From contig JAKSTR010000010.1 in NCBI GenBank assembly GCA_024402495.1, positions 1 through 48,320 of the forward strand: a stretch of 48,320 nucleotides of DNA, in the 5' to 3' direction. Positions 1 to 48,320 of the stretch are shown here, in pieces. The DNA is from Treponemataceae bacterium. GTDB lineage: Bacteria > Spirochaetota > Spirochaetia > Treponematales > Treponemataceae. Position 1 is the first letter of the stretch. Every line of letters begins with the position of its first letter. The translations under genes were made by a program, and so were the position numbers. The notes under the pieces are model-generated. The model made no database searches. It had not been told where the DNA came from and was given only the letters and a program-made list of their open reading frames with translations.

Positions 1-176
1 TTTAAATCACGGTGATTTAAAGCGACGAAGAGTCTTTTTCATTTAAATCACGGTGATTTAAACCAAAAAGTTCTTTTTTCCATTTAAATCATGGTGATTT
101 AAAGCAAAAAAAATTTTTTTTAAATCAGCGTGATTTAAAGCATTCTCAAAAAGCATTTAAATCACGCTGATTTTTC
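1..176. repeat. Tandem array of five ~21-bp palindromes
   Basis: Five copies lie at 1-21, 42-62, 83-103, 119-139 and 156-176. The first two are perfect dyads: arms TTTAAATCAC and GTGATTTAAA around a central G. The third has one change (T at 92). The fourth and fifth have GCG or CGC at the centre instead of CGG, and the fifth has a decayed right arm. Start-to-start distances are 41, 41, 36 and 37 bp, so the spacers are only 15-20 bp and low in complexity. The array touches the window edge and may continue to the left. It lies about 80 bp upstream of the promoter of the TetR-type gene. Possible roles are a multi-site operator, a replication or partition site, or a structural repeat. No known binding motif was recognised. 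Confidence 0.8.
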
Positions 177-252
177 TTCCTTTTGGGGCGGCGGGATTTT
201 GTTTTGTAAATATCAAAACAGCCGTGTTCGGGCTTTCTTTGTGCAAAAATCG

Positions 253-281
253 TTTACTAACGGTACTTAATAAATTATAAT
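253..281 (+). promoter_or_regulatory. Promoter of the TetR-type gene
   Basis: TTTACT (253-258) and TATAAT (276-281) are separated by 17 bp, a near-ideal housekeeping sigma promoter. The transcript would start near 288, inside the dyad at 286-308. Confidence 0.6.
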
Positions 282-285
282 TTAA

Positions 286-308
286 CCCGTATTAACACAA
301 ATTACGGG
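286..308. promoter_or_regulatory. Candidate autoregulatory operator
   Basis: The inverted repeat CCCGTA (286-291) and TACGGG (303-308) has an 11-bp centre and sits at the predicted transcription start, just before the TetR-type gene. Autorepressing TetR regulators commonly bind dyads in this position. The link to this regulator is inference. Confidence 0.4.
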
Positions 309-315
309 AACAGAG

Positions 316-921
316 ATGCCTACTACACCAAAAATTGGAAAAGATAAAATACTTGAAGCCGCCTTGCAAATGGTTATTGAAGAAGGCAAAGATTCTATAA
401 ACATAAAAAGCCTTGCCGCATACCTTGGCTGTTCTACCCAGCCTATTTCGTGGCATTTTGGCGGCATGGAACAGCTGCGGCAGGAACTTTCCAGGGCGGC
501 AGTTGATTTTGTTGCCAGAAAACTCACTTCCGCTTTTGACGATAAAAAGTATATTTTTGGACATCTTGGGCTTATGATTATTGACCTATCCTTTGACATG
601 CCCAATCTGATGGAATTTTTTATTTACGACGATTACTGCAAGCAGAAAACCCTTTTAAGCTGCGAATACGAAAAAAGCCCCAATCTGATGAAAGTTGCAG
701 AATACATTTCCGCAGACATTAACCTTGAAATTGAAAAAAGCAAGGAATATGTACTTAATATGTATATTTTTACAGTCGGTCTGGTTCAGCTTATCATCAG
801 CCGCAACTTTTGCGGAAGCAAGCAGCACGCCCAAAAAATGCTTTGCAACGCGGCTTTTAACAATCTGCGCGGGCTTGGCTTTGATACTTCTGCCTATAAA
901 GACACTGTGCTGAACTGCTAG
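316..921 (+). CDS. TetR-family transcriptional regulator
   Basis: 201 aa, a normal length for the family. Residues ~5-55 form a TetR_N-type DNA-binding domain: a first helix (KILEAALQMVIEEG), then the helix-turn-helix region IKSLAAYLGCSTQPISWHF, where TetR proteins usually have a TxxxLYxHF-like recognition helix. The remaining ~140 residues are the variable ligand-binding and dimer part. They contain many aromatic residues and cysteines and give no clue to the ligand. The ATG at 316 follows a weak purine-rich stretch. The gene stands alone, with its own promoter and a dyad at the transcription start, so autoregulation is likely. The target may be the gene upstream of the window, the sensor gene downstream, or the palindrome array. 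Confidence 0.85.
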   Translation: MPTTPKIGKDKILEAALQMVIEEGKDSINIKSLAAYLGCSTQPISWHFGGMEQLRQELSRAAVDFVARKLTSAFDDKKYIFGHLGLMIIDLSFDMPNLMEFFIYDDYCKQKTLLSCEYEKSPNLMKVAEYISADINLEIEKSKEYVLNMYIFTVGLVQLIISRNFCGSKQHAQKMLCNAAFNNLRGLGFDTSAYKDTVLNC

Positions 922-1006
922 CAGGCATGGCAGAACGGCAGAATTGAAGTGCAAAACTTTTTTTGTATTTATATATAGAATTTTTTTTCCATTTCAATGA
1001 AAACCG

Positions 1007-1015
1007 TGTTATAAT
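1007..1015 (+). promoter_or_regulatory. Extended -10 promoter of the large sensor gene
   Basis: TGTTATAAT (1007-1015) is an extended -10 element, with only a T-rich stretch at the -35 position. The ATG at 1030 begins 14 bp after it, so the leader would be only about 8 nt and has no clear ribosome binding site. Confidence 0.5.
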
Positions 1016-1029
1016 TCAGCAATAGCGTT

Positions 1030-4000
1030 ATGAAATCCCGGTATGTAAAAATAAGCATTTTGATATTCGCAATTCTGGCTATCCTTCAGATAGTGCCTTT
1101 TTTTATATGGCGAATTTCTAATTTTGGCTTGAAATTTGAAAAAAAGCAGCAGTATTCATCAACAATAAAGGCTGCCTATGTTTCTCAGCCGCCATACAGC
1201 TACAAAGAAAACAATAAAACAACCGGCTATAATATAGAAGTTTTAAAAGAACTTGCGGAACGCTTGCAGTGCAATATCACTTTTGAGCCGGTTCCGCTGG
1301 AAAAAGCCCTTAAAGGTCTTAACGGTTCTTACGACATTGTAGCCGGCATCAGTTCCGGCACTCCGGATGCAGAAAATTATCTTTTTACAAGCCCCATTGA
1401 AAGCGATTTTTACGTTGCCTGCGGCAAGGTGGTGAACAGTTACCGCATTACAGGCTGGTCCAGCAAGGTTTTTGCCGTTGTAAAAGGCGATCCGGTTTTA
1501 AGTAAGCTGAATTCCATGGGGCTTGATAACCAGCTGGTTTATTTTGAAACCTATGGCGAAACCCTGCGCGCCGTTGCCAACGGTTTGTGCGATATGGCAA
1601 TTGTGCCGGAACGCACGGCAAAGTCTTTAACTAATACGCCTGCATTAAAAAACATTCAAATATCAAGTGAACCTGTTGAAGAAGTTGCCTATTCTTTTGC
1701 CTGTTCTAAAAACAACAGGGAATTAGCCCAGCTGCTTGATCTGGCGCTTGTTGCCACAGACAACGACGGTACTTTGGGAAAAATCTTTTCGCGCTGGATG
1801 GGTAAAAACAGGCACTGGTATTCCGGCGGTTCTTACCGTGTTTTTGCGCTGTTTAATTTCTGGGTGTTGCTGAGTTTTTCTGCAATTGCCGTTTTAATAG
1901 CCCTTGTTGTAGAAGCCGCTTTCCACCGCAAAAATCAGGCTAAAATAGCCCTTAAAAATTCGCAGATTCAAAAAATAAAGGAAGAAAACAGCATCGCCCT
2001 TGAACAGATGGGCAAGGCAATCTGCTATTTTGATCTTGCTTTGGGCATTTTCCGTTTTCCGGAAAGTCTGGCAAAAAAACTGGATATAAAAGAAGTGCTT
2101 CTGGATGCGCCGGAAAGCATTTACAAATTGATGAATCCGGTTTTTGATGCCGAAACGCAGAAAAGATTCCGCCAGTTTCTGGAAAGCATTTATGCCGGCG
2201 AAAAAACTGGCAGCGGCGAGTTCTTTATAAACAACAACGCCCATTTGCAGAATGTAAAATCCATTTGGGTTCACCTTTCCTTTGTAAATATTTTTGAAAA
2301 TTCGGTGCCGGTTAGGGCAATTGTTACAATTGAAAACGTTACCGAACAGCACATGCAGAGCGTTATTTACGAACGTTTTAAAAAGACAACGATGGCACGT
2401 GCCATGCGGCAGGAAAGCTGTTACTGCATTATTGACCTTACCAGCGACAAAATTGAATCTTTGCGGTGCTATTTAATAGAAGATAATTTCGATTTGTCAG
2501 CAATGCACGCCAATGATTTGCGCACTTTGCTTGCGCCGCTGGATTTGGAAAATTCAAGTCATAAAAAAATTGCAGACATGGATATTTCTAAAAATCTGCT
2601 TGATAACTTTGCAAGCCACAAATACGACTATTACGATATTTATCACGGTCATTTTCCGAACGGCGAACCTTTGTGGGTGCAAATGACCGTGCAGCTTTTG
2701 CAGGATACTTTTGACAACCACACGATTGCTTTTATTGAATTTTTTGACATTACCCTGCAAAAAGAAAAAGAAATGAGCCTTTTGAATATGGCTGAAAAAG
2801 ACAGTCTGACCGGGCTTTTAAATCGCGGGGCTGCAACCCAGCATATCGGGCGTTCTCTGGACGTGCTTACTGGCAGCGCGGCTTTTGCCCTGCTGGATAT
2901 GGACGGCTTGAAGCAGATTAACGACCGCTGGGGTCATGACGAAGGCGACCGCATGATAAAAACTTTTGCCGGCTGTATATCCGAGCATTTTAAGGAAGGC
3001 ATTTGCGGGCGTATCGGCGGCGACGAGTTTTTAGTATATCTTCCGCTTGAAGCCAATACCGAACCTTTGACCAATATTTTTGATTCTTTTATAAAACGCC
3101 TTAACAGCAATATTATTGGCAATAGCAGCAGCAAGCGTCTTGGCGGCAGTATCGGCATTACAATTGCCGGCAATACTTTGCACGATTTGGACGCTTTGTA
3201 CAAACAGGCAGACCTTGCACTTTATAAAGCCAAAACTACCGGCAAGAACAATTACTATTTTTACAATCCTTCCCTTGAACATAATTCTTCTGAAGAAAAC
3301 AGGCAGATACAGGCTTTGCCAAAAAGCCTGAACGAACGCAACGGAAGCGTTTTTGTAGGCAACGAGCTGATGACCGAACCTTTTATGGGCTTGCAGTGGC
3401 TTATACAAAACCGCACGATTTTCTGTGCCGAAGAATTGATGCTGGAAAGCGACGACGATGTTTTTATTGTTTACAATCAGGAAACTTACGACATTGTAGA
3501 TTTCAAAATGAAGAATGAAGAAAAGTGCCGTAAGATTTGGGGCGACTGGCACGGCAAAAAGTGCTATCAGGTTTTGCACCAGCGCAATACGCCTTGCCCA
3601 AACTGCAAAGACCCGACCCGTTGCGAAGACTATTTTATTGAACATTTGCAGAATGAAATTACCGGTCGCGAATATCTGGTAAAAGGCCGCCGCCTTGCAA
3701 AGGAAGACGGAAACCTTGAAATGCAGGTTCTTACTGATATTTCTAGCCGGGGCAACCTGATAGAAAAATACCAGCAGAGCATAGAAGAACGCAATTTGTT
3801 TATGCGCTGCATGTCGCCGGGTTTTGCCCAGACGGAAAACGTTACTTCGTCTTCCCTGCAAAAGATTTTGGGTCTGGTCTGCGACTTTTTTGATGCTGAC
3901 GGCGGTATGGTCTTTACCTTTGAAGGTGATATGGGAATTGTAGACTATGTTAATCCGAAAGCCCAAAATCAGCATAAAAATGATGTCAATTTAATAGAAG

Positions 4001-5670
4001 AAAATATGGTTTTTCAATCGCGGGACGGCAAAATGCGCATACCTTATGCCATTTTGGATGCGATAAACGAAAAAATAACCAGCGATTCTATTATTTATGT
4101 TAAAAACGATGAAGAAATAAAGCAGCAGATGCCGGGGCTTTATGCCTTTTATAGCGCTAACAAAATTGATTCGGTTTGCATTTTGCCGATTATGAGCGGC
4201 GATAAACCGCTTGGTCTTGTTTCGCTTAAAAACATGAAGAATAACTTAAGCAGCCTGCCGGTTCTGGTAAGCCTTGCTACTGCAATCCGCGCCCAGATTA
4301 GGCGCAATGTGCTTGCCCTGCAAAACGAAGCCAGCGCCTATTACGATACTTTGACCGGATATTTGAATTTTGAAGGTTTCAAAAAAGAAGCAAAGCGCAT
4401 TTTGCAGACTGCAAAGCCAAACGAATATTTGCTTGTTTACAGCGATACGCGCAATTTTAAGTATATTAATGATGTTTTCGGTTTTGACGTAGGCGACGAC
4501 TTGCTGCGCCATGCCGCCGATTTTATTTCGCAGAATATGCAGAACGGCGAAACTTTCTGCCGCGTAAGTGCTGATATTTTCTGCGCTTTAAAGCGTTTTT
4601 CTAGCCAGCAGGCAAACCAGCTTGAATTTGAAAACTACGAAAAAAATCTTTTCAGGTTTTTTGACCGCCAGAATGAACAGTATATGCCGGAAGTTTCTGT
4701 CGGCGCGGTGCTGATTGACGATACTATAATGCCGCTTGAACAGATTATTAACTGCGCAAACGTGGCTTTAAGTATCAGCCGCGAAAAACAGGGCAGTTCG
4801 ATTACGTTCTTTACGGAAGAAATGCGCCGGCAAAAAGACCGCAGCCTTCATCTGGAAACCCAGATTGAACAGGCGCTGCAGCAGGGCGAAATTGATTTAT
4901 ATTTTCAGCCTGTTGCCCAGCTTTTGCAGACAGAAGACGGCTTGGAAAACATTGTCGATTTGAAAAATGTACTTACGGCAAAAAACAAGGCGGGCAGGGT
5001 AATGGTTGAAGCCATTGCCAGCTGGTGCCGGTCGGGCGAAGTTTTTTCCGAAGCAAAAGAATTTATACCGATTTTTGAACGCAGCGGCAAAATTGTAGAC
5101 CTTGACCGCCATATTTTTAGGAATGTCTGCCGTTTTATTAAGCTTGTAAGAGAAAATTACGGCACAGAACTGCAAGTTTGCGTAAATACTTCAATTGTTT
5201 CTATGCTGAAAAATAGTTTTGTTGAAGATTATGCCGCAATTTGCGACCAGTTTGATGTAAAGCGCGACCAGATTATAATTGAATTCCGCGAAGTTCTGGA
5301 AAAAGATTCTGATAAACTTGCCAGCGTAATTGAAGCGCTGAACAAATGCGGATTTTTGTGTTCTCTGGCAAACTTTGGTGGAAAATGCTCAATATCTGCA
5401 AGTTTTCAGTGCTTTCCGCTTGCCATGTTCAAGCTTGACAAAGACTTGGTTAAAAATGTTGTCAACGCACAGAACCAGCACACAATTCTTAAAAACGCTT
5501 TTGAGATGGCAAAGGTTTTTGCAATCCAAACCGGTATTAAGGGCGTTGACACGAAAGAACAGTTATCGCTTTTGTCTCTTTGTAAATGCGACTGCATACA
5601 GGGCGCAATTTTTGCAAAATCAATGGCACAGGGCGACTTTTTGCAGTGGCTTAGCGCACAGATAAATTAA
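1030..5670 (+). CDS. Multidomain membrane sensor with SBP, PAS/GAF-like, GGDEF and degenerate EAL domains
   Basis: 1546 aa. An N-terminal membrane segment (~7-27) is followed by a periplasmic solute-binding domain of the SBP_bac_3 type (~45-255, with SQPPYSYKENNKTTGYNIEV typical of it), then a second membrane segment (~270-295). The cytoplasmic part holds PAS-like regions, then a GGDEF domain (DSLTG at ~591, intact GGDEF at 663-667), a PAS-like region with clustered cysteines (CYQVLHQRNTPCPNC, ~845-860), a probable GAF domain (~935-1095), a second GGDEF domain (DTLTG at 1106) whose motif is SADIF (1180-1184), and a C-terminal EAL-like domain (~1280-1546). In the EAL domain the paired metal-binding Asp residues (DDFG) are AN (1447-1448), and EGVET reads KGVDT. 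The expected activity is c-di-GMP synthesis by the first GGDEF, controlled by an amino-acid-like periplasmic ligand. The second GGDEF and the EAL are probably sensory or structural. No RxxD inhibitory site is seen before the first GGDEF. Confidence 0.85.
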   Translation: MKSRYVKISILIFAILAILQIVPFFIWRISNFGLKFEKKQQYSSTIKAAYVSQPPYSYKENNKTTGYNIEVLKELAERLQCNITFEPVPLEKALKGLNGSYDIVAGISSGTPDAENYLFTSPIESDFYVACGKVVNSYRITGWSSKVFAVVKGDPVLSKLNSMGLDNQLVYFETYGETLRAVANGLCDMAIVPERTAKSLTNTPALKNIQISSEPVEEVAYSFACSKNNRELAQLLDLALVATDNDGTLGKIFSRWMGKNRHWYSGGSYRVFALFNFWVLLSFSAIAVLIALVVEAAFHRKNQAKIALKNSQIQKIKEENSIALEQMGKAICYFDLALGIFRFPESLAKKLDIKEVLLDAPESIYKLMNPVFDAETQKRFRQFLESIYAGEKTGSGEFFINNNAHLQNVKSIWVHLSFVNIFENSVPVRAIVTIENVTEQHMQSVIYERFKKTTMARAMRQESCYCIIDLTSDKIESLRCYLIEDNFDLSAMHANDLRTLLAPLDLENSSHKKIADMDISKNLLDNFASHKYDYYDIYHGHFPNGEPLWVQMTVQLLQDTFDNHTIAFIEFFDITLQKEKEMSLLNMAEKDSLTGLLNRGAATQHIGRSLDVLTGSAAFALLDMDGLKQINDRWGHDEGDRMIKTFAGCISEHFKEGICGRIGGDEFLVYLPLEANTEPLTNIFDSFIKRLNSNIIGNSSSKRLGGSIGITIAGNTLHDLDALYKQADLALYKAKTTGKNNYYFYNPSLEHNSSEENRQIQALPKSLNERNGSVFVGNELMTEPFMGLQWLIQNRTIFCAEELMLESDDDVFIVYNQETYDIVDFKMKNEEKCRKIWGDWHGKKCYQVLHQRNTPCPNCKDPTRCEDYFIEHLQNEITGREYLVKGRRLAKEDGNLEMQVLTDISSRGNLIEKYQQSIEERNLFMRCMSPGFAQTENVTSSSLQKILGLVCDFFDADGGMVFTFEGDMGIVDYVNPKAQNQHKNDVNLIEENMVFQSRDGKMRIPYAILDAINEKITSDSIIYVKNDEEIKQQMPGLYAFYSANKIDSVCILPIMSGDKPLGLVSLKNMKNNLSSLPVLVSLATAIRAQIRRNVLALQNEASAYYDTLTGYLNFEGFKKEAKRILQTAKPNEYLLVYSDTRNFKYINDVFGFDVGDDLLRHAADFISQNMQNGETFCRVSADIFCALKRFSSQQANQLEFENYEKNLFRFFDRQNEQYMPEVSVGAVLIDDTIMPLEQIINCANVALSISREKQGSSITFFTEEMRRQKDRSLHLETQIEQALQQGEIDLYFQPVAQLLQTEDGLENIVDLKNVLTAKNKAGRVMVEAIASWCRSGEVFSEAKEFIPIFERSGKIVDLDRHIFRNVCRFIKLVRENYGTELQVCVNTSIVSMLKNSFVEDYAAICDQFDVKRDQIIIEFREVLEKDSDKLASVIEALNKCGFLCSLANFGGKCSISASFQCFPLAMFKLDKDLVKNVVNAQNQHTILKNAFEMAKVFAIQTGIKGVDTKEQLSLLSLCKCDCIQGAIFAKSMAQGDFLQWLSAQIN

Positions 5671-5812
5671 AAAAAACGCAAAAAAAAATAAAATTTTTTT
5701 TGCAGTATCGTTTTTTTATACTTTCCCCGTTCTATATTGCTTGTATCAACGGCAGCAAACCGCGATGGTTTGCAAAACTACAACGCTTTGTATAAAAGCA
5801 CAGGGGGAAATT

Positions 5813-6871
5813 ATGAAACACGTTTGTATCGACATTGAAATGGCTGAACTTTCACCAAAACAGCGCCGCTTTTTGCCTTTGCTTAGTCACGAAATTATTC
5901 AGCTCGGTGCTGTAATGCTTGACGAAAATTACAACATTGAAAGCACTTTTTTGGCATTGGTAAAACCCTCTTACTGCTGCATTTCTTCAACAACAACCCA
6001 GCTTACAGGTATTTCCGGCAAAATGCTTGAAGACGCAAAAGATTTTGTAAGCGTTTTCAGCGAATACTGCAACTGGCTTGGTGCGGAAGACGTAAGCACT
6101 TACTGCTGGAGCGAGTCGGACTATAAGCAGATTTGGGACGAAATAAGCGTAAAAGCCCGGCACCGCTACGACCTTTTGGAGCCGTTAAAGACTTTTGTAG
6201 ATTTGCAGAAAACTTTCGGCGATATTTTGCAGGCTAAAAACGCGGTTTCTTTTGATACTGCGCTGCAGCTTTCGCGCTGCCAGTTTGTCGGCAAACGCCA
6301 TACCGCTCTTGCCGATGCGTTTAATGCCGCGCGCATTCTGCGCAAAATTGCAACCAGCAAAAATTTTTCGCCGACATTTGAATTTTTGTATCACGATGTT
6401 GAGCGTTCTTTTGCTTCGCTTTTCAGCAAGGACGGTGTAAACGGCGAAAACTGCATAAAAAATGCCGAATATCTGGCGCAGTTTGCAAATTGCATGCCGC
6501 AGGAACTGGTAAAAAAATATGAAATTGCCCAAAGTTATGCAGAAACTTATGCGGTGCTTGAAGAACATTCAAAAGTGATTGGCAATATTGGCGCTCAGAC
6601 TGACGAAAAAGGCAATCTGCAAAAAGCTTTGTGCCGTTTTTGGGCAGATTGCAAGAATGTTTTTGCCGGTCTTTATAAAAAAGCTACTGCAAAATTTTTG
6701 TGCACGCGGTACGGCATTCCGGTAAAGCAGTGGCTGGATTTTTGCATTAAAATCCGTTCGGCACAGGATTTTGCTTTTTGCAAGCGGAAAGGATATTTGC
6801 GCTTTTTGCAGTTAAAAAGCCGCTTAAACTTTGCGCCGGCATGGTTTGATGATAACAGGGCTGTTAGTTAA
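5813..6871 (+). CDS. DEDDh-type 3'-5' exonuclease domain protein
   Basis: 352 aa from the ATG at 5813, which has a strong AGGGGG ribosome binding site. An upstream in-frame TTG at 5741 lacks one. Residues ~1-180 are an RNase T/DnaQ-type exonuclease fold: motif I CIDIEMAEL (Asp and Glu metal ligands), motif II around YCWSESDYKQIW, and motif III HTALADAFNAARIL with the DEDDh histidine and aspartate. The ~170-residue C-terminal part is alpha-helical in appearance, matches nothing I recognise, and makes the protein longer than oligoribonuclease or RNase T (~180-220 aa). It may act in RNA end trimming or DNA repair. The substrate cannot be read from sequence. Monocistronic, with a hairpin right after the stop codon. 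Confidence 0.8.
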   Translation: MKHVCIDIEMAELSPKQRRFLPLLSHEIIQLGAVMLDENYNIESTFLALVKPSYCCISSTTTQLTGISGKMLEDAKDFVSVFSEYCNWLGAEDVSTYCWSESDYKQIWDEISVKARHRYDLLEPLKTFVDLQKTFGDILQAKNAVSFDTALQLSRCQFVGKRHTALADAFNAARILRKIATSKNFSPTFEFLYHDVERSFASLFSKDGVNGENCIKNAEYLAQFANCMPQELVKKYEIAQSYAETYAVLEEHSKVIGNIGAQTDEKGNLQKALCRFWADCKNVFAGLYKKATAKFLCTRYGIPVKQWLDFCIKIRSAQDFAFCKRKGYLRFLQLKSRLNFAPAWFDDNRAVS

Positions 6872-6897
6872 AAAACCGGTATCTGTGCGCCGGTTTT
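6872..6897 (+). terminator. Hairpin after the exonuclease gene
   Basis: AAAACCGG (6872-6879) pairs with CCGGTTTT (6890-6897) directly after the stop codon. The T-run is part of the stem and short, so termination may be partial. Confidence 0.5.
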
Positions 6898-7228
6898 AGG
6901 GTGGGGCGCTGCTGCTTTGCATATTCAGAAGAATGAATGTTGCAAAAGCGGCGGCGCATTTTTTTTGAAATGCGCAGTTTTTGTAAACCCAGCGTATTTT
7001 TAAAGTTTTGCAACGAGTGTAATGGTGCAAATGCCGCCATTTGTAAAAAACGGCGCCGGATAATTTTATTGCCGGTTTTATAGCAAAAATATTGCAAAAA
7101 TACGCAAAAATTGTTTAGATATTTTTTATGAGCTGCTTTTGCGGCGCGAAAATTTGCTGATTTTCTTCTATTAAATATAGCTTTTTTGTTAATTTTTCAG
7201 TTTTGCGCGCGCGCGTAAGGGGAATAAT
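6898..7228. other. Intergenic region with weak signals
   Basis: About 330 bp without a convincing gene. It holds a second short hairpin-like stretch (CCGG ... CCGG, ~7055-7078), the probable promoter of the next gene, and an alternating GC tract (7205-7215) just before the ribosome binding site. I see no RNA gene. Confidence 0.5.
7154..7181 (+). promoter_or_regulatory. Possible promoter of the DUF5662-like gene
   Basis: TTGCTG (7154-7159) and TATAGC (7176-7181) are separated by 16 bp, about 48 bp before the TTG start codon. Confidence 0.35.
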
Positions 7229-7789
7229 TTGAAACTGACTTCGGCTTTTAAACATTTTTGCACAATTACAAAGCACCGGCACATGGTTATCCGCCATTGC
7301 GCTAAGTGCGGCATTTTCTGGCAGGGGCTTGGTCACGATTTGTCCAAATACACGATGATAGAATTTTTGCCCGGCGCAAAATTCTATCAGGGAACAAGGT
7401 CGCCAAACGAGATGGAACGCGAGACCAATGGTTTTAGCCGGGCGTGGATGCACCACAAAGGCCACAACAAGCACCATTTTGAATACTGGACGGATTACAA
7501 CTGCGTTACAAAACAGGTTGAAGCCGTGCCGATGGACGAAAATTATATAATTGAAATGTTTTGCGACCGCATTGCGGCTTCCAAAGTTTATAACGGCAAA
7601 AAATATACGGACAGCGACACGCTGAATTATTTTTTGCGCGGCAGGGGCAGGCACCTGATGCACGCCCAGACTGCGGCAAAACTGGAATATTTGCTTGATA
7701 TGCTTGCCGAAAAGGGCGAAAAAGAAACTTTCGCTTTTGTGCGTGCACTGCATAAAAGCGGTAAATCCTTGCCGCTGAAAGAATTTTAA
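7229..7789 (+). CDS. DUF5662-like protein
   Basis: 186 aa starting at TTG 7229, chosen because AAGGGGAAT lies 5-12 bases upstream. It resembles the DUF5662 family of small soluble proteins from Firmicutes and phages. Conserved-looking features are GHDLSKYTMIEF and WMHHKGHNKHHFEYW, a His/Asp-rich core that could bind a metal as in HD-type folds, and then a C-terminal helical region. No enzymatic activity is established for the family to my knowledge. The gene stands alone between two transcription units of different direction. There is no signal peptide, so it is cytoplasmic. Confidence 0.65.
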   Translation: MKLTSAFKHFCTITKHRHMVIRHCAKCGIFWQGLGHDLSKYTMIEFLPGAKFYQGTRSPNEMERETNGFSRAWMHHKGHNKHHFEYWTDYNCVTKQVEAVPMDENYIIEMFCDRIAASKVYNGKKYTDSDTLNYFLRGRGRHLMHAQTAAKLEYLLDMLAEKGEKETFAFVRALHKSGKSLPLKEF

Positions 7790-7861
7790 AATATTCCGCG
7801 TTTTGTTTTCTTTTCTGCCGGCAGGTAAAATGCAGAAAATGCCGGCGCAATATAAAGAATT

Positions 7862-9292
7862 TTACTGGGCGTTAAGGCGTTTGTAAAAATCGTTTTTTGG
7901 TAAAGGCCGGTCAAAATAATAGCCTTGCGCCAGATAACAGTTGCTTTCTTTTAAAAGCTGAATGTCTGCCACGGTTTCAACGCCTTCTACAATACATTCA
8001 ATACCCAAAGTTTGCACCATTGCCGCCACCGACTTGAAAACCAGATGCTGGTCTTCGTCCGGGTTTTCGTTTTCGTGCAAAAGTGACTTGTCGATTTTTA
8101 CCATGTTCCAGGGCAAATAGCGTATAAGGCTTAGCGACGAATAGCCGATGCCAAAATCGTCAATTGCAATGCTTATGTTTGCATTGCGAAGGGCGGTGGC
8201 AAGTTTTTGCAGGTCTGAAAATTTTACGTCGCTGCTTGTTTCTGTAAGTTCAATTTGAATGTATTTATGCGGAACGTTGTATTTGTCAATGATTGCTATA
8301 ATTCGTTCTGCAAGATTGGGCTGCGTCATGCTGCACCGCGACAGGTTGATGGAAATTTGAACCATCTGCCTGCCTTCGTCCAGCCACTGGCGAATGTCTG
8401 CGCAGACATTTTCTATCATATAAAAATCAAGGTCTGCAATGCTGTTGTTTTTTTCCAGAACCGGAATGAACTGGTCCGGAAAAATCATCTGACCTTCGTG
8501 CTTCCAGCGGCAAAGCGCCTCTGCACCGATGAGCGTGTAATTGCGCAAATTCACTTTTGGCTGGTAATAAACCATGAATTCTTTGTTCAAAAGGGCGATT
8601 GAAAAAATGCTTTCAATTTCCTGACTGCGCTTTACCGCCTCGCCGACTTTTTCATCAATGTAAAGTACAAAATTCTTTCGGTTTTGCGTTAAAACAAACC
8701 TCTGGGCTTTTGAAATTTCTTTTGCATAATTCAGCATTGGCATAAGCGAATTCATTATTTCAACAAAAGTTTTGTAGCGTTCAAGGTTCTGGTTTACGGT
8801 TAAAACGCTTTCCAGCGTTACGGATCGTTCTTTTTCGTAAAATACTTTTTTGTCTTCAAAATAATTCAGCAAAAGTTCTATGTGTTCGGTCTTGCAAATT
8901 ATAAGAAAATTATCGCCGCCGGGGGTTGCAATTATTTCGTCTTCATCCAGAAGCGGCTTTATGCCGGTAAAAAGTTTTTCCAGTACAATTGTTCCTTGGG
9001 GAAATCCGATTGACTGGTTTACCATCTGCATTTGCTTTACGTTGCCGCAAATTGTACCGTACAGGCAGCGTTCGTTCTGGGCAAGAATGCGGTTTATTAT
9101 TTTGTAAACCGAAGTGAAGTTGTTGATGTCAAAGCGCTGGTCTGTAAGGCTTAAGGTTTCTACCAGCTCGCCAATGTCTTTGCGCAGCGGGGCAGTGATA
9201 TGGGTGCATTCGCCGCTGCTAATCTGGTCAATTTTGCTTATTTTTTCCTGAATCGATTGAATCTGATCTGCAACTATCTGTTCTTTGCTCAT
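7862..9292 (-). CDS. Cyclic-di-GMP phosphodiesterase (EAL) with degenerate GGDEF-like N-terminus
   Basis: 476 aa. Residues ~75-215 look like a degenerate GGDEF domain, with GGDNF at 125-129. Residues ~225-470 are a complete EAL domain: EALCRW (EAL 258-260), Asn316 in NLSR, Glu348 in IELTE, Asp378-Asp379 in IDDFGIGYSSLS, Lys399 in KIDKS, EGVET (436-440) and Gln456. All residues needed for metal-dependent hydrolysis of c-di-GMP to pGpG are present. There is no membrane segment. The start codon lies 1 nt after the stop of the Cache/HAMP sensor gene, so the two are co-transcribed and probably translationally coupled. The likely arrangement is a membrane sensor that controls this cytoplasmic phosphodiesterase. 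Confidence 0.92.
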   Translation of the reverse strand: MSKEQIVADQIQSIQEKISKIDQISSGECTHITAPLRKDIGELVETLSLTDQRFDINNFTSVYKIINRILAQNERCLYGTICGNVKQMQMVNQSIGFPQGTIVLEKLFTGIKPLLDEDEIIATPGGDNFLIICKTEHIELLLNYFEDKKVFYEKERSVTLESVLTVNQNLERYKTFVEIMNSLMPMLNYAKEISKAQRFVLTQNRKNFVLYIDEKVGEAVKRSQEIESIFSIALLNKEFMVYYQPKVNLRNYTLIGAEALCRWKHEGQMIFPDQFIPVLEKNNSIADLDFYMIENVCADIRQWLDEGRQMVQISINLSRCSMTQPNLAERIIAIIDKYNVPHKYIQIELTETSSDVKFSDLQKLATALRNANISIAIDDFGIGYSSLSLIRYLPWNMVKIDKSLLHENENPDEDQHLVFKSVAAMVQTLGIECIVEGVETVADIQLLKESNCYLAQGYYFDRPLPKNDFYKRLNAQ

Positions 9293-9293
9293 A

Positions 9294-11450
9294 TCATTCC
9301 CTGTTAACTTCTACCTGCGGCAGCGAAATTTCAATTTTAGCGCCGCTTTGTTCGTTTTGACTGATATTGATTGTGCCGTTCTGCATTTTTACGATGCGGA
9401 TAATTGAAATTAACCGCCAGCTTTTGTTGCTCATGGTTTCGGTTTCGCCAAATGCCATAAAATCGCCGTTTTGATAGGCTTTTATGCGCTGCATGTATTG
9501 TGCCGAAAAACAGTTTGCCTTGTTTTGAATTGTAATCAGCAGGTTGCAGTTGTAAGTTCCTTTTGCTGCATCAAGGCTGATATTTATCTGGTTATTTTCG
9601 CCGCTTTGCAGAAGCATTTCTTCGTTCCACATAACAAGGCGCGTAATGTATTTTGCGTCGCCAAACAGGGTTTTGGGCAAGCTTGGGTTTGTATGCACGT
9701 TTACGCTGCATTTTGTGTGGGCAATTTTGGGCAGTTCTATTTTTTCAATTGAATTTACCAGTTCTTCGGTTGTGTAAGGTTCTTCTGTAAGGCTGCTTAT
9801 AAGTTCGCTTCTGACAGAAGATTCGATGGCTTTGTCTACCTGATTTGTAATTTGCCGCAGCGAGCTTACGATGCCGATTTTTTCTTTTTCCAGCTTGAGC
9901 GGCGACAGGCTTAAAAATTCTTCGCTGCTTGTTTCTTCAAATACCGAAATTAACGGATTTAGCTGGCTTAATATTTTGGTGTTCGCCTTTGCAAGGCTGC
10001 CCAGACTGCGCTGCAATTTTGCTACCTGGGATTTATGGTACAAACTGTGCCGGTAATTTGATTCCGCCAGAATTGAAAGCTGTTCGCCAAGCGATATGAT
10101 TATTTGCCGCGCAGCTCTTTCGCTTATGATGCTGTCTTCTGCAAGCTGAAATTCTACTGTACCGATGATGCGCGCTTCTACCTTTACTGATTTTATAGGC
10201 GGCAAATCGCTGGATAACGGCGCAATAATACCGTCTATCGGGCTGCTTTCCATTAAAAACGAACCGTTGCTTTCGCACAGGATAAGGTTTAAACCTTTAT
10301 ATTGCGGCATGTTATAAAAATTCAGCACGTGCTTTAAAACTGAAGGTGCAACCAGATCGCTTAATGTTGCGTTGCTGCCGAATTCGTCTTCCAGCGCAAT
10401 TGAAATATTCAGTTTGTCAATCAGGTTGCTTGCCGATCTTACAATCTGGTCGGCTTCGGCAACAAAAGTTTCTTCTGCAGAAAGGCTTGTAAGGTTGCCG
10501 TTTGCGGCTTTTTTCAGCTGGGTGCTGGCGCGGGCAATTGGCGTGCAGACTTTTTTGTTTACAAGAAAAATTGTCAGTTCGGTGATAATTATCAGAACCA
10601 GAAGGCTGAAAATTTTTGATTCGTTTACTTTATGGAAGCCTTTCAGGATTTCGCTTGCAGGCAAATAAACTACAATTTCCCAGTCGTCTGTTGTTTGTAT
10701 TGTGTGGTGCGCAACTATTATTGAACTTTTGTCCTGCCTTGTTTTTACAGAAAATACCGGTCTGGAATTTTGCTTTATGGCGTCTGTCAGTTCCTGTATG
10801 CTGGCGGAAAAATTGTTTTCTACTATTAAAGGTGTAAAATGCCGGTCAAAAACTGCAAAATGAACCTGCGGATTCAGTTTTGCAAAAGCTGCCGCACCGT
10901 ATACTATTTTTGAAGAAAGTTCAAAATAAAGCGCACCGGCTGTTTCTGCCGCCGCCTGTTTTTTCCAGATTGGAACGCACAATATTACGCCGTTTATGTC
11001 TTCGCCGGGGCGGCGGTTTTCTGCCGGGGCTGATATGAAAACGTTTCCGTTCTGCGTCTGCCTGAAATATTCCTGATTGCCTACATATTTGCCGGCGTTT
11101 AATGCATATCCGTTGTTGTCTATAATGTCGAAGCTGTTAAAATCGTAAGTGCCGGCAATGTTCTGCAAGATTTTCTGTTTTATTTCGTTGCTTGTATTTT
11201 CTGCACTGAAAGCCGGCATGTCGCTGGAAATTATGGCAAGGTCTTTGTAAAATTTCAGGGTTGTGCTTATGTTGCTGGCAATGAAACGGGCGTTGTTTGC
11301 CAGATTTTGCTGTGCATCGTTTATCATTCCCCGGTACTGGGTAATGGAAGTTAATATAAACAGCAGCAAAGATGCAACAATGCCCACAAGGTACATGGCT
11401 ATTCTGAAAATAGAAGTAATGCTTATTTTTTTCCGGCTTTCTGTTTCCAC
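9294..11450 (-). CDS. Cache-HAMP membrane sensor with degenerate histidine-kinase-like ATPase end
   Basis: 718 aa from a GTG at 11450-11448, chosen because AGGA lies 7 bases upstream. The ATG at 11492 has no ribosome binding site. Membrane segments at ~15-36 and ~281-297 flank a double-Cache periplasmic sensor domain (~40-275). HAMP follows (~298-350), then a possible GAF/PocR-like region (~360-490), a coiled coil, and a C-terminal region (~585-718) laid out like a HATPase_c domain: an N-box-like segment (TRLVMWNEEMLL) and the typical end GAKIEISLP. The ATP-binding glycine boxes are lost: the expected DxGxG reads NKANCF, and the expected GLGLSIV reads SWRLISII. No phosphoacceptor H-box is evident. 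It is therefore probably a non-phosphorylating sensor that signals to the EAL protein encoded next to it. Confidence 0.75.
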   Translation of the reverse strand: METESRKKISITSIFRIAMYLVGIVASLLLFILTSITQYRGMINDAQQNLANNARFIASNISTTLKFYKDLAIISSDMPAFSAENTSNEIKQKILQNIAGTYDFNSFDIIDNNGYALNAGKYVGNQEYFRQTQNGNVFISAPAENRRPGEDINGVILCVPIWKKQAAAETAGALYFELSSKIVYGAAAFAKLNPQVHFAVFDRHFTPLIVENNFSASIQELTDAIKQNSRPVFSVKTRQDKSSIIVAHHTIQTTDDWEIVVYLPASEILKGFHKVNESKIFSLLVLIIITELTIFLVNKKVCTPIARASTQLKKAANGNLTSLSAEETFVAEADQIVRSASNLIDKLNISIALEDEFGSNATLSDLVAPSVLKHVLNFYNMPQYKGLNLILCESNGSFLMESSPIDGIIAPLSSDLPPIKSVKVEARIIGTVEFQLAEDSIISERAARQIIISLGEQLSILAESNYRHSLYHKSQVAKLQRSLGSLAKANTKILSQLNPLISVFEETSSEEFLSLSPLKLEKEKIGIVSSLRQITNQVDKAIESSVRSELISSLTEEPYTTEELVNSIEKIELPKIAHTKCSVNVHTNPSLPKTLFGDAKYITRLVMWNEEMLLQSGENNQINISLDAAKGTYNCNLLITIQNKANCFSAQYMQRIKAYQNGDFMAFGETETMSNKSWRLISIIRIVKMQNGTINISQNEQSGAKIEISLPQVEVNRE

Positions 11451-11639
11451 AATTTTTCCTGCAAATGTAAAGTTGAAAAATCGAAAATACATAGTAATTA
11501 TAATGCAGGTTGCGGTAATTGCAAAGTAAAATTAGAAGTTTTAGAAAAAGAATTGGAGATTTTAAAGATTTGCATTGTAATTTCGTTTATAAAAACCGGT
11601 TTTTATTTGAAAAATTTAGCAAAAATGTCAAAAGCCCCC

Positions 11640-11667
11640 TTGCAGTATTTTTTTTTCCGCTTATAAT
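11640..11667 (+). promoter_or_regulatory. Rubredoxin promoter
   Basis: TTGCAG (11640-11645) and TATAAT (11662-11667) are separated by 16 bp. The start would be near 11674, leaving a leader of ~57 nt. Confidence 0.65.
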
Positions 11668-11730
11668 AGAAACATACACTTTATTGGTTTTTTGAAAGAA
11701 TAAACCAGATGATTGAAAAAGGAGTTTGTC

Positions 11731-11889
11731 ATGGAAAGAATGCAGTGCGACAATTGTGGTCATGTTTATGATAAAGATGAAGGCGACGCAAAAGGTAATG
11801 TAGCACCGGGCACCGCATGGGCCGACGTTCCTGCTGACTACAAATGCCCGGAATGTGGAGCTGGAAAAGATAAGTTTATTATTGAGTAA
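11731..11889 (+). CDS. Rubredoxin
   Basis: 52 aa, the usual rubredoxin length. It carries the two iron-binding motifs CDNCG (Cys6, Cys9) and CPECG (Cys39, Cys42), with the aromatic residues Tyr13 and Trp30 expected in the core. It is a one-electron carrier with a single Fe(Cys)4 centre in the cytoplasm. In anaerobes and microaerophiles it usually passes electrons to rubrerythrin or superoxide reductase to remove peroxide or superoxide. The ATG follows a GGAG site at 11721-11724. It has its own promoter and a terminator. No partner oxidoreductase is encoded nearby. Confidence 0.96.
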   Translation: MERMQCDNCGHVYDKDEGDAKGNVAPGTAWADVPADYKCPECGAGKDKFIIE

Positions 11890-11923
11890 TTTTTACTTTA
11901 ATTTTTTCTTCTTATAGAGTGAC

Positions 11924-11951
11924 TGGCTGTTGTTTGCAGACAGCCATTTTT
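11924..11951 (+). terminator. Rubredoxin terminator
   Basis: TGGCTGT (11924-11930) pairs with ACAGCCA (11940-11946), followed by TTTTT. A classic intrinsic terminator. Confidence 0.8.
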
Positions 11952-11958
11952 GTTTATT

Positions 11959-11998
11959 GGGCTTTTTTCAAGAAAAATTGAAAAAGCCCAATTTTTTT
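11959..11998 (+). terminator. Second terminator-like hairpin before the DUF763 gene
   Basis: GGGCTTTTTTCAA (11959-11971) pairs with TTGAAAAAGCCC (11978-11989), followed by a run of T. It ends only 22 bp before the next start codon, so it could also act as an attenuator in the leader of the DUF763 gene. Confidence 0.65.
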
Positions 11999-12020
11999 CT
12001 GTTTTTCAATTTGCAGTTTT

Positions 12021-13328
12021 ATGAAAAGAACAGGACATGCTGACCTGCCTTTGCATAGCGGCACTGTGCCAAAATGGCTTGCAGACCGTATGCGCGATTT
12101 GGGCACGCTTATAATTGAATCGCTGGTGCTGAATTATGGCAAAGACGAAGTTTTGCTGCGCCTTAGCGACCCTTTATGGTTTCAGTCGCTGGGTGCGGTG
12201 CTTGGCATGGACTGGCATTCTTCCGGGATTACTACCAGCGTAATGTACGCATTAAAGCGCGGCTTGAATCCGCGTGCCCACGAGCTTGGCATTTGTGTCT
12301 GCGGCGGGCGCGGCAAATATTCGCGCAAAACCCCGGATGAGCTGCTTTTTTTAAGCAACGCTGCCGGCTTAAACGGCGACGAGCTTATTCGCGCAAGCAA
12401 GTTATGCGCAAAAGTTGATAATACCGCGCTGCAGGATGGTTTTCAGCTGTATCAGCACAATTTTATCGTAACGAATACGGGCAATTGGGCAGTCGTTCAG
12501 CAGGGAATGAACGGGCAGACCCGGACGGCGCGGCGGTATCACTGGTGTTCGCTTGATTTGCAGTCTTTTGTGAATGAACCGCACGCGGCGGTTGTAGGTG
12601 AAAATGCCGGCACAATCTTGAATTTGACCGACGTAAATGCAGCGGATACGCGCAGCAGTATTTTGACCATTGCAGGCGAGCGCCCGGATAAAGTGATTGC
12701 CGAAGCGGCGAAAATTTTTGAAGATAAAGGGCTTGTAAAAAGTTTTGCCGCCAGTACAGACCAGCTGGAACTTTTTTCAGGCAATGATTCGCCCGAAATT
12801 GCGGCGGGGCATGGTGACAGCAGGGTTTTGACAAGTTCAAACTATAAAACATTGGTAATGCCTGCCCACCACGAAGTTTTGCCGCAGGATGTTGATTTGA
12901 AGCGTCTGGGCGCGGTTCTTGCCACCGCTTACGGCAACCAAAGCGAAAATTTTGAAGATTTGCTTTTAACTCAGGGATTGGGACCGCGCACTTTGCAGGC
13001 GCTGACGCTGGTAAGTGAAGTAATTTACGGAACTCCGAGCCGTTTTAATGACCCTGCGCGTTTTTCTTTTGCTCACGGCGGTAAAGACGGTCATCCGTTC
13101 CCTGTGCCGCTGAATGTTTACGATGAAAGCATAGAAGTTTTAGGCGACTGCATTGAAAAATCCAAGCTTGGCTATAACGAAAAATCAGACTGCTTGCGGC
13201 GCTTGCATCAAACCGCCCTTAATATAGAAGAAAACTGTGATCCGAAAGCTGATTTTGATGCACTTTTGGCGCACGAAAGGCGTAATTCCAGAGGTTTGGG
13301 CGGTAAAACTGTCGGCGGCGATGTTTAG
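12021..13328 (+). CDS. DUF763 domain protein
   Basis: 435 aa, of the DUF763 family found in archaea and scattered bacteria. The N-terminus (RTGHADLPLHSGTVPKWLAD) is the family hallmark. Other features are HELGICVCGGRGKYSRKTPDEL and the aromatic/His motif ARRYHWCS. Residues ~1-330 cover the conserved region and the C-terminal ~100 residues are more variable. The molecular function is not known to me. There is no signal peptide or membrane segment. The ATG at 12021 has no visible Shine-Dalgarno sequence and no clear promoter between the upstream hairpin and the gene, so it may be expressed at a low level by read-through. Confidence 0.8.
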   Translation: MKRTGHADLPLHSGTVPKWLADRMRDLGTLIIESLVLNYGKDEVLLRLSDPLWFQSLGAVLGMDWHSSGITTSVMYALKRGLNPRAHELGICVCGGRGKYSRKTPDELLFLSNAAGLNGDELIRASKLCAKVDNTALQDGFQLYQHNFIVTNTGNWAVVQQGMNGQTRTARRYHWCSLDLQSFVNEPHAAVVGENAGTILNLTDVNAADTRSSILTIAGERPDKVIAEAAKIFEDKGLVKSFAASTDQLELFSGNDSPEIAAGHGDSRVLTSSNYKTLVMPAHHEVLPQDVDLKRLGAVLATAYGNQSENFEDLLLTQGLGPRTLQALTLVSEVIYGTPSRFNDPARFSFAHGGKDGHPFPVPLNVYDESIEVLGDCIEKSKLGYNEKSDCLRRLHQTALNIEENCDPKADFDALLAHERRNSRGLGGKTVGGDV

Positions 13329-13364
13329 AAGAAATCGATGTTCGACATTTTAACATTCAAATAG

Positions 13365-13393
13365 TTGCAACAACTTTGTTTTTTTTATAGAAT
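13365..13393 (+). promoter_or_regulatory. secG promoter
   Basis: TTGCAA (13365-13370) and TAGAAT (13388-13393) are separated by 17 bp. The transcript would start near 13400, about 30 nt before the secG ATG. This also argues against the in-frame upstream ATG/TTG starts. Confidence 0.55.
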
Positions 13394-13430
13394 AGGGATT
13401 ATCGCAATAATTACAAATTTGGAGATTTTT

Positions 13431-13736
13431 ATGAGCGTTGTTAGCATAATTCTTTTAGTTGCTTTTATTATTATTTGTTTTTTACTTGTTGTACTTGTAC
13501 TTTTGCAGAATGAAGAAAGTGGCATGGGCGGACTTTTCGGTGGAAACGGAAGTCAGGCATTCGGTTCACGTTCAGCAAATGTCCTTACAAAAACAACCTA
13601 TGTTCTTGTTACATTGTTCTTCGTTACAAGCTTTGTACTTGCAATCTTGAACAAGACACCTGTTGCAAAAGAACTTGATACTTCAAGCGTTCAGACAGAA
13701 CAGTCTGCCGGTGAATGGTGGAACAACGCTGAATAA
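13431..13736 (+). CDS. secG: Protein translocase subunit SecG
   Basis: 101 aa from the ATG at 13431, preceded by GGAG. Two membrane segments (~3-23 and ~53-74) flank a cytoplasmic loop with the SecG signature: VLLQNEESGMGGLFGG, then GSQAFGSR and a short TKTTYVL stretch. SecG is the accessory subunit of the SecYEG channel and helps SecA-driven export. The C-terminal tail (~75-101) is acidic. The gene is followed after 9 bp by the PtsN-like gene, so the two probably form an operon that ends at the terminator at 14235. Confidence 0.95.
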   Translation: MSVVSIILLVAFIIICFLLVVLVLLQNEESGMGGLFGGNGSQAFGSRSANVLTKTTYVLVTLFFVTSFVLAILNKTPVAKELDTSSVQTEQSAGEWWNNAE

Positions 13737-13745
13737 GAGGCTCTA

Positions 13746-14216
13746 ATGATTCTTGAGGAAGTTTTTTCTCCTAAGGCAATTTGTGTAGATTTAAGCAGCG
13801 ATGATAAAGACGAAGTTATTGAAGAACTTGTTGAATTGTTCGCTGCTGAACACCCTGAAGTAAGCCGCAGTGAGATTATTGAATCGGTTTTTACACGAGA
13901 AGAAAAAATGTCAACCGGAATTATGCATAATATTGCAGTTCCGCATGGCAGAACCAGTGCCGTAAAAGGCATTCATGGTGTAATCGGCATTTCACGTACA
14001 GGCATTGATTTTGATTCGCTTGACGGTGCGCCGGTTACATTGTTCATTATGCTGATTTCTTCTCAGGGTGATAACGAGTTGCATTTGCGGGCTTTGAAAC
14101 GTGTTTCTCAATTGCTTGAAAAAGAAACTTTTTACAAAGATATTCTTGAGCAAAAGACACCGGGCGATGTTTACAACGTTTTGTGTCGTTATGAAGAAGA
14201 ATTAGTTGCAATTTAA
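13746..14216 (+). CDS. ptsN: PTS EIIA (PtsN-like) regulatory protein
   Basis: 156 aa, one EIIA domain of the fructose/nitrogen type. The phosphoacceptor is His67 in IAVPHGR, in the usual context of STGI before it and the FIMLISSQGDN and HLRALKRVSQLL segments after it. Free-standing EIIA-Ntr proteins take phosphate from HPr-like proteins and regulate other proteins instead of transporting sugar. Borreliae and treponemes have such proteins with few or no full PTS permeases. The gene is co-transcribed with secG. The start codon ATG 13746 has an AGAGG site upstream. A second EIIA domain is encoded at 41718. Confidence 0.85.
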   Translation: MILEEVFSPKAICVDLSSDDKDEVIEELVELFAAEHPEVSRSEIIESVFTREEKMSTGIMHNIAVPHGRTSAVKGIHGVIGISRTGIDFDSLDGAPVTLFIMLISSQGDNELHLRALKRVSQLLEKETFYKDILEQKTPGDVYNVLCRYEEELVAI

Positions 14217-14234
14217 ATTATTATAGCAAATATA

Positions 14235-14274
14235 GCGAAAGCCTTGTTTTTTCAGGGTTTTCGCTGTTTTTTTT
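14235..14274 (+). terminator. Terminator of the secG-ptsN operon
   Basis: GCGAAAGCC (14235-14243) pairs with GGGTTTTCGC (14255-14264), then TGTTTTTTTT. It separates secG-ptsN from the V-ATPase genes. Confidence 0.8.
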
Positions 14275-14291
14275 GGTAAAAGGAAATTTGT

Positions 14292-14597
14292 ATGGAAGAT
14301 CAGAACGTTATTGAACATCTTTTTGATGTAGAACGGCAAGCAGCTGAATTGATGGCTGATGCACAGAAAGAATACGACAATCGTATTGGTGCTGTACGTG
14401 AAAAAGCGAACACTTTATACAAAGAATCCTATGAAAAAATTGTAAAAGAAGAAGAAGAAAATCTTGCTTCTGAATGTGCAAAATGCGACAGCGAATATAA
14501 TTCGGCTGTTGAATCTTATCGCGCTGAAGTTGGTTCATGGAATCAAAATAAAGAAGCATTTAACTCGTTGCTTACAGAATTGCTTTTTAACAAATAA
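14292..14597 (+). CDS. V-type ATPase peripheral stalk subunit (G/H-like)
   Basis: 101 aa, almost entirely charged alpha-helix with heptad character (VERQAAELMADAQKEYDNRI, then KIVKEEEENLASE), as in G/H subunits that pair with subunit E in the peripheral stalk. It is the first gene of the V-ATPase operon, which supports the assignment more than the sequence does. It is followed after 9 bp by the subunit C gene. The start is ATG 14292, preceded by AAAGGAAA. Confidence 0.7.
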   Translation: MEDQNVIEHLFDVERQAAELMADAQKEYDNRIGAVREKANTLYKESYEKIVKEEEENLASECAKCDSEYNSAVESYRAEVGSWNQNKEAFNSLLTELLFNK

Positions 14598-14606
14598 GGT
14601 TTTGTT

Positions 14607-15602
14607 ATGTTGGATCGTTCTAGTGCAGCAGATTATGTTTATGCAAAAACCAGCGGAAGGCTTTCTAAGTCTTTCGTAGGTCAGCGCGCAAATCAGCTTT
14701 TTGCCGTTAAAAGCCTTGCAGAATTGTGGCAGCTGGTATTTGAAACAGAAGTACCGATGGTGCCGGAAGCTTTACTTGCTCAAAAACTTGAAAATGATGC
14801 TCAGAATCGTTTCATTCAGGAATTCTGCGAATTACTTTCACTTTTTTCTAAACCCGATCCTGTGGCGTTGCAGTTGTTGCGGCGTTTTGATTATTCAAAT
14901 TTAAAGAAAATAAATTTTGCTTTGCGTACCGGGCAGGCTTCTATGCCGGCAATCGTTGATATTGGTAAATTTTCTACCATAAAGTACGATGCGTGGCCGA
15001 ATGTTGCAGCAATGACAAGCGGTACGAAATTATCGTGGTTTAACAAGCCTGTAGAAATTGCTGATGTTAAAGCCTTTGAACACAATCTTGACGTGCAGTA
15101 CGTAAAAGATTTATGGGCGGCTGTACAAAATTACCGCGGAGAAGACAGACCGGCAATTGAAAAACTTATCAGCGAAGAATTGATTATTGACAATATAGTT
15201 TGGGCAATTCGTTTGCGCGTTTATTTTCAGATGAAGCCGGAAGAAGTTATACCGTATCTTGCATGGGTTGGCGAAATGGGGCAAAAAACAGACCCGATTG
15301 CCGGTCCTGCGCTGGATGTTTTGAAAAAATCCCTTGATACTTACGAAGACTGGCAGCATTGGCGTTATGCAGAGTTTCTGAATCCGCACGAAGACGGCGT
15401 GGTTTGGAATGTTGATCCGCGCTGGATACAAACTTCGGCACGTGCTGCAAACCAAAAGCGTGCACTTCAGATGTTTCACCGTTTTCCGTGTTCGCCGGCG
15501 GTTTTGGCACCGTGGTTTAAAATTAAGCAGCAGGAACTTGACTATATTCGCCGTGCCGCAGAAGGTTTGCGCCTGAATGTTGAGCCGGAAAAAATAAAAT
15601 AA
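14607..15602 (+). CDS. atpC: V-type ATP synthase subunit C
   Basis: 331 aa. The length fits the bacterial/archaeal C (d) subunit, the all-helical cap that joins the central stalk to the K ring. The N-terminus YVYAKTSGRLSKSFVGQRAN and the C-terminal helix KQQELDYIRRAAEGLRLNVE are the places where the family is best conserved (an N-terminal YxYxxxRxR-like motif, and ExxxIRxIxxGxxxxLP near the end). Similarity elsewhere is weak, so position between G and I carries weight. A DUF2764 protein, found in the other kind of spirochaete V-ATPase operon, is absent here. Confidence 0.75.
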   Translation: MLDRSSAADYVYAKTSGRLSKSFVGQRANQLFAVKSLAELWQLVFETEVPMVPEALLAQKLENDAQNRFIQEFCELLSLFSKPDPVALQLLRRFDYSNLKKINFALRTGQASMPAIVDIGKFSTIKYDAWPNVAAMTSGTKLSWFNKPVEIADVKAFEHNLDVQYVKDLWAAVQNYRGEDRPAIEKLISEELIIDNIVWAIRLRVYFQMKPEEVIPYLAWVGEMGQKTDPIAGPALDVLKKSLDTYEDWQHWRYAEFLNPHEDGVVWNVDPRWIQTSARAANQKRALQMFHRFPCSPAVLAPWFKIKQQELDYIRRAAEGLRLNVEPEKIK

Positions 15603-15638
15603 TTGCAAAATTTTTTAGTTTTCTTGCAAAAAATGCTT

Positions 15639-15686
15639 TATAATAGAAGAAAACTGTTAGTTTTGCTGAGCCGTCAGTTTGGCGGC
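15639..15686 (+). promoter_or_regulatory. Possible internal promoter and leader hairpin before atpI
   Basis: TATAAT at 15639-15644 lies in the only sizeable gap (113 bp) of the front half of the V-ATPase operon. The -35 region is poor. A hairpin follows at 15670-15686, GCCGTCA against TGGCGGC with a 3-nt loop. An ACAGGAG site precedes the ATG at 15716. Confidence 0.4.
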
Positions 15687-15715
15687 AAATTGAATAAAGT
15701 AAAACAGGAGAAATT

Positions 15716-17689
15716 ATGGCAAAAACAGCTCCCATGCGTCTGATTGAATTGATGATTATGAAAGAGGATGTCGATTCGGTCATTGAATATTTAGGAAAAA
15801 AAGCTGTATTTCAGTTTTATTCTCGCCTGAATGATGTTTCAACCAATTCTCCTAATTCGTCGCGCGATGTTTTTGAAAAACTTCAGGTTGTACGTTCTTA
15901 TCTGAATATTAGCGACAATAACGATTATTCAGAAAATGCAGTTTCGCCGGGTGATGACGATTTTGCAAAAGCCGGTGAGGTTATTGGCGCAGTTGATGAA
16001 TTGCGCGAACGCGAATTAAAGGCTGCTGAAGAATTAAACAGATTAAAAGACGCTTATAAAGAAGCACTTTCTTTTTCAAATCTTAAAGTATCATATTCGG
16101 AACTTGAACATTTGTCGTTTTTGACAATGCGCATTGGTAAAATTGATCCGGCTGTTTACGAAGATTTGCAGATGGCACTCGGCGACCGTGTAATACTCGT
16201 TCCGCTGGGAGAAGACAAGTCGCGCATTATGGCGGCTTGTTCGCGCAAGGCACGTTTTGCCCTTGATACTGAATTGAAAAAATTCGGTTTCGTTCAGCTG
16301 GAAATTCCAAAAGATTTTAAAGGCATTCCTGATGACATGCTTGAAGGAATGAAAAATGAAATCGCAAGTCAGGAATCTGCAATCAAGCTGCTTGAAGAAG
16401 AAAGAACTTCTTACGCAAAAACCCACGCAGACGACGTGCTTAAACTTCTGGAACAGTTTTCCATTGGTATGCAGGTGCAGAATTTGCGCGACAAACTTGA
16501 ATCGACAGAACTGGTTTACAGAATTTCCGGCTGGATTCCGGTTGCAGAAAGCGACAATTTGATAAAAGAACTGGATAATCTGACAAAGGGCCGCATCGCC
16601 GTAAGGCAGTATCAGCCAAGTGAAGTTGCTGCTGTCCGCAACGGGCGTGAAGAAGTGCCTGTAAAACTTTCGCACGGTAAGTTTATTAAAAGTTTTGAAG
16701 GTATTCTGTTCAGTTACGGTGCGCCAAAATACGGAACAATTGATCCGACGCCGTTTGTCGCAATTTTCTTCACTTTGCTTTTCGGCATTATGTTCGGTGA
16801 TGCAGGGCAGGGGCTTGTTTTCGTAATTGTCGGTTTGCTGCTGCACTTTAATCTTGTAAAAATCGGCGGCTGGAATAAATATGGTCTGGTTTTCATTTCG
16901 ATTGGTGTTTCCAGTACGATAATGGGGCTTTTAACCGGCGAATTCTTTACAAATGATGAACTTCTGAAACCTTTTGCATATTTTGTTACCGGTTTGTTTG
17001 TAGGTAAAGAAAATGCTTTCGCACCGATTCTGCACCTTATGCCAAGTGATGATACTTTGGCTCTGGTTTTCATTTTCTTTGGTTTCACGCTTTCGGTTGG
17101 TTTCGTTATTAACTCGCTGGGGCTTATTCTTAACTTCTTGAATAATATTGCGCTTAAAAGATACGGAAACGCTTTCTTTGGCAAGACCGGACTTTGCGGT
17201 GCATGTTTTTTCTGGTACGTGGTTGTGCTTGCAATTCGTATTGCAGGCTTTAAGCACAAAATTGCAGTTTACGACTGGGTTGTAATTGGCATTACGCTTT
17301 TGGGCGTTTTCTTTGCACACCCGCTGGAACGTTTGCTGGAACACGAAAAACCTGTTTTTGAAAATGGACTTTTTGCAGGAATTATTGAAGGTGTTGTTGA
17401 ACTGCTTGAAGTTGTTTCAAACTATCTGTCGAACACTGTAAGTTTCCTTCGTGTTGGTGCTTTTGCTTTGGCACACGTAGTTTTGGGTTACATTATTTTT
17501 GAAATGAACAAACTTGTCGGCGGAGTTGGCGGTTTTGCCGTAATTTTGCTGGGAAATGTTGTTGTTATTGTTCTGGAAGGCATGATTGTTGCAATTCAGG
17601 TTCTTCGTTTGCAGTATTATGAGTTTTTCTCAAAATTCTTTAACGAAACCGGCGTTGAATTCAAACCTTTCCAGTTCAAATATAAGTAG
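15716..17689 (+). CDS. atpI: V-type ATP synthase subunit I
   Basis: 657 aa, normal for the bacterial I (a) subunit. The cytoplasmic N-terminal half (~1-330) is a coiled-coil stalk attachment with the segments LRERELKAAEELNRLKDAYK and QESAIKLLEEERTSYAKTHA. The C-terminal half has about seven membrane spans, including YGTIDPTPFVAIFFTLLFGI and FGDAGQGLVF, both typical of the family, and a late helix SNYLSNTVSFLRVGAFALAH that carries the essential arginine (R of FLRVG) facing the K ring. It forms the static half-channels for ion passage. ATG with a GGAG site. Confidence 0.96.
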   Translation: MAKTAPMRLIELMIMKEDVDSVIEYLGKKAVFQFYSRLNDVSTNSPNSSRDVFEKLQVVRSYLNISDNNDYSENAVSPGDDDFAKAGEVIGAVDELRERELKAAEELNRLKDAYKEALSFSNLKVSYSELEHLSFLTMRIGKIDPAVYEDLQMALGDRVILVPLGEDKSRIMAACSRKARFALDTELKKFGFVQLEIPKDFKGIPDDMLEGMKNEIASQESAIKLLEEERTSYAKTHADDVLKLLEQFSIGMQVQNLRDKLESTELVYRISGWIPVAESDNLIKELDNLTKGRIAVRQYQPSEVAAVRNGREEVPVKLSHGKFIKSFEGILFSYGAPKYGTIDPTPFVAIFFTLLFGIMFGDAGQGLVFVIVGLLLHFNLVKIGGWNKYGLVFISIGVSSTIMGLLTGEFFTNDELLKPFAYFVTGLFVGKENAFAPILHLMPSDDTLALVFIFFGFTLSVGFVINSLGLILNFLNNIALKRYGNAFFGKTGLCGACFFWYVVVLAIRIAGFKHKIAVYDWVVIGITLLGVFFAHPLERLLEHEKPVFENGLFAGIIEGVVELLEVVSNYLSNTVSFLRVGAFALAHVVLGYIIFEMNKLVGGVGGFAVILLGNVVVIVLEGMIVAIQVLRLQYYEFFSKFFNETGVEFKPFQFKYK

Positions 17690-17705
17690 TTTAGGAGTAT
17701 TGACT

Positions 17706-18011
17706 ATGAATGCTAAGAAAATCATTCTTGCTGTTCTTCTCTGTTTTGCCGGTGCTGCTGTTTTTGCTGCAACTGGTGACGAAGCAACTGCTGCTGCAGC
17801 CGGTTCATCATTGAAGTATTTTGCTGCTGCTTTTGCTGTTGGTTTTGGATGCATTGGTGGTGGTATGGCTGTTGGTAAGATTGGTTCTGCTGCTATGGGC
17901 GCTATGGCCGAAAACGCTGAACTTTCTGGTAAAGCCCTTCCATTTGTTGGTCTTGCTGAAGGTATCTGTTTGTGGGGATTCCTCGTAGGACTTCTTATTA
18001 TCATCATGTAA
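17706..18011 (+). CDS. atpK: V-type ATP synthase subunit K (rotor proteolipid)
   Basis: 101 aa from the ATG at 17706, with AGGAG upstream. A longer in-frame ORF lies inside atpI and is not used. An Ala-rich hydrophobic N-terminus (~1-22) could be a signal peptide. Two membrane helices follow: AAFAVGFGCIGGGMAVGKIG, glycine-rich, and LPFVGLAEGICLWGFLVGLL, with the ion-carrying Glu in GLAEG. This is a two-helix proteolipid, not the four-helix NtpK form. The residues that make the sodium site in known Na+ rings (Gln in helix 1; Ser/Thr and Tyr after the Glu) are missing, so protons are the more likely ion (inference). Confidence 0.95.
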   Translation: MNAKKIILAVLLCFAGAAVFAATGDEATAAAAGSSLKYFAAAFAVGFGCIGGGMAVGKIGSAAMGAMAENAELSGKALPFVGLAEGICLWGFLVGLLIIIM

Positions 18012-18023
18012 GGATAAGACACG

Positions 18024-18362
18024 GTGCAATACTTTGTTATCGGTGAACGGGAACTCGTTTTGGCTTTCAACTTGGTTGGAGTGCAGGGCGATGTTGTCGT
18101 AAACCGTACAGAAGCCCTTGACTCCTTTAACCGAGTTACCGGAAAAGGTGGCGTAATTGCCGGTATGCCGGTAACAGAGGAACGTGTCAAAGTGCTTATT
18201 TTGACAGAAGAAGTTTCTTCAATGCTTGAAGATGAAGTAAGTGAATGGCAAAAGACGGGAAAATTTCCGTTGATTGTTGAAATTCCTGGCATTAACGGGC
18301 ATTTAGAAGGAAAGAAAACCCTTACAGATGCCATTCGTGAAGCAATTGGTATTTCTGTTTAA
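18024..18362 (+). CDS. atpF: V-type ATP synthase subunit F
   Basis: 112 aa with GTG start at 18024 preceded by AAGGA. It has the Rossmann-like subunit F pattern: YFVIGERELVLAFNLVGVQG at the start, VKVLILTEEVSSML in the middle, PLIVEIPG near the end, and a C-terminal helix (KTLTDAIREAIGISV). F sits at the foot of the central stalk with D. It is 12 bp after atpK and 17 bp before atpE. Confidence 0.93.
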   Translation: MQYFVIGERELVLAFNLVGVQGDVVVNRTEALDSFNRVTGKGGVIAGMPVTEERVKVLILTEEVSSMLEDEVSEWQKTGKFPLIVEIPGINGHLEGKKTLTDAIREAIGISV

Positions 18363-18379
18363 TTTTTGAGAGTTTTACA

Positions 18380-19006
18380 ATGGAAGAATTTCGTTCAACG
18401 GAAATCTTAGATAAAGAGATACAAGAAGATGCACGCCGTAAGGCTGAACGCCTGATTAAACGTGCCGAAACCGACGGGCAGGTTTTGCTTGATGAAAATC
18501 AGGCAAAGATTGAGAAAACTGCCGCCGAAAAAAAGGCTTTGTATGCAAAAAAATTAGAAAGCTACAAAACCGACTTAGCCGCTGCTTTGCCTCTTGAAAA
18601 AGAACGTTTTTTGGTTTCTTTTGAAGATTCTGCGGTTAATACAGCCATTGACAACTATATTGCTTCGTTAAACGAGGCAAAAAAAATAGAATTATTAGCA
18701 AAATTCTCTCAGGGTTTTAAAAGTGCCCTTGCAGGTAAGAATTTTTCAGTTTTGTATCACGGTTTTAGTGAAACTGCAATTAAAGATTTGATTAAAAAAG
18801 AATTTGCTGACAGCAAGGTTAGTAAATATGAACAGATCAGCGAAACTGTTGCCCGTGATACAAACATTTGCAACGGTATGTTAATTGAAACTGACGACCG
18901 TTTCATTCGTTGTAGAATTACAATAACCGAGCTCATAAGTTCTCTTTTAGATTCAAGCCGATTTGAGCTTGCCAACACCCTTTTTGACGGGAGATTGACA
19001 CAATGA
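18380..19006 (+). CDS. atpE: V-type ATP synthase subunit E
   Basis: 208 aa. The long charged N-terminal helix (~1-90, with [20 protein letters not shown]) forms the peripheral stalk with subunit G, and the C-terminal globular part (~100-208), ending in [12 protein letters not shown], binds the A3B3 head. The stop codon overlaps the atpA start by 4 bases (ATGA), which points to coupled translation. Confidence 0.92.
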
Positions 19007-20769
19007 TTGAAGGCAAAATTACCAGAATTTCTGGACCAATTGTTTATGCAGAAGGGCTTGACGGTTGCGGTCTTTATGACGTTGTTGACGTTGGTGAAGC
19101 AAAACTTATTGGTGAAATTATTCGTCTTAAAGATGGAATTGCTACCATTCAGGTTTATGAAGATGATACCGGTATGGCGATTGGTGAAAAAGTTGTTTCT
19201 AACAACCGCCCGCTTTCGCTTCGCTTGGGACCGGGGCTTGTCGGAACGATTTACGACGGTATTCAGCGTCCGCTGGAAACAATGTACAATACTTCAGGTG
19301 CTTTTTTGTTGCCGGGCGAACGCACGACCCCGCTTGATGAAGAAAAAAAATGGGAATTTACCCCGATTTTGTCTGCCGGTGATGAAATTAAGCCCGGCGT
19401 AATTATCGGTACTGTTCAGGAAACTGCTTCAGTTCTGCATAAAATTATGGTGCCGCCGACAATTCGCGGTAAAAAACTTACCAAAATTATGCCGAAAGGC
19501 GAATATACAATTAACGAAGCCGTTGCTGTTACGGACAGTGGCGAAGAAATTATGCTGGCTCAATATTGGCCGGTTCGTAAGCCTCGCCCTTATGCAGAAA
19601 AATTAACAGTAACCGAACCTTTGATGACCGGTCAGCGCGTAATCGACGTTTTCTTCCCGTTGTCAAAAGGCGGTACTGCCGCAATTCCGGGTGGTTTTGG
19701 TACTGGTAAAACCATGACACAGCACGCAATTGCCAAATGGTGCGATGCTGATATTATCGTTTACATTGGTTGCGGCGAACGCGGTAACGAAATGACTGAC
19801 GTTTTGACCGAATTTCCAACCTTGATTGACCCAAGAACAGGGCGTTCGCTTATGGAACGTACCATTTTGATTGCAAATACTTCTAATATGCCGGTTGCGG
19901 CACGCGAAGTTTCACTTTATTCGGGTATTACGCTTGCTGAATATTACCGCGATATGGGTATGGCTGTTGCAATTATGGCAGACTCTACCAGCCGCTGGGC
20001 AGAAGCTTTGCGCGAACTTTCCGGTCGTATGGAAGAAATGCCGGCAGAAGAAGGTTTCCCTGCATATCTGCCTACACGTCTTGCCGAATTTTATGAACGT
20101 GCCGGTCGTGTAACTTCATTGTGCGGCAGCGAAGGTTCAGTTTCGGTAATTGGTGCAGTTTCTCCGCCAGGCGGCGACTTTAGTGAACCTGTTACTCAGC
20201 ACACCAAACGCTTTATCCGCTGCTTCTGGGCGCTTGACCGCGAACTTGCGAACGCGCGCCACTATCCGGCTATCGGCTGGATTGATTCATATTCTGAATA
20301 TGCTGATGAAGTTCGCAGCTGGTGGGACAAACTTGACCCGCGCTGGGCAGAAGTTCGCCAGCAGGCACTGGATTTGCTGAAACGTGAACAGCGCCTTCAG
20401 CAGATTGTCCGCCTGATTGGACCGGATGCTTTGCCTGATGCAGACCGTTTGATTTTGGTAATTGCTGAAATGATTAAAAACGGTTTCTTGCAGCAGAATG
20501 CTTTTGATGATATTGACGTTTATTCTGTGCCAGAAAAGCAGATTATGATTTTGTCGCTTATTATGGAATTTTACGAAAAATCACTTGCTTTGATAAAAGG
20601 CGGCGCACCTTTGGTAAAAGTTACCGCATTGCCTGTACGCGAAGAAATTGTTCGTATTAAAACTTCTATTGCAAACGACAAATTAAGTGAAATTACTGCA
20701 ATTACTGGTCACATGACTGAACAGTTTGAAGGATTAGAAAAGATTTACCGCAAGGTGGAAGTGCGATGA
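19003..20769 (+). CDS. atpA: V-type ATP synthase catalytic subunit A
   Basis: 588 aa, the full length expected. A beta-barrel N-terminal domain (~1-70) and the A-type insertion (~110-190) are followed by the nucleotide-binding domain. The P-loop is GGFGTGKT (230-237), a variant of the usual GPFGSGKT. The catalytic Glu is in GCGERGNE (~257-263). The segment [20 protein letters not shown] is also typical. Three copies alternate with B and hydrolyse or make ATP. It overlaps both atpE and atpB by 4 bases, which would help keep A and B equal. Confidence 0.98.
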
Positions 20770-22148
20770 AAGGAATAGAATATCGGGGTGTCAGCTCGGT
20801 TGACGGCCCAATTGTTGTTGTAAAACGCACCGCTGACGTATTTTACGGTGAAACTGTTGCGGTTCGTGACCGCACCGGCGAAAAACGTACCGGTCGTGTA
20901 ATTGATATTTCTGAAGAAGCTGTAATCGTACAGATTTTTGGTTCTACCAGTGGTATTGACCTTGAAAATACAACAGTTGAATTTTTGGAAACACCGCTTG
21001 AACTTCGTGTTAGCGAGGGTCTTTTGGGACGTATTTTCAACGGTTTGGGAAAACCGATTGACGGTTATCCTGAAATTATTTCTTCAAAAAAAGTTAACGT
21101 AAACGGTTACCCTATAAACCCTTATGCGCGTGTTTATCCCCGCGACTTTATTCAGACCGGAATTAGTTCGATTGACGGAATGAATACTTTGATTCGTGGA
21201 CAGAAACTGCCGATTTTTAGCGGAAACGGTTTGCCGCATAACAAACTTGCTGCGCAGATTATCCGTCAGGCAAAAATCCGTAATTCGGACGAAAACTTCG
21301 TTATGGTTTTTGCCGGCATGGGTATTAAATACGACGTTGCGCGTTTCTTTATCGATACTTTTGAACAGTCAGGTGTTCTTTCTAAAGTTGTAATGTTCCA
21401 GTCGCTGGCAGATGCGCCTTCTATTGAACGTATCATTACGCCGCGCTGTGCATTAACGGCTGCCGAATATCTTGCCTACGAAAAGGGCATGCACGTTCTG
21501 GTTGTAATGACTGATATGACCAACTATTGTGAAGCTTTGCGCGAAATTTCTACAACCCGCGGCGAAGTTCCAGGTCGTAAAGGTTATCCGGGATATTTGT
21601 ATTCTGACCTTGCCGAACTTTATGAACGTGCTGGAAAAATCAAGGGCTCAAACGGTTCTATTACGCAGATTCCTATTTTGACCATGCCGAACGACGATAT
21701 TTCGCACCCGATTCCTGACTTGACCGGTTATATTACCGAAGGTCAGATTGTTCTTGACCGCGAACTTAGCCAGCGCGGTATGTATCCGCCGGTAGCCGGT
21801 TTGCCAAGCTTAAGCCGTTTGATGAAAGACGGTATCGGTGCAAAAATGACCCGCGAAGACCACAAAGATGTTTCAAGCCAGCTTTTTGCAGCTTATTCAA
21901 AAGTAAAAAGCATTCGCAACCTGGCTTCGATTATCGGAGAAGAAGAACTTTCTGACGGCGACAAAATGTACCTGCGTTTTGGCGAAGCTTTTGAAAGCGA
22001 ATTTTTGACTCAGGGCGAATTTGAAAACCGTACAATTGAACAGACTTTGGATATTGGTTGGAAGGTTCTTTCTCTTTTGCCGCGTAACGAACTTTACCGC
22101 ATTAAAAGCGAGTATATTGAAAAATATCTTCCAAAAGAAGAAAACTAA
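20766..22148 (+). CDS. atpB: V-type ATP synthase subunit B
   Basis: 460 aa, the non-catalytic nucleotide-binding partner of A. As expected there is no true P-loop: the equivalent place reads [15 protein letters not shown], the B-subunit signature. Other family segments are [19 protein letters not shown] and [20 protein letters not shown]. It starts inside the atpA stop codon (ATGA). It is followed by an 83-bp gap that holds a long hairpin before atpD. Confidence 0.98.
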
Positions 22149-22152
22149 AAAA

Positions 22153-22204
22153 TTGAACGGACATAAAATTTCTGCCTGACGGCGTAAATTTTGTGTTCGT
22201 TTAA
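22153..22204 (+). promoter_or_regulatory. Long intercistronic hairpin between atpB and atpD
   Basis: Positions 22153-22171 pair with 22186-22204, 19 bp with three G-U pairs. The 14-nt loop can form a further small GCC/GGC stem. The following bases (TTTTCTTG) give only a weak T-run, so partial termination, RNase processing or 3'-end protection of the upstream message are all possible. Confidence 0.7.
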
Positions 22205-22231
22205 CTTTTCTTGTAATTTTAGGCGGTTTTT

Positions 22232-22855
22232 ATGGCAAAATTGAATATTGCGCCAACAAAATCAAACCTTTTGATGGTAAAAGAACAGCTTCGCACTGCT
22301 CAGGACGGTTATGAACTTTTGGAGCAGAAACGCGAGATTTTGGTAATGGAATTGATGCACATGGTAGAGCAGGTTAAGCTGCTTGAACGTGACATTGATA
22401 AAGCCATTGAACGGGCTTATCCGGCATTGAAAAACATGCTTTTAGCTGTCGGTGGCGACCGTGCCGAGCAGATGAGCAGTGTTGTAAGTTACGATTATAA
22501 ATTTACCGAAAAACAGATAACTCTCGGCGGCATGCAGTTTTCTTCTATGGACGTGCAGCTGCCCAAACGCGAGCTTTTTTATTCGTTTCTGGATTCTTAT
22601 GCTGATACCGACAAGGTAATGGTAGAATTTTTTGAACTTTTGCGTTTGCTTACCGAAATGGCATCGATTAGAACCATTGTTTGGCGTCTTGCCGGCGAAG
22701 TTAAAAAAACACAGCGCCGCGTAAATGCGCTTGATAAAATGGTTGTTCCGCAGACCCGCGAAACAAAAGTTTATATTGAAAGTGTTCTTGAAGAACGCGA
22801 GCGCGAAAATGTTTTTGTTTTGAAAACATTGAAGGCAAAACAAAACAGGAGTTGA
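22232..22855 (+). CDS. atpD: V-type ATP synthase subunit D
   Basis: 207 aa, the central rotor axle. It starts with the family motif NIAPTKSNLLMVKEQLRTAQ. Two long helices form the coiled coil: the N-terminal one runs to ~70, and the C-terminal one includes TQRRVNALDKMVVPQTRETK, where RRVNALE is the family hallmark. ATG at 22232. Its last codons contain the ribosome binding site of the next gene (AGGAG, 22847-22851). Confidence 0.96.
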   Translation: MAKLNIAPTKSNLLMVKEQLRTAQDGYELLEQKREILVMELMHMVEQVKLLERDIDKAIERAYPALKNMLLAVGGDRAEQMSSVVSYDYKFTEKQITLGGMQFSSMDVQLPKRELFYSFLDSYADTDKVMVEFFELLRLLTEMASIRTIVWRLAGEVKKTQRRVNALDKMVVPQTRETKVYIESVLEERERENVFVLKTLKAKQNRS

Positions 22856-22857
22856 AT

Positions 22858-23346
22858 TTGATTAAGACTTTATTCAAAAACGTTTTAGTTGTTGTAAACA
22901 GTTCTGAAGCTTCAATTCACGCTGTTCAATATGGAATTTTGCTTGCCAAATTGTACAAATGCAACGTGAAAGTTGTGTACGTTGTAGACACTGCCACTAT
23001 AAAGCGCCTTACCTTGACTAAATTTCTGGTTCAGGAAGAAAGTGAAGAATGCGAAAAACGTCTGATTGAAGACGGCGAGCGTTATTTAAAATATGCAGAA
23101 AATATTGCCGCTTCCAAAGGCATAAAAATTGAAACCCAGATTCGTAAAGGTTCTGTATGTGCCGAAGTTGTGGCAGCTGCAAACGAAATTGAATCTGAAT
23201 TGATTTTGCTTGGCGGTTTCCAGAAGGCTGCTTCAGACAGCCGCGATGTTATTTCTTCTTCTTACCGGCAGATTTTGCTTGAAGCCCATTGTTCGGTTTT
23301 GGTTGTAAAAGAAGAAAACATAGAAAATTTGTATAAAATGGCTTAA
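22858..23346 (+). CDS. Universal stress protein (UspA family)
   Basis: 162 aa from TTG 22858, chosen because AGGAG lies 6 bases upstream. The TTG at 22852 would have no spacing. It shows the Usp fold: first strand NVLVVVNSSEASIHAVQYGI, middle segment KIETQIRKGSVCAEVVAAAN, then ELILLGG and the C-terminal strand SVLVVKEEN. The ATP-binding motif G-2x-G-9x-G(S/T) is not clearly complete, since the segment after LLGG lacks the usual glycine pattern. The gene begins 2 nt after the atpD stop, so it belongs to the V-ATPase transcript. Its role there is unknown, possibly energy-stress sensing (inference). Confidence 0.85.
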   Translation: MIKTLFKNVLVVVNSSEASIHAVQYGILLAKLYKCNVKVVYVVDTATIKRLTLTKFLVQEESEECEKRLIEDGERYLKYAENIAASKGIKIETQIRKGSVCAEVVAAANEIESELILLGGFQKAASDSRDVISSSYRQILLEAHCSVLVVKEENIENLYKMA

Positions 23347-23358
23347 AAAGAGGAATTT

Positions 23359-23772
23359 ATGCGCACATTAATTTTACATTCGCTTGATAACGACAACCCT
23401 AAACATAAAACTGTACTTCAAAATCTTGTAAAAGGTGCCCAGTCGCGCGACAATCAGGTTGATATCTTTGATGCTGTGCACGATTCACCAGAAAATCTTC
23501 ATATTGCGTATTACGAATATATTGCGGTTGTTGTGCCTTCGCTTCAGTTTATTGGCGCAAAGCCTGTAAAAAAACTTGAAGAACTTTTTGCTTCCTGCGG
23601 AAGTGCTGCGGGCAAAAAGGGCTGTGCTCTGGTTTTGAAATTTGGTCTTTCTTCCAACAAAATGTGCAATGTTTTGATGGACCAGCTTGAAAGACAGGGC
23701 ATGAAACTTGATTATTTTGAAGTAATTGAAAATGCTGAACATTCTGTTGTAGTTGGCAAAAAAATAGGCTGA
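23359..23772 (+). CDS. Conserved small protein, flavodoxin-like fold suspected
   Basis: 137 aa, not firmly recognised. The order of strands and helices (RTLILHSLDND at the start, then YIAVVVPSLQF, GCALVLKFGLSSNK and YFEVIENAEHSVVVGKKI) suggests an alpha/beta flavodoxin-like fold, but the phosphate-binding loop of flavodoxins (T/SxTGxT) is not present. There is no signal or membrane segment. It lies 12 bp after the Usp gene and 7 bp before the J-domain gene, in the tail of the V-ATPase operon. ATG 23359 has an AGAGGAA site. Confidence 0.6.
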   Translation: MRTLILHSLDNDNPKHKTVLQNLVKGAQSRDNQVDIFDAVHDSPENLHIAYYEYIAVVVPSLQFIGAKPVKKLEELFASCGSAAGKKGCALVLKFGLSSNKMCNVLMDQLERQGMKLDYFEVIENAEHSVVVGKKIG

Positions 23773-23779
23773 TTTTTTT

Positions 23780-24583
23780 GTGGAAGACTGTTACAAGATA
23801 TTAGGCATTTCTTCTTCTGCAAGCATTGCAGAAATAAAAAGTGCTTTTCGCCGCAAGGCTAAAGAATTACATCCCGATCTTTCCTCCAGCGAAAACGCCG
23901 ATACCCGGCAGTTTCAGCGTTTGTTAAAGGCTTACCAGACTTTAATTGATTCTCATCAGCGTTCGATGGTTGACGCGATTTATGCTTCTCGTTATGACCG
24001 CGGTTCCAGAAATGAAGAAAGTTTTGACTATCGTTTGTGGCTTTTAAGCCGCACTGACGAAGAAAGCCGCTGCAAGCTGATTTTTTTCGATTTGATGCAT
24101 CAGCGTGAAGATGATGCGGTTGAAGAATACAAGAGGATGTCGCTTAGCCGCGTTGATTTTTCTCTGTCGCGCTGGTTTACGCGTGAAGATTTTATGGACT
24201 GCGGCTTTATTCTTGCGGAAGAGCTGATTTTCAGAAATGAGTTTTACGACGCCTATTTGCTTTTGGCGCAAATAATTCGCATGGAATACAGTTATGCGTA
24301 TTTCAGGCATTTTTTCCCCGAAGTAATGAATTTGACGCGCAATCTGCTTCGCACTCAGCTTGCAGGAAACATTGATGACGAGCTTGCTTTGGACGCGTGG
24401 GAAGATGCCTTTGATTTGGATTTTGGTAAAAAAGACGAAGCTTTTTTCCTGCGCCTCATGTCCGAAGCTTACGACCGTTTGGGCGATGCTGATACTGCGG
24501 CGCTTTGCCTGCGTAAGGCTTTGCAGCTCGATCCGCAGCTTTCAGTGCCGGCGCGTTACAGGCGAAAATATGCAGAAATGTAA
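23780..24583 (+). CDS. J-domain protein
   Basis: 267 aa from a GTG at 23780 with a weak ribosome binding site. Residues ~1-62 are a J domain (DCYKILGISSSASIAEIKSA, with HPD at 31-33), which stimulates DnaK-type ATPase. The Gly/Phe linker, zinc fingers and C-terminal substrate domains of DnaJ are absent. The remaining ~200 residues are helical and acidic, ending in a TPR-like repeat (DRLGDADTAALCLRKALQLD, ~235-255). It is a specialised co-chaperone, possibly for assembly of a complex. Its place at the end of the V-ATPase operon makes that complex a candidate client (inference). Confidence 0.85.
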   Translation: MEDCYKILGISSSASIAEIKSAFRRKAKELHPDLSSSENADTRQFQRLLKAYQTLIDSHQRSMVDAIYASRYDRGSRNEESFDYRLWLLSRTDEESRCKLIFFDLMHQREDDAVEEYKRMSLSRVDFSLSRWFTREDFMDCGFILAEELIFRNEFYDAYLLLAQIIRMEYSYAYFRHFFPEVMNLTRNLLRTQLAGNIDDELALDAWEDAFDLDFGKKDEAFFLRLMSEAYDRLGDADTAALCLRKALQLDPQLSVPARYRRKYAEM

Positions 24584-24653
24584 ATTTTCTGAAATAATTT
24601 TTTATAAATATAGATTAGACGCGGCTAATTGTTCGCGTTTTTGAGGAAAAGAA

Positions 24654-25403
24654 ATGATTAGGCTTAAGAATGAAACACAAATTAATGGTATCCGTAAATC
24701 GTGCAAGCTTTTGGCACAAATGTTTAACGAAGTTTTGCCGCAGGTAAAAGCCGGAATGAGTACCCGCGATGTTGACGATTTGTGCCGCGAATTTATTATT
24801 GGGCACGGCGGCAAACCTGCGTGGTATGCCGAAGGTTTTGACGGCGCTGCGTGCATTTCTGTAAACGATGAAGTTATTCACGGTGTGCCTTCAAAAAAAC
24901 GAAAGATTGTCGACGGCGATATTGTTTCAATTGATGTTGGAATAGATTTGGACGGTTATATCAGCGATTCAAGCCACACGATTGCCATTGGCAAAGTTAG
25001 CCCGGAAGTTGAAAAGCTTATGCAGGTTACAAAACAGTGCCTTGATGCCGGTATTGCCGCCTGCAAAGTTGGCAACCGCATCAGCGATATTTCCAAAGCG
25101 GTATATGCAATTGCAGACAAGGCAGGTTACGGCGTTGTTTACGATTACTGCGGTCACGGTGTTGGCTTAAGCGTGCACGAAGAGCCGAATATTCCAAACG
25201 TGCCCGGCCGCGGCGTAAATCCGCGCATTCAGGCTGGCATGGTTCTGGCAATTGAACCGATGATAAATCTTGGTGTTGCAGATGTTTACGTTGATTCTGC
25301 GGACGAATGGACGGTTTTGACTGAAGACGGTAAAGTTTCGTGCCACGAAGAACATACAGTTGCCGTTTTTGCAGATCATACAGAAATTTTAACGATTCTG
25401 TAA
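24654..25403 (+). CDS. map: Methionine aminopeptidase, type I
   Basis: 249 aa, a type Ia length without zinc-finger extension. It removes the initiator Met from nascent proteins in the cytoplasm. All five metal ligands are visible: Asp94 (SIDVG), Asp105 (ISDSSHT), His168 (GHGVG), Glu201 (IEPM) and Glu233 (EEHT). The catalytic His (NDEVIHGVP, His76) is present too. ATG 24654 follows GAGGAAAAG. It is separated from the J-domain gene by 70 bp and followed by a terminator at 25508. Confidence 0.97.
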   Translation: MIRLKNETQINGIRKSCKLLAQMFNEVLPQVKAGMSTRDVDDLCREFIIGHGGKPAWYAEGFDGAACISVNDEVIHGVPSKKRKIVDGDIVSIDVGIDLDGYISDSSHTIAIGKVSPEVEKLMQVTKQCLDAGIAACKVGNRISDISKAVYAIADKAGYGVVYDYCGHGVGLSVHEEPNIPNVPGRGVNPRIQAGMVLAIEPMINLGVADVYVDSADEWTVLTEDGKVSCHEEHTVAVFADHTEILTIL

Positions 25404-25778
25404 TTTTTTCTGTTCTTGCGGCGTTTTTAGCCGGCAAAGGGCGTTTATATTTTTCTGCTTAAATGCATTTTTTTATAGTAGAAAATAGAAGAAAACTGAA
25501 TGAAATTGCCGGAGCTTTTGCAATTTTCTGCAAAACCCGGCTTTTTTTATTTGCAGCGGCGTGTTTTTTTTAAGTTCGGCTTAAAAAAATTAAAAAATCT
25601 TAATGAAAAATTAAGGAAAAAAGCTGTAAACATTTTTCTTTTGAAAGGTTATAAGAGTATATTAAGTTTATGCAAAGCAAATTGCAAATTTAATGTAACT
25701 GCCTTGGCAATAATTGAGGCACTGATTCTGTAAAAAATTTTCCGCAGCATTTTGCTGTGTCATTTTGGAGGTTTGTTT
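25404..25778. other. Leader/intergenic region of htrA
   Basis: 375 bp without a convincing gene. A TATAGT (25474-25479) precedes a strong terminator (25508-25548), and an AT-rich stretch follows up to the GGAGG site of htrA. A 77-codon ORF at 25500-25733 overlaps the terminator and has no ribosome binding site, so I do not call it. Confidence 0.55.
25508..25548 (+). terminator. Terminator between map and htrA
   Basis: GCCGG (25508-25512) pairs with CCGGC (25537-25541), and TTTTGCA (25516-25522) with TGCAAAA (25529-25535), then seven T. It either ends map transcripts or acts as an attenuator for htrA. Confidence 0.8.
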
Positions 25779-27272
25779 ATGAAACGAATGAAACAATGGG
25801 TAAAAAATAGTCTTGCAGTGGCGGCAACTGCTTTGTTTGGCGTTGCTTTCTTTACTTTTTCTTGTTCGGCAAAGCAACCGGACGCAAATACAGCCTTTGC
25901 CGAAAGCAAAAGTTCTGTAAAAATTCCTGCAAATGCCTTGTCTATTGCAGAAGCTTTGCAGACCGTAAACCGCGCCGTAAGCGACGGTGTTTTGCCTTCG
26001 GTTGTAGAACTTGACGTTGTAGAAACAAAAGTTCAGCAGATTATGAATCCTTTTGAAGGTTTTCCGTTTTTCTTTTTTAATCAGGGCAACGAACAGGGCG
26101 AACAGCGTGAATATAAACAGCAGGGCTTGGGTTCTGGTGTAATTGTCCGCCAGAATGGAAAATTGTACTACGTTTTGACAAACAACCACGTTGCAGGCAA
26201 GGCTTCTGAAATTTCCGTAAAATTGAACGACGGCAGAATTTTTACCGGTAAGCTTGTTGGTGCAGATGAACGCAAGGATATTGCGCTGGTTTCTTTTGAA
26301 TGCGATGATAATTCTATTCCGGTGGCAGTTTTGGGTAATTCTGATGCAGTACGCACCGGCGACATTTGTTTTGCAATGGGTACGCCGCTGGGATATTATT
26401 CTTCGGTTACACAGGGAATTGTCAGTGCAACCGGTCGTTCCGGTGCAGAAGTTGACAACATTAACGACTTTATTCAAACTGATGCAGCCATTAACCAGGG
26501 TAACAGCGGCGGCCCGCTGGTAAATATTTACGGCGAAATTATTGGAATTAATACTTGGATTAGTTCCCAGTCTGGCGGTTCGCAGGGTTTGGGTTTTGCA
26601 ATTCCTATCAACAACGTAAAAAAGGCAATTGATGATTTTATCAGCGGCGGAAAAATTACTTACGGCTGGATGGGCATTCAGCTGACAGACGTTGTTGATT
26701 CTTACAAGGCTGAACTTGGCGTAAAAAATAAAAACGGTGTTCTTGCCGCTCAGGTTTATTTGGGTTCGCCTGCTGCAAAAGCTGGTGTACAGGCAGGAGA
26801 CTACATTATTGCTTTGAACGGAAAAGACGTTAAATCCAGTGACCAGCTGGTGCGTGAAGTAGGTGATTTGCCTGTCGGACAGAAAGCAGTGTTTACATTG
26901 ATTCGCGGCGGCAAGCAGATGACGGTTACAGCCATTGTTGAAGAACGCACCGACGCAACTGTTACAGATTCAAGCAAATTGTGGCCTGGATTTATTGCAG
27001 CACCAGTTACACCGGAAATCAGAAAAGAATTGAAGCTTAACAGCAAGGTGAACGGTGTTGCGGTTGCTTCGGTACAGGCAAAATCGCCTGCTGCGACACT
27101 TGGTTTGCAGGTTGGCGATATTATTACAGCGGTTAACGGGCAGGAAGTAAAAGAAATTAAAGACTTTTACGCCACCATGGATTTGAGCGACAAAAAAGAA
27201 ATCTGGTTTGATATTGTTCGCGACGGTCATTCAATTTCTACCGTAAAGTACCGTTTTGACCGCAAAAGATAA
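25779..27272 (+). CDS. htrA: HtrA/DegP-type serine protease with two PDZ domains
   Basis: 497 aa from ATG 25779 (GGAGG upstream). A hydrophobic N-terminus (~9-27) ends in FSC (Cys29), so it may be a lipoprotein with a loose spirochaetal lipobox, or be anchored by an uncleaved helix. The trypsin-like domain (~110-270) has the triad His137 (TNNHV), Asp167 (KDIAL) and Ser243 (QGNSGGP). Two PDZ domains follow (~285-375 and ~400-490), the usual DegP layout. It degrades misfolded proteins in the periplasm. Between the N-terminus and the protease domain there is an F-rich, Q/E/N-rich loop (PFFFFNQGNEQGEQREY) like the LA loop. Confidence 0.96.
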   Translation: MKRMKQWVKNSLAVAATALFGVAFFTFSCSAKQPDANTAFAESKSSVKIPANALSIAEALQTVNRAVSDGVLPSVVELDVVETKVQQIMNPFEGFPFFFFNQGNEQGEQREYKQQGLGSGVIVRQNGKLYYVLTNNHVAGKASEISVKLNDGRIFTGKLVGADERKDIALVSFECDDNSIPVAVLGNSDAVRTGDICFAMGTPLGYYSSVTQGIVSATGRSGAEVDNINDFIQTDAAINQGNSGGPLVNIYGEIIGINTWISSQSGGSQGLGFAIPINNVKKAIDDFISGGKITYGWMGIQLTDVVDSYKAELGVKNKNGVLAAQVYLGSPAAKAGVQAGDYIIALNGKDVKSSDQLVREVGDLPVGQKAVFTLIRGGKQMTVTAIVEERTDATVTDSSKLWPGFIAAPVTPEIRKELKLNSKVNGVAVASVQAKSPAATLGLQVGDIITAVNGQEVKEIKDFYATMDLSDKKEIWFDIVRDGHSISTVKYRFDRKR

Positions 27273-27315
27273 TTTTAGTTGAAATGTGTAAATCTTAAGA
27301 TTTTGCAAGAATGAA

Positions 27316-27359
27316 CAAAGCCCGGTGAATAGGAAATGATTCTGATTCGCCGGGCTTTG
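27316..27359 (+). terminator. Hairpin after htrA
   Basis: A 15-bp stem with one wobble (27316-27330 with 27345-27359, core AAAGCCCGG/CCGGGCTTT). There is no T-run after it, so it may be a Rho-type or processing signal. Confidence 0.6.
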
Positions 27360-27433
27360 CTGTTAACTTGTGTTTTTGTTTTTTAAGGTGTAGAATAATT
27401 TCAACTTTTTTCTATTTTACCTTTGAGGTTTTT

Positions 27434-28042
27434 ATGTTTAAAGAATTTTTACCTTATGATGTTGTTCGTAACGATGCCTTAAAACTGGCTGACCGTATTG
27501 TAAAAGATGGTTTTATTCCTGATGTTATTTATGTTCCGCTGCGTGGCGGTGCCTATATGGGCAACGTTATCAGTGAATATTTTAAAATTGCCCGCAAAGG
27601 TGAACGCCCGGTTCTTTATGCAGCAGTTGTTGCCCGTTCTTATACCGATATCCGGTCGCAGGACAGGGTTATGATTGACGGCTGGACTTATAATCCGGAA
27701 CATCTGCGCAACGGTGACAAAATTCTTTTAATTGACGATATTTTTGATACCGGCAGAACAATCAACTTTTTGGTTGAAACGCTTTTGGAAAAGGGTATTC
27801 CAAGAAAAGACATTAAAGTTGTTGTACACGATTACAAATATTTTACTTATAAGAACGAACAGCTGCCGATTCAGCCTGATTACTGGTGCCGCAAATTTGA
27901 AATTAACAAGCCGGAAGAAGACCGCTGGATTCATTATATGAGTCACGAACTTGTAGGATTGTCGAGCGAAGAACTTGAAGAACATTACTACAAAGCAGAC
28001 CCGGCTTTGCGCGATGTTCTGGAACCACTTCTGAAAAAATAG
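27434..28042 (+). CDS. Phosphoribosyltransferase (COG2236-like)
   Basis: 202 aa from ATG 27434, which has a TTGAGG site. Upstream in-frame starts lie in the leader. The type I PRTase fold is shown by VIYVPLRGGAYMGNVI near the N-terminus and the PRPP loop ILLIDDIFDTGRTI (~115-128). The C-terminal part (DYWCRKFEINKPEEDRWIHY) resembles COG2236 proteins, annotated as xanthine/hypoxanthine phosphoribosyltransferase-like. It probably salvages a purine base with PRPP, but the base cannot be told from sequence. The downstream gene follows after ~36 bp. Confidence 0.85.
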   Translation: MFKEFLPYDVVRNDALKLADRIVKDGFIPDVIYVPLRGGAYMGNVISEYFKIARKGERPVLYAAVVARSYTDIRSQDRVMIDGWTYNPEHLRNGDKILLIDDIFDTGRTINFLVETLLEKGIPRKDIKVVVHDYKYFTYKNEQLPIQPDYWCRKFEINKPEEDRWIHYMSHELVGLSSEELEEHYYKADPALRDVLEPLLKK

Positions 28043-28078
28043 GTTTGTTTGCCAAATAGTAAAAAAGCGAGGAATTTT

Positions 28079-30403
28079 TTGACAAAGCCACATTTAAAAA
28101 CGTTTTTTGCGATTTTTCTGTTATTTTTTTGCGCATTTATTTTAAATGCGCAAACGCTTTTAGCCCCTTCCTACAGCGTACAGGCGGTAAAAGGTGGCTT
28201 TGTCTATACTTTTTCCGTTAAAAGCGGCGAACTTGTCTGCTATCGGGTCTATGATTCTTTTACCGGTAAAGTTACCGGCGGTTTTGCCCAGAACGGCGAA
28301 AATCTGGCAATAAACTATAACGACAGCGTAAGTGCATGGTGCCAGAATGCAGCCGGTACGCGCAGTAAAGAAATTCTGTTAAGCAAAAATCCCAATCAAA
28401 ACCAAAATGTAGAAATAATCAGCCCGGTTGAAGGAATATGGGCAAACCGCCAGAGTCTGGTACTGAATGTTCCGGCAGGAACAGAAGTTTTTTATTCATT
28501 TTGGGAAAGCGACCCGCTGGATTTTGGCTTTGCTTATGATGAGCCTGTTTTAATTGATTTGACCGGCGATGTAAAATTAAGCCTTGCCATTGTAAGTGCC
28601 AGCGGCAATGTTGAAAAACGTGAAATCAATTATACGGTAAACGAAAATAAAAATCTCCGCGATCCGATTCCGTACAAGCAGCTTGAAGCCTTTGTAGACT
28701 GCGGTGTCCGCTCGCCAATTCCGCTGCCGCAAAATGCACTTTTCAGTTTTAGCGATGAAATTGCGCCCAATTTAAAAGGCCGCACCCTTTACCAGCAGTT
28801 TCCGTCTTGCGTGGATTCGCTTTTGCCGCTGGTGGTGAGCAGTAACAACCAGCTTTACCGCTACGTTTTGCGTACCCGCGACGCACCGCAAACCGATATC
28901 AGCCAGCAGCAGACAATTTCTTCGCCGATTCAAATTGTTGACTGGAATTTCGTAAGTTTTCCAAGCGGACAGCAGATTTTTTATTCGGTGGACGGCACGG
29001 GCTGGCGGCTTTATGTTGAACCTTTTTACATTGACCGGAGCAAAACACACCGCATCGCGTGGAAAACTAACACATTCAGCGATTTTGTAGATTTACCGGC
29101 AAAGCCGACAATTTTGGGTGTTCCTAAAAACGGCATTACCAATGCGCCGGTAGAACTTCACTGTTCAAATTCCCTTTACACATTCAGAATTGAAGATCAT
29201 AAGGGTGTTTCTAAACCGCTTACATCTTTTTATGTAGACACAATTTACGGCGATTCGCACCAGTTCAGCCTGAATCTTGCGATTTATTACGGCAATATTC
29301 GTCAGGGCGAAATTCCCGTAAACTTTACGATTGATAAATGTCCGCCCGAAGCGCCAAAACTGAAAATTGTAAACACCGAAGAATATTTCCGCAATTCTGC
29401 AACGGTAGCGGTAAGCGCCGGCGAAAAAGTTTTTACCGCAATTGACGAAGAGCGTTCGTATATCGATTTTTATGCGAAATTAGACGACAGCCAAAGCGCC
29501 GAAGCTGCTGACGAGCTGAGTTTTTTTCCGCTTGTGGGCAGCAAAATAAACCTTGAAGGCGATGACGAATACGCTGTAACTTACACGGTTTATGCTTATA
29601 CTCAGGATTCTGCCGGCAATAAAAGCGAAACCGTTGCCTGCCGCGCCGTTGTTGACAATAACAATTTTTACCTTGATTCTAGCGCGGGCGATGCCGGCGA
29701 TGGTTCGCCAAATGCGCCTTTTTCAACTTTTGCCGAAGCTTTGCGCTGTGCCAACTGCCGTGACTATACGGTTCTGCATCTGCGCGGCGCTTTCAGCCAA
29801 AGTGAAAAATTGAATCTTTTGCGGGATTTGCGACTGATTGCCGATGATTCTGCACTTCTGGCGTTTGACAGCGAAAGCTGCATAAATATTAAAGCCTGCG
29901 ATTTTTCGGCATTCGGTATTGTTTTTGAAAAATCTGCCGGTGAAGAAAATTTTGCAGACTATATTTTTGCAGAACCCATCATAAAAAGTGAAAATTCCAA
30001 GCTTACTTTTGATGCCTGCGAGCTTGTTTATACTGGTTCTGCTCCAAACGGTGTTTTAATGCTTTCTAACGGCAGTTTTTTTGCCCAAAATACCGGCATT
30101 ACAATGCAGAATTCTTCAAGTGCGCTGGGGCTTGTTGCCCAGGATTCTAAAATCGTTGCGGAAAACTTCAGGGTTTCCGGCACCGGCGACATGATTTCAG
30201 CCTTTTCGCTTAGCAACAGCAGCCTGGAATTGTTTAAAGTGCGCTATATGCTGGCGGCTAAACGTCCAAAAGGCGCGGAACTTTTTGGCTGTAATTATTA
30301 CGTTGACCAAAGCGCAATGCAGAATTTCGCTGATTACGCCGGTTCGTTTATTCCGGTTTGGAAAGATTCTTCTTCAATTGAAAGCCGCTTGGCGTGGGAA
30401 TAG
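28079..30403 (+). CDS. Large secreted protein with beta-helix-like C-terminus
   Basis: 774 aa from TTG 28079, chosen because GAGGAA lies just upstream and the signal peptide then begins close to the start (KTFFAIFLLFFCAFILNAQ). The middle part (~60-500) contains repeated segments of the chitobiase-C/FN3-like kind found in surface proteins (IDWNFVSFPSGQQIFYSVDG-type pattern, and DSAGNKSETVACRAVVDN). From ~535 the motif YLDSSAGDAGDGSPNAPFST is the start of a DUF1565/right-handed beta-helix domain (YVDxxxGxDxxxGxxxxPF), followed by irregular short beta repeats to the C-terminus. It is likely periplasmic or surface-exposed. The function is unknown. It is followed 3 bp later by rnhB. Confidence 0.7.
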   Translation: MTKPHLKTFFAIFLLFFCAFILNAQTLLAPSYSVQAVKGGFVYTFSVKSGELVCYRVYDSFTGKVTGGFAQNGENLAINYNDSVSAWCQNAAGTRSKEILLSKNPNQNQNVEIISPVEGIWANRQSLVLNVPAGTEVFYSFWESDPLDFGFAYDEPVLIDLTGDVKLSLAIVSASGNVEKREINYTVNENKNLRDPIPYKQLEAFVDCGVRSPIPLPQNALFSFSDEIAPNLKGRTLYQQFPSCVDSLLPLVVSSNNQLYRYVLRTRDAPQTDISQQQTISSPIQIVDWNFVSFPSGQQIFYSVDGTGWRLYVEPFYIDRSKTHRIAWKTNTFSDFVDLPAKPTILGVPKNGITNAPVELHCSNSLYTFRIEDHKGVSKPLTSFYVDTIYGDSHQFSLNLAIYYGNIRQGEIPVNFTIDKCPPEAPKLKIVNTEEYFRNSATVAVSAGEKVFTAIDEERSYIDFYAKLDDSQSAEAADELSFFPLVGSKINLEGDDEYAVTYTVYAYTQDSAGNKSETVACRAVVDNNNFYLDSSAGDAGDGSPNAPFSTFAEALRCANCRDYTVLHLRGAFSQSEKLNLLRDLRLIADDSALLAFDSESCINIKACDFSAFGIVFEKSAGEENFADYIFAEPIIKSENSKLTFDACELVYTGSAPNGVLMLSNGSFFAQNTGITMQNSSSALGLVAQDSKIVAENFRVSGTGDMISAFSLSNSSLELFKVRYMLAAKRPKGAELFGCNYYVDQSAMQNFADYAGSFIPVWKDSSSIESRLAWE

Positions 30404-30406
30404 GGA

Positions 30407-31012
30407 ATGGAAAACTTCAAATATGTTTGTGGAATTGACGAAGCAGGGCGGGGCCCTTTAGCAGGACCTGTTACTGCCGCCTGCGTGGTTTTGCCCGGCG
30501 ATTTTCCCGTTGAACTGTTAAACGATTCCAAAAAACTTTCTGAAAAAAAACGCGCCGCCCTTGAAACCTTGATAAAAGAAAAGGCGCTGGCTTATGGCAT
30601 TGCCGAAAGCAGCCACACCGAAATTGACGAAATAAATATTTTGCAGGCAAGCCTTCTGGCAATGCAGCGGGCTTTTAACGCAATGGTTCAAATGCTTTGC
30701 GAAAAAGGCTTGCTGAAATCGGCAGAAGAAAGTGATCTGGCGATTTCAGCAATTATAGACGGTACTTTTGTGCCGCAAATTGGCGTAAATGCAAAAGCCG
30801 AACCCAAAGCCGACGGAAAATATCCTGAAGTAATGGCGGCTTCTATTTTGGCAAAAACTTGCCGCGACCGGAAAATGTGTGAATATGCAAAATTGTATCC
30901 CGAATACGGTTACGAAAAGCACAAAGGCTATCCTACCAAAGCCCACCGGGAAATCTGTCAGAAAATCGGGCCTTCGCCGATACAGCGCTTAAGTTTTGAT
31001 TATAAAAAATGA
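30407..31012 (+). CDS. rnhB: Ribonuclease HII
   Basis: 201 aa. It nicks RNA in RNA-DNA hybrids, including single ribonucleotides in DNA. Catalytic residues: Asp11 and Glu12 in GIDEAGRGPLAGPV, a later Asp in AIIDGTFVP, and the C-terminal part with VMAASILAKTCRD that carries the fourth acidic residue. DSKKLSEKKR is another family hallmark. Start ATG 30407, 3 bp after the secreted protein's stop, so the two are co-transcribed. A terminator follows. Confidence 0.97.
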   Translation: MENFKYVCGIDEAGRGPLAGPVTAACVVLPGDFPVELLNDSKKLSEKKRAALETLIKEKALAYGIAESSHTEIDEINILQASLLAMQRAFNAMVQMLCEKGLLKSAEESDLAISAIIDGTFVPQIGVNAKAEPKADGKYPEVMAASILAKTCRDRKMCEYAKLYPEYGYEKHKGYPTKAHREICQKIGPSPIQRLSFDYKK

Positions 31013-31062
31013 ACAGATCCCGGCGTAATTGTGCTATGGATTAAACTGGCGCAAATAAAAAG

Positions 31063-31087
31063 ACCGGCAGTTTTTGCCGGTTTTTTT
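31063..31087 (+). terminator. Terminator of rnhB
   Basis: ACCGGCA (31063-31069) pairs with TGCCGGT (31075-31081), then a T-run. It lies between two convergent genes. Confidence 0.85.
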
Positions 31088-31093
31088 ATGTAT

Positions 31094-31519
31094 TTATTTA
31101 TTTTCAGGAAGTTTTGAAACAACGTGAACCCTGCCGGTTTTTTTAACCGGGCTTTTGTATGCAGGACGTTCATCTTCGGTTTCTTTTTTGCGGTAAACCT
31201 TTTTTTTGCCGGTTTTTGCGTCTGCTGCACCAAAACCATATTTAGCTTCTTTTGCAGCTTTCTTTTCAGCTTTTGCCTTTGCTTTGGTTTTGCGGTCTTT
31301 TTCAATAAAACCAAGTGATTCTTCCAGACCTTTGCAGAATTTTTGCATATCGTCAGCAAAAACTACAATCGCATGCCGGTCAAATTCATCGCCGTTTTTA
31401 TTTTTGCTTTCTACAACCTGCAAAAATACATCGCCGGTACGGTTTTCTTTAACATTAAAAAAATAAGACCGGTTATCCAGTACAACTTGAGTGGTATAAA
31501 GTTCACCCCGCATTCCCAT
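31094..31519 (-). CDS. PUR-domain DNA/RNA-binding protein (BpuR-like, DUF3276)
   Basis: 141 aa. Residues ~1-75 match the bacterial PUR-alpha-like family (DUF3276): GMRGELYTTQVVLDNRSYFF, NVKENRTGDVFLQVVESK and FDRHAIVVFADDMQKF. The best-studied homologue is Borrelia BpuR, which binds DNA and RNA and acts as a regulator. The C-terminal ~65 residues form a long Lys/Ala-rich basic tail (KTKAKAKAEKKAAKEAK) that is not part of the core PUR domain. Start at 31519 with a GGAAGGA site; promoter at 31579-31607. Confidence 0.9.
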   Translation of the reverse strand: MGMRGELYTTQVVLDNRSYFFNVKENRTGDVFLQVVESKNKNGDEFDRHAIVVFADDMQKFCKGLEESLGFIEKDRKTKAKAKAEKKAAKEAKYGFGAADAKTGKKKVYRKKETEDERPAYKSPVKKTGRVHVVSKLPENK

Positions 31520-31578
31520 AGCGTCCTTCCTTAAAAGTGTAAATGATTACTTAGAGTGTGTTTGATTTGGTAATTCAA

Positions 31579-31607
31579 AATCTAGCATACAATGCAAATA
31601 ATTGCAA
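31579..31607 (-). promoter_or_regulatory. Promoter of the PUR-domain gene
   Basis: On the minus strand TTGCAA (31607-31602) and TAGATT (31584-31579) are separated by 17 bp. The leader would be ~50 nt. Confidence 0.5.
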
Positions 31608-31743
31608 GCTTTTCAACAATTTTCGTGTATTTTCTATTTTAACAGTTGAAAAATTAAATAGCCCGCAAAAATATTTTTGCCGTGCCGTAACTGAAAAATT
31701 AACAGACCTTGCCGCAAGCGCAGAATGATAAAGCCGTTGCGCA

Positions 31744-31776
31744 AATAAAAAGCCACAAGTTTTTCAACCTGTGGCC
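31744..31776 (-). terminator. Terminator of the phosphohexomutase gene
   Basis: A stem (31752-31759 with 31768-31775, GCCACAAG/CCTGTGGC with a wobble) is followed on the minus strand by a T-rich run. It lies 40 bp after the mutase stop codon. Confidence 0.7.
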
Positions 31777-31815
31777 TTTGTAAATTTTCAATTTTTATGC
31801 GCGCCGCAAACTGAA

Positions 31816-33741
31816 TTATTTAGAAAGCGCGTCAGCTTCCAAAAGCATTTTGGTATGCCATTCCAATAATTCAGCTTCTGCCTGCGCATTTTCGCCTTTT
31901 ACATCGCACATAACCCTAAAAACCGGTTCAGTTCCGCTTCCGCGCATCCAGATAAACGCGCAGTTTTCGCCATTTTCATCTTTAAACAAAATTTTCAAGC
32001 CGCCTTTGCCCGAAACGCTGTAATCGCTGATTCCAACTTTTTCGGTTGTGCCGTTGTTGCAGATTGGCGTATAGTCTGCAATTTTATATTTTGCCAAAAG
32101 TTCGCCGCGTTTTTCATTCCATTGCTTTTCAAAAACTTTCTGGTATGAAGCCTTTAATTTTGCGTGGTCTTTTTGGGTAACGCCTGCAACGGCGCGTTTT
32201 TCTGAAACGCCGGTGGTGGTAAACGCCGGCAAGGTTTTTATAACGTCGGCAAGGTCAAAATTGTTTTTATAGCTTGCTTCCTGATTAGATTTTTTGCACC
32301 AGATATGGAATAAGCCCGGTTTTTCGCCCTGATCTTTAATTGTTAAAAGCTTGATGAGGGCAAAAACTGTATTTAGCGGGTCGCGCACTGCCGCCGGATG
32401 AGTAATGTTTCCGCCGTTGGAACCTTCGCCCAAAATGCGCACGGTATAGCCTTCGCTGCGCTTTAGCCGGGCAAGGTTTACAACGTTTGCTTCGCCAACT
32501 TCCGCCCTGAATACCTGTGCGCCAAAAGCCTGTGCAATTTTTTCAATGCGCATGGAGGTCGGGTCGTTTACAACCACGGCGGTTTTTTCCAGATTGCCGT
32601 TTTCGTAGGCAAGGGCGGCAAGTTCTGCCAAAACTGAAAGGGCAAAAACTTCCTGGGCTTTTAAAACCCGCGGCTTGTTCTCTACCGAATCAAAAAAAAC
32701 GATGTTTCCGCGGTCGCCGTCGCAGTCGGGCATATAGCCCAAAAAGGTCTGGTATTTTTTTGCCGCCGGCATTTTTGCGCAGTCGCTGTCATTTTTTGCC
32801 TTAATTCTGGCAAGTTCTTCGGCGCAGTAAACCAGATTTTCCGGTTCCGGTATAATAGTGTGGGCAATTTTGCCGCACTGGCTGTTAATTGAAAAAAAGT
32901 CGATTCCCAGACTGGCAAAAAGTTCCGCATCTATTGAAATGCTGCGAGCGCTGCCGTTAAAGTCGCACACAATTGCTGCCGGTGCGTTTTTGCAGGCGCT
33001 TTTTATGCTTTCTGCAAACTGGGTCTGTTTATCCGTATCTTTATATGTTGAAATAACTTCCATTGTAAAAGCACGGTACTGTGCAAGCGCGGTTTTTTTA
33101 CTTTTATCAACATTTGCAAAAACTGAATCAATTTGCGCGGTTTGGGGCGCGGCGCACATTGCGGCAGCAACCTGTACGGCGTTTTCTTTTAAACATTCGG
33201 TTTTAAACTTTTCTGCCAGCGGAATTGCATCGCCTGCGGCAATTACGCCGCCATCGTTTAAGCCGAACTTTACGCCGTTGTGCCCAATCGGGTTGTGGCT
33301 TGCAGAAATGTAAACGAAGCCGTCAAAAAGCCTGCCGTATGCCATGATTTCTGGGGCGGCGGCAATAAAAATATATTCAACCTGCACGTTTTTGCCGGTC
33401 AAAACTCTAATCATGATGTCGGCAATCTGTCTGCCGGTTGGACGGCTGTCGCAGCCTAAAACAATTTTTGGTGTATTTTTTCCGCTTTTTGCTTTTATGA
33501 ATTCTGCAAAAGCTGCCGCCATGTGTGCCGCTATTACTGCGTTTGCTTCGCCAATCTGGTCGGTTTTGTCTTCTTCTTCGCCGCTTTGGGCAAAAACTTT
33601 TCGCCAGCCCGAAGCCGACAGAATGGTTTTTTCAATCTGTTCTTTTACTTCCTGCTGTAAATTTTCAGTTTTAATTTCTTTTAATGGAATGATTTGCGCA
33701 TCGCCAATTTCCAAATTGGCTGTCTTGTCAAAATATTTCAT
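31816..33741 (-). CDS. Phosphoglucomutase/phosphomannomutase family protein
   Basis: 641 aa from the ATG at 33741, which has AGGA upstream. The in-frame ATG at 33804 lacks one. It shows all four hallmarks of alpha-D-phosphohexomutases: catalytic phosphoserine Ser148 in SASHNP, metal loop DCDGDR (339-344), a sugar-binding loop around GEGSNGG, and the phosphate-binding GSGTEP near the C-terminus. It interconverts hexose 1- and 6-phosphates in glycogen, wall or surface-sugar pathways. It is ~60-180 aa longer than common family members; extra sequence is spread in the N-terminal and middle parts. The exact sugar is uncertain. Confidence 0.9.
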   Translation of the reverse strand: MKYFDKTANLEIGDAQIIPLKEIKTENLQQEVKEQIEKTILSASGWRKVFAQSGEEEDKTDQIGEANAVIAAHMAAAFAEFIKAKSGKNTPKIVLGCDSRPTGRQIADIMIRVLTGKNVQVEYIFIAAAPEIMAYGRLFDGFVYISASHNPIGHNGVKFGLNDGGVIAAGDAIPLAEKFKTECLKENAVQVAAAMCAAPQTAQIDSVFANVDKSKKTALAQYRAFTMEVISTYKDTDKQTQFAESIKSACKNAPAAIVCDFNGSARSISIDAELFASLGIDFFSINSQCGKIAHTIIPEPENLVYCAEELARIKAKNDSDCAKMPAAKKYQTFLGYMPDCDGDRGNIVFFDSVENKPRVLKAQEVFALSVLAELAALAYENGNLEKTAVVVNDPTSMRIEKIAQAFGAQVFRAEVGEANVVNLARLKRSEGYTVRILGEGSNGGNITHPAAVRDPLNTVFALIKLLTIKDQGEKPGLFHIWCKKSNQEASYKNNFDLADVIKTLPAFTTTGVSEKRAVAGVTQKDHAKLKASYQKVFEKQWNEKRGELLAKYKIADYTPICNNGTTEKVGISDYSVSGKGGLKILFKDENGENCAFIWMRGSGTEPVFRVMCDVKGENAQAEAELLEWHTKMLLEADALSK

Positions 33742-33862
33742 GATTTTTCCTTTGGATTTCAATGTGCAAAGAATACTACATTTTTCAATTTGAATAAACC
33801 GCATCAGCGGTAATGGTTTTTGCCCGTAATTTGCAAAATCTGATATTTGTTGTTCCGTTTTT

Positions 33863-33903
33863 GGGCGAAAGGAATATTTTCCGTTTAAAAAAAATATCCG
33901 CCC
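33863..33903. repeat. Two-tier inverted repeat downstream of the chemotaxis receptor gene
   Basis: GGGCG (33863-33867) pairs with CGCCC (33899-33903), and inside it ATATTTT (33874-33880) with AAAATAT (33891-33897). There is no T-run on either strand, so a terminator role is unsure. Confidence 0.4.
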
Positions 33904-33982
33904 GATTTGCAGCTTTTTGCCGTTTCATCTGGCGGACGATTTTCAGATTGCCTGTTTGCAAAATAAAGGTTTTTGTTTGCGC

Positions 33983-36091
33983 CTAAACTTTGAATTTTCC
34001 AATTTCGTTATTCAGTTCATTGATTTGCAGCCGGGTATTCGTTGCCATTGTTTCAACGTTTCGTACCAGTTCTTCAAAAGAATTGATGTCCGAATTGATT
34101 TCCTGAATGCTTGAACCAATTTTGTTGCTGATGGCTGTAAGGCTCTGCATGTCGCTTAAAATGCCCTGCGAAGTTTTCAGCATTTGGGAAGAACCTGATT
34201 TAACGGCGTTGGTAGATTCTGCAATGTCTGCAACCGCCTTCATAACCTGACTTCCGCCTTCGCTCTGTTCTTTCATCGCAGTCATAATTACTTCTTCCTG
34301 CTGCTTAACGGCGGTTGTAAGGTCAAAACTCTGCATAAAGTCTGCTTCCGTTTTGGTTGATTCTTTTGCAATTGATTCAATTTTGTTCTTAAATGTATTC
34401 AGAACCGTTGTAATGTTCTTGCTCTGGGCTTCGGCTTCTTCTGCCAGTTTTCGTATTTCGTCAGCAACAACGGCAAAACCTTTTCCGCTTTCGCCAGCGT
34501 GGGCTGCTTCAATTGCAGCGTTCATTGCAAGCAGGTTGGTCTGGTTTGCAATGTTTTCAATGATGCTGCTGGCTTCAAGCAGTTTGTCCGATTCACTGCT
34601 TATTTCGTTTGTAAGCGTAACCGAAGCAGACATTGCAGTTTTTACGTCGTTTGATTTTTCTTCCATCTGGTTAATCAAAGTCTGGTTTTTAATCAATATT
34701 TTGTTTACCGATTCAATGCTTGTAATCATCTGTTCAATTGCCGCAGAAGATGTATTGATGTTTGCCGTCTGGCTGGTAATTGCAGAATCAAGCTTGCTGA
34801 TTGTGTCGGTCATTTCTGCTACGGAATCTGCCGTGCTGTTTATTTCCGAATGCTGGTTGTCAATTTCTCCGTGCAGCATATCCGTCAGCGACTTGATTTT
34901 GTTAATTGTTTTTTCTTCAAATTCAACGTTTTCTACCATCTGGTTGCTTACGCCAGACACGGTTTGGGAACTTTCGTTGGCAACCTGCAGGGTTGTGCCT
35001 ATTTTTTCTATGGTTTTATTGAAATAGAAACCAATTTCGGCTACTTCATCGGCATGAAGAACGTCCAGGCGAACCGTCAAATCTCCGTCGCCTGCGGCGA
35101 TTCTTTTAAGTGCGTTTGCGGTTGTGGTTAATGGTTTGGTAATGCGTTTTGTAAGTGCAAAACTTACAATAAGAACGATTACAATGATTGCAAATGTCAG
35201 CGGTATTACGCGCACCATGATGTTGTCGCGCGTGCGGTTAAAGTAACTGTCCGGAACGATGATTCCAAGCGTCCAGTTTGGCGAGTTTGGAATCGGAACG
35301 TATACCATGTAGTTTTCTGTTCCGTTTTCCGTAAATTTTCTGATGTTGGAAACGCCGTTAATCATGTCGCTTCCAATTTCACTCATTCCCGTGTAGCCCT
35401 GCGAATCAAGGTCTTTTATGTTCAGTTTCATTACTTTGTCTACGTCCGGGTGCGCAACAAAAACGCCGGCATTGTCTACAATAACGCCGTATCCAGCGCC
35501 GCCAATGTTAATTTTCTGCGCAATGCTGGAAATTGATTTTCCTTCAATGCCGGCAATCATAATTGAAGTATTCCGGCTGCTTCCTTCCTGACGTACGCCG
35601 TGACCAATTATGATAAGCGGTTCGTTGGTTGTGGCGCCGATGAACGGGTTCGTTATGTAAAAGTCTTCGTTTCTTTCTATAATAGGGGGAAAATACGGCA
35701 GAGGTCTTGCATCAAGCCATGCGTTTTTGGTCGTCCAGCCGCGGCCGCTGTCCTGTACGTAGGCAAGGAACAGATAGCGTGTATCGTTAATTCTGTTGTA
35801 TGCCTTGGTCAAAAGCGGCTGAATGATGTCCCAGTCGTCGCTTTTTACTTCGTCGGTTTCTGCGTAAGCCCTCAGCATTGAATTGGTGCCGCCAAGCCAC
35901 GAACCGATTTCTTCTGCCTTGCCTGAAGCGATAACCATAATGGTGTTGATTTCTTCTTTTTTTGAAGTTGTCATTACGATGTTGCTTGTTACGACCGTTA
36001 CCGCAACGGCGATAAGTAGCATTGCTATGCCAATCATGATATTTACTTTAAAAGAAATTGATTTTTTTCTTTTGAATTCTTCCTGTTCCAT
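33983..36091 (-). CDS. Methyl-accepting chemotaxis protein
   Basis: 702 aa. A short cytoplasmic start is followed by a membrane segment (~16-38), a double-Cache periplasmic ligand domain (~40-275, including [20 protein letters not shown] and [16 protein letters not shown]), a second membrane segment (~290-312), HAMP, and a long helical signalling domain. The conserved hairpin tip that binds CheA/CheW is present: [20 protein letters not shown] then [17 protein letters not shown]. The ligand is probably a small molecule such as an amino acid or organic acid, which is typical of dCache receptors. The start at 36091 has GGAGATG upstream. Confidence 0.97.
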
Positions 36092-36558
36092 TACGCATCT
36101 CCTGTGAAAAATCCGTATTTACGGCGAGCCGTGAAAGCATTGCTTCAGCTGTGCCGGTACAATGTACGCACAAAATTTGGCACAAAATGTAGGGCAAGGT
36201 GCTTTCTGCCATGCTTTACTAAATGAATATCTTCCATTTTACCGTGAGTTTACAAAAAAGGGTAAAAAATATGTAATTTGTTCGTACTTTTTTTTGCGCT
36301 GCCAGAACTTTTGCCGGGGTTGCGGGTTATTGCGTTAATTGAAAGAAAAAAATACCAAAGAAAATCTATTTTTTTACTAGGTTTTGTTTTCGTTCAAATT
36401 GAAAGCTAAATTATTGCAAGATAACAAATTGCTGATTGCATAAAATTCTGCGGCTGTAAAATTGCGCAAAACTTTTTGGTTAGATAGTTGAAATTATAAG
36501 AAAAAACTACCATATTTATATAGGTAATAAAGAAAAAAATATCGAATCTGAGGTTCTT
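36092..36558. other. Divergent intergenic region between the receptor gene and nifS
   Basis: 467 bp. On the receptor side there are short dyads, ACGGC/GCCGT (36121-36132) and GTGC..GTAC/GTAC..GCAC (36151-36171), and a repeated TTTTGTGC on the minus strand, but no clear promoter. On the nifS side a promoter (36488-36516) is overlapped by a dyad (36508-36526). No gene or RNA is evident. Confidence 0.5.
36488..36526 (+). promoter_or_regulatory. nifS promoter with overlapping dyad
   Basis: TTGAAA (36488-36493) and CATATT (36511-36516) are separated by 17 bp. The dyad TACC (36508-36511)/GGTA (36523-36526), with TAT/ATA inside, covers the -10 box, where a repressor of Fe-S genes could bind. Confidence 0.4.
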
Positions 36559-37722
36559 ATGAATAAACGAATTTATCTGGATTATAACGCAACTGCGCCG
36601 CTTTCGGCAGAAGTGCGCGATTTTTTTGTAAAAGAGCTTGACCTTTATGCAAACGGTTCCAGCATGCACGCCGACGGCCGCGAGGTTGCCAAGCATATTG
36701 AAACTGCGCGCAGTCAGATTGCTGGTCTGATTAATGCCAGCGCCGAAGAAATTGTGTTTACTTCCGGCGGTTCAGAATCGAACAACACGGTTTTCAACAC
36801 AATGCTGTCTCTGGGACAAAAACTCGGCAAAAAAACGGTTGTTACAAGCCAGATTGAACATCCGTGCGTAATTGAAAGCAGCAAGCGTCTGAAAGATTTT
36901 GGTTTTAACGTAATTTATTTGCCTGTAGACGAATACGGCGTTATTAAAATTGAAGATTATAAAAAGGCGCTGGAAGAAAATCCGCTTCTGGTATCGGTTA
37001 TGACTGCCAACAACGAAATCGGTACAATTCAGGATATTAAAACCCTGGCAAAAATGGCGCACGACAAAGGCGCGCTGTTCCATACCGATGCGGTGCAGGC
37101 ATGCGGAAAAATTCCGGTTGACGTAAAAGATTCCGGCGTTGATTATTTGACGATGTCTGGTCACAAAATTTATGCACCGAAAGGAATTGGCGCGCTTTAC
37201 ATTAAAAAAGGTGCTCCAATCGATGCTTTTGTGCGCGGCGGACATCAGGAACACGGTCTGCGTGCCGGTACTTATAATGCGCCGGTTATTGCTGCCATGG
37301 GTTGTGCCGCAGAAAATGCAAAAAAAGAACTTGATTCTTACGAAAAACATACGCGCGCCCTGCGCAATCAGCTTCGAGACGGACTTTTGCAGAAAATTCC
37401 CAATATCCGCGTAAACGGTCACCCGGAAAAAGTTTTGCCAAACACCCTCGATGTTTCTTTCCCCGGCGCAGAGGGCGAAGCCATTCTGCTTCATCTTGAC
37501 CTGCTTGGCGTTTCGGTTTCTACCGGTTCTGCCTGTGCAAGCGGAAGCCTGGAACCTTCGCACGTTTTGATGGCAACCGGGCTTGGTCCGGAACTTGCGC
37601 ACGGTTCAATCCGTTTCAGTTTGGGCAAATATTCAACAAAAGAAGACGTAGATTATATTTTGGAAAAATTTCCGCCTGTTATAGAAATGCTTAGAAAAAT
37701 GTCTACTTTGCAGCAGGCATAA
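36559..37722 (+). CDS. nifS: Cysteine desulfurase NifS/IscS family
   Basis: 387 aa, PLP-dependent class V aminotransferase fold. It takes sulfur from cysteine as a persulfide for Fe-S assembly. PLP lysine is Lys203 (SGHKIYAPKG), with His101 and Asp177 (HTDAVQ) in the cofactor site. The catalytic Cys326 lies in the long flexible loop GSACASGS, the NifS/IscS (class I) form. Start ATG 36559 has GAGG upstream. nifU follows after 16 bp with AGGAGAAGG between. The pair is the classical NIF arrangement found in anaerobes and spirochaetes. Confidence 0.96.
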   Translation: MNKRIYLDYNATAPLSAEVRDFFVKELDLYANGSSMHADGREVAKHIETARSQIAGLINASAEEIVFTSGGSESNNTVFNTMLSLGQKLGKKTVVTSQIEHPCVIESSKRLKDFGFNVIYLPVDEYGVIKIEDYKKALEENPLLVSVMTANNEIGTIQDIKTLAKMAHDKGALFHTDAVQACGKIPVDVKDSGVDYLTMSGHKIYAPKGIGALYIKKGAPIDAFVRGGHQEHGLRAGTYNAPVIAAMGCAAENAKKELDSYEKHTRALRNQLRDGLLQKIPNIRVNGHPEKVLPNTLDVSFPGAEGEAILLHLDLLGVSVSTGSACASGSLEPSHVLMATGLGPELAHGSIRFSLGKYSTKEDVDYILEKFPPVIEMLRKMSTLQQA

Positions 37723-37738
37723 TTGAAAGGAGAAGGAA

Positions 37739-38332
37739 ATGGAAGATTGGGTATACAGTGAAGTTGTAAAAGAACATTTTATGAATCCTAAAAATGTTCT
37801 TTTGGAAGACGAAGCTTCGTGGCCATGCGACGGCCGCGGAATTGTTGGAAATATTAAATGCGGCGACCAGATGCTGATTTTGCTGCGCATCGCTGATGAC
37901 AAAATTACAGACTGCCGCTGGAAAACTTACGGCTGCGCCAGCGCAATTGCTTCAACTTCAATTTTGTCTGAAGCAATTAAGGGCATGCCGATTGAAGAAG
38001 CCTACAAACTGAAGCCGCAGGACATTGTTGCACGTTTGGGCGGCTTGCCTGACAACAAAATTCACTGTTCTGTTTTGGGCGACAAGGCTTTGCGCGCTGC
38101 AATTGACGATTATTTGTCAAAAAACGGCCGCCCGTCTTTGGCTGGCAGCGAAACCGTTGAAGTTATTTGTACTTGTCTGAACATTACAGACCGTGATATT
38201 GAAGACGCTTTTAAAGCCGGTGCCCGTAACTGGGAAGATTTGCAGGCAAAAACCAAAATCGGTACTGTTTGCGGCGGCTGTAAAGAAAAAGCTTTGGAAA
38301 AACTGCACGAATTTGAACATTTGTACGGTTAA
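37739..38332 (+). CDS. nifU: Fe-S scaffold protein NifU (IscU domain plus BFD-like domain)
   Basis: 197 aa. Residues ~1-128 are the IscU scaffold, with the three cluster Cys41 (KCGD), Cys66 (YGCASA) and Cys110 (IHCS) and Asp43. Residues ~140-190 are a bacterioferritin-associated-ferredoxin-like [2Fe-2S] domain with CTC (144, 146) and CGGC (178, 181). The third, Nfu-type domain of full-length NifU is missing, so this is the shorter two-domain form. It works with the NifS protein encoded upstream. A terminator follows. Confidence 0.93.
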   Translation: MEDWVYSEVVKEHFMNPKNVLLEDEASWPCDGRGIVGNIKCGDQMLILLRIADDKITDCRWKTYGCASAIASTSILSEAIKGMPIEEAYKLKPQDIVARLGGLPDNKIHCSVLGDKALRAAIDDYLSKNGRPSLAGSETVEVICTCLNITDRDIEDAFKAGARNWEDLQAKTKIGTVCGGCKEKALEKLHEFEHLYG

Positions 38333-38377
38333 TTTTGATATTTTGCGTGGTTCATGCAGAATTCAATTTTGAAAAAT

Positions 38378-38417
38378 AAAAGGCACCAGAAACTTTTTGC
38401 GGTTTACGGTGCCTTTT
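38378..38417 (+). terminator. Terminator of nifSU
   Basis: AAAAGGCACC (38378-38387) pairs with GGTGCCTTTT (38408-38417), with Ts at the end. It is nearly symmetric and may serve both strands. Confidence 0.75.
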
Positions 38418-38539
38418 GTATTTTAAAGTTTTTCTGTTTTCGTTTTGTTTGTGCCGGCTTTCGCCAGCGGCTTTTATAAAAACCGGCAGTATTGTTGAAA
38501 ATTTACCGGGATTTGGGTCTTTGCCAGTATTTGCAGGTT

Positions 38540-39418
38540 TCAGTTTACGTCAACGCTGTACGAAAAATTGCGCTCGTTGCCTTTCAAATCCATAGACTGC
38601 ACAACCAGCAGAGCTTTTCCGCGGTTTAGCGTAACGTTTGCCAAAAGCTGCCGGTTTTGACCCGGAAAAATTGTTGAATAGTAATAATTGCTTTTGCCGT
38701 CTACAGTTAGCTGCGAACCATTTTTTTTCAGCATATTGTAAGTTATGTTTTCAATTTCTTTACCATTAAGCAGAACTGCCATGCGGAAAGGCGGCTGGTG
38801 TTCTGTCTGTTCAAAATAAAGGGAATAAGTGCCCGCCGGAATGTTTTTTGTGCTGCCCAGACGGTACGAATAGCCGTTTTTGTTGACTACAATCAGGTTT
38901 TTCAGCACAAAATGCGGATATTCGCCTTTTGCGGGCAGCAGAATCAGCGGATTTATAAGGGTTTTGCTCTGGCAGTCTGCAATCTGATATTCCAGCCCGG
39001 CATCCGGTTTGTGCCAGCCGCTGTTTCCGCTTTCGCCAAGCGCATCGCCTTCTTTTAAAGCCTGCCTGCTGCTGTCGCCGGGCTGGGCAAGGTTGCCGTA
39101 AACGCTCATCAAATTGTCGCTGTTTACCGTAACGATTGAATTGCCCAAAGGAGAGTCGAACATGCAGCTGTTTTGCGATTCTTTAAGATTTATAATAACT
39201 TCGCCGTCTTCGGCGGCAACAATCTGTTCATTATGGTAAAAAACCAGACCGCTGGCAAATGCGCCGCCTCGCTGGTTTGTAAAATATGTAAAAATCTCGT
39301 TCAGATTTTCAATTTGCTGCGGCCAGTCGGTGGCAAACGCGCTGCCTGCAAAAATGCAAAATGCAAAAGCACAGGTGAAAGTTTTAAGTTTGTTGGTCAT
39401 ATTTTTGTTTTTTTGCAT
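38540..39418 (-). CDS. Secreted M23-like protein lacking metal ligands
   Basis: 292 aa from ATG 39418, which has GGAG upstream. A signal peptide (LKTFTCAFAFCIFAGSAFA) is followed by an LytM/M23-like region (~40-160): IVAAEDGEVI, NSIVTVNSDNLMSVYGNL and the Gly-rich GDALGESGNSGW. The zinc ligands are not there: the usual HxH strand (HLHFEI) reads GLEYQIAD. The C-terminal part (~160-292) is a beta-rich region without known match. It is probably a periplasmic wall-binding or regulatory protein and not an active endopeptidase. Confidence 0.7.
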   Translation of the reverse strand: MQKNKNMTNKLKTFTCAFAFCIFAGSAFATDWPQQIENLNEIFTYFTNQRGGAFASGLVFYHNEQIVAAEDGEVIINLKESQNSCMFDSPLGNSIVTVNSDNLMSVYGNLAQPGDSSRQALKEGDALGESGNSGWHKPDAGLEYQIADCQSKTLINPLILLPAKGEYPHFVLKNLIVVNKNGYSYRLGSTKNIPAGTYSLYFEQTEHQPPFRMAVLLNGKEIENITYNMLKKNGSQLTVDGKSNYYYSTIFPGQNRQLLANVTLNRGKALLVVQSMDLKGNERNFSYSVDVN

Positions 39419-39457
39419 TTGATTCTCCAGTTTTTGCGTTGCAAAGCGTTGTAAGCA

Positions 39458-39466
39458 ATTATAACA
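39458..39466 (-). promoter_or_regulatory. Extended -10 promoter of the M23-like gene
   Basis: The minus-strand TGTTATAAT (39466-39458) lies ~40 bp before the start codon; the -35 box is poor. Confidence 0.45.
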
Positions 39467-39502
39467 CAAATTTAGCAAAATTGGGCATAATTTGAAAAAA
39501 GC

Positions 39503-39536
39503 AAAAAAAATCCCGGATATTTATAAAAATTCCGGG
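39503..39536 (-). terminator. Terminator between the propeller and M23-like genes
   Basis: On the minus strand CCCGGA (39536-39531) pairs with TCCGGG (39517-39512), then a run of T (complement of the A-run at 39503-39510). It makes the two genes separate transcription units. Confidence 0.75.
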
Positions 39537-39555
39537 TAAAATTCATATTAAAGTA

Positions 39556-39692
39556 CTAGCAAATTTTTAGTATCCGTCATGCTGAATTTTGTTCAGCCTC
39601 TGATTTGTTCCACAAAAACAGATTCCGAACCAAGTTCGGAATGACAAATATTTGAAACTCGAAGTTTGGGCTTCTAGTAAATTATTAGTATC
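39556..39692. repeat. Dispersed-type palindromic repeat flanked by direct repeats
   Basis: The core (39576-39645) starts GTCATGCTGAA and ends TTCGGAATGAC. It is an imperfect ~70-bp inverted repeat, and each arm is itself a small palindrome (GCTGAA..TTCAGC; TCCGAA..TTCGGA). This is the look of dispersed palindromic elements seen in many bacterial genomes. Two 19-bp direct repeats with two differences (CTAGCAAATTTTTAGTATC at 39556-39574; CTAGTAAATTATTAGTATC at 39674-39692) flank it. It lies between two minus-strand genes and codes for nothing. Confidence 0.75.
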
Positions 39693-39747
39693 TGCGCGGC
39701 AAAAACAGCGCAGATTGCAAATTGTTTTGCCGGTTTTTGTGTTTCTT

Positions 39748-40824
39748 TTATTTTCTGGTGATAGACATTTTGGAGATTTTGTCATCGTGACCGACAAAAA
39801 AGCAGCTATCGCCGCCCAAAATAAAGGCACTTTCTGCCGGAAAACTGAAATCGCCGATAAGATTTTTTGTATTTTCAAGCAGATAAACGTAAAAATTTGA
39901 ATTCAGTTTTGTTAAAACCAAAGTTATGTCGCTGTTTTTAATTTCTGCAATTTGCATGATGTCGCCTTTTACCGCAATGTGTTCGCTCTGCAAATTCTGG
40001 CAGTCTACAACGCCCAGACCGCCTGCATACTGAAAATAAACCGTATTTGAATCATCGGAAAAATGTACGAATGCCTGATTTTTATAATTTTTTTCCAGAA
40101 ATTCGTGAAAAATTACTTTGTGCTGGGAATTTTCAAAAGAACAGAGCAAAAATCTCTGCTGGTCAATTCCGCTTAAACAGGCGAAAAGATTGGCTTTTTT
40201 TGCAATATCTGCGCCAAAAATTACTTCGTAATTGCTGCCGCCCGGATTGAACGAAAAACGCTGATCGCCGTTTGGGGCAAGGCATACCAGTTCGCCGTCT
40301 GCAAAGCCAATTACTGCGCCTTTCTGGCTGCTGTTAAAGGCTGTAATCGGGTTATAGCCTTCGTAAATCCAGCGTTTTGCGCCGGTGCTTGTGTATTCTG
40401 CCACCGAATTTCCGCCGGGTGCAAAAACAAAGATGCGGTTGTTCTGCAAGAACGGAAATCCCGCCGTTCTTAAAACGGTCTGTTCCTTGCCGCTGGAATT
40501 TGTAATGCTTATGTTTTCTGCGTCGGCAGAATAAAGGCTGTAAAAAGAATCGCAAATTGCTGCTTTATAAGGAACTGCCTGCAATGAAACCAGTTTTCCG
40601 TCCGGCGTAAAATAGCCGCAGTAATTTTTCAGGCGGAATGGATAAATTTCTTCGCCTGTTTCGGCGGCGGCTTCGGCAACATTCTGCGTATCGTCAAGAT
40701 TGATTGTATATTCGGTATCTATAGAAAATTCGCTGTTAAGGGGCAGGGCTGCAATTATTACATAAACTAAAATGAACACGGCGCCAAAAATCACAAAACG
40801 GCGCATTTTTTCTCTATATTTCAT
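39748..40824 (-). CDS. Membrane-anchored probable beta-propeller protein
   Basis: 358 aa. A positively charged start and one membrane helix (~9-27, RRFVIFGAVFILVYVIIAAL) place the rest outside the cytoplasm or on the membrane. The body shows repeated four-strand-like blocks such as GAKRWIYEGYNPITAF, GAVIGFADGELVCLAPNGDQ and NTVYFQYAGGLGVVDCQ, typical of WD40/PQQ-like propellers. No catalytic residues stand out. The start could be ATG 40824, or ATG 40806 (MRRF). No strong ribosome binding site is seen for 40824, which lies only ~7 bp after a possible -10 box. Confidence 0.65.
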   Translation of the reverse strand: MKYREKMRRFVIFGAVFILVYVIIAALPLNSEFSIDTEYTINLDDTQNVAEAAAETGEEIYPFRLKNYCGYFTPDGKLVSLQAVPYKAAICDSFYSLYSADAENISITNSSGKEQTVLRTAGFPFLQNNRIFVFAPGGNSVAEYTSTGAKRWIYEGYNPITAFNSSQKGAVIGFADGELVCLAPNGDQRFSFNPGGSNYEVIFGADIAKKANLFACLSGIDQQRFLLCSFENSQHKVIFHEFLEKNYKNQAFVHFSDDSNTVYFQYAGGLGVVDCQNLQSEHIAVKGDIMQIAEIKNSDITLVLTKLNSNFYVYLLENTKNLIGDFSFPAESAFILGGDSCFFVGHDDKISKMSITRK

Positions 40825-40831
40825 GTTTTTT

Positions 40832-40860
40832 ATGGTATACTATACGCTCCAAAACTTCAA
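40832..40860 (-). promoter_or_regulatory. Possible promoter of the propeller gene
   Basis: On the minus strand TTGAAG (40860-40855) and TACCAT (40837-40832) are 17 bp apart. A GTATA/TATAC palindrome (40835-40845) overlaps the -10 region. The ATG at 40824 would be at or next to the transcript start. Confidence 0.35.
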
Positions 40861-40974
40861 TTATGTTGGCATGGCAATTTATCTGCGCGGCTAATAAATT
40901 GAAAATTTACAATTTTTATATCTGCCGCGCATTTTGCGCCTGTTTTGCACGCGGTTTTTAGCTGGAGGAAAATT

Positions 40975-41382
40975 ATGAACGATTTAGATTTGCAAAAACT
41001 TTACGAAGCTGCCCTTAAGGCTTCTGAAAATTCTTATTCGCCTTATTCCAATTTTCCGGTTGGCGCAGCGCTTCTGCTGCCGGACGGTAAGGTGATTACC
41101 GGCGCAAATATTGAAAACCGTTCCTACGGCTTAACGAACTGTGCAGAACGCAGCGCGATTTTTGCCGCGGCAAGCGCCGGTTATCGCACTTTCTGCGCCC
41201 TTGCAATTGCAACCCCAAAAGCTGATTATCCGGTTGGTCCGTGCGGTGCCTGCCGCCAGGTAATCAGCGAATTTGCGCCGGCAGATGTGCCCGTTGTTTT
41301 TGGGCATAACTGGCAAAACGCGGTAAAAACTACCGTCGGCGAACTTTATCCATTCGATTCTTTGCACGAGCTGGCAAAATAA
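40975..41382 (+). CDS. cdd: Cytidine deaminase
   Basis: 135 aa from ATG 40975 with the strong site GGAGGAA. It is a homotetrameric-type enzyme that deaminates cytidine and deoxycytidine in pyrimidine salvage. Zinc and proton-shuttle residues: Cys56 and Glu58 in CAERSA, Cys90 and Cys93 in PCGACRQ. The substrate motif NFPVGAAL is also present. Just before the ribosome binding site a GC-rich inverted repeat (CCGCG at 40925-40929, CGCGG at 40950-40954) is followed by TTTTTA, which could be an attenuator-like leader. Confidence 0.97.
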   Translation: MNDLDLQKLYEAALKASENSYSPYSNFPVGAALLLPDGKVITGANIENRSYGLTNCAERSAIFAAASAGYRTFCALAIATPKADYPVGPCGACRQVISEFAPADVPVVFGHNWQNAVKTTVGELYPFDSLHELAK

Positions 41383-41399
41383 ATATTTTATAAAATGCG

Positions 41400-41436
41400 C
41401 CGTTGCAAAAAAAAGCAGCGGCGCTTGTTTTTTAAA
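41400..41436 (+). terminator. cdd terminator
   Basis: GCGCCGTTGC (41400-41409) pairs with GCAGCGGCGC (41418-41427) with one mismatch, then TTGTTTTTT. Confidence 0.85.
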
Positions 41437-41717
41437 TGGTTTTTATAAACCGGTTTCCTTTCTTTTTGCCGTAACTTGCACAAATTTGAAAACTATAAAA
41501 AGTTGAAGATTAGAAATAATAAAGATTTAAATTAGAGATTTTAGAAGTTTTTATGCGAATAAACGCAATAAACGCCGATAACTTTCTAATACTTGACAAG
41601 AAAACGTAATAACTGCAAAATATTCAAATATCTACACTTCGTTGCGGTATTTTTAACCTTTGCAAACAATTTGCATTTTTACCGCTTCCTTTACTATTGT
41701 TTTACAAGGAGATTTTT
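41437..41717 (+). promoter_or_regulatory. Leader region of the HTH-EIIA gene
   Basis: TTGACA (41593-41598) and CAAAAT (41616-41621) are 17 bp apart. The leader then contains a nested inverted repeat: GCGGTA (41644-41649)/TACCGC (41680-41685) around TGCAAA (41661-41666)/TTTGCA (41670-41675). The AAGGAG site before GTG 41718 follows. Nothing else is seen in the gap. Confidence 0.5.
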
Positions 41718-42371
41718 GTGGAAGACGATATTCTTACCATTGAAGAAGTTGCAACATATTTAAGAGTTTCTGAACGCACCGTTTACGACTGGGCGCAGAA
41801 AGGTGAAATTCCTTCCGGTAAAATCGGTACCGTATGGCGGTTCAAGAAATCTGAAATTGAAAAATGGGTTGACGACCGGCTTTCGGCTGGTTCAAAACCG
41901 GCGCTGGTTTCTGACCAGATTCAGATTAAAAATATTCTTTCGCCAGACCGCATTGTTTTTTTGAATCATTCAACAAAACACGATGCTTTGGTTGCGCTGG
42001 CTGACAATTTGAGCACCGCGCCGCAGGTTAAAGCCAGCTACGAACTTTCCAAAGAAATTTTGAAGCGTGAAGAGCTTATGTCAACCGCAATGGGGCGCGG
42101 CATTGCAATTCCGCATGTGCGCCTTGCCTCTGTTACGGATCTGGTTATGTCTGTTGGCATCAGCAAGGTTGACATTATCGATTTTCAGGCAATTGACGAC
42201 CAGCCGGTACGCCTGCTTTTTATGATTGCTGCGGCACACAACCAGCACGCTTATTATTTGCAGACTTTGTCTTTTATCAGCAACCGGCTGAAAAACCCGG
42301 ATTTGCGCAATGCGCTGCTTAATGTAGAAGATCCGCTGGATGCCTACAATCTGCTGATTGCAGAAGACTGA
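41718..42371 (+). CDS. DNA-binding domain fused to PTS EIIA domain
   Basis: 217 aa from GTG 41718 (AAGGAG upstream). Residues ~1-55 are an excisionase/MerR-like helix-turn-helix (LTIEEVATYLRVSERTVYDW then GEIPSGKIGTVWRFKKSEIE). Residues ~70-217 are an EIIA fructose/Ntr-type domain with phosphoacceptor His133 in GIAIPHVRL. The arrangement suggests a transcription factor whose activity depends on phosphorylation state of the PTS. HTH-EIIA proteins occur in other spirochaetes. The gene has its own promoter. It is the second EIIA in the window after the one at 13746. Confidence 0.88.
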   Translation: MEDDILTIEEVATYLRVSERTVYDWAQKGEIPSGKIGTVWRFKKSEIEKWVDDRLSAGSKPALVSDQIQIKNILSPDRIVFLNHSTKHDALVALADNLSTAPQVKASYELSKEILKREELMSTAMGRGIAIPHVRLASVTDLVMSVGISKVDIIDFQAIDDQPVRLLFMIAAAHNQHAYYLQTLSFISNRLKNPDLRNALLNVEDPLDAYNLLIAED

Positions 42372-42393
42372 AATATTTCAGGCTGAAGAACCA

Positions 42394-42446
42394 AAAAAAA
42401 GCCCTTGTACTTTTCTTTTTTAACAGAAAAATACAAGGGCTTTTTT
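42394..42446 (+). terminator. Terminator of the HTH-EIIA gene
   Basis: GCCCTTGTA (42401-42409) pairs with TACAAGGGC (42432-42440), A-run before and T-run after, so it can work on both strands. Confidence 0.85.
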
Positions 42447-42487
42447 ATGTTTAAACGCTTTTTATTTTGTTGAAGTTTTTTGCAAGT

Positions 42488-42536
42488 GCGGCGGATTTTT
42501 TTACCATGCCCGGTTTGCCCGCCGCAATTTTTTTTA
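42488..42536 (+). terminator. Second terminator-like hairpin
   Basis: GCGGCGG (42488-42494) pairs with CCGCCGC (42519-42525), then AA and a long T-run. Confidence 0.65.
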
Positions 42537-42593
42537 TAAGTTTTTTTGCAAGGCGAATAAAAAGTTGCGTGAGCTTTCAACTGAAAAAATCTG

Positions 42594-42627
42594 CCGTGCA
42601 TTGTATTGCATGGTAAATCTTTTTTTG
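42594..42627. terminator. Third hairpin in the convergent region
   Basis: CCGTGCA (42594-42600) pairs with TGCATGG (42607-42613). A T-rich run lies on the plus side, and the minus side also has a T-run, so it may end the transglutaminase-like gene as well. Confidence 0.5.
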
Positions 42628-42667
42628 CTGAAGCTTGCGCCGGCATTTTTTATATTTTGCAAACTGT

Positions 42668-43840
42668 TTATTTATAAAAAGTTACCGGCATCCACGCAGT
42701 GTAATCGTTCATTTCCTGGGCAACCAGCCCCAAATCAACTTTTGCGGTAGTTTCGCCCAGCGTATAAAGTTTGCCGTCTGCCTTAATTTTTGCGCCGCTG
42801 CCTTCAATCTGCACGCCAAGCAGCGCGTGCGAATATTTGCTGCTTACAAAAAACGCGGTATCAAGGTTCATCTGGCGCAGCATAACCGCAAGCAAAATTG
42901 CGCGGCTGTCGCAGTCTCCGCCGTTGCCGTTTATAAGCTTTACCAGCGGCGTAAAGTCCGAATTATTGTTGTCGCGCACGTATTCAAAGTTCTGTGTCCA
43001 GGTTAAAAGGGTTTGAACCAGTTCGCGCTGGCTTTTTACCGGATTTTCGCCAAAGGTAAGGGCGTTTTGTACCGCAAAACTGAACCGGCGCAGGCGTTTG
43101 TAGCTGTCGCGGAAAACCATTTTATAAAACCGCTGGCACGCCGCCTGCCCGAATCCGTTGTTGTTTTCCAGTACCAGAATGTCAAATTCGCGCTGAATCA
43201 AATATTCGCTTGCTTCGGCGTCGTTTTTGTCTATCATGGCGGAAATTTTATTTTCTGCGATTGTTACTTCAATTTCTTCGTCGCCCAAAACAGGGTAGGC
43301 GAAACTTGTAAAAATGCCGCTCTGGTATTTTGCGCCCAGATCGGTACAAAGGCTGTCAATTGCAGAAATTATGTGGTTTTCGCAAATATCCGCCTGCCTG
43401 TCGTTTTCGGGGTAAAAGCCCAGCATTGCAACGTAGCCTTTCTGGTACGGCAGTTCGGCGGCAGCTGCCCAGCCCAGATAATTCTGGCTGCCCAAAACCA
43501 GCGCAGCCTGTGCTACGGCACAGTCCCGGTTGCGCCATGTAAAAGTTTCGCTGTCGCAGGCGCCGTTCAATTTGTAAACAAGCTCGTTTACAATTTTTTC
43601 GCAGTTTTTTGCCTTGCCGGGCTGGTAAGTGCACAAAAGAATTTCTACCGGCAAAAGTTCGCTTGAAAACTGATAGCTGTCAAAACCGTTACTGTCGGTC
43701 ATTCTGAAATCGTCCGGCAAATCAATTGCGTAGCCCAGACTTGGCGAATCCAGATAAAGCGCAAAAGTTTCGGGCGAAAAAATTACCAAAAATACAAAAA
43801 GAAATGTAAAGAATGCAAAAATGTGTTTTGTGGTTTTCAA
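42668..43840 (-). CDS. Secreted transglutaminase-like protein
   Basis: 390 aa from TTG 43840, fixed by the GGAGGA site 7-8 bases upstream. A signal peptide (~1-27, ending ETFA) is present. The N-terminal half (~30-210) is a beta-rich unknown region. The C-terminal half (~265-370) carries the transglutaminase/cysteine-protease-like triad: Cys310 (GGDCDSRA), His338 (YSHALLG) and Glu363 (LGETTA). Such proteins may cleave or cross-link peptide bonds at the cell surface. Substrate unknown. The gene ends in a region with three hairpins that converge with the HTH-EIIA gene. Confidence 0.8.
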   Translation of the reverse strand: MKTTKHIFAFFTFLFVFLVIFSPETFALYLDSPSLGYAIDLPDDFRMTDSNGFDSYQFSSELLPVEILLCTYQPGKAKNCEKIVNELVYKLNGACDSETFTWRNRDCAVAQAALVLGSQNYLGWAAAAELPYQKGYVAMLGFYPENDRQADICENHIISAIDSLCTDLGAKYQSGIFTSFAYPVLGDEEIEVTIAENKISAMIDKNDAEASEYLIQREFDILVLENNNGFGQAACQRFYKMVFRDSYKRLRRFSFAVQNALTFGENPVKSQRELVQTLLTWTQNFEYVRDNNNSDFTPLVKLINGNGGDCDSRAILLAVMLRQMNLDTAFFVSSKYSHALLGVQIEGSGAKIKADGKLYTLGETTAKVDLGLVAQEMNDYTAWMPVTFYK

Positions 43841-43882
43841 AAAAATCCTCCATTTGCAAATTGGTGTGCTGATTTTTTATGG

Positions 43883-43911
43883 TTGCTAAGTGTCCGCAAA
43901 TTTTCTATACT
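43883..43911 (+). promoter_or_regulatory. Promoter of the pseudouridine synthase gene
   Basis: TTGCTA (43883-43888) and TATACT (43906-43911) are 17 bp apart. The ATG at 43918 begins 6 bp after the -10 box, which predicts a leaderless message. Confidence 0.55.
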
Positions 43912-43917
43912 TTTCCA

Positions 43918-44604
43918 ATGAACCAAATCCCCATTTTGTATGAAAATAGCGACATTTTAATTGTAAACAAACAAAGCGGTCTTGCGGTACAGGGCGGACA
44001 GGGAATTTTGCATCCGCTGGACGAAGTTTTGCCTCAGCAGATCGGGCAGAAAGTTTATTTGGTTCACCGCCTGGACCGTGACACTGCCGGTATTCTGCTT
44101 GTGGCAAAAAGCCCCAAAGCCGCCGCCGAGTATACCAGAATTTTTGCCGGCAAATCGGCTTCTAAAGAATATATTGCTTTTTCGGCAGGAATTCCAAATA
44201 AGAAAAACGGTACAATCAGCCAGAACGTAAGCACGAAAGGCATAGAAAAAAACGCCTTGACGATGTACAAGGTGCTTGATTCGGCGGTACAAGCCGGCGA
44301 AGACGGCGAAAAATTTGAAGTAAGCAAACTGGCTCTTACCCTTGGTACCGGCAGAATGCACCAGATTCGCATTCATTTGGCTTCTATTAATGCGCCTGTT
44401 GTTGGCGATGACAAGCACGGTAATTTTTCTGTCAACAAAAAACTGAAAAAAATGTACGGCGCAAAAAAACTGATGCTTGCCGCGTGGCGCCTTACTTTGC
44501 CGGTTGAAGGAAAAATGCAGACTTTTAACATAGATTTACCTGAACACATGGCAAATTTTGAACAGCGGTTTTTTTGTGCTGGCGCAGAAAATGCAGAAAT
44601 TTAA
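43918..44604 (+). CDS. RluA-family pseudouridine synthase
   Basis: 228 aa from ATG 43918. The in-frame ATG at 43879 lies upstream of the promoter and is not used. The protein has the RluA/RluC/RluD catalytic motif HRLDRDTAG with Asp53, which isomerises uridine in rRNA or tRNA. The C-terminal end has the LGTGRMHQIRIHLA segment that closes the active site. An N-terminal S4 domain, found in RluC and RluD, is missing, as in RluA/TruC-like members, so the target site is not certain. No Shine-Dalgarno sequence is seen. Confidence 0.9.
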   Translation: MNQIPILYENSDILIVNKQSGLAVQGGQGILHPLDEVLPQQIGQKVYLVHRLDRDTAGILLVAKSPKAAAEYTRIFAGKSASKEYIAFSAGIPNKKNGTISQNVSTKGIEKNALTMYKVLDSAVQAGEDGEKFEVSKLALTLGTGRMHQIRIHLASINAPVVGDDKHGNFSVNKKLKKMYGAKKLMLAAWRLTLPVEGKMQTFNIDLPEHMANFEQRFFCAGAENAEI

Positions 44605-44611
44605 AACCTGC

Positions 44612-44663
44612 GTGCCAAGTGCATTTTTGTGCACTTGACACAAAGCCTTTTTCAATTCATCAT
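44612..44663 (+). promoter_or_regulatory. Promoter and palindrome upstream of the DUF4912 gene
   Basis: TTGACA (44635-44640) and CATCAT (44658-44663) are 17 bp apart. An inverted repeat (44612-44623 with 44630-44641, 11 of 12 pairs, core CAAGTGCA/TGCACTTG) covers the -35 box. A repressor bound there would block transcription. Read as RNA, it could also be the end structure of the preceding message. Confidence 0.5.
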
Positions 44664-44672
44664 TCTTGCACT

Positions 44673-45332
44673 ATGGAAAAAGAAGCTCTTTCCCGTAATT
44701 ATTTGGAAACTTTAACGTCGGCAGACCTTGTTGCCCTGGCTGACGATTACGGAATTGACATACCTGAAGGCTTGAGCCGCCGTTTTATTATTGGCGAGCT
44801 TTTGGAAGCCATTGACGAAGCAGACGACAGCAGTTCTGCTGATTTACTGAACGACGATTCTGATTTTAAGGCAAATACGGTTTTGCCAAAATCTTATAAC
44901 GAAACCCAAATTACACTTTTGCTGCGCAACCCGGCATGGGCGTTTGTTTACTGGGACTTGAACGAAAGCGATTACCGCGAAGTTATCCAGACAAAGACGT
45001 TTACAACTTTTGTTCTGCGCGTTCTGTATTTTTCGCAGGCTGACGACGAAAAACCTGCTGAAGTTTACGATATTCCCGTTAAATATGAAGATTTAGACCG
45101 TTATATTTTGCTTTCTCAGGCAGAAAGTGCAGTGCGCATCGATTTTGTTGCAGAATTCAAAAATCAGGAACCGCGTGTTCTTGCAAAATCGCGCAAGGTA
45201 TTAATTCCAAAAGGATGCCCGGAAATTACATTTCAGTCGCTGACAGAAAAAATTGACCCGGTTTTGGAACTTTCTGGTTTTAACGAACTTTGCCGCACCC
45301 ATTATATGAATCACCGGCAGTCTTTTTCGTAA
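44673..45332 (+). CDS. DUF4912 domain protein
   Basis: 219 aa from ATG 44673, which is close to the predicted transcript start; longer in-frame starts lie inside the preceding gene. Residues ~1-50 resemble a SAP/Rho-N-like helical domain (LTSADLVALADDYGIDIPEG). Residues ~75-190 are a DUF4912 domain: LLRNPAWAFVYWDLNESD and VRIDFVAEFKNQEPRVLAKS, a beta-sandwich-like module often found near glycan-handling enzymes. Function unknown. It is probably co-transcribed with the GH57-like gene 54 bp downstream. No signal peptide. Confidence 0.8.
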   Translation: MEKEALSRNYLETLTSADLVALADDYGIDIPEGLSRRFIIGELLEAIDEADDSSSADLLNDDSDFKANTVLPKSYNETQITLLLRNPAWAFVYWDLNESDYREVIQTKTFTTFVLRVLYFSQADDEKPAEVYDIPVKYEDLDRYILLSQAESAVRIDFVAEFKNQEPRVLAKSRKVLIPKGCPEITFQSLTEKIDPVLELSGFNELCRTHYMNHRQSFS

Positions 45333-45386
45333 TTTTGCGCGAAACAGCTGCTTTTATAAAATAAATCTCAAAACAGAGAGAGAAAA

Positions 45387-46964
45387 ATGTCGAAAAAATC
45401 ATTAATTTTTTGTATTTCTGCGCATCAGCCTTACATTTGCCACAAGGAAGATGAATTTTTGCCGCAGAATGAACTGCTTTTTACTGCAATCAGCGAAACT
45501 TATTTGCCGCTGCTGAATATGTTTTCCAATCTGGAAGCAGACGGCGTTTCGTTCAAAATAATGATGTGTTTTTCGCCTTCTCTTTGTGCCCTTTTAAGCG
45601 ACCCGCAGATTCAAAGTCAGTATATTGAATGGCTGGATCGCGGCATTGCGCTGGGAGAAAAACAGGTTGCCTTATACGGCGACGATGATCCGCGTAAAGT
45701 TCTGGCGCAGAAACAGTTGGATTTATCAATTCAAAACCGCAGGGATTTTACTGAAACTTACCAGCAGGATTTGCTTTCTAAATTTTCCTATTATGCAAAA
45801 AAAGGAAACCTGGAACTTTTGGCAACGGCGGCTACAAACTGCTATTTGCCGATGTATGCCGATTTGCCGCAGGCTGTGCAGGCTCAGATTGAAGTCGGCT
45901 TAATTTCTCACCGCCATTATTTTGAATCAGCGCCGGAAGGTTTCTGGCTGCCTTACATGGGTTATGCTCCGGGGCTTGAATCGCTGATTCGCCCTTATGG
46001 TTTCCATTATACGATTCTGGATTCGCACGGGCTTCTGTTCGGTACGCCGGTGCCTGAAAACGGTATTTTTGGTCCGGCAAAATGTTTTAATGCACTTGCG
46101 GTTTTTGCCCGTGACAACGCTGCGGCGCCGGGTTTTGAAGATGATGTTGAAAAAATTGCGCTGAAAAGCGTTTACCGCGACCAGAACCGCGATATTGGTT
46201 TTGAAGAAAGCCTTGAAAACCTTGAAGGTTTCCTGAACAGCAAGAATGTCCGCCTTTCTACCGGCTACAAATACTGGTCGCAGGAAGAAGATTCTTTCTA
46301 TAAACCGGAAGAAGCTTTGGCAAGTTTGAAGGCTGATGCAAAAACTTTCCTTGATGAAAAGTCGAAAAAACTAAATCAGGCAAGCGAATTACTGAAAAAT
46401 AACGATGCTTTGTCGCTTTGCTGTTTTGATTCAAGCTTTTTTGGTCAGCAGTGGCACGAAGGCATTGCGTGGCTTGAAGAAATTTTCAGGCAGATTGCCA
46501 ACCGCGACGACATCGAAATGGGACACTGTTCGGAATTTATTCAGGATAAAACAAAATTGCCGCGCATTACGCCGTTTAATTCTGCCGGTGAGGGTACAGG
46601 TTACGCAGAAGATTTAATCGACCATTCCAACGACTGGATGATTCGCTATGTGCGCAAAGCCGTTGAGCGTATGGTGGATTTGACCCAGCGCTTCCCAACC
46701 GATACGGGCTTGAAAGAACGCTCGCTGAATCTTGCAGCAAAAGAAGTTCTGCTTGCGCAAAGCGGCGACTGGGCAAAAATGCTGAAGGAACAGGATTTCG
46801 GCGATTATGCTTCTGAACGTTTTAAGGAAAGTATCGGTGCATTTTCTACCGTTTACGATTCGCTGGGTTCAAATTCAATCAGCACGGAATGGCTTACGAA
46901 TATGGAAAGGAAGCACAGGATTTTCAGCTGGATAAACTACCGCGCTTTCAGTTCTAAAAGCTGA
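45387..46964 (+). CDS. GH57-like protein with a missing catalytic nucleophile
   Basis: 525 aa, of the GH57 alpha-glucan enzyme family (branching enzyme/DUF1957 type). The first conserved region HQPY (13-16), the acid/base region FDSSFFGQQWHEG (Asp348), and a long helical C-terminal part are present. In active GH57 enzymes the nucleophile Glu sits in WLPEC; here the segment is GFWLPYMGY, with Tyr190 in its place, and the acid/base region has lost other common residues (FDTELFG). This makes it a probable glucan-binding pseudoenzyme, or one with changed chemistry. It has no signal peptide. The ATG at 45387 has GAGAGAG upstream. Confidence 0.85.
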   Translation: MSKKSLIFCISAHQPYICHKEDEFLPQNELLFTAISETYLPLLNMFSNLEADGVSFKIMMCFSPSLCALLSDPQIQSQYIEWLDRGIALGEKQVALYGDDDPRKVLAQKQLDLSIQNRRDFTETYQQDLLSKFSYYAKKGNLELLATAATNCYLPMYADLPQAVQAQIEVGLISHRHYFESAPEGFWLPYMGYAPGLESLIRPYGFHYTILDSHGLLFGTPVPENGIFGPAKCFNALAVFARDNAAAPGFEDDVEKIALKSVYRDQNRDIGFEESLENLEGFLNSKNVRLSTGYKYWSQEEDSFYKPEEALASLKADAKTFLDEKSKKLNQASELLKNNDALSLCCFDSSFFGQQWHEGIAWLEEIFRQIANRDDIEMGHCSEFIQDKTKLPRITPFNSAGEGTGYAEDLIDHSNDWMIRYVRKAVERMVDLTQRFPTDTGLKERSLNLAAKEVLLAQSGDWAKMLKEQDFGDYASERFKESIGAFSTVYDSLGSNSISTEWLTNMERKHRIFSWINYRAFSSKS

Positions 46965-46973
46965 TTCTGCACT

Positions 46974-47002
46974 TTGTAAAAACAATTGTAATTTGTTATA
47001 AT
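46974..47002 (+). promoter_or_regulatory. Promoter of the small coiled-coil gene
   Basis: TTGTAA (46974-46979) and TATAAT (46997-47002, extended by TG) are 17 bp apart. A small hairpin (47014-47034) lies in the leader. Confidence 0.65.
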
Positions 47003-47057
47003 ATCAAATAATACCTCGATACTTTGTGTCGGGGTTTGTTTGTTTTGGGGGCATAAA

Positions 47058-47456
47058 ATGAGTGATTTTTTTAACAAAATGAAAAATTATCTTGACCGTG
47101 GCGTTGAAGTTTCAAAAGATGCTCTGGTTAAGGCAGGCGAAAAGGTTCAGGATTTTGGCGACAAAAGCGTAAACCGCATCGAAATTTCCCAGCTTGAAGG
47201 TAAGGTGCAGAAAGAAATTTTGAAGCTTGGTAATTTTGCCTACGATTCTTTTGCGAAAGAAAACTGTGAAAATATTGCAGCTGAAAACGAAACCGTTCAG
47301 CAGATTTTAAAAGAAATTGCGTCGTTGAATGAAGAAATTGCGCAGAAAAAGGCTTTGCTGAAAGAAAAAGACGAACCTGAACAGGCTGAAAAATGTGAAG
47401 TTGCCGCAACAGAAGATGCTGCCGGCGGCGAAACAGCAGAAGGAACTGAAGAATAA
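47058..47456 (+). CDS. Small coiled-coil protein
   Basis: 132 aa from ATG 47058, preceded by GGGGG. An amphipathic N-terminal helical part (FFNKMKNYLDRGVEVSKDAL) and a predicted coiled coil (EIASLNEEIAQKKALLKEKD, ~80-105) are followed by an acidic Ala/Glu/Gly-rich tail. The N-terminus resembles that of small bacterial proteins with a helical lead-in followed by a zinc ribbon, but no Cys pairs are present. Function unknown. Monocistronic. Confidence 0.75.
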   Translation: MSDFFNKMKNYLDRGVEVSKDALVKAGEKVQDFGDKSVNRIEISQLEGKVQKEILKLGNFAYDSFAKENCENIAAENETVQQILKEIASLNEEIAQKKALLKEKDEPEQAEKCEVAATEDAAGGETAEGTEE

Positions 47457-47954
47457 AAAAAATATAATTTTTTTTATAAAAATTTAGTAAAAAGTTTAAA
47501 AACCATTTGACAAAAACCTGACGTTTGGTGTATAAACTTTATCACGCTGTAACGCACTAACACGTTAAGCAAATGCAAAACGTTGAAAAGCGTTGCAGAA
47601 TGTGCAAAAACTTTGAAAAATATTGAAAAGTTTTTATGAAAAACGCTTGACAGGAAGCGGAAAAAGAAGTAGTATCTATGACACTCACCCGTCAGAAGGT
47701 GAGGAAAACGATAAAGACAAATAAAGAGATATTTGAAACGAAACAGGGAAGGAAAAGAAGACAGCGGCGTTTCCTGAGGAATCAGGGAATGCCGGGTCAG
47801 GTTCGTCGTCTGGAAACAGACAGAGAATTGGACGGCCGGTGCTCCTGAAGGGGTGCCGGTAAAAAAAACAACCTTTAGGTTGGTTCCTTTAATTGAAGAT
47901 TGAAGGGATTGAGCATTGAAATGAAGATCTTTAGGCTTCATGCCTTAAGAATAA
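47457..47954 (+). promoter_or_regulatory. rRNA promoters and leader
   Basis: P1: TTGACA (47507-47512) and TATAAA (47531-47536), spacer 18. P2: TTGACA (47647-47652) and TAGTAT (47670-47675), spacer 17. The transcribed leader after P2 (~270 nt) starts with a hairpin CTCACC/GGTGAG and holds a further small hairpin (AACCTTTAGGTT) near 47870. No protein gene is seen. Confidence 0.65.
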
Positions 47955-48320
47955 ATCATGGAGAGTTTGATCCTGGCTCAGAACGAACGCTGGCGGCGCG
48001 TCTTAAGCATGCAAGTCGGACGGCAAGAAGGGAGCTTGCTCCCTTCCTAGAGTGGCGGACTGGTGAGTAACACGTGGGTGACATACCCCTGAGACCGGGA
48101 TAGCCTTTAGAAATAAGGGATAATACCGGATGAGACCGTAACCGTCAGAGGGTTACGAGGAAAGGAGCTGTGGCTCCGCTGAGGGAATGGCCCGCGGCCC
48201 ATTAGCTGGTTGGTAGGGTAACGGCTTACCAAGGCGATGATGGGTATCCGGCCTGAGAGGGTGAACGGACACATTGGGACTGAGATACGGCCCAGACTCC
48301 TACGGGAGGCAGCAGCTAAG
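47955..48320 (+). rRNA. rrs: 16S ribosomal RNA (5' part)
   Basis: The universal AGAGTTTGATCCTGGCTCAG begins at 47962, so the mature 5' end is ~47955. The helix around AACGAACGCTGGCGGCGCGT and the later GGCCCAGACTCCTACGGGAG are conserved landmarks. The gene runs off the window after about 366 bases. The variable V1/V2 parts look like Treponema. No tRNA lies upstream within the window. Confidence 0.97.

Follow-up and report, generated by a model that had tools for sequence, protein, structure and literature searches.

In a 48,320-nt stretch of the genome of a Treponemataceae bacterium (hereafter the window), a gene encoding a DUF4912 protein lies next to a gene encoding a protein related to GH57 glycogen-branching enzymes. 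The GH57-like protein has lost catalytic and sugar-binding residues, its gene is under purifying selection and the two genes are linked across relatives. The best explanation, to which we assign a probability of just under 70%, is that the GH57-like protein is a pseudoenzyme that serves as a non-catalytic scaffold holding or positioning the DUF4912 protein, derived from an ancient pair and now working independently of glycogen.

Both genes were found at the coordinates given in an earlier sequence-only reading, on the forward strand with the DUF4912 gene upstream. The DUF4912 gene (44673-45332) encodes 219 aa, gave 72.4 bits against PF16258 (Pfam cut-off 29.4) and was the single DUF4912 gene in the whole genome in a profile search. 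At its N-terminus, modelled helices at residues 8-13, 16-25 and 36-52 form a Rho_N/SAP-like region (residues 8-52, 44694-44828). The window protein itself had no match to Rho_N (PF07498), but three relatives were over the cut-off at the equivalent place and several partners outside the spirochaetes scored as Rho_N at the N-terminus, followed by the DUF4912 core; the original description of this start as SAP-like is reasonable. The core (residues 75-181, 44895-45215) covers the PF16258 match and is modelled as an FN3/Ig-like beta sandwich, and model residues 78-179 matched FN3-type domains with a VIA-align Z of about 9. The protein ends with a RQSF tail (residues 215-218, 45315-45326) that is near-invariant in Treponemataceae, being 92-100% conserved in 27 members compared to 33-56% elsewhere. 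An intergenic stretch of 54 bases (45333-45386) separates the stop codon from the start of the GH57-like gene (45387-46964), which encodes a putative pseudoenzyme of 525 aa.

Other genes of the window were also recorded. Directly downstream of the pair, 47058-47456 encodes a Glu/Lys-rich protein of 132 aa with no Pfam match above cut-off, and 47955-48320 is the start of a 16S rRNA gene (RF00177, 306 bits) cut by the window end. At 41697-42371, a protein combines an excisionase-like helix-turn-helix start (NF047737, just below cut-off) with a fructose-PTS-IIA-like domain (TIGR00848, below cut-off), and relatives of this protein were found upstream of the DUF4912/GH57-like pair in several treponemes.

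The GH57-like protein was above the Pfam cut-offs for both Glyco_hydro_57 (PF03065, 68 bits) and BE_C (PF09210, 109 bits), the latter covering a helical domain at residues 423-521 (46653-46949). Its best PDB match with phmmer was AmyC of Thermotoga maritima (2b5d, E=1e-75, residues 4-521), for which glycogen-branching activity, together with a high hydrolytic activity, was shown in 2019 (PMC6616209). By fold and sequence, with a barrel, BE_C and an AmyC-like fold, the protein belongs to the GH57 branching-enzyme family. It gave 178 and 158 bits against NCBIfam NF041566 and NF041133, below their equivalog cut-offs of 920 and 1000; an intact spirochaete GH57 enzyme also fell below these (295 and 288 bits), and thus the two models cover only the Thermus and Thermococcales types.

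The phmmer alignment with AmyC placed CCFDSSFFGQQW on APFDAELFGHWW and WLPYMGY on WLAECGY, so that Tyr190 (codon 45954-45956) occupies the place of the AmyC nucleophile E185. The catalytic Glu on strand beta-4 (CSR-3) is therefore absent and replaced by Tyr, as had been claimed from the sequence. A shifted Glu was considered and rejected, as no Glu in the beta-4 motif substitutes for E185, and the Glu eight residues past the nucleophile position (PGLE) lies at a site where active enzymes also have D/E. Asp348 (codon 46428-46430), at the position of the proton donor D349 on strand beta-7 (CSR-4), is present, but to call it a retained acid/base, as before, is misleading because the same position varies freely in relatives. 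To describe the rest of the pocket, 17 cleft positions were used, most of them from the residue table of PMC6616209, with H146, E351 and H355 added from conserved motifs. Besides Tyr190, 12 of the 17 are changed (H10S, W29L, H146N, W246E, F261Q, E351S, H355Q, W356Q, W402G, W411L, S462G and F466K in AmyC numbering) and only H12, R237, D349 and D463 are kept. The first reading, which implied one lost residue and altered surroundings of Asp348, had noticed a real change and understated the loss. New conserved acids were seen in Treponemataceae at AmyC positions 164 and 319.

The GH57-like gene was present in 56 of 59 genomes of the genus, family and order, and in all 43 of those that were at least 90% complete. 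Among 55 orthologues from the treponeme order aligned with AmyC, E185 was found in nine, E185 together with D349 in three, and the full set of H10, H12, E185 and D349 in none. The full set was kept in 80 of 80 loci fetched from other lineages in a public genome collection (Thermotogota, Bacillota, Cyanobacteria, Campylobacterota, Elusimicrobiota, Omnitrophota, Myxococcota, Brachyspira and others), a sample biased to intact clefts as one of the two search patterns contains ELFGHW, although neither pattern includes E185, D349 or H10. In 32 Treponemataceae, the E185 position was occupied by Y (10), A (7), H (4), E (3), F (2), D (2), S (2), N (1) or Q (1), and the D349 position by D (11), E (6), P (4), S (3), N (3), R (3) or Y (2). 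Within the genus of the window, Tyr at 190 and D/E at 348 were both found in 8/8 members, with Glu in place of Asp348 in five of the others. Across Treponemataceae as a whole, both catalytic positions vary freely. Two sister families (f3 and f4) have a largely intact cleft, with Gln in place of E185 (His in two) and Asn in place of H10. In the class Spirochaetia, several other families are intact, one (f12) has D349S and two (f8 and f13) have H10N. On a quick tree these changes fell on separate branches, and catalysis was thus probably lost more than once.

Selection on the pair was estimated from close pairs within the genus. With the NG86 method, the GH57-like gene had dN/dS values of 0.015-0.035 and those of the DUF4912 gene were comparably low; in some of the pairs dS was high or saturated. 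The GH57-like gene is under strong purifying selection. The entropy of the 17 cleft positions was then compared with that of a background of positions at least 90% conserved outside the treponeme order. Outside the order, the mean was 0.01 bits in the cleft and 0.19 in the background, and in the group with E185 replaced by Q it was 0.24 versus 0.43 bits. In Treponemataceae the cleft reached 2.40 bits versus 1.19 in the background, and none of 20000 random draws was as high. The cleft is released from constraint in Treponemataceae and the rest of the protein is held. Even within the genus, only 7/17 cleft positions were invariant compared to 101/137 in the background, and for this reason the Tyr190 shared by 8/8 members carries no special weight. 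The earlier suggestion that the protein is not an enzyme is well supported by this pattern of substitutions.

The DUF4912 gene adjoins the GH57-like gene in 53/55 loci of the treponeme order and in 51/80 loci elsewhere. Outer neighbours of the pair vary: a number of treponemes carry a gene for an RluA-type pseudouridine synthase there, and f3 and f4 carry other genes. Across 296 genomes of the phylum, DUF4912 and the GH57 gene co-occur in the same Treponematales and Spirochaetia genomes; the small f7 genomes among those listed have neither, and Brachyspira-like genomes have both, apart from each other. No natural DUF4912-GH57 fusion was seen, and the long open frames noted at some loci were artefacts of reading from stop to stop. 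The same reading frame was shared in 38/121 pairs, about the third expected by chance; the two genes of the window also share one frame.

Because the two genes are in frame, the read-through could be folded by AlphaFold as one chain, with an alignment of 107 rows made up of pairs and single proteins. The joint model of the window pair had a mean pLDDT of 89.6 and a pTM of 0.87, with disordered joint residues 219-237. By our own estimate from the pTM formula, a freely placed 219-residue partner would give about 0.70, and the model thus places the DUF4912 partner firmly. The two proteins are predicted to form one rigid unit and are probably bound to each other, although a linked chain can over-predict contact. 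A second joint model, of a pair in which the enzyme has all catalytic residues (L165), had a pTM of 0.90, which suggests that the predicted docking of DUF4912 on the GH57 protein is ancestral. The pairing with DUF4912, proposed at the outset, is strongly supported by the conserved adjacency together with the structure prediction.

The genome of the window encodes GlgA (540 bits), glycogen phosphorylase (708 bits) and GlgX (770 bits), and glycogen synthase was found in 39 of 40 spirochaete genomes (the window genome and 39 relatives). TIGR01515, the GH13 branching-enzyme model, never rose above cut-off in these 40 genomes, and the branching-enzyme C-terminal domain PF02806 was found in 0/40, with the control positive in 8/14; a GH13 branching enzyme replacing the lost GH57 activity was thus sought with both profiles and not found. 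The best TIGR01515 score in the window genome came from a 746-aa GH13 protein that turned out to be GlgX. Where it is intact, GH57 can fill the branching role; in Treponematales nothing recognisable does. A second GH57 gene in each genome belongs to the 4-alpha-glucanotransferase type. In the window genome it lies on another contig (L064, contig C171, 1613-3514, reverse strand) and reads WLFTSAW compared to WLTERVW in the T. litoralis 4-alpha-glucanotransferase; its nucleophile Glu is lost there and in several relatives and retained in others. One relative with a genome of 1,139,633 bases on one contig (G026) has no GT5 glycogen synthase and keeps both genes of the pair; its GH57-like protein has E185, with Pro at the D349 position and Asn at that of H12. 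Since the gene is kept beside DUF4912 in every near-complete treponeme relative that was searched, even without glycogen synthase, the GH57-like protein probably does a non-enzymatic job.

One alternative is a glucan sensor, as the sequence-only reading had proposed, in which the inactive protein would retain alpha-glucan binding and report it through the DUF4912 partner. DUF4912 travels with branching enzymes, glycogen genes are present in the window genome, and in f3 and f4 the cleft is complete apart from the changes of E185 to Q/H and of H10 to N, as expected for a lectin-like, glucan-binding state. For the window protein the idea finds no support, because W29, W246, F261, W356, W402, W411, H10, H146 and H355 are all lost, the cleft of Treponemataceae is more variable than the background and G026 keeps the pair without glycogen synthase. 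We therefore consider glucan sensing through the old cleft to be unlikely in the window protein; a fair reading of the substitutions is that it suits the sister families with a kept cleft and E185 to Q better.

It is considerably less probable that the protein is still an enzyme, with Tyr190 or another acid such as Glu251 (AmyC W246) as nucleophile and Asp/Glu348 as acid/base. Tyr is the nucleophile in sialidases, and genus members have not only Tyr and D/E at the two catalytic positions but also D/E at AmyC position 246 in 8/8. In addition, glgA, glgP and glgX are present with no other recognisable branching enzyme in the treponeme genomes examined, so a hidden activity of the GH57-like protein would be convenient. 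These same positions are, however, unconstrained in neighbouring genera, the cleft is less invariant than the background within the genus itself, and H10, H146, E351 and H355 around the catalytic pair are gone. A functionless relic on its way to becoming a pseudogene would explain the degraded active site, and the second GH57 gene of the same genome is also without its nucleophile, but this reading was dismissed given the low dN/dS, a frame that is open in nearly all relatives, the presence of the gene in all near-complete ones and in a 1.14 Mb genome, and the high transcription of the T. pallidum orthologue (PMC8525777).

We favour the scaffold and propose the following history for it. The ancestor would have been a two-protein unit of a GH57 glycogen-branching enzyme with a docked Rho_N-DUF4912 partner. 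In the treponeme order the enzyme would then have lost catalysis, several times over, and in Treponemataceae the glucan cleft would have been lost too, with the fold and the partnership kept. The complex may now be the functional unit, with its output through the DUF4912/Rho_N protein, and the GH57-like protein may act as a scaffold or stabiliser of that protein in a glycogen-independent role. A bolder version, which we put forward only tentatively and hold to be somewhat doubtful as a whole, is that this is a core treponeme complex, present even in T. pallidum, in which the dead enzyme scaffolds the Rho_N-DUF4912 protein independently of glycogen, possibly in a nucleic-acid role via Rho_N, and that treponemes have glycogen synthase and no recognisable branching enzyme.

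The orthologue in T. pallidum, TPANIC_0358, is named GH57 and ranks in the top fifty genes by transcription (PMC8525777), and a modelling study labelled it an alpha-amylase (PMC5956850). Our data argue against alpha-amylase activity; despite annotations as GH57 or alpha-amylase, neither TPANIC_0358 nor its relatives are likely to be glycosidases. The results also give DUF4912 a likely partner in many phyla, namely GH57 branching enzymes, and provide a natural gradient that starts with active enzymes, passes through E-to-Q forms whose cleft is intact and ends with a pseudoenzyme that is fully eroded. A testable gap is exposed in near-complete treponeme genomes that have glycogen synthase (and, in the window genome, GlgX and phosphorylase) and no recognisable intact branching enzyme.

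Dead branching enzyme-like proteins as such had been counted already. In 2018, Martinovicova and Janecek (PMC6037648) listed 60 GH57 "alpha-glucan branching enzyme-like" sequences with one or both catalytic residues substituted, and the window protein, a branching-enzyme sequence with E185 to Tyr, fits their definition. That study gave no partner, function or lineage for these proteins, and Treponema is absent from its main text. As far as the literature searched shows, what is new is the association with DUF4912, the loss in steps and the lack of a branching enzyme; both the partnership and the stepwise decay appear to be undescribed. Compared to AmyC (2b5d), the full-length fold is the same, with 505 residues of the model aligned at an rmsd of 1.9 Å (Z 36.2, 29% identity), but the window protein replaces the nucleophile E185, the polariser H10 and most of the cleft aromatics. 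In other phyla, the DUF4912 proteins that accompany intact GH57 branching enzymes share the PF16258 domain, often behind Rho_N and encoded directly upstream of the GH57 gene. They differ in that many carry a C-terminal beta domain that is weakly Glucodextran_B-like (below cut-off), which the Spirochaetia members listed do not have, and in that their GH57 partner is intact, whereas the partner in the window is dead.
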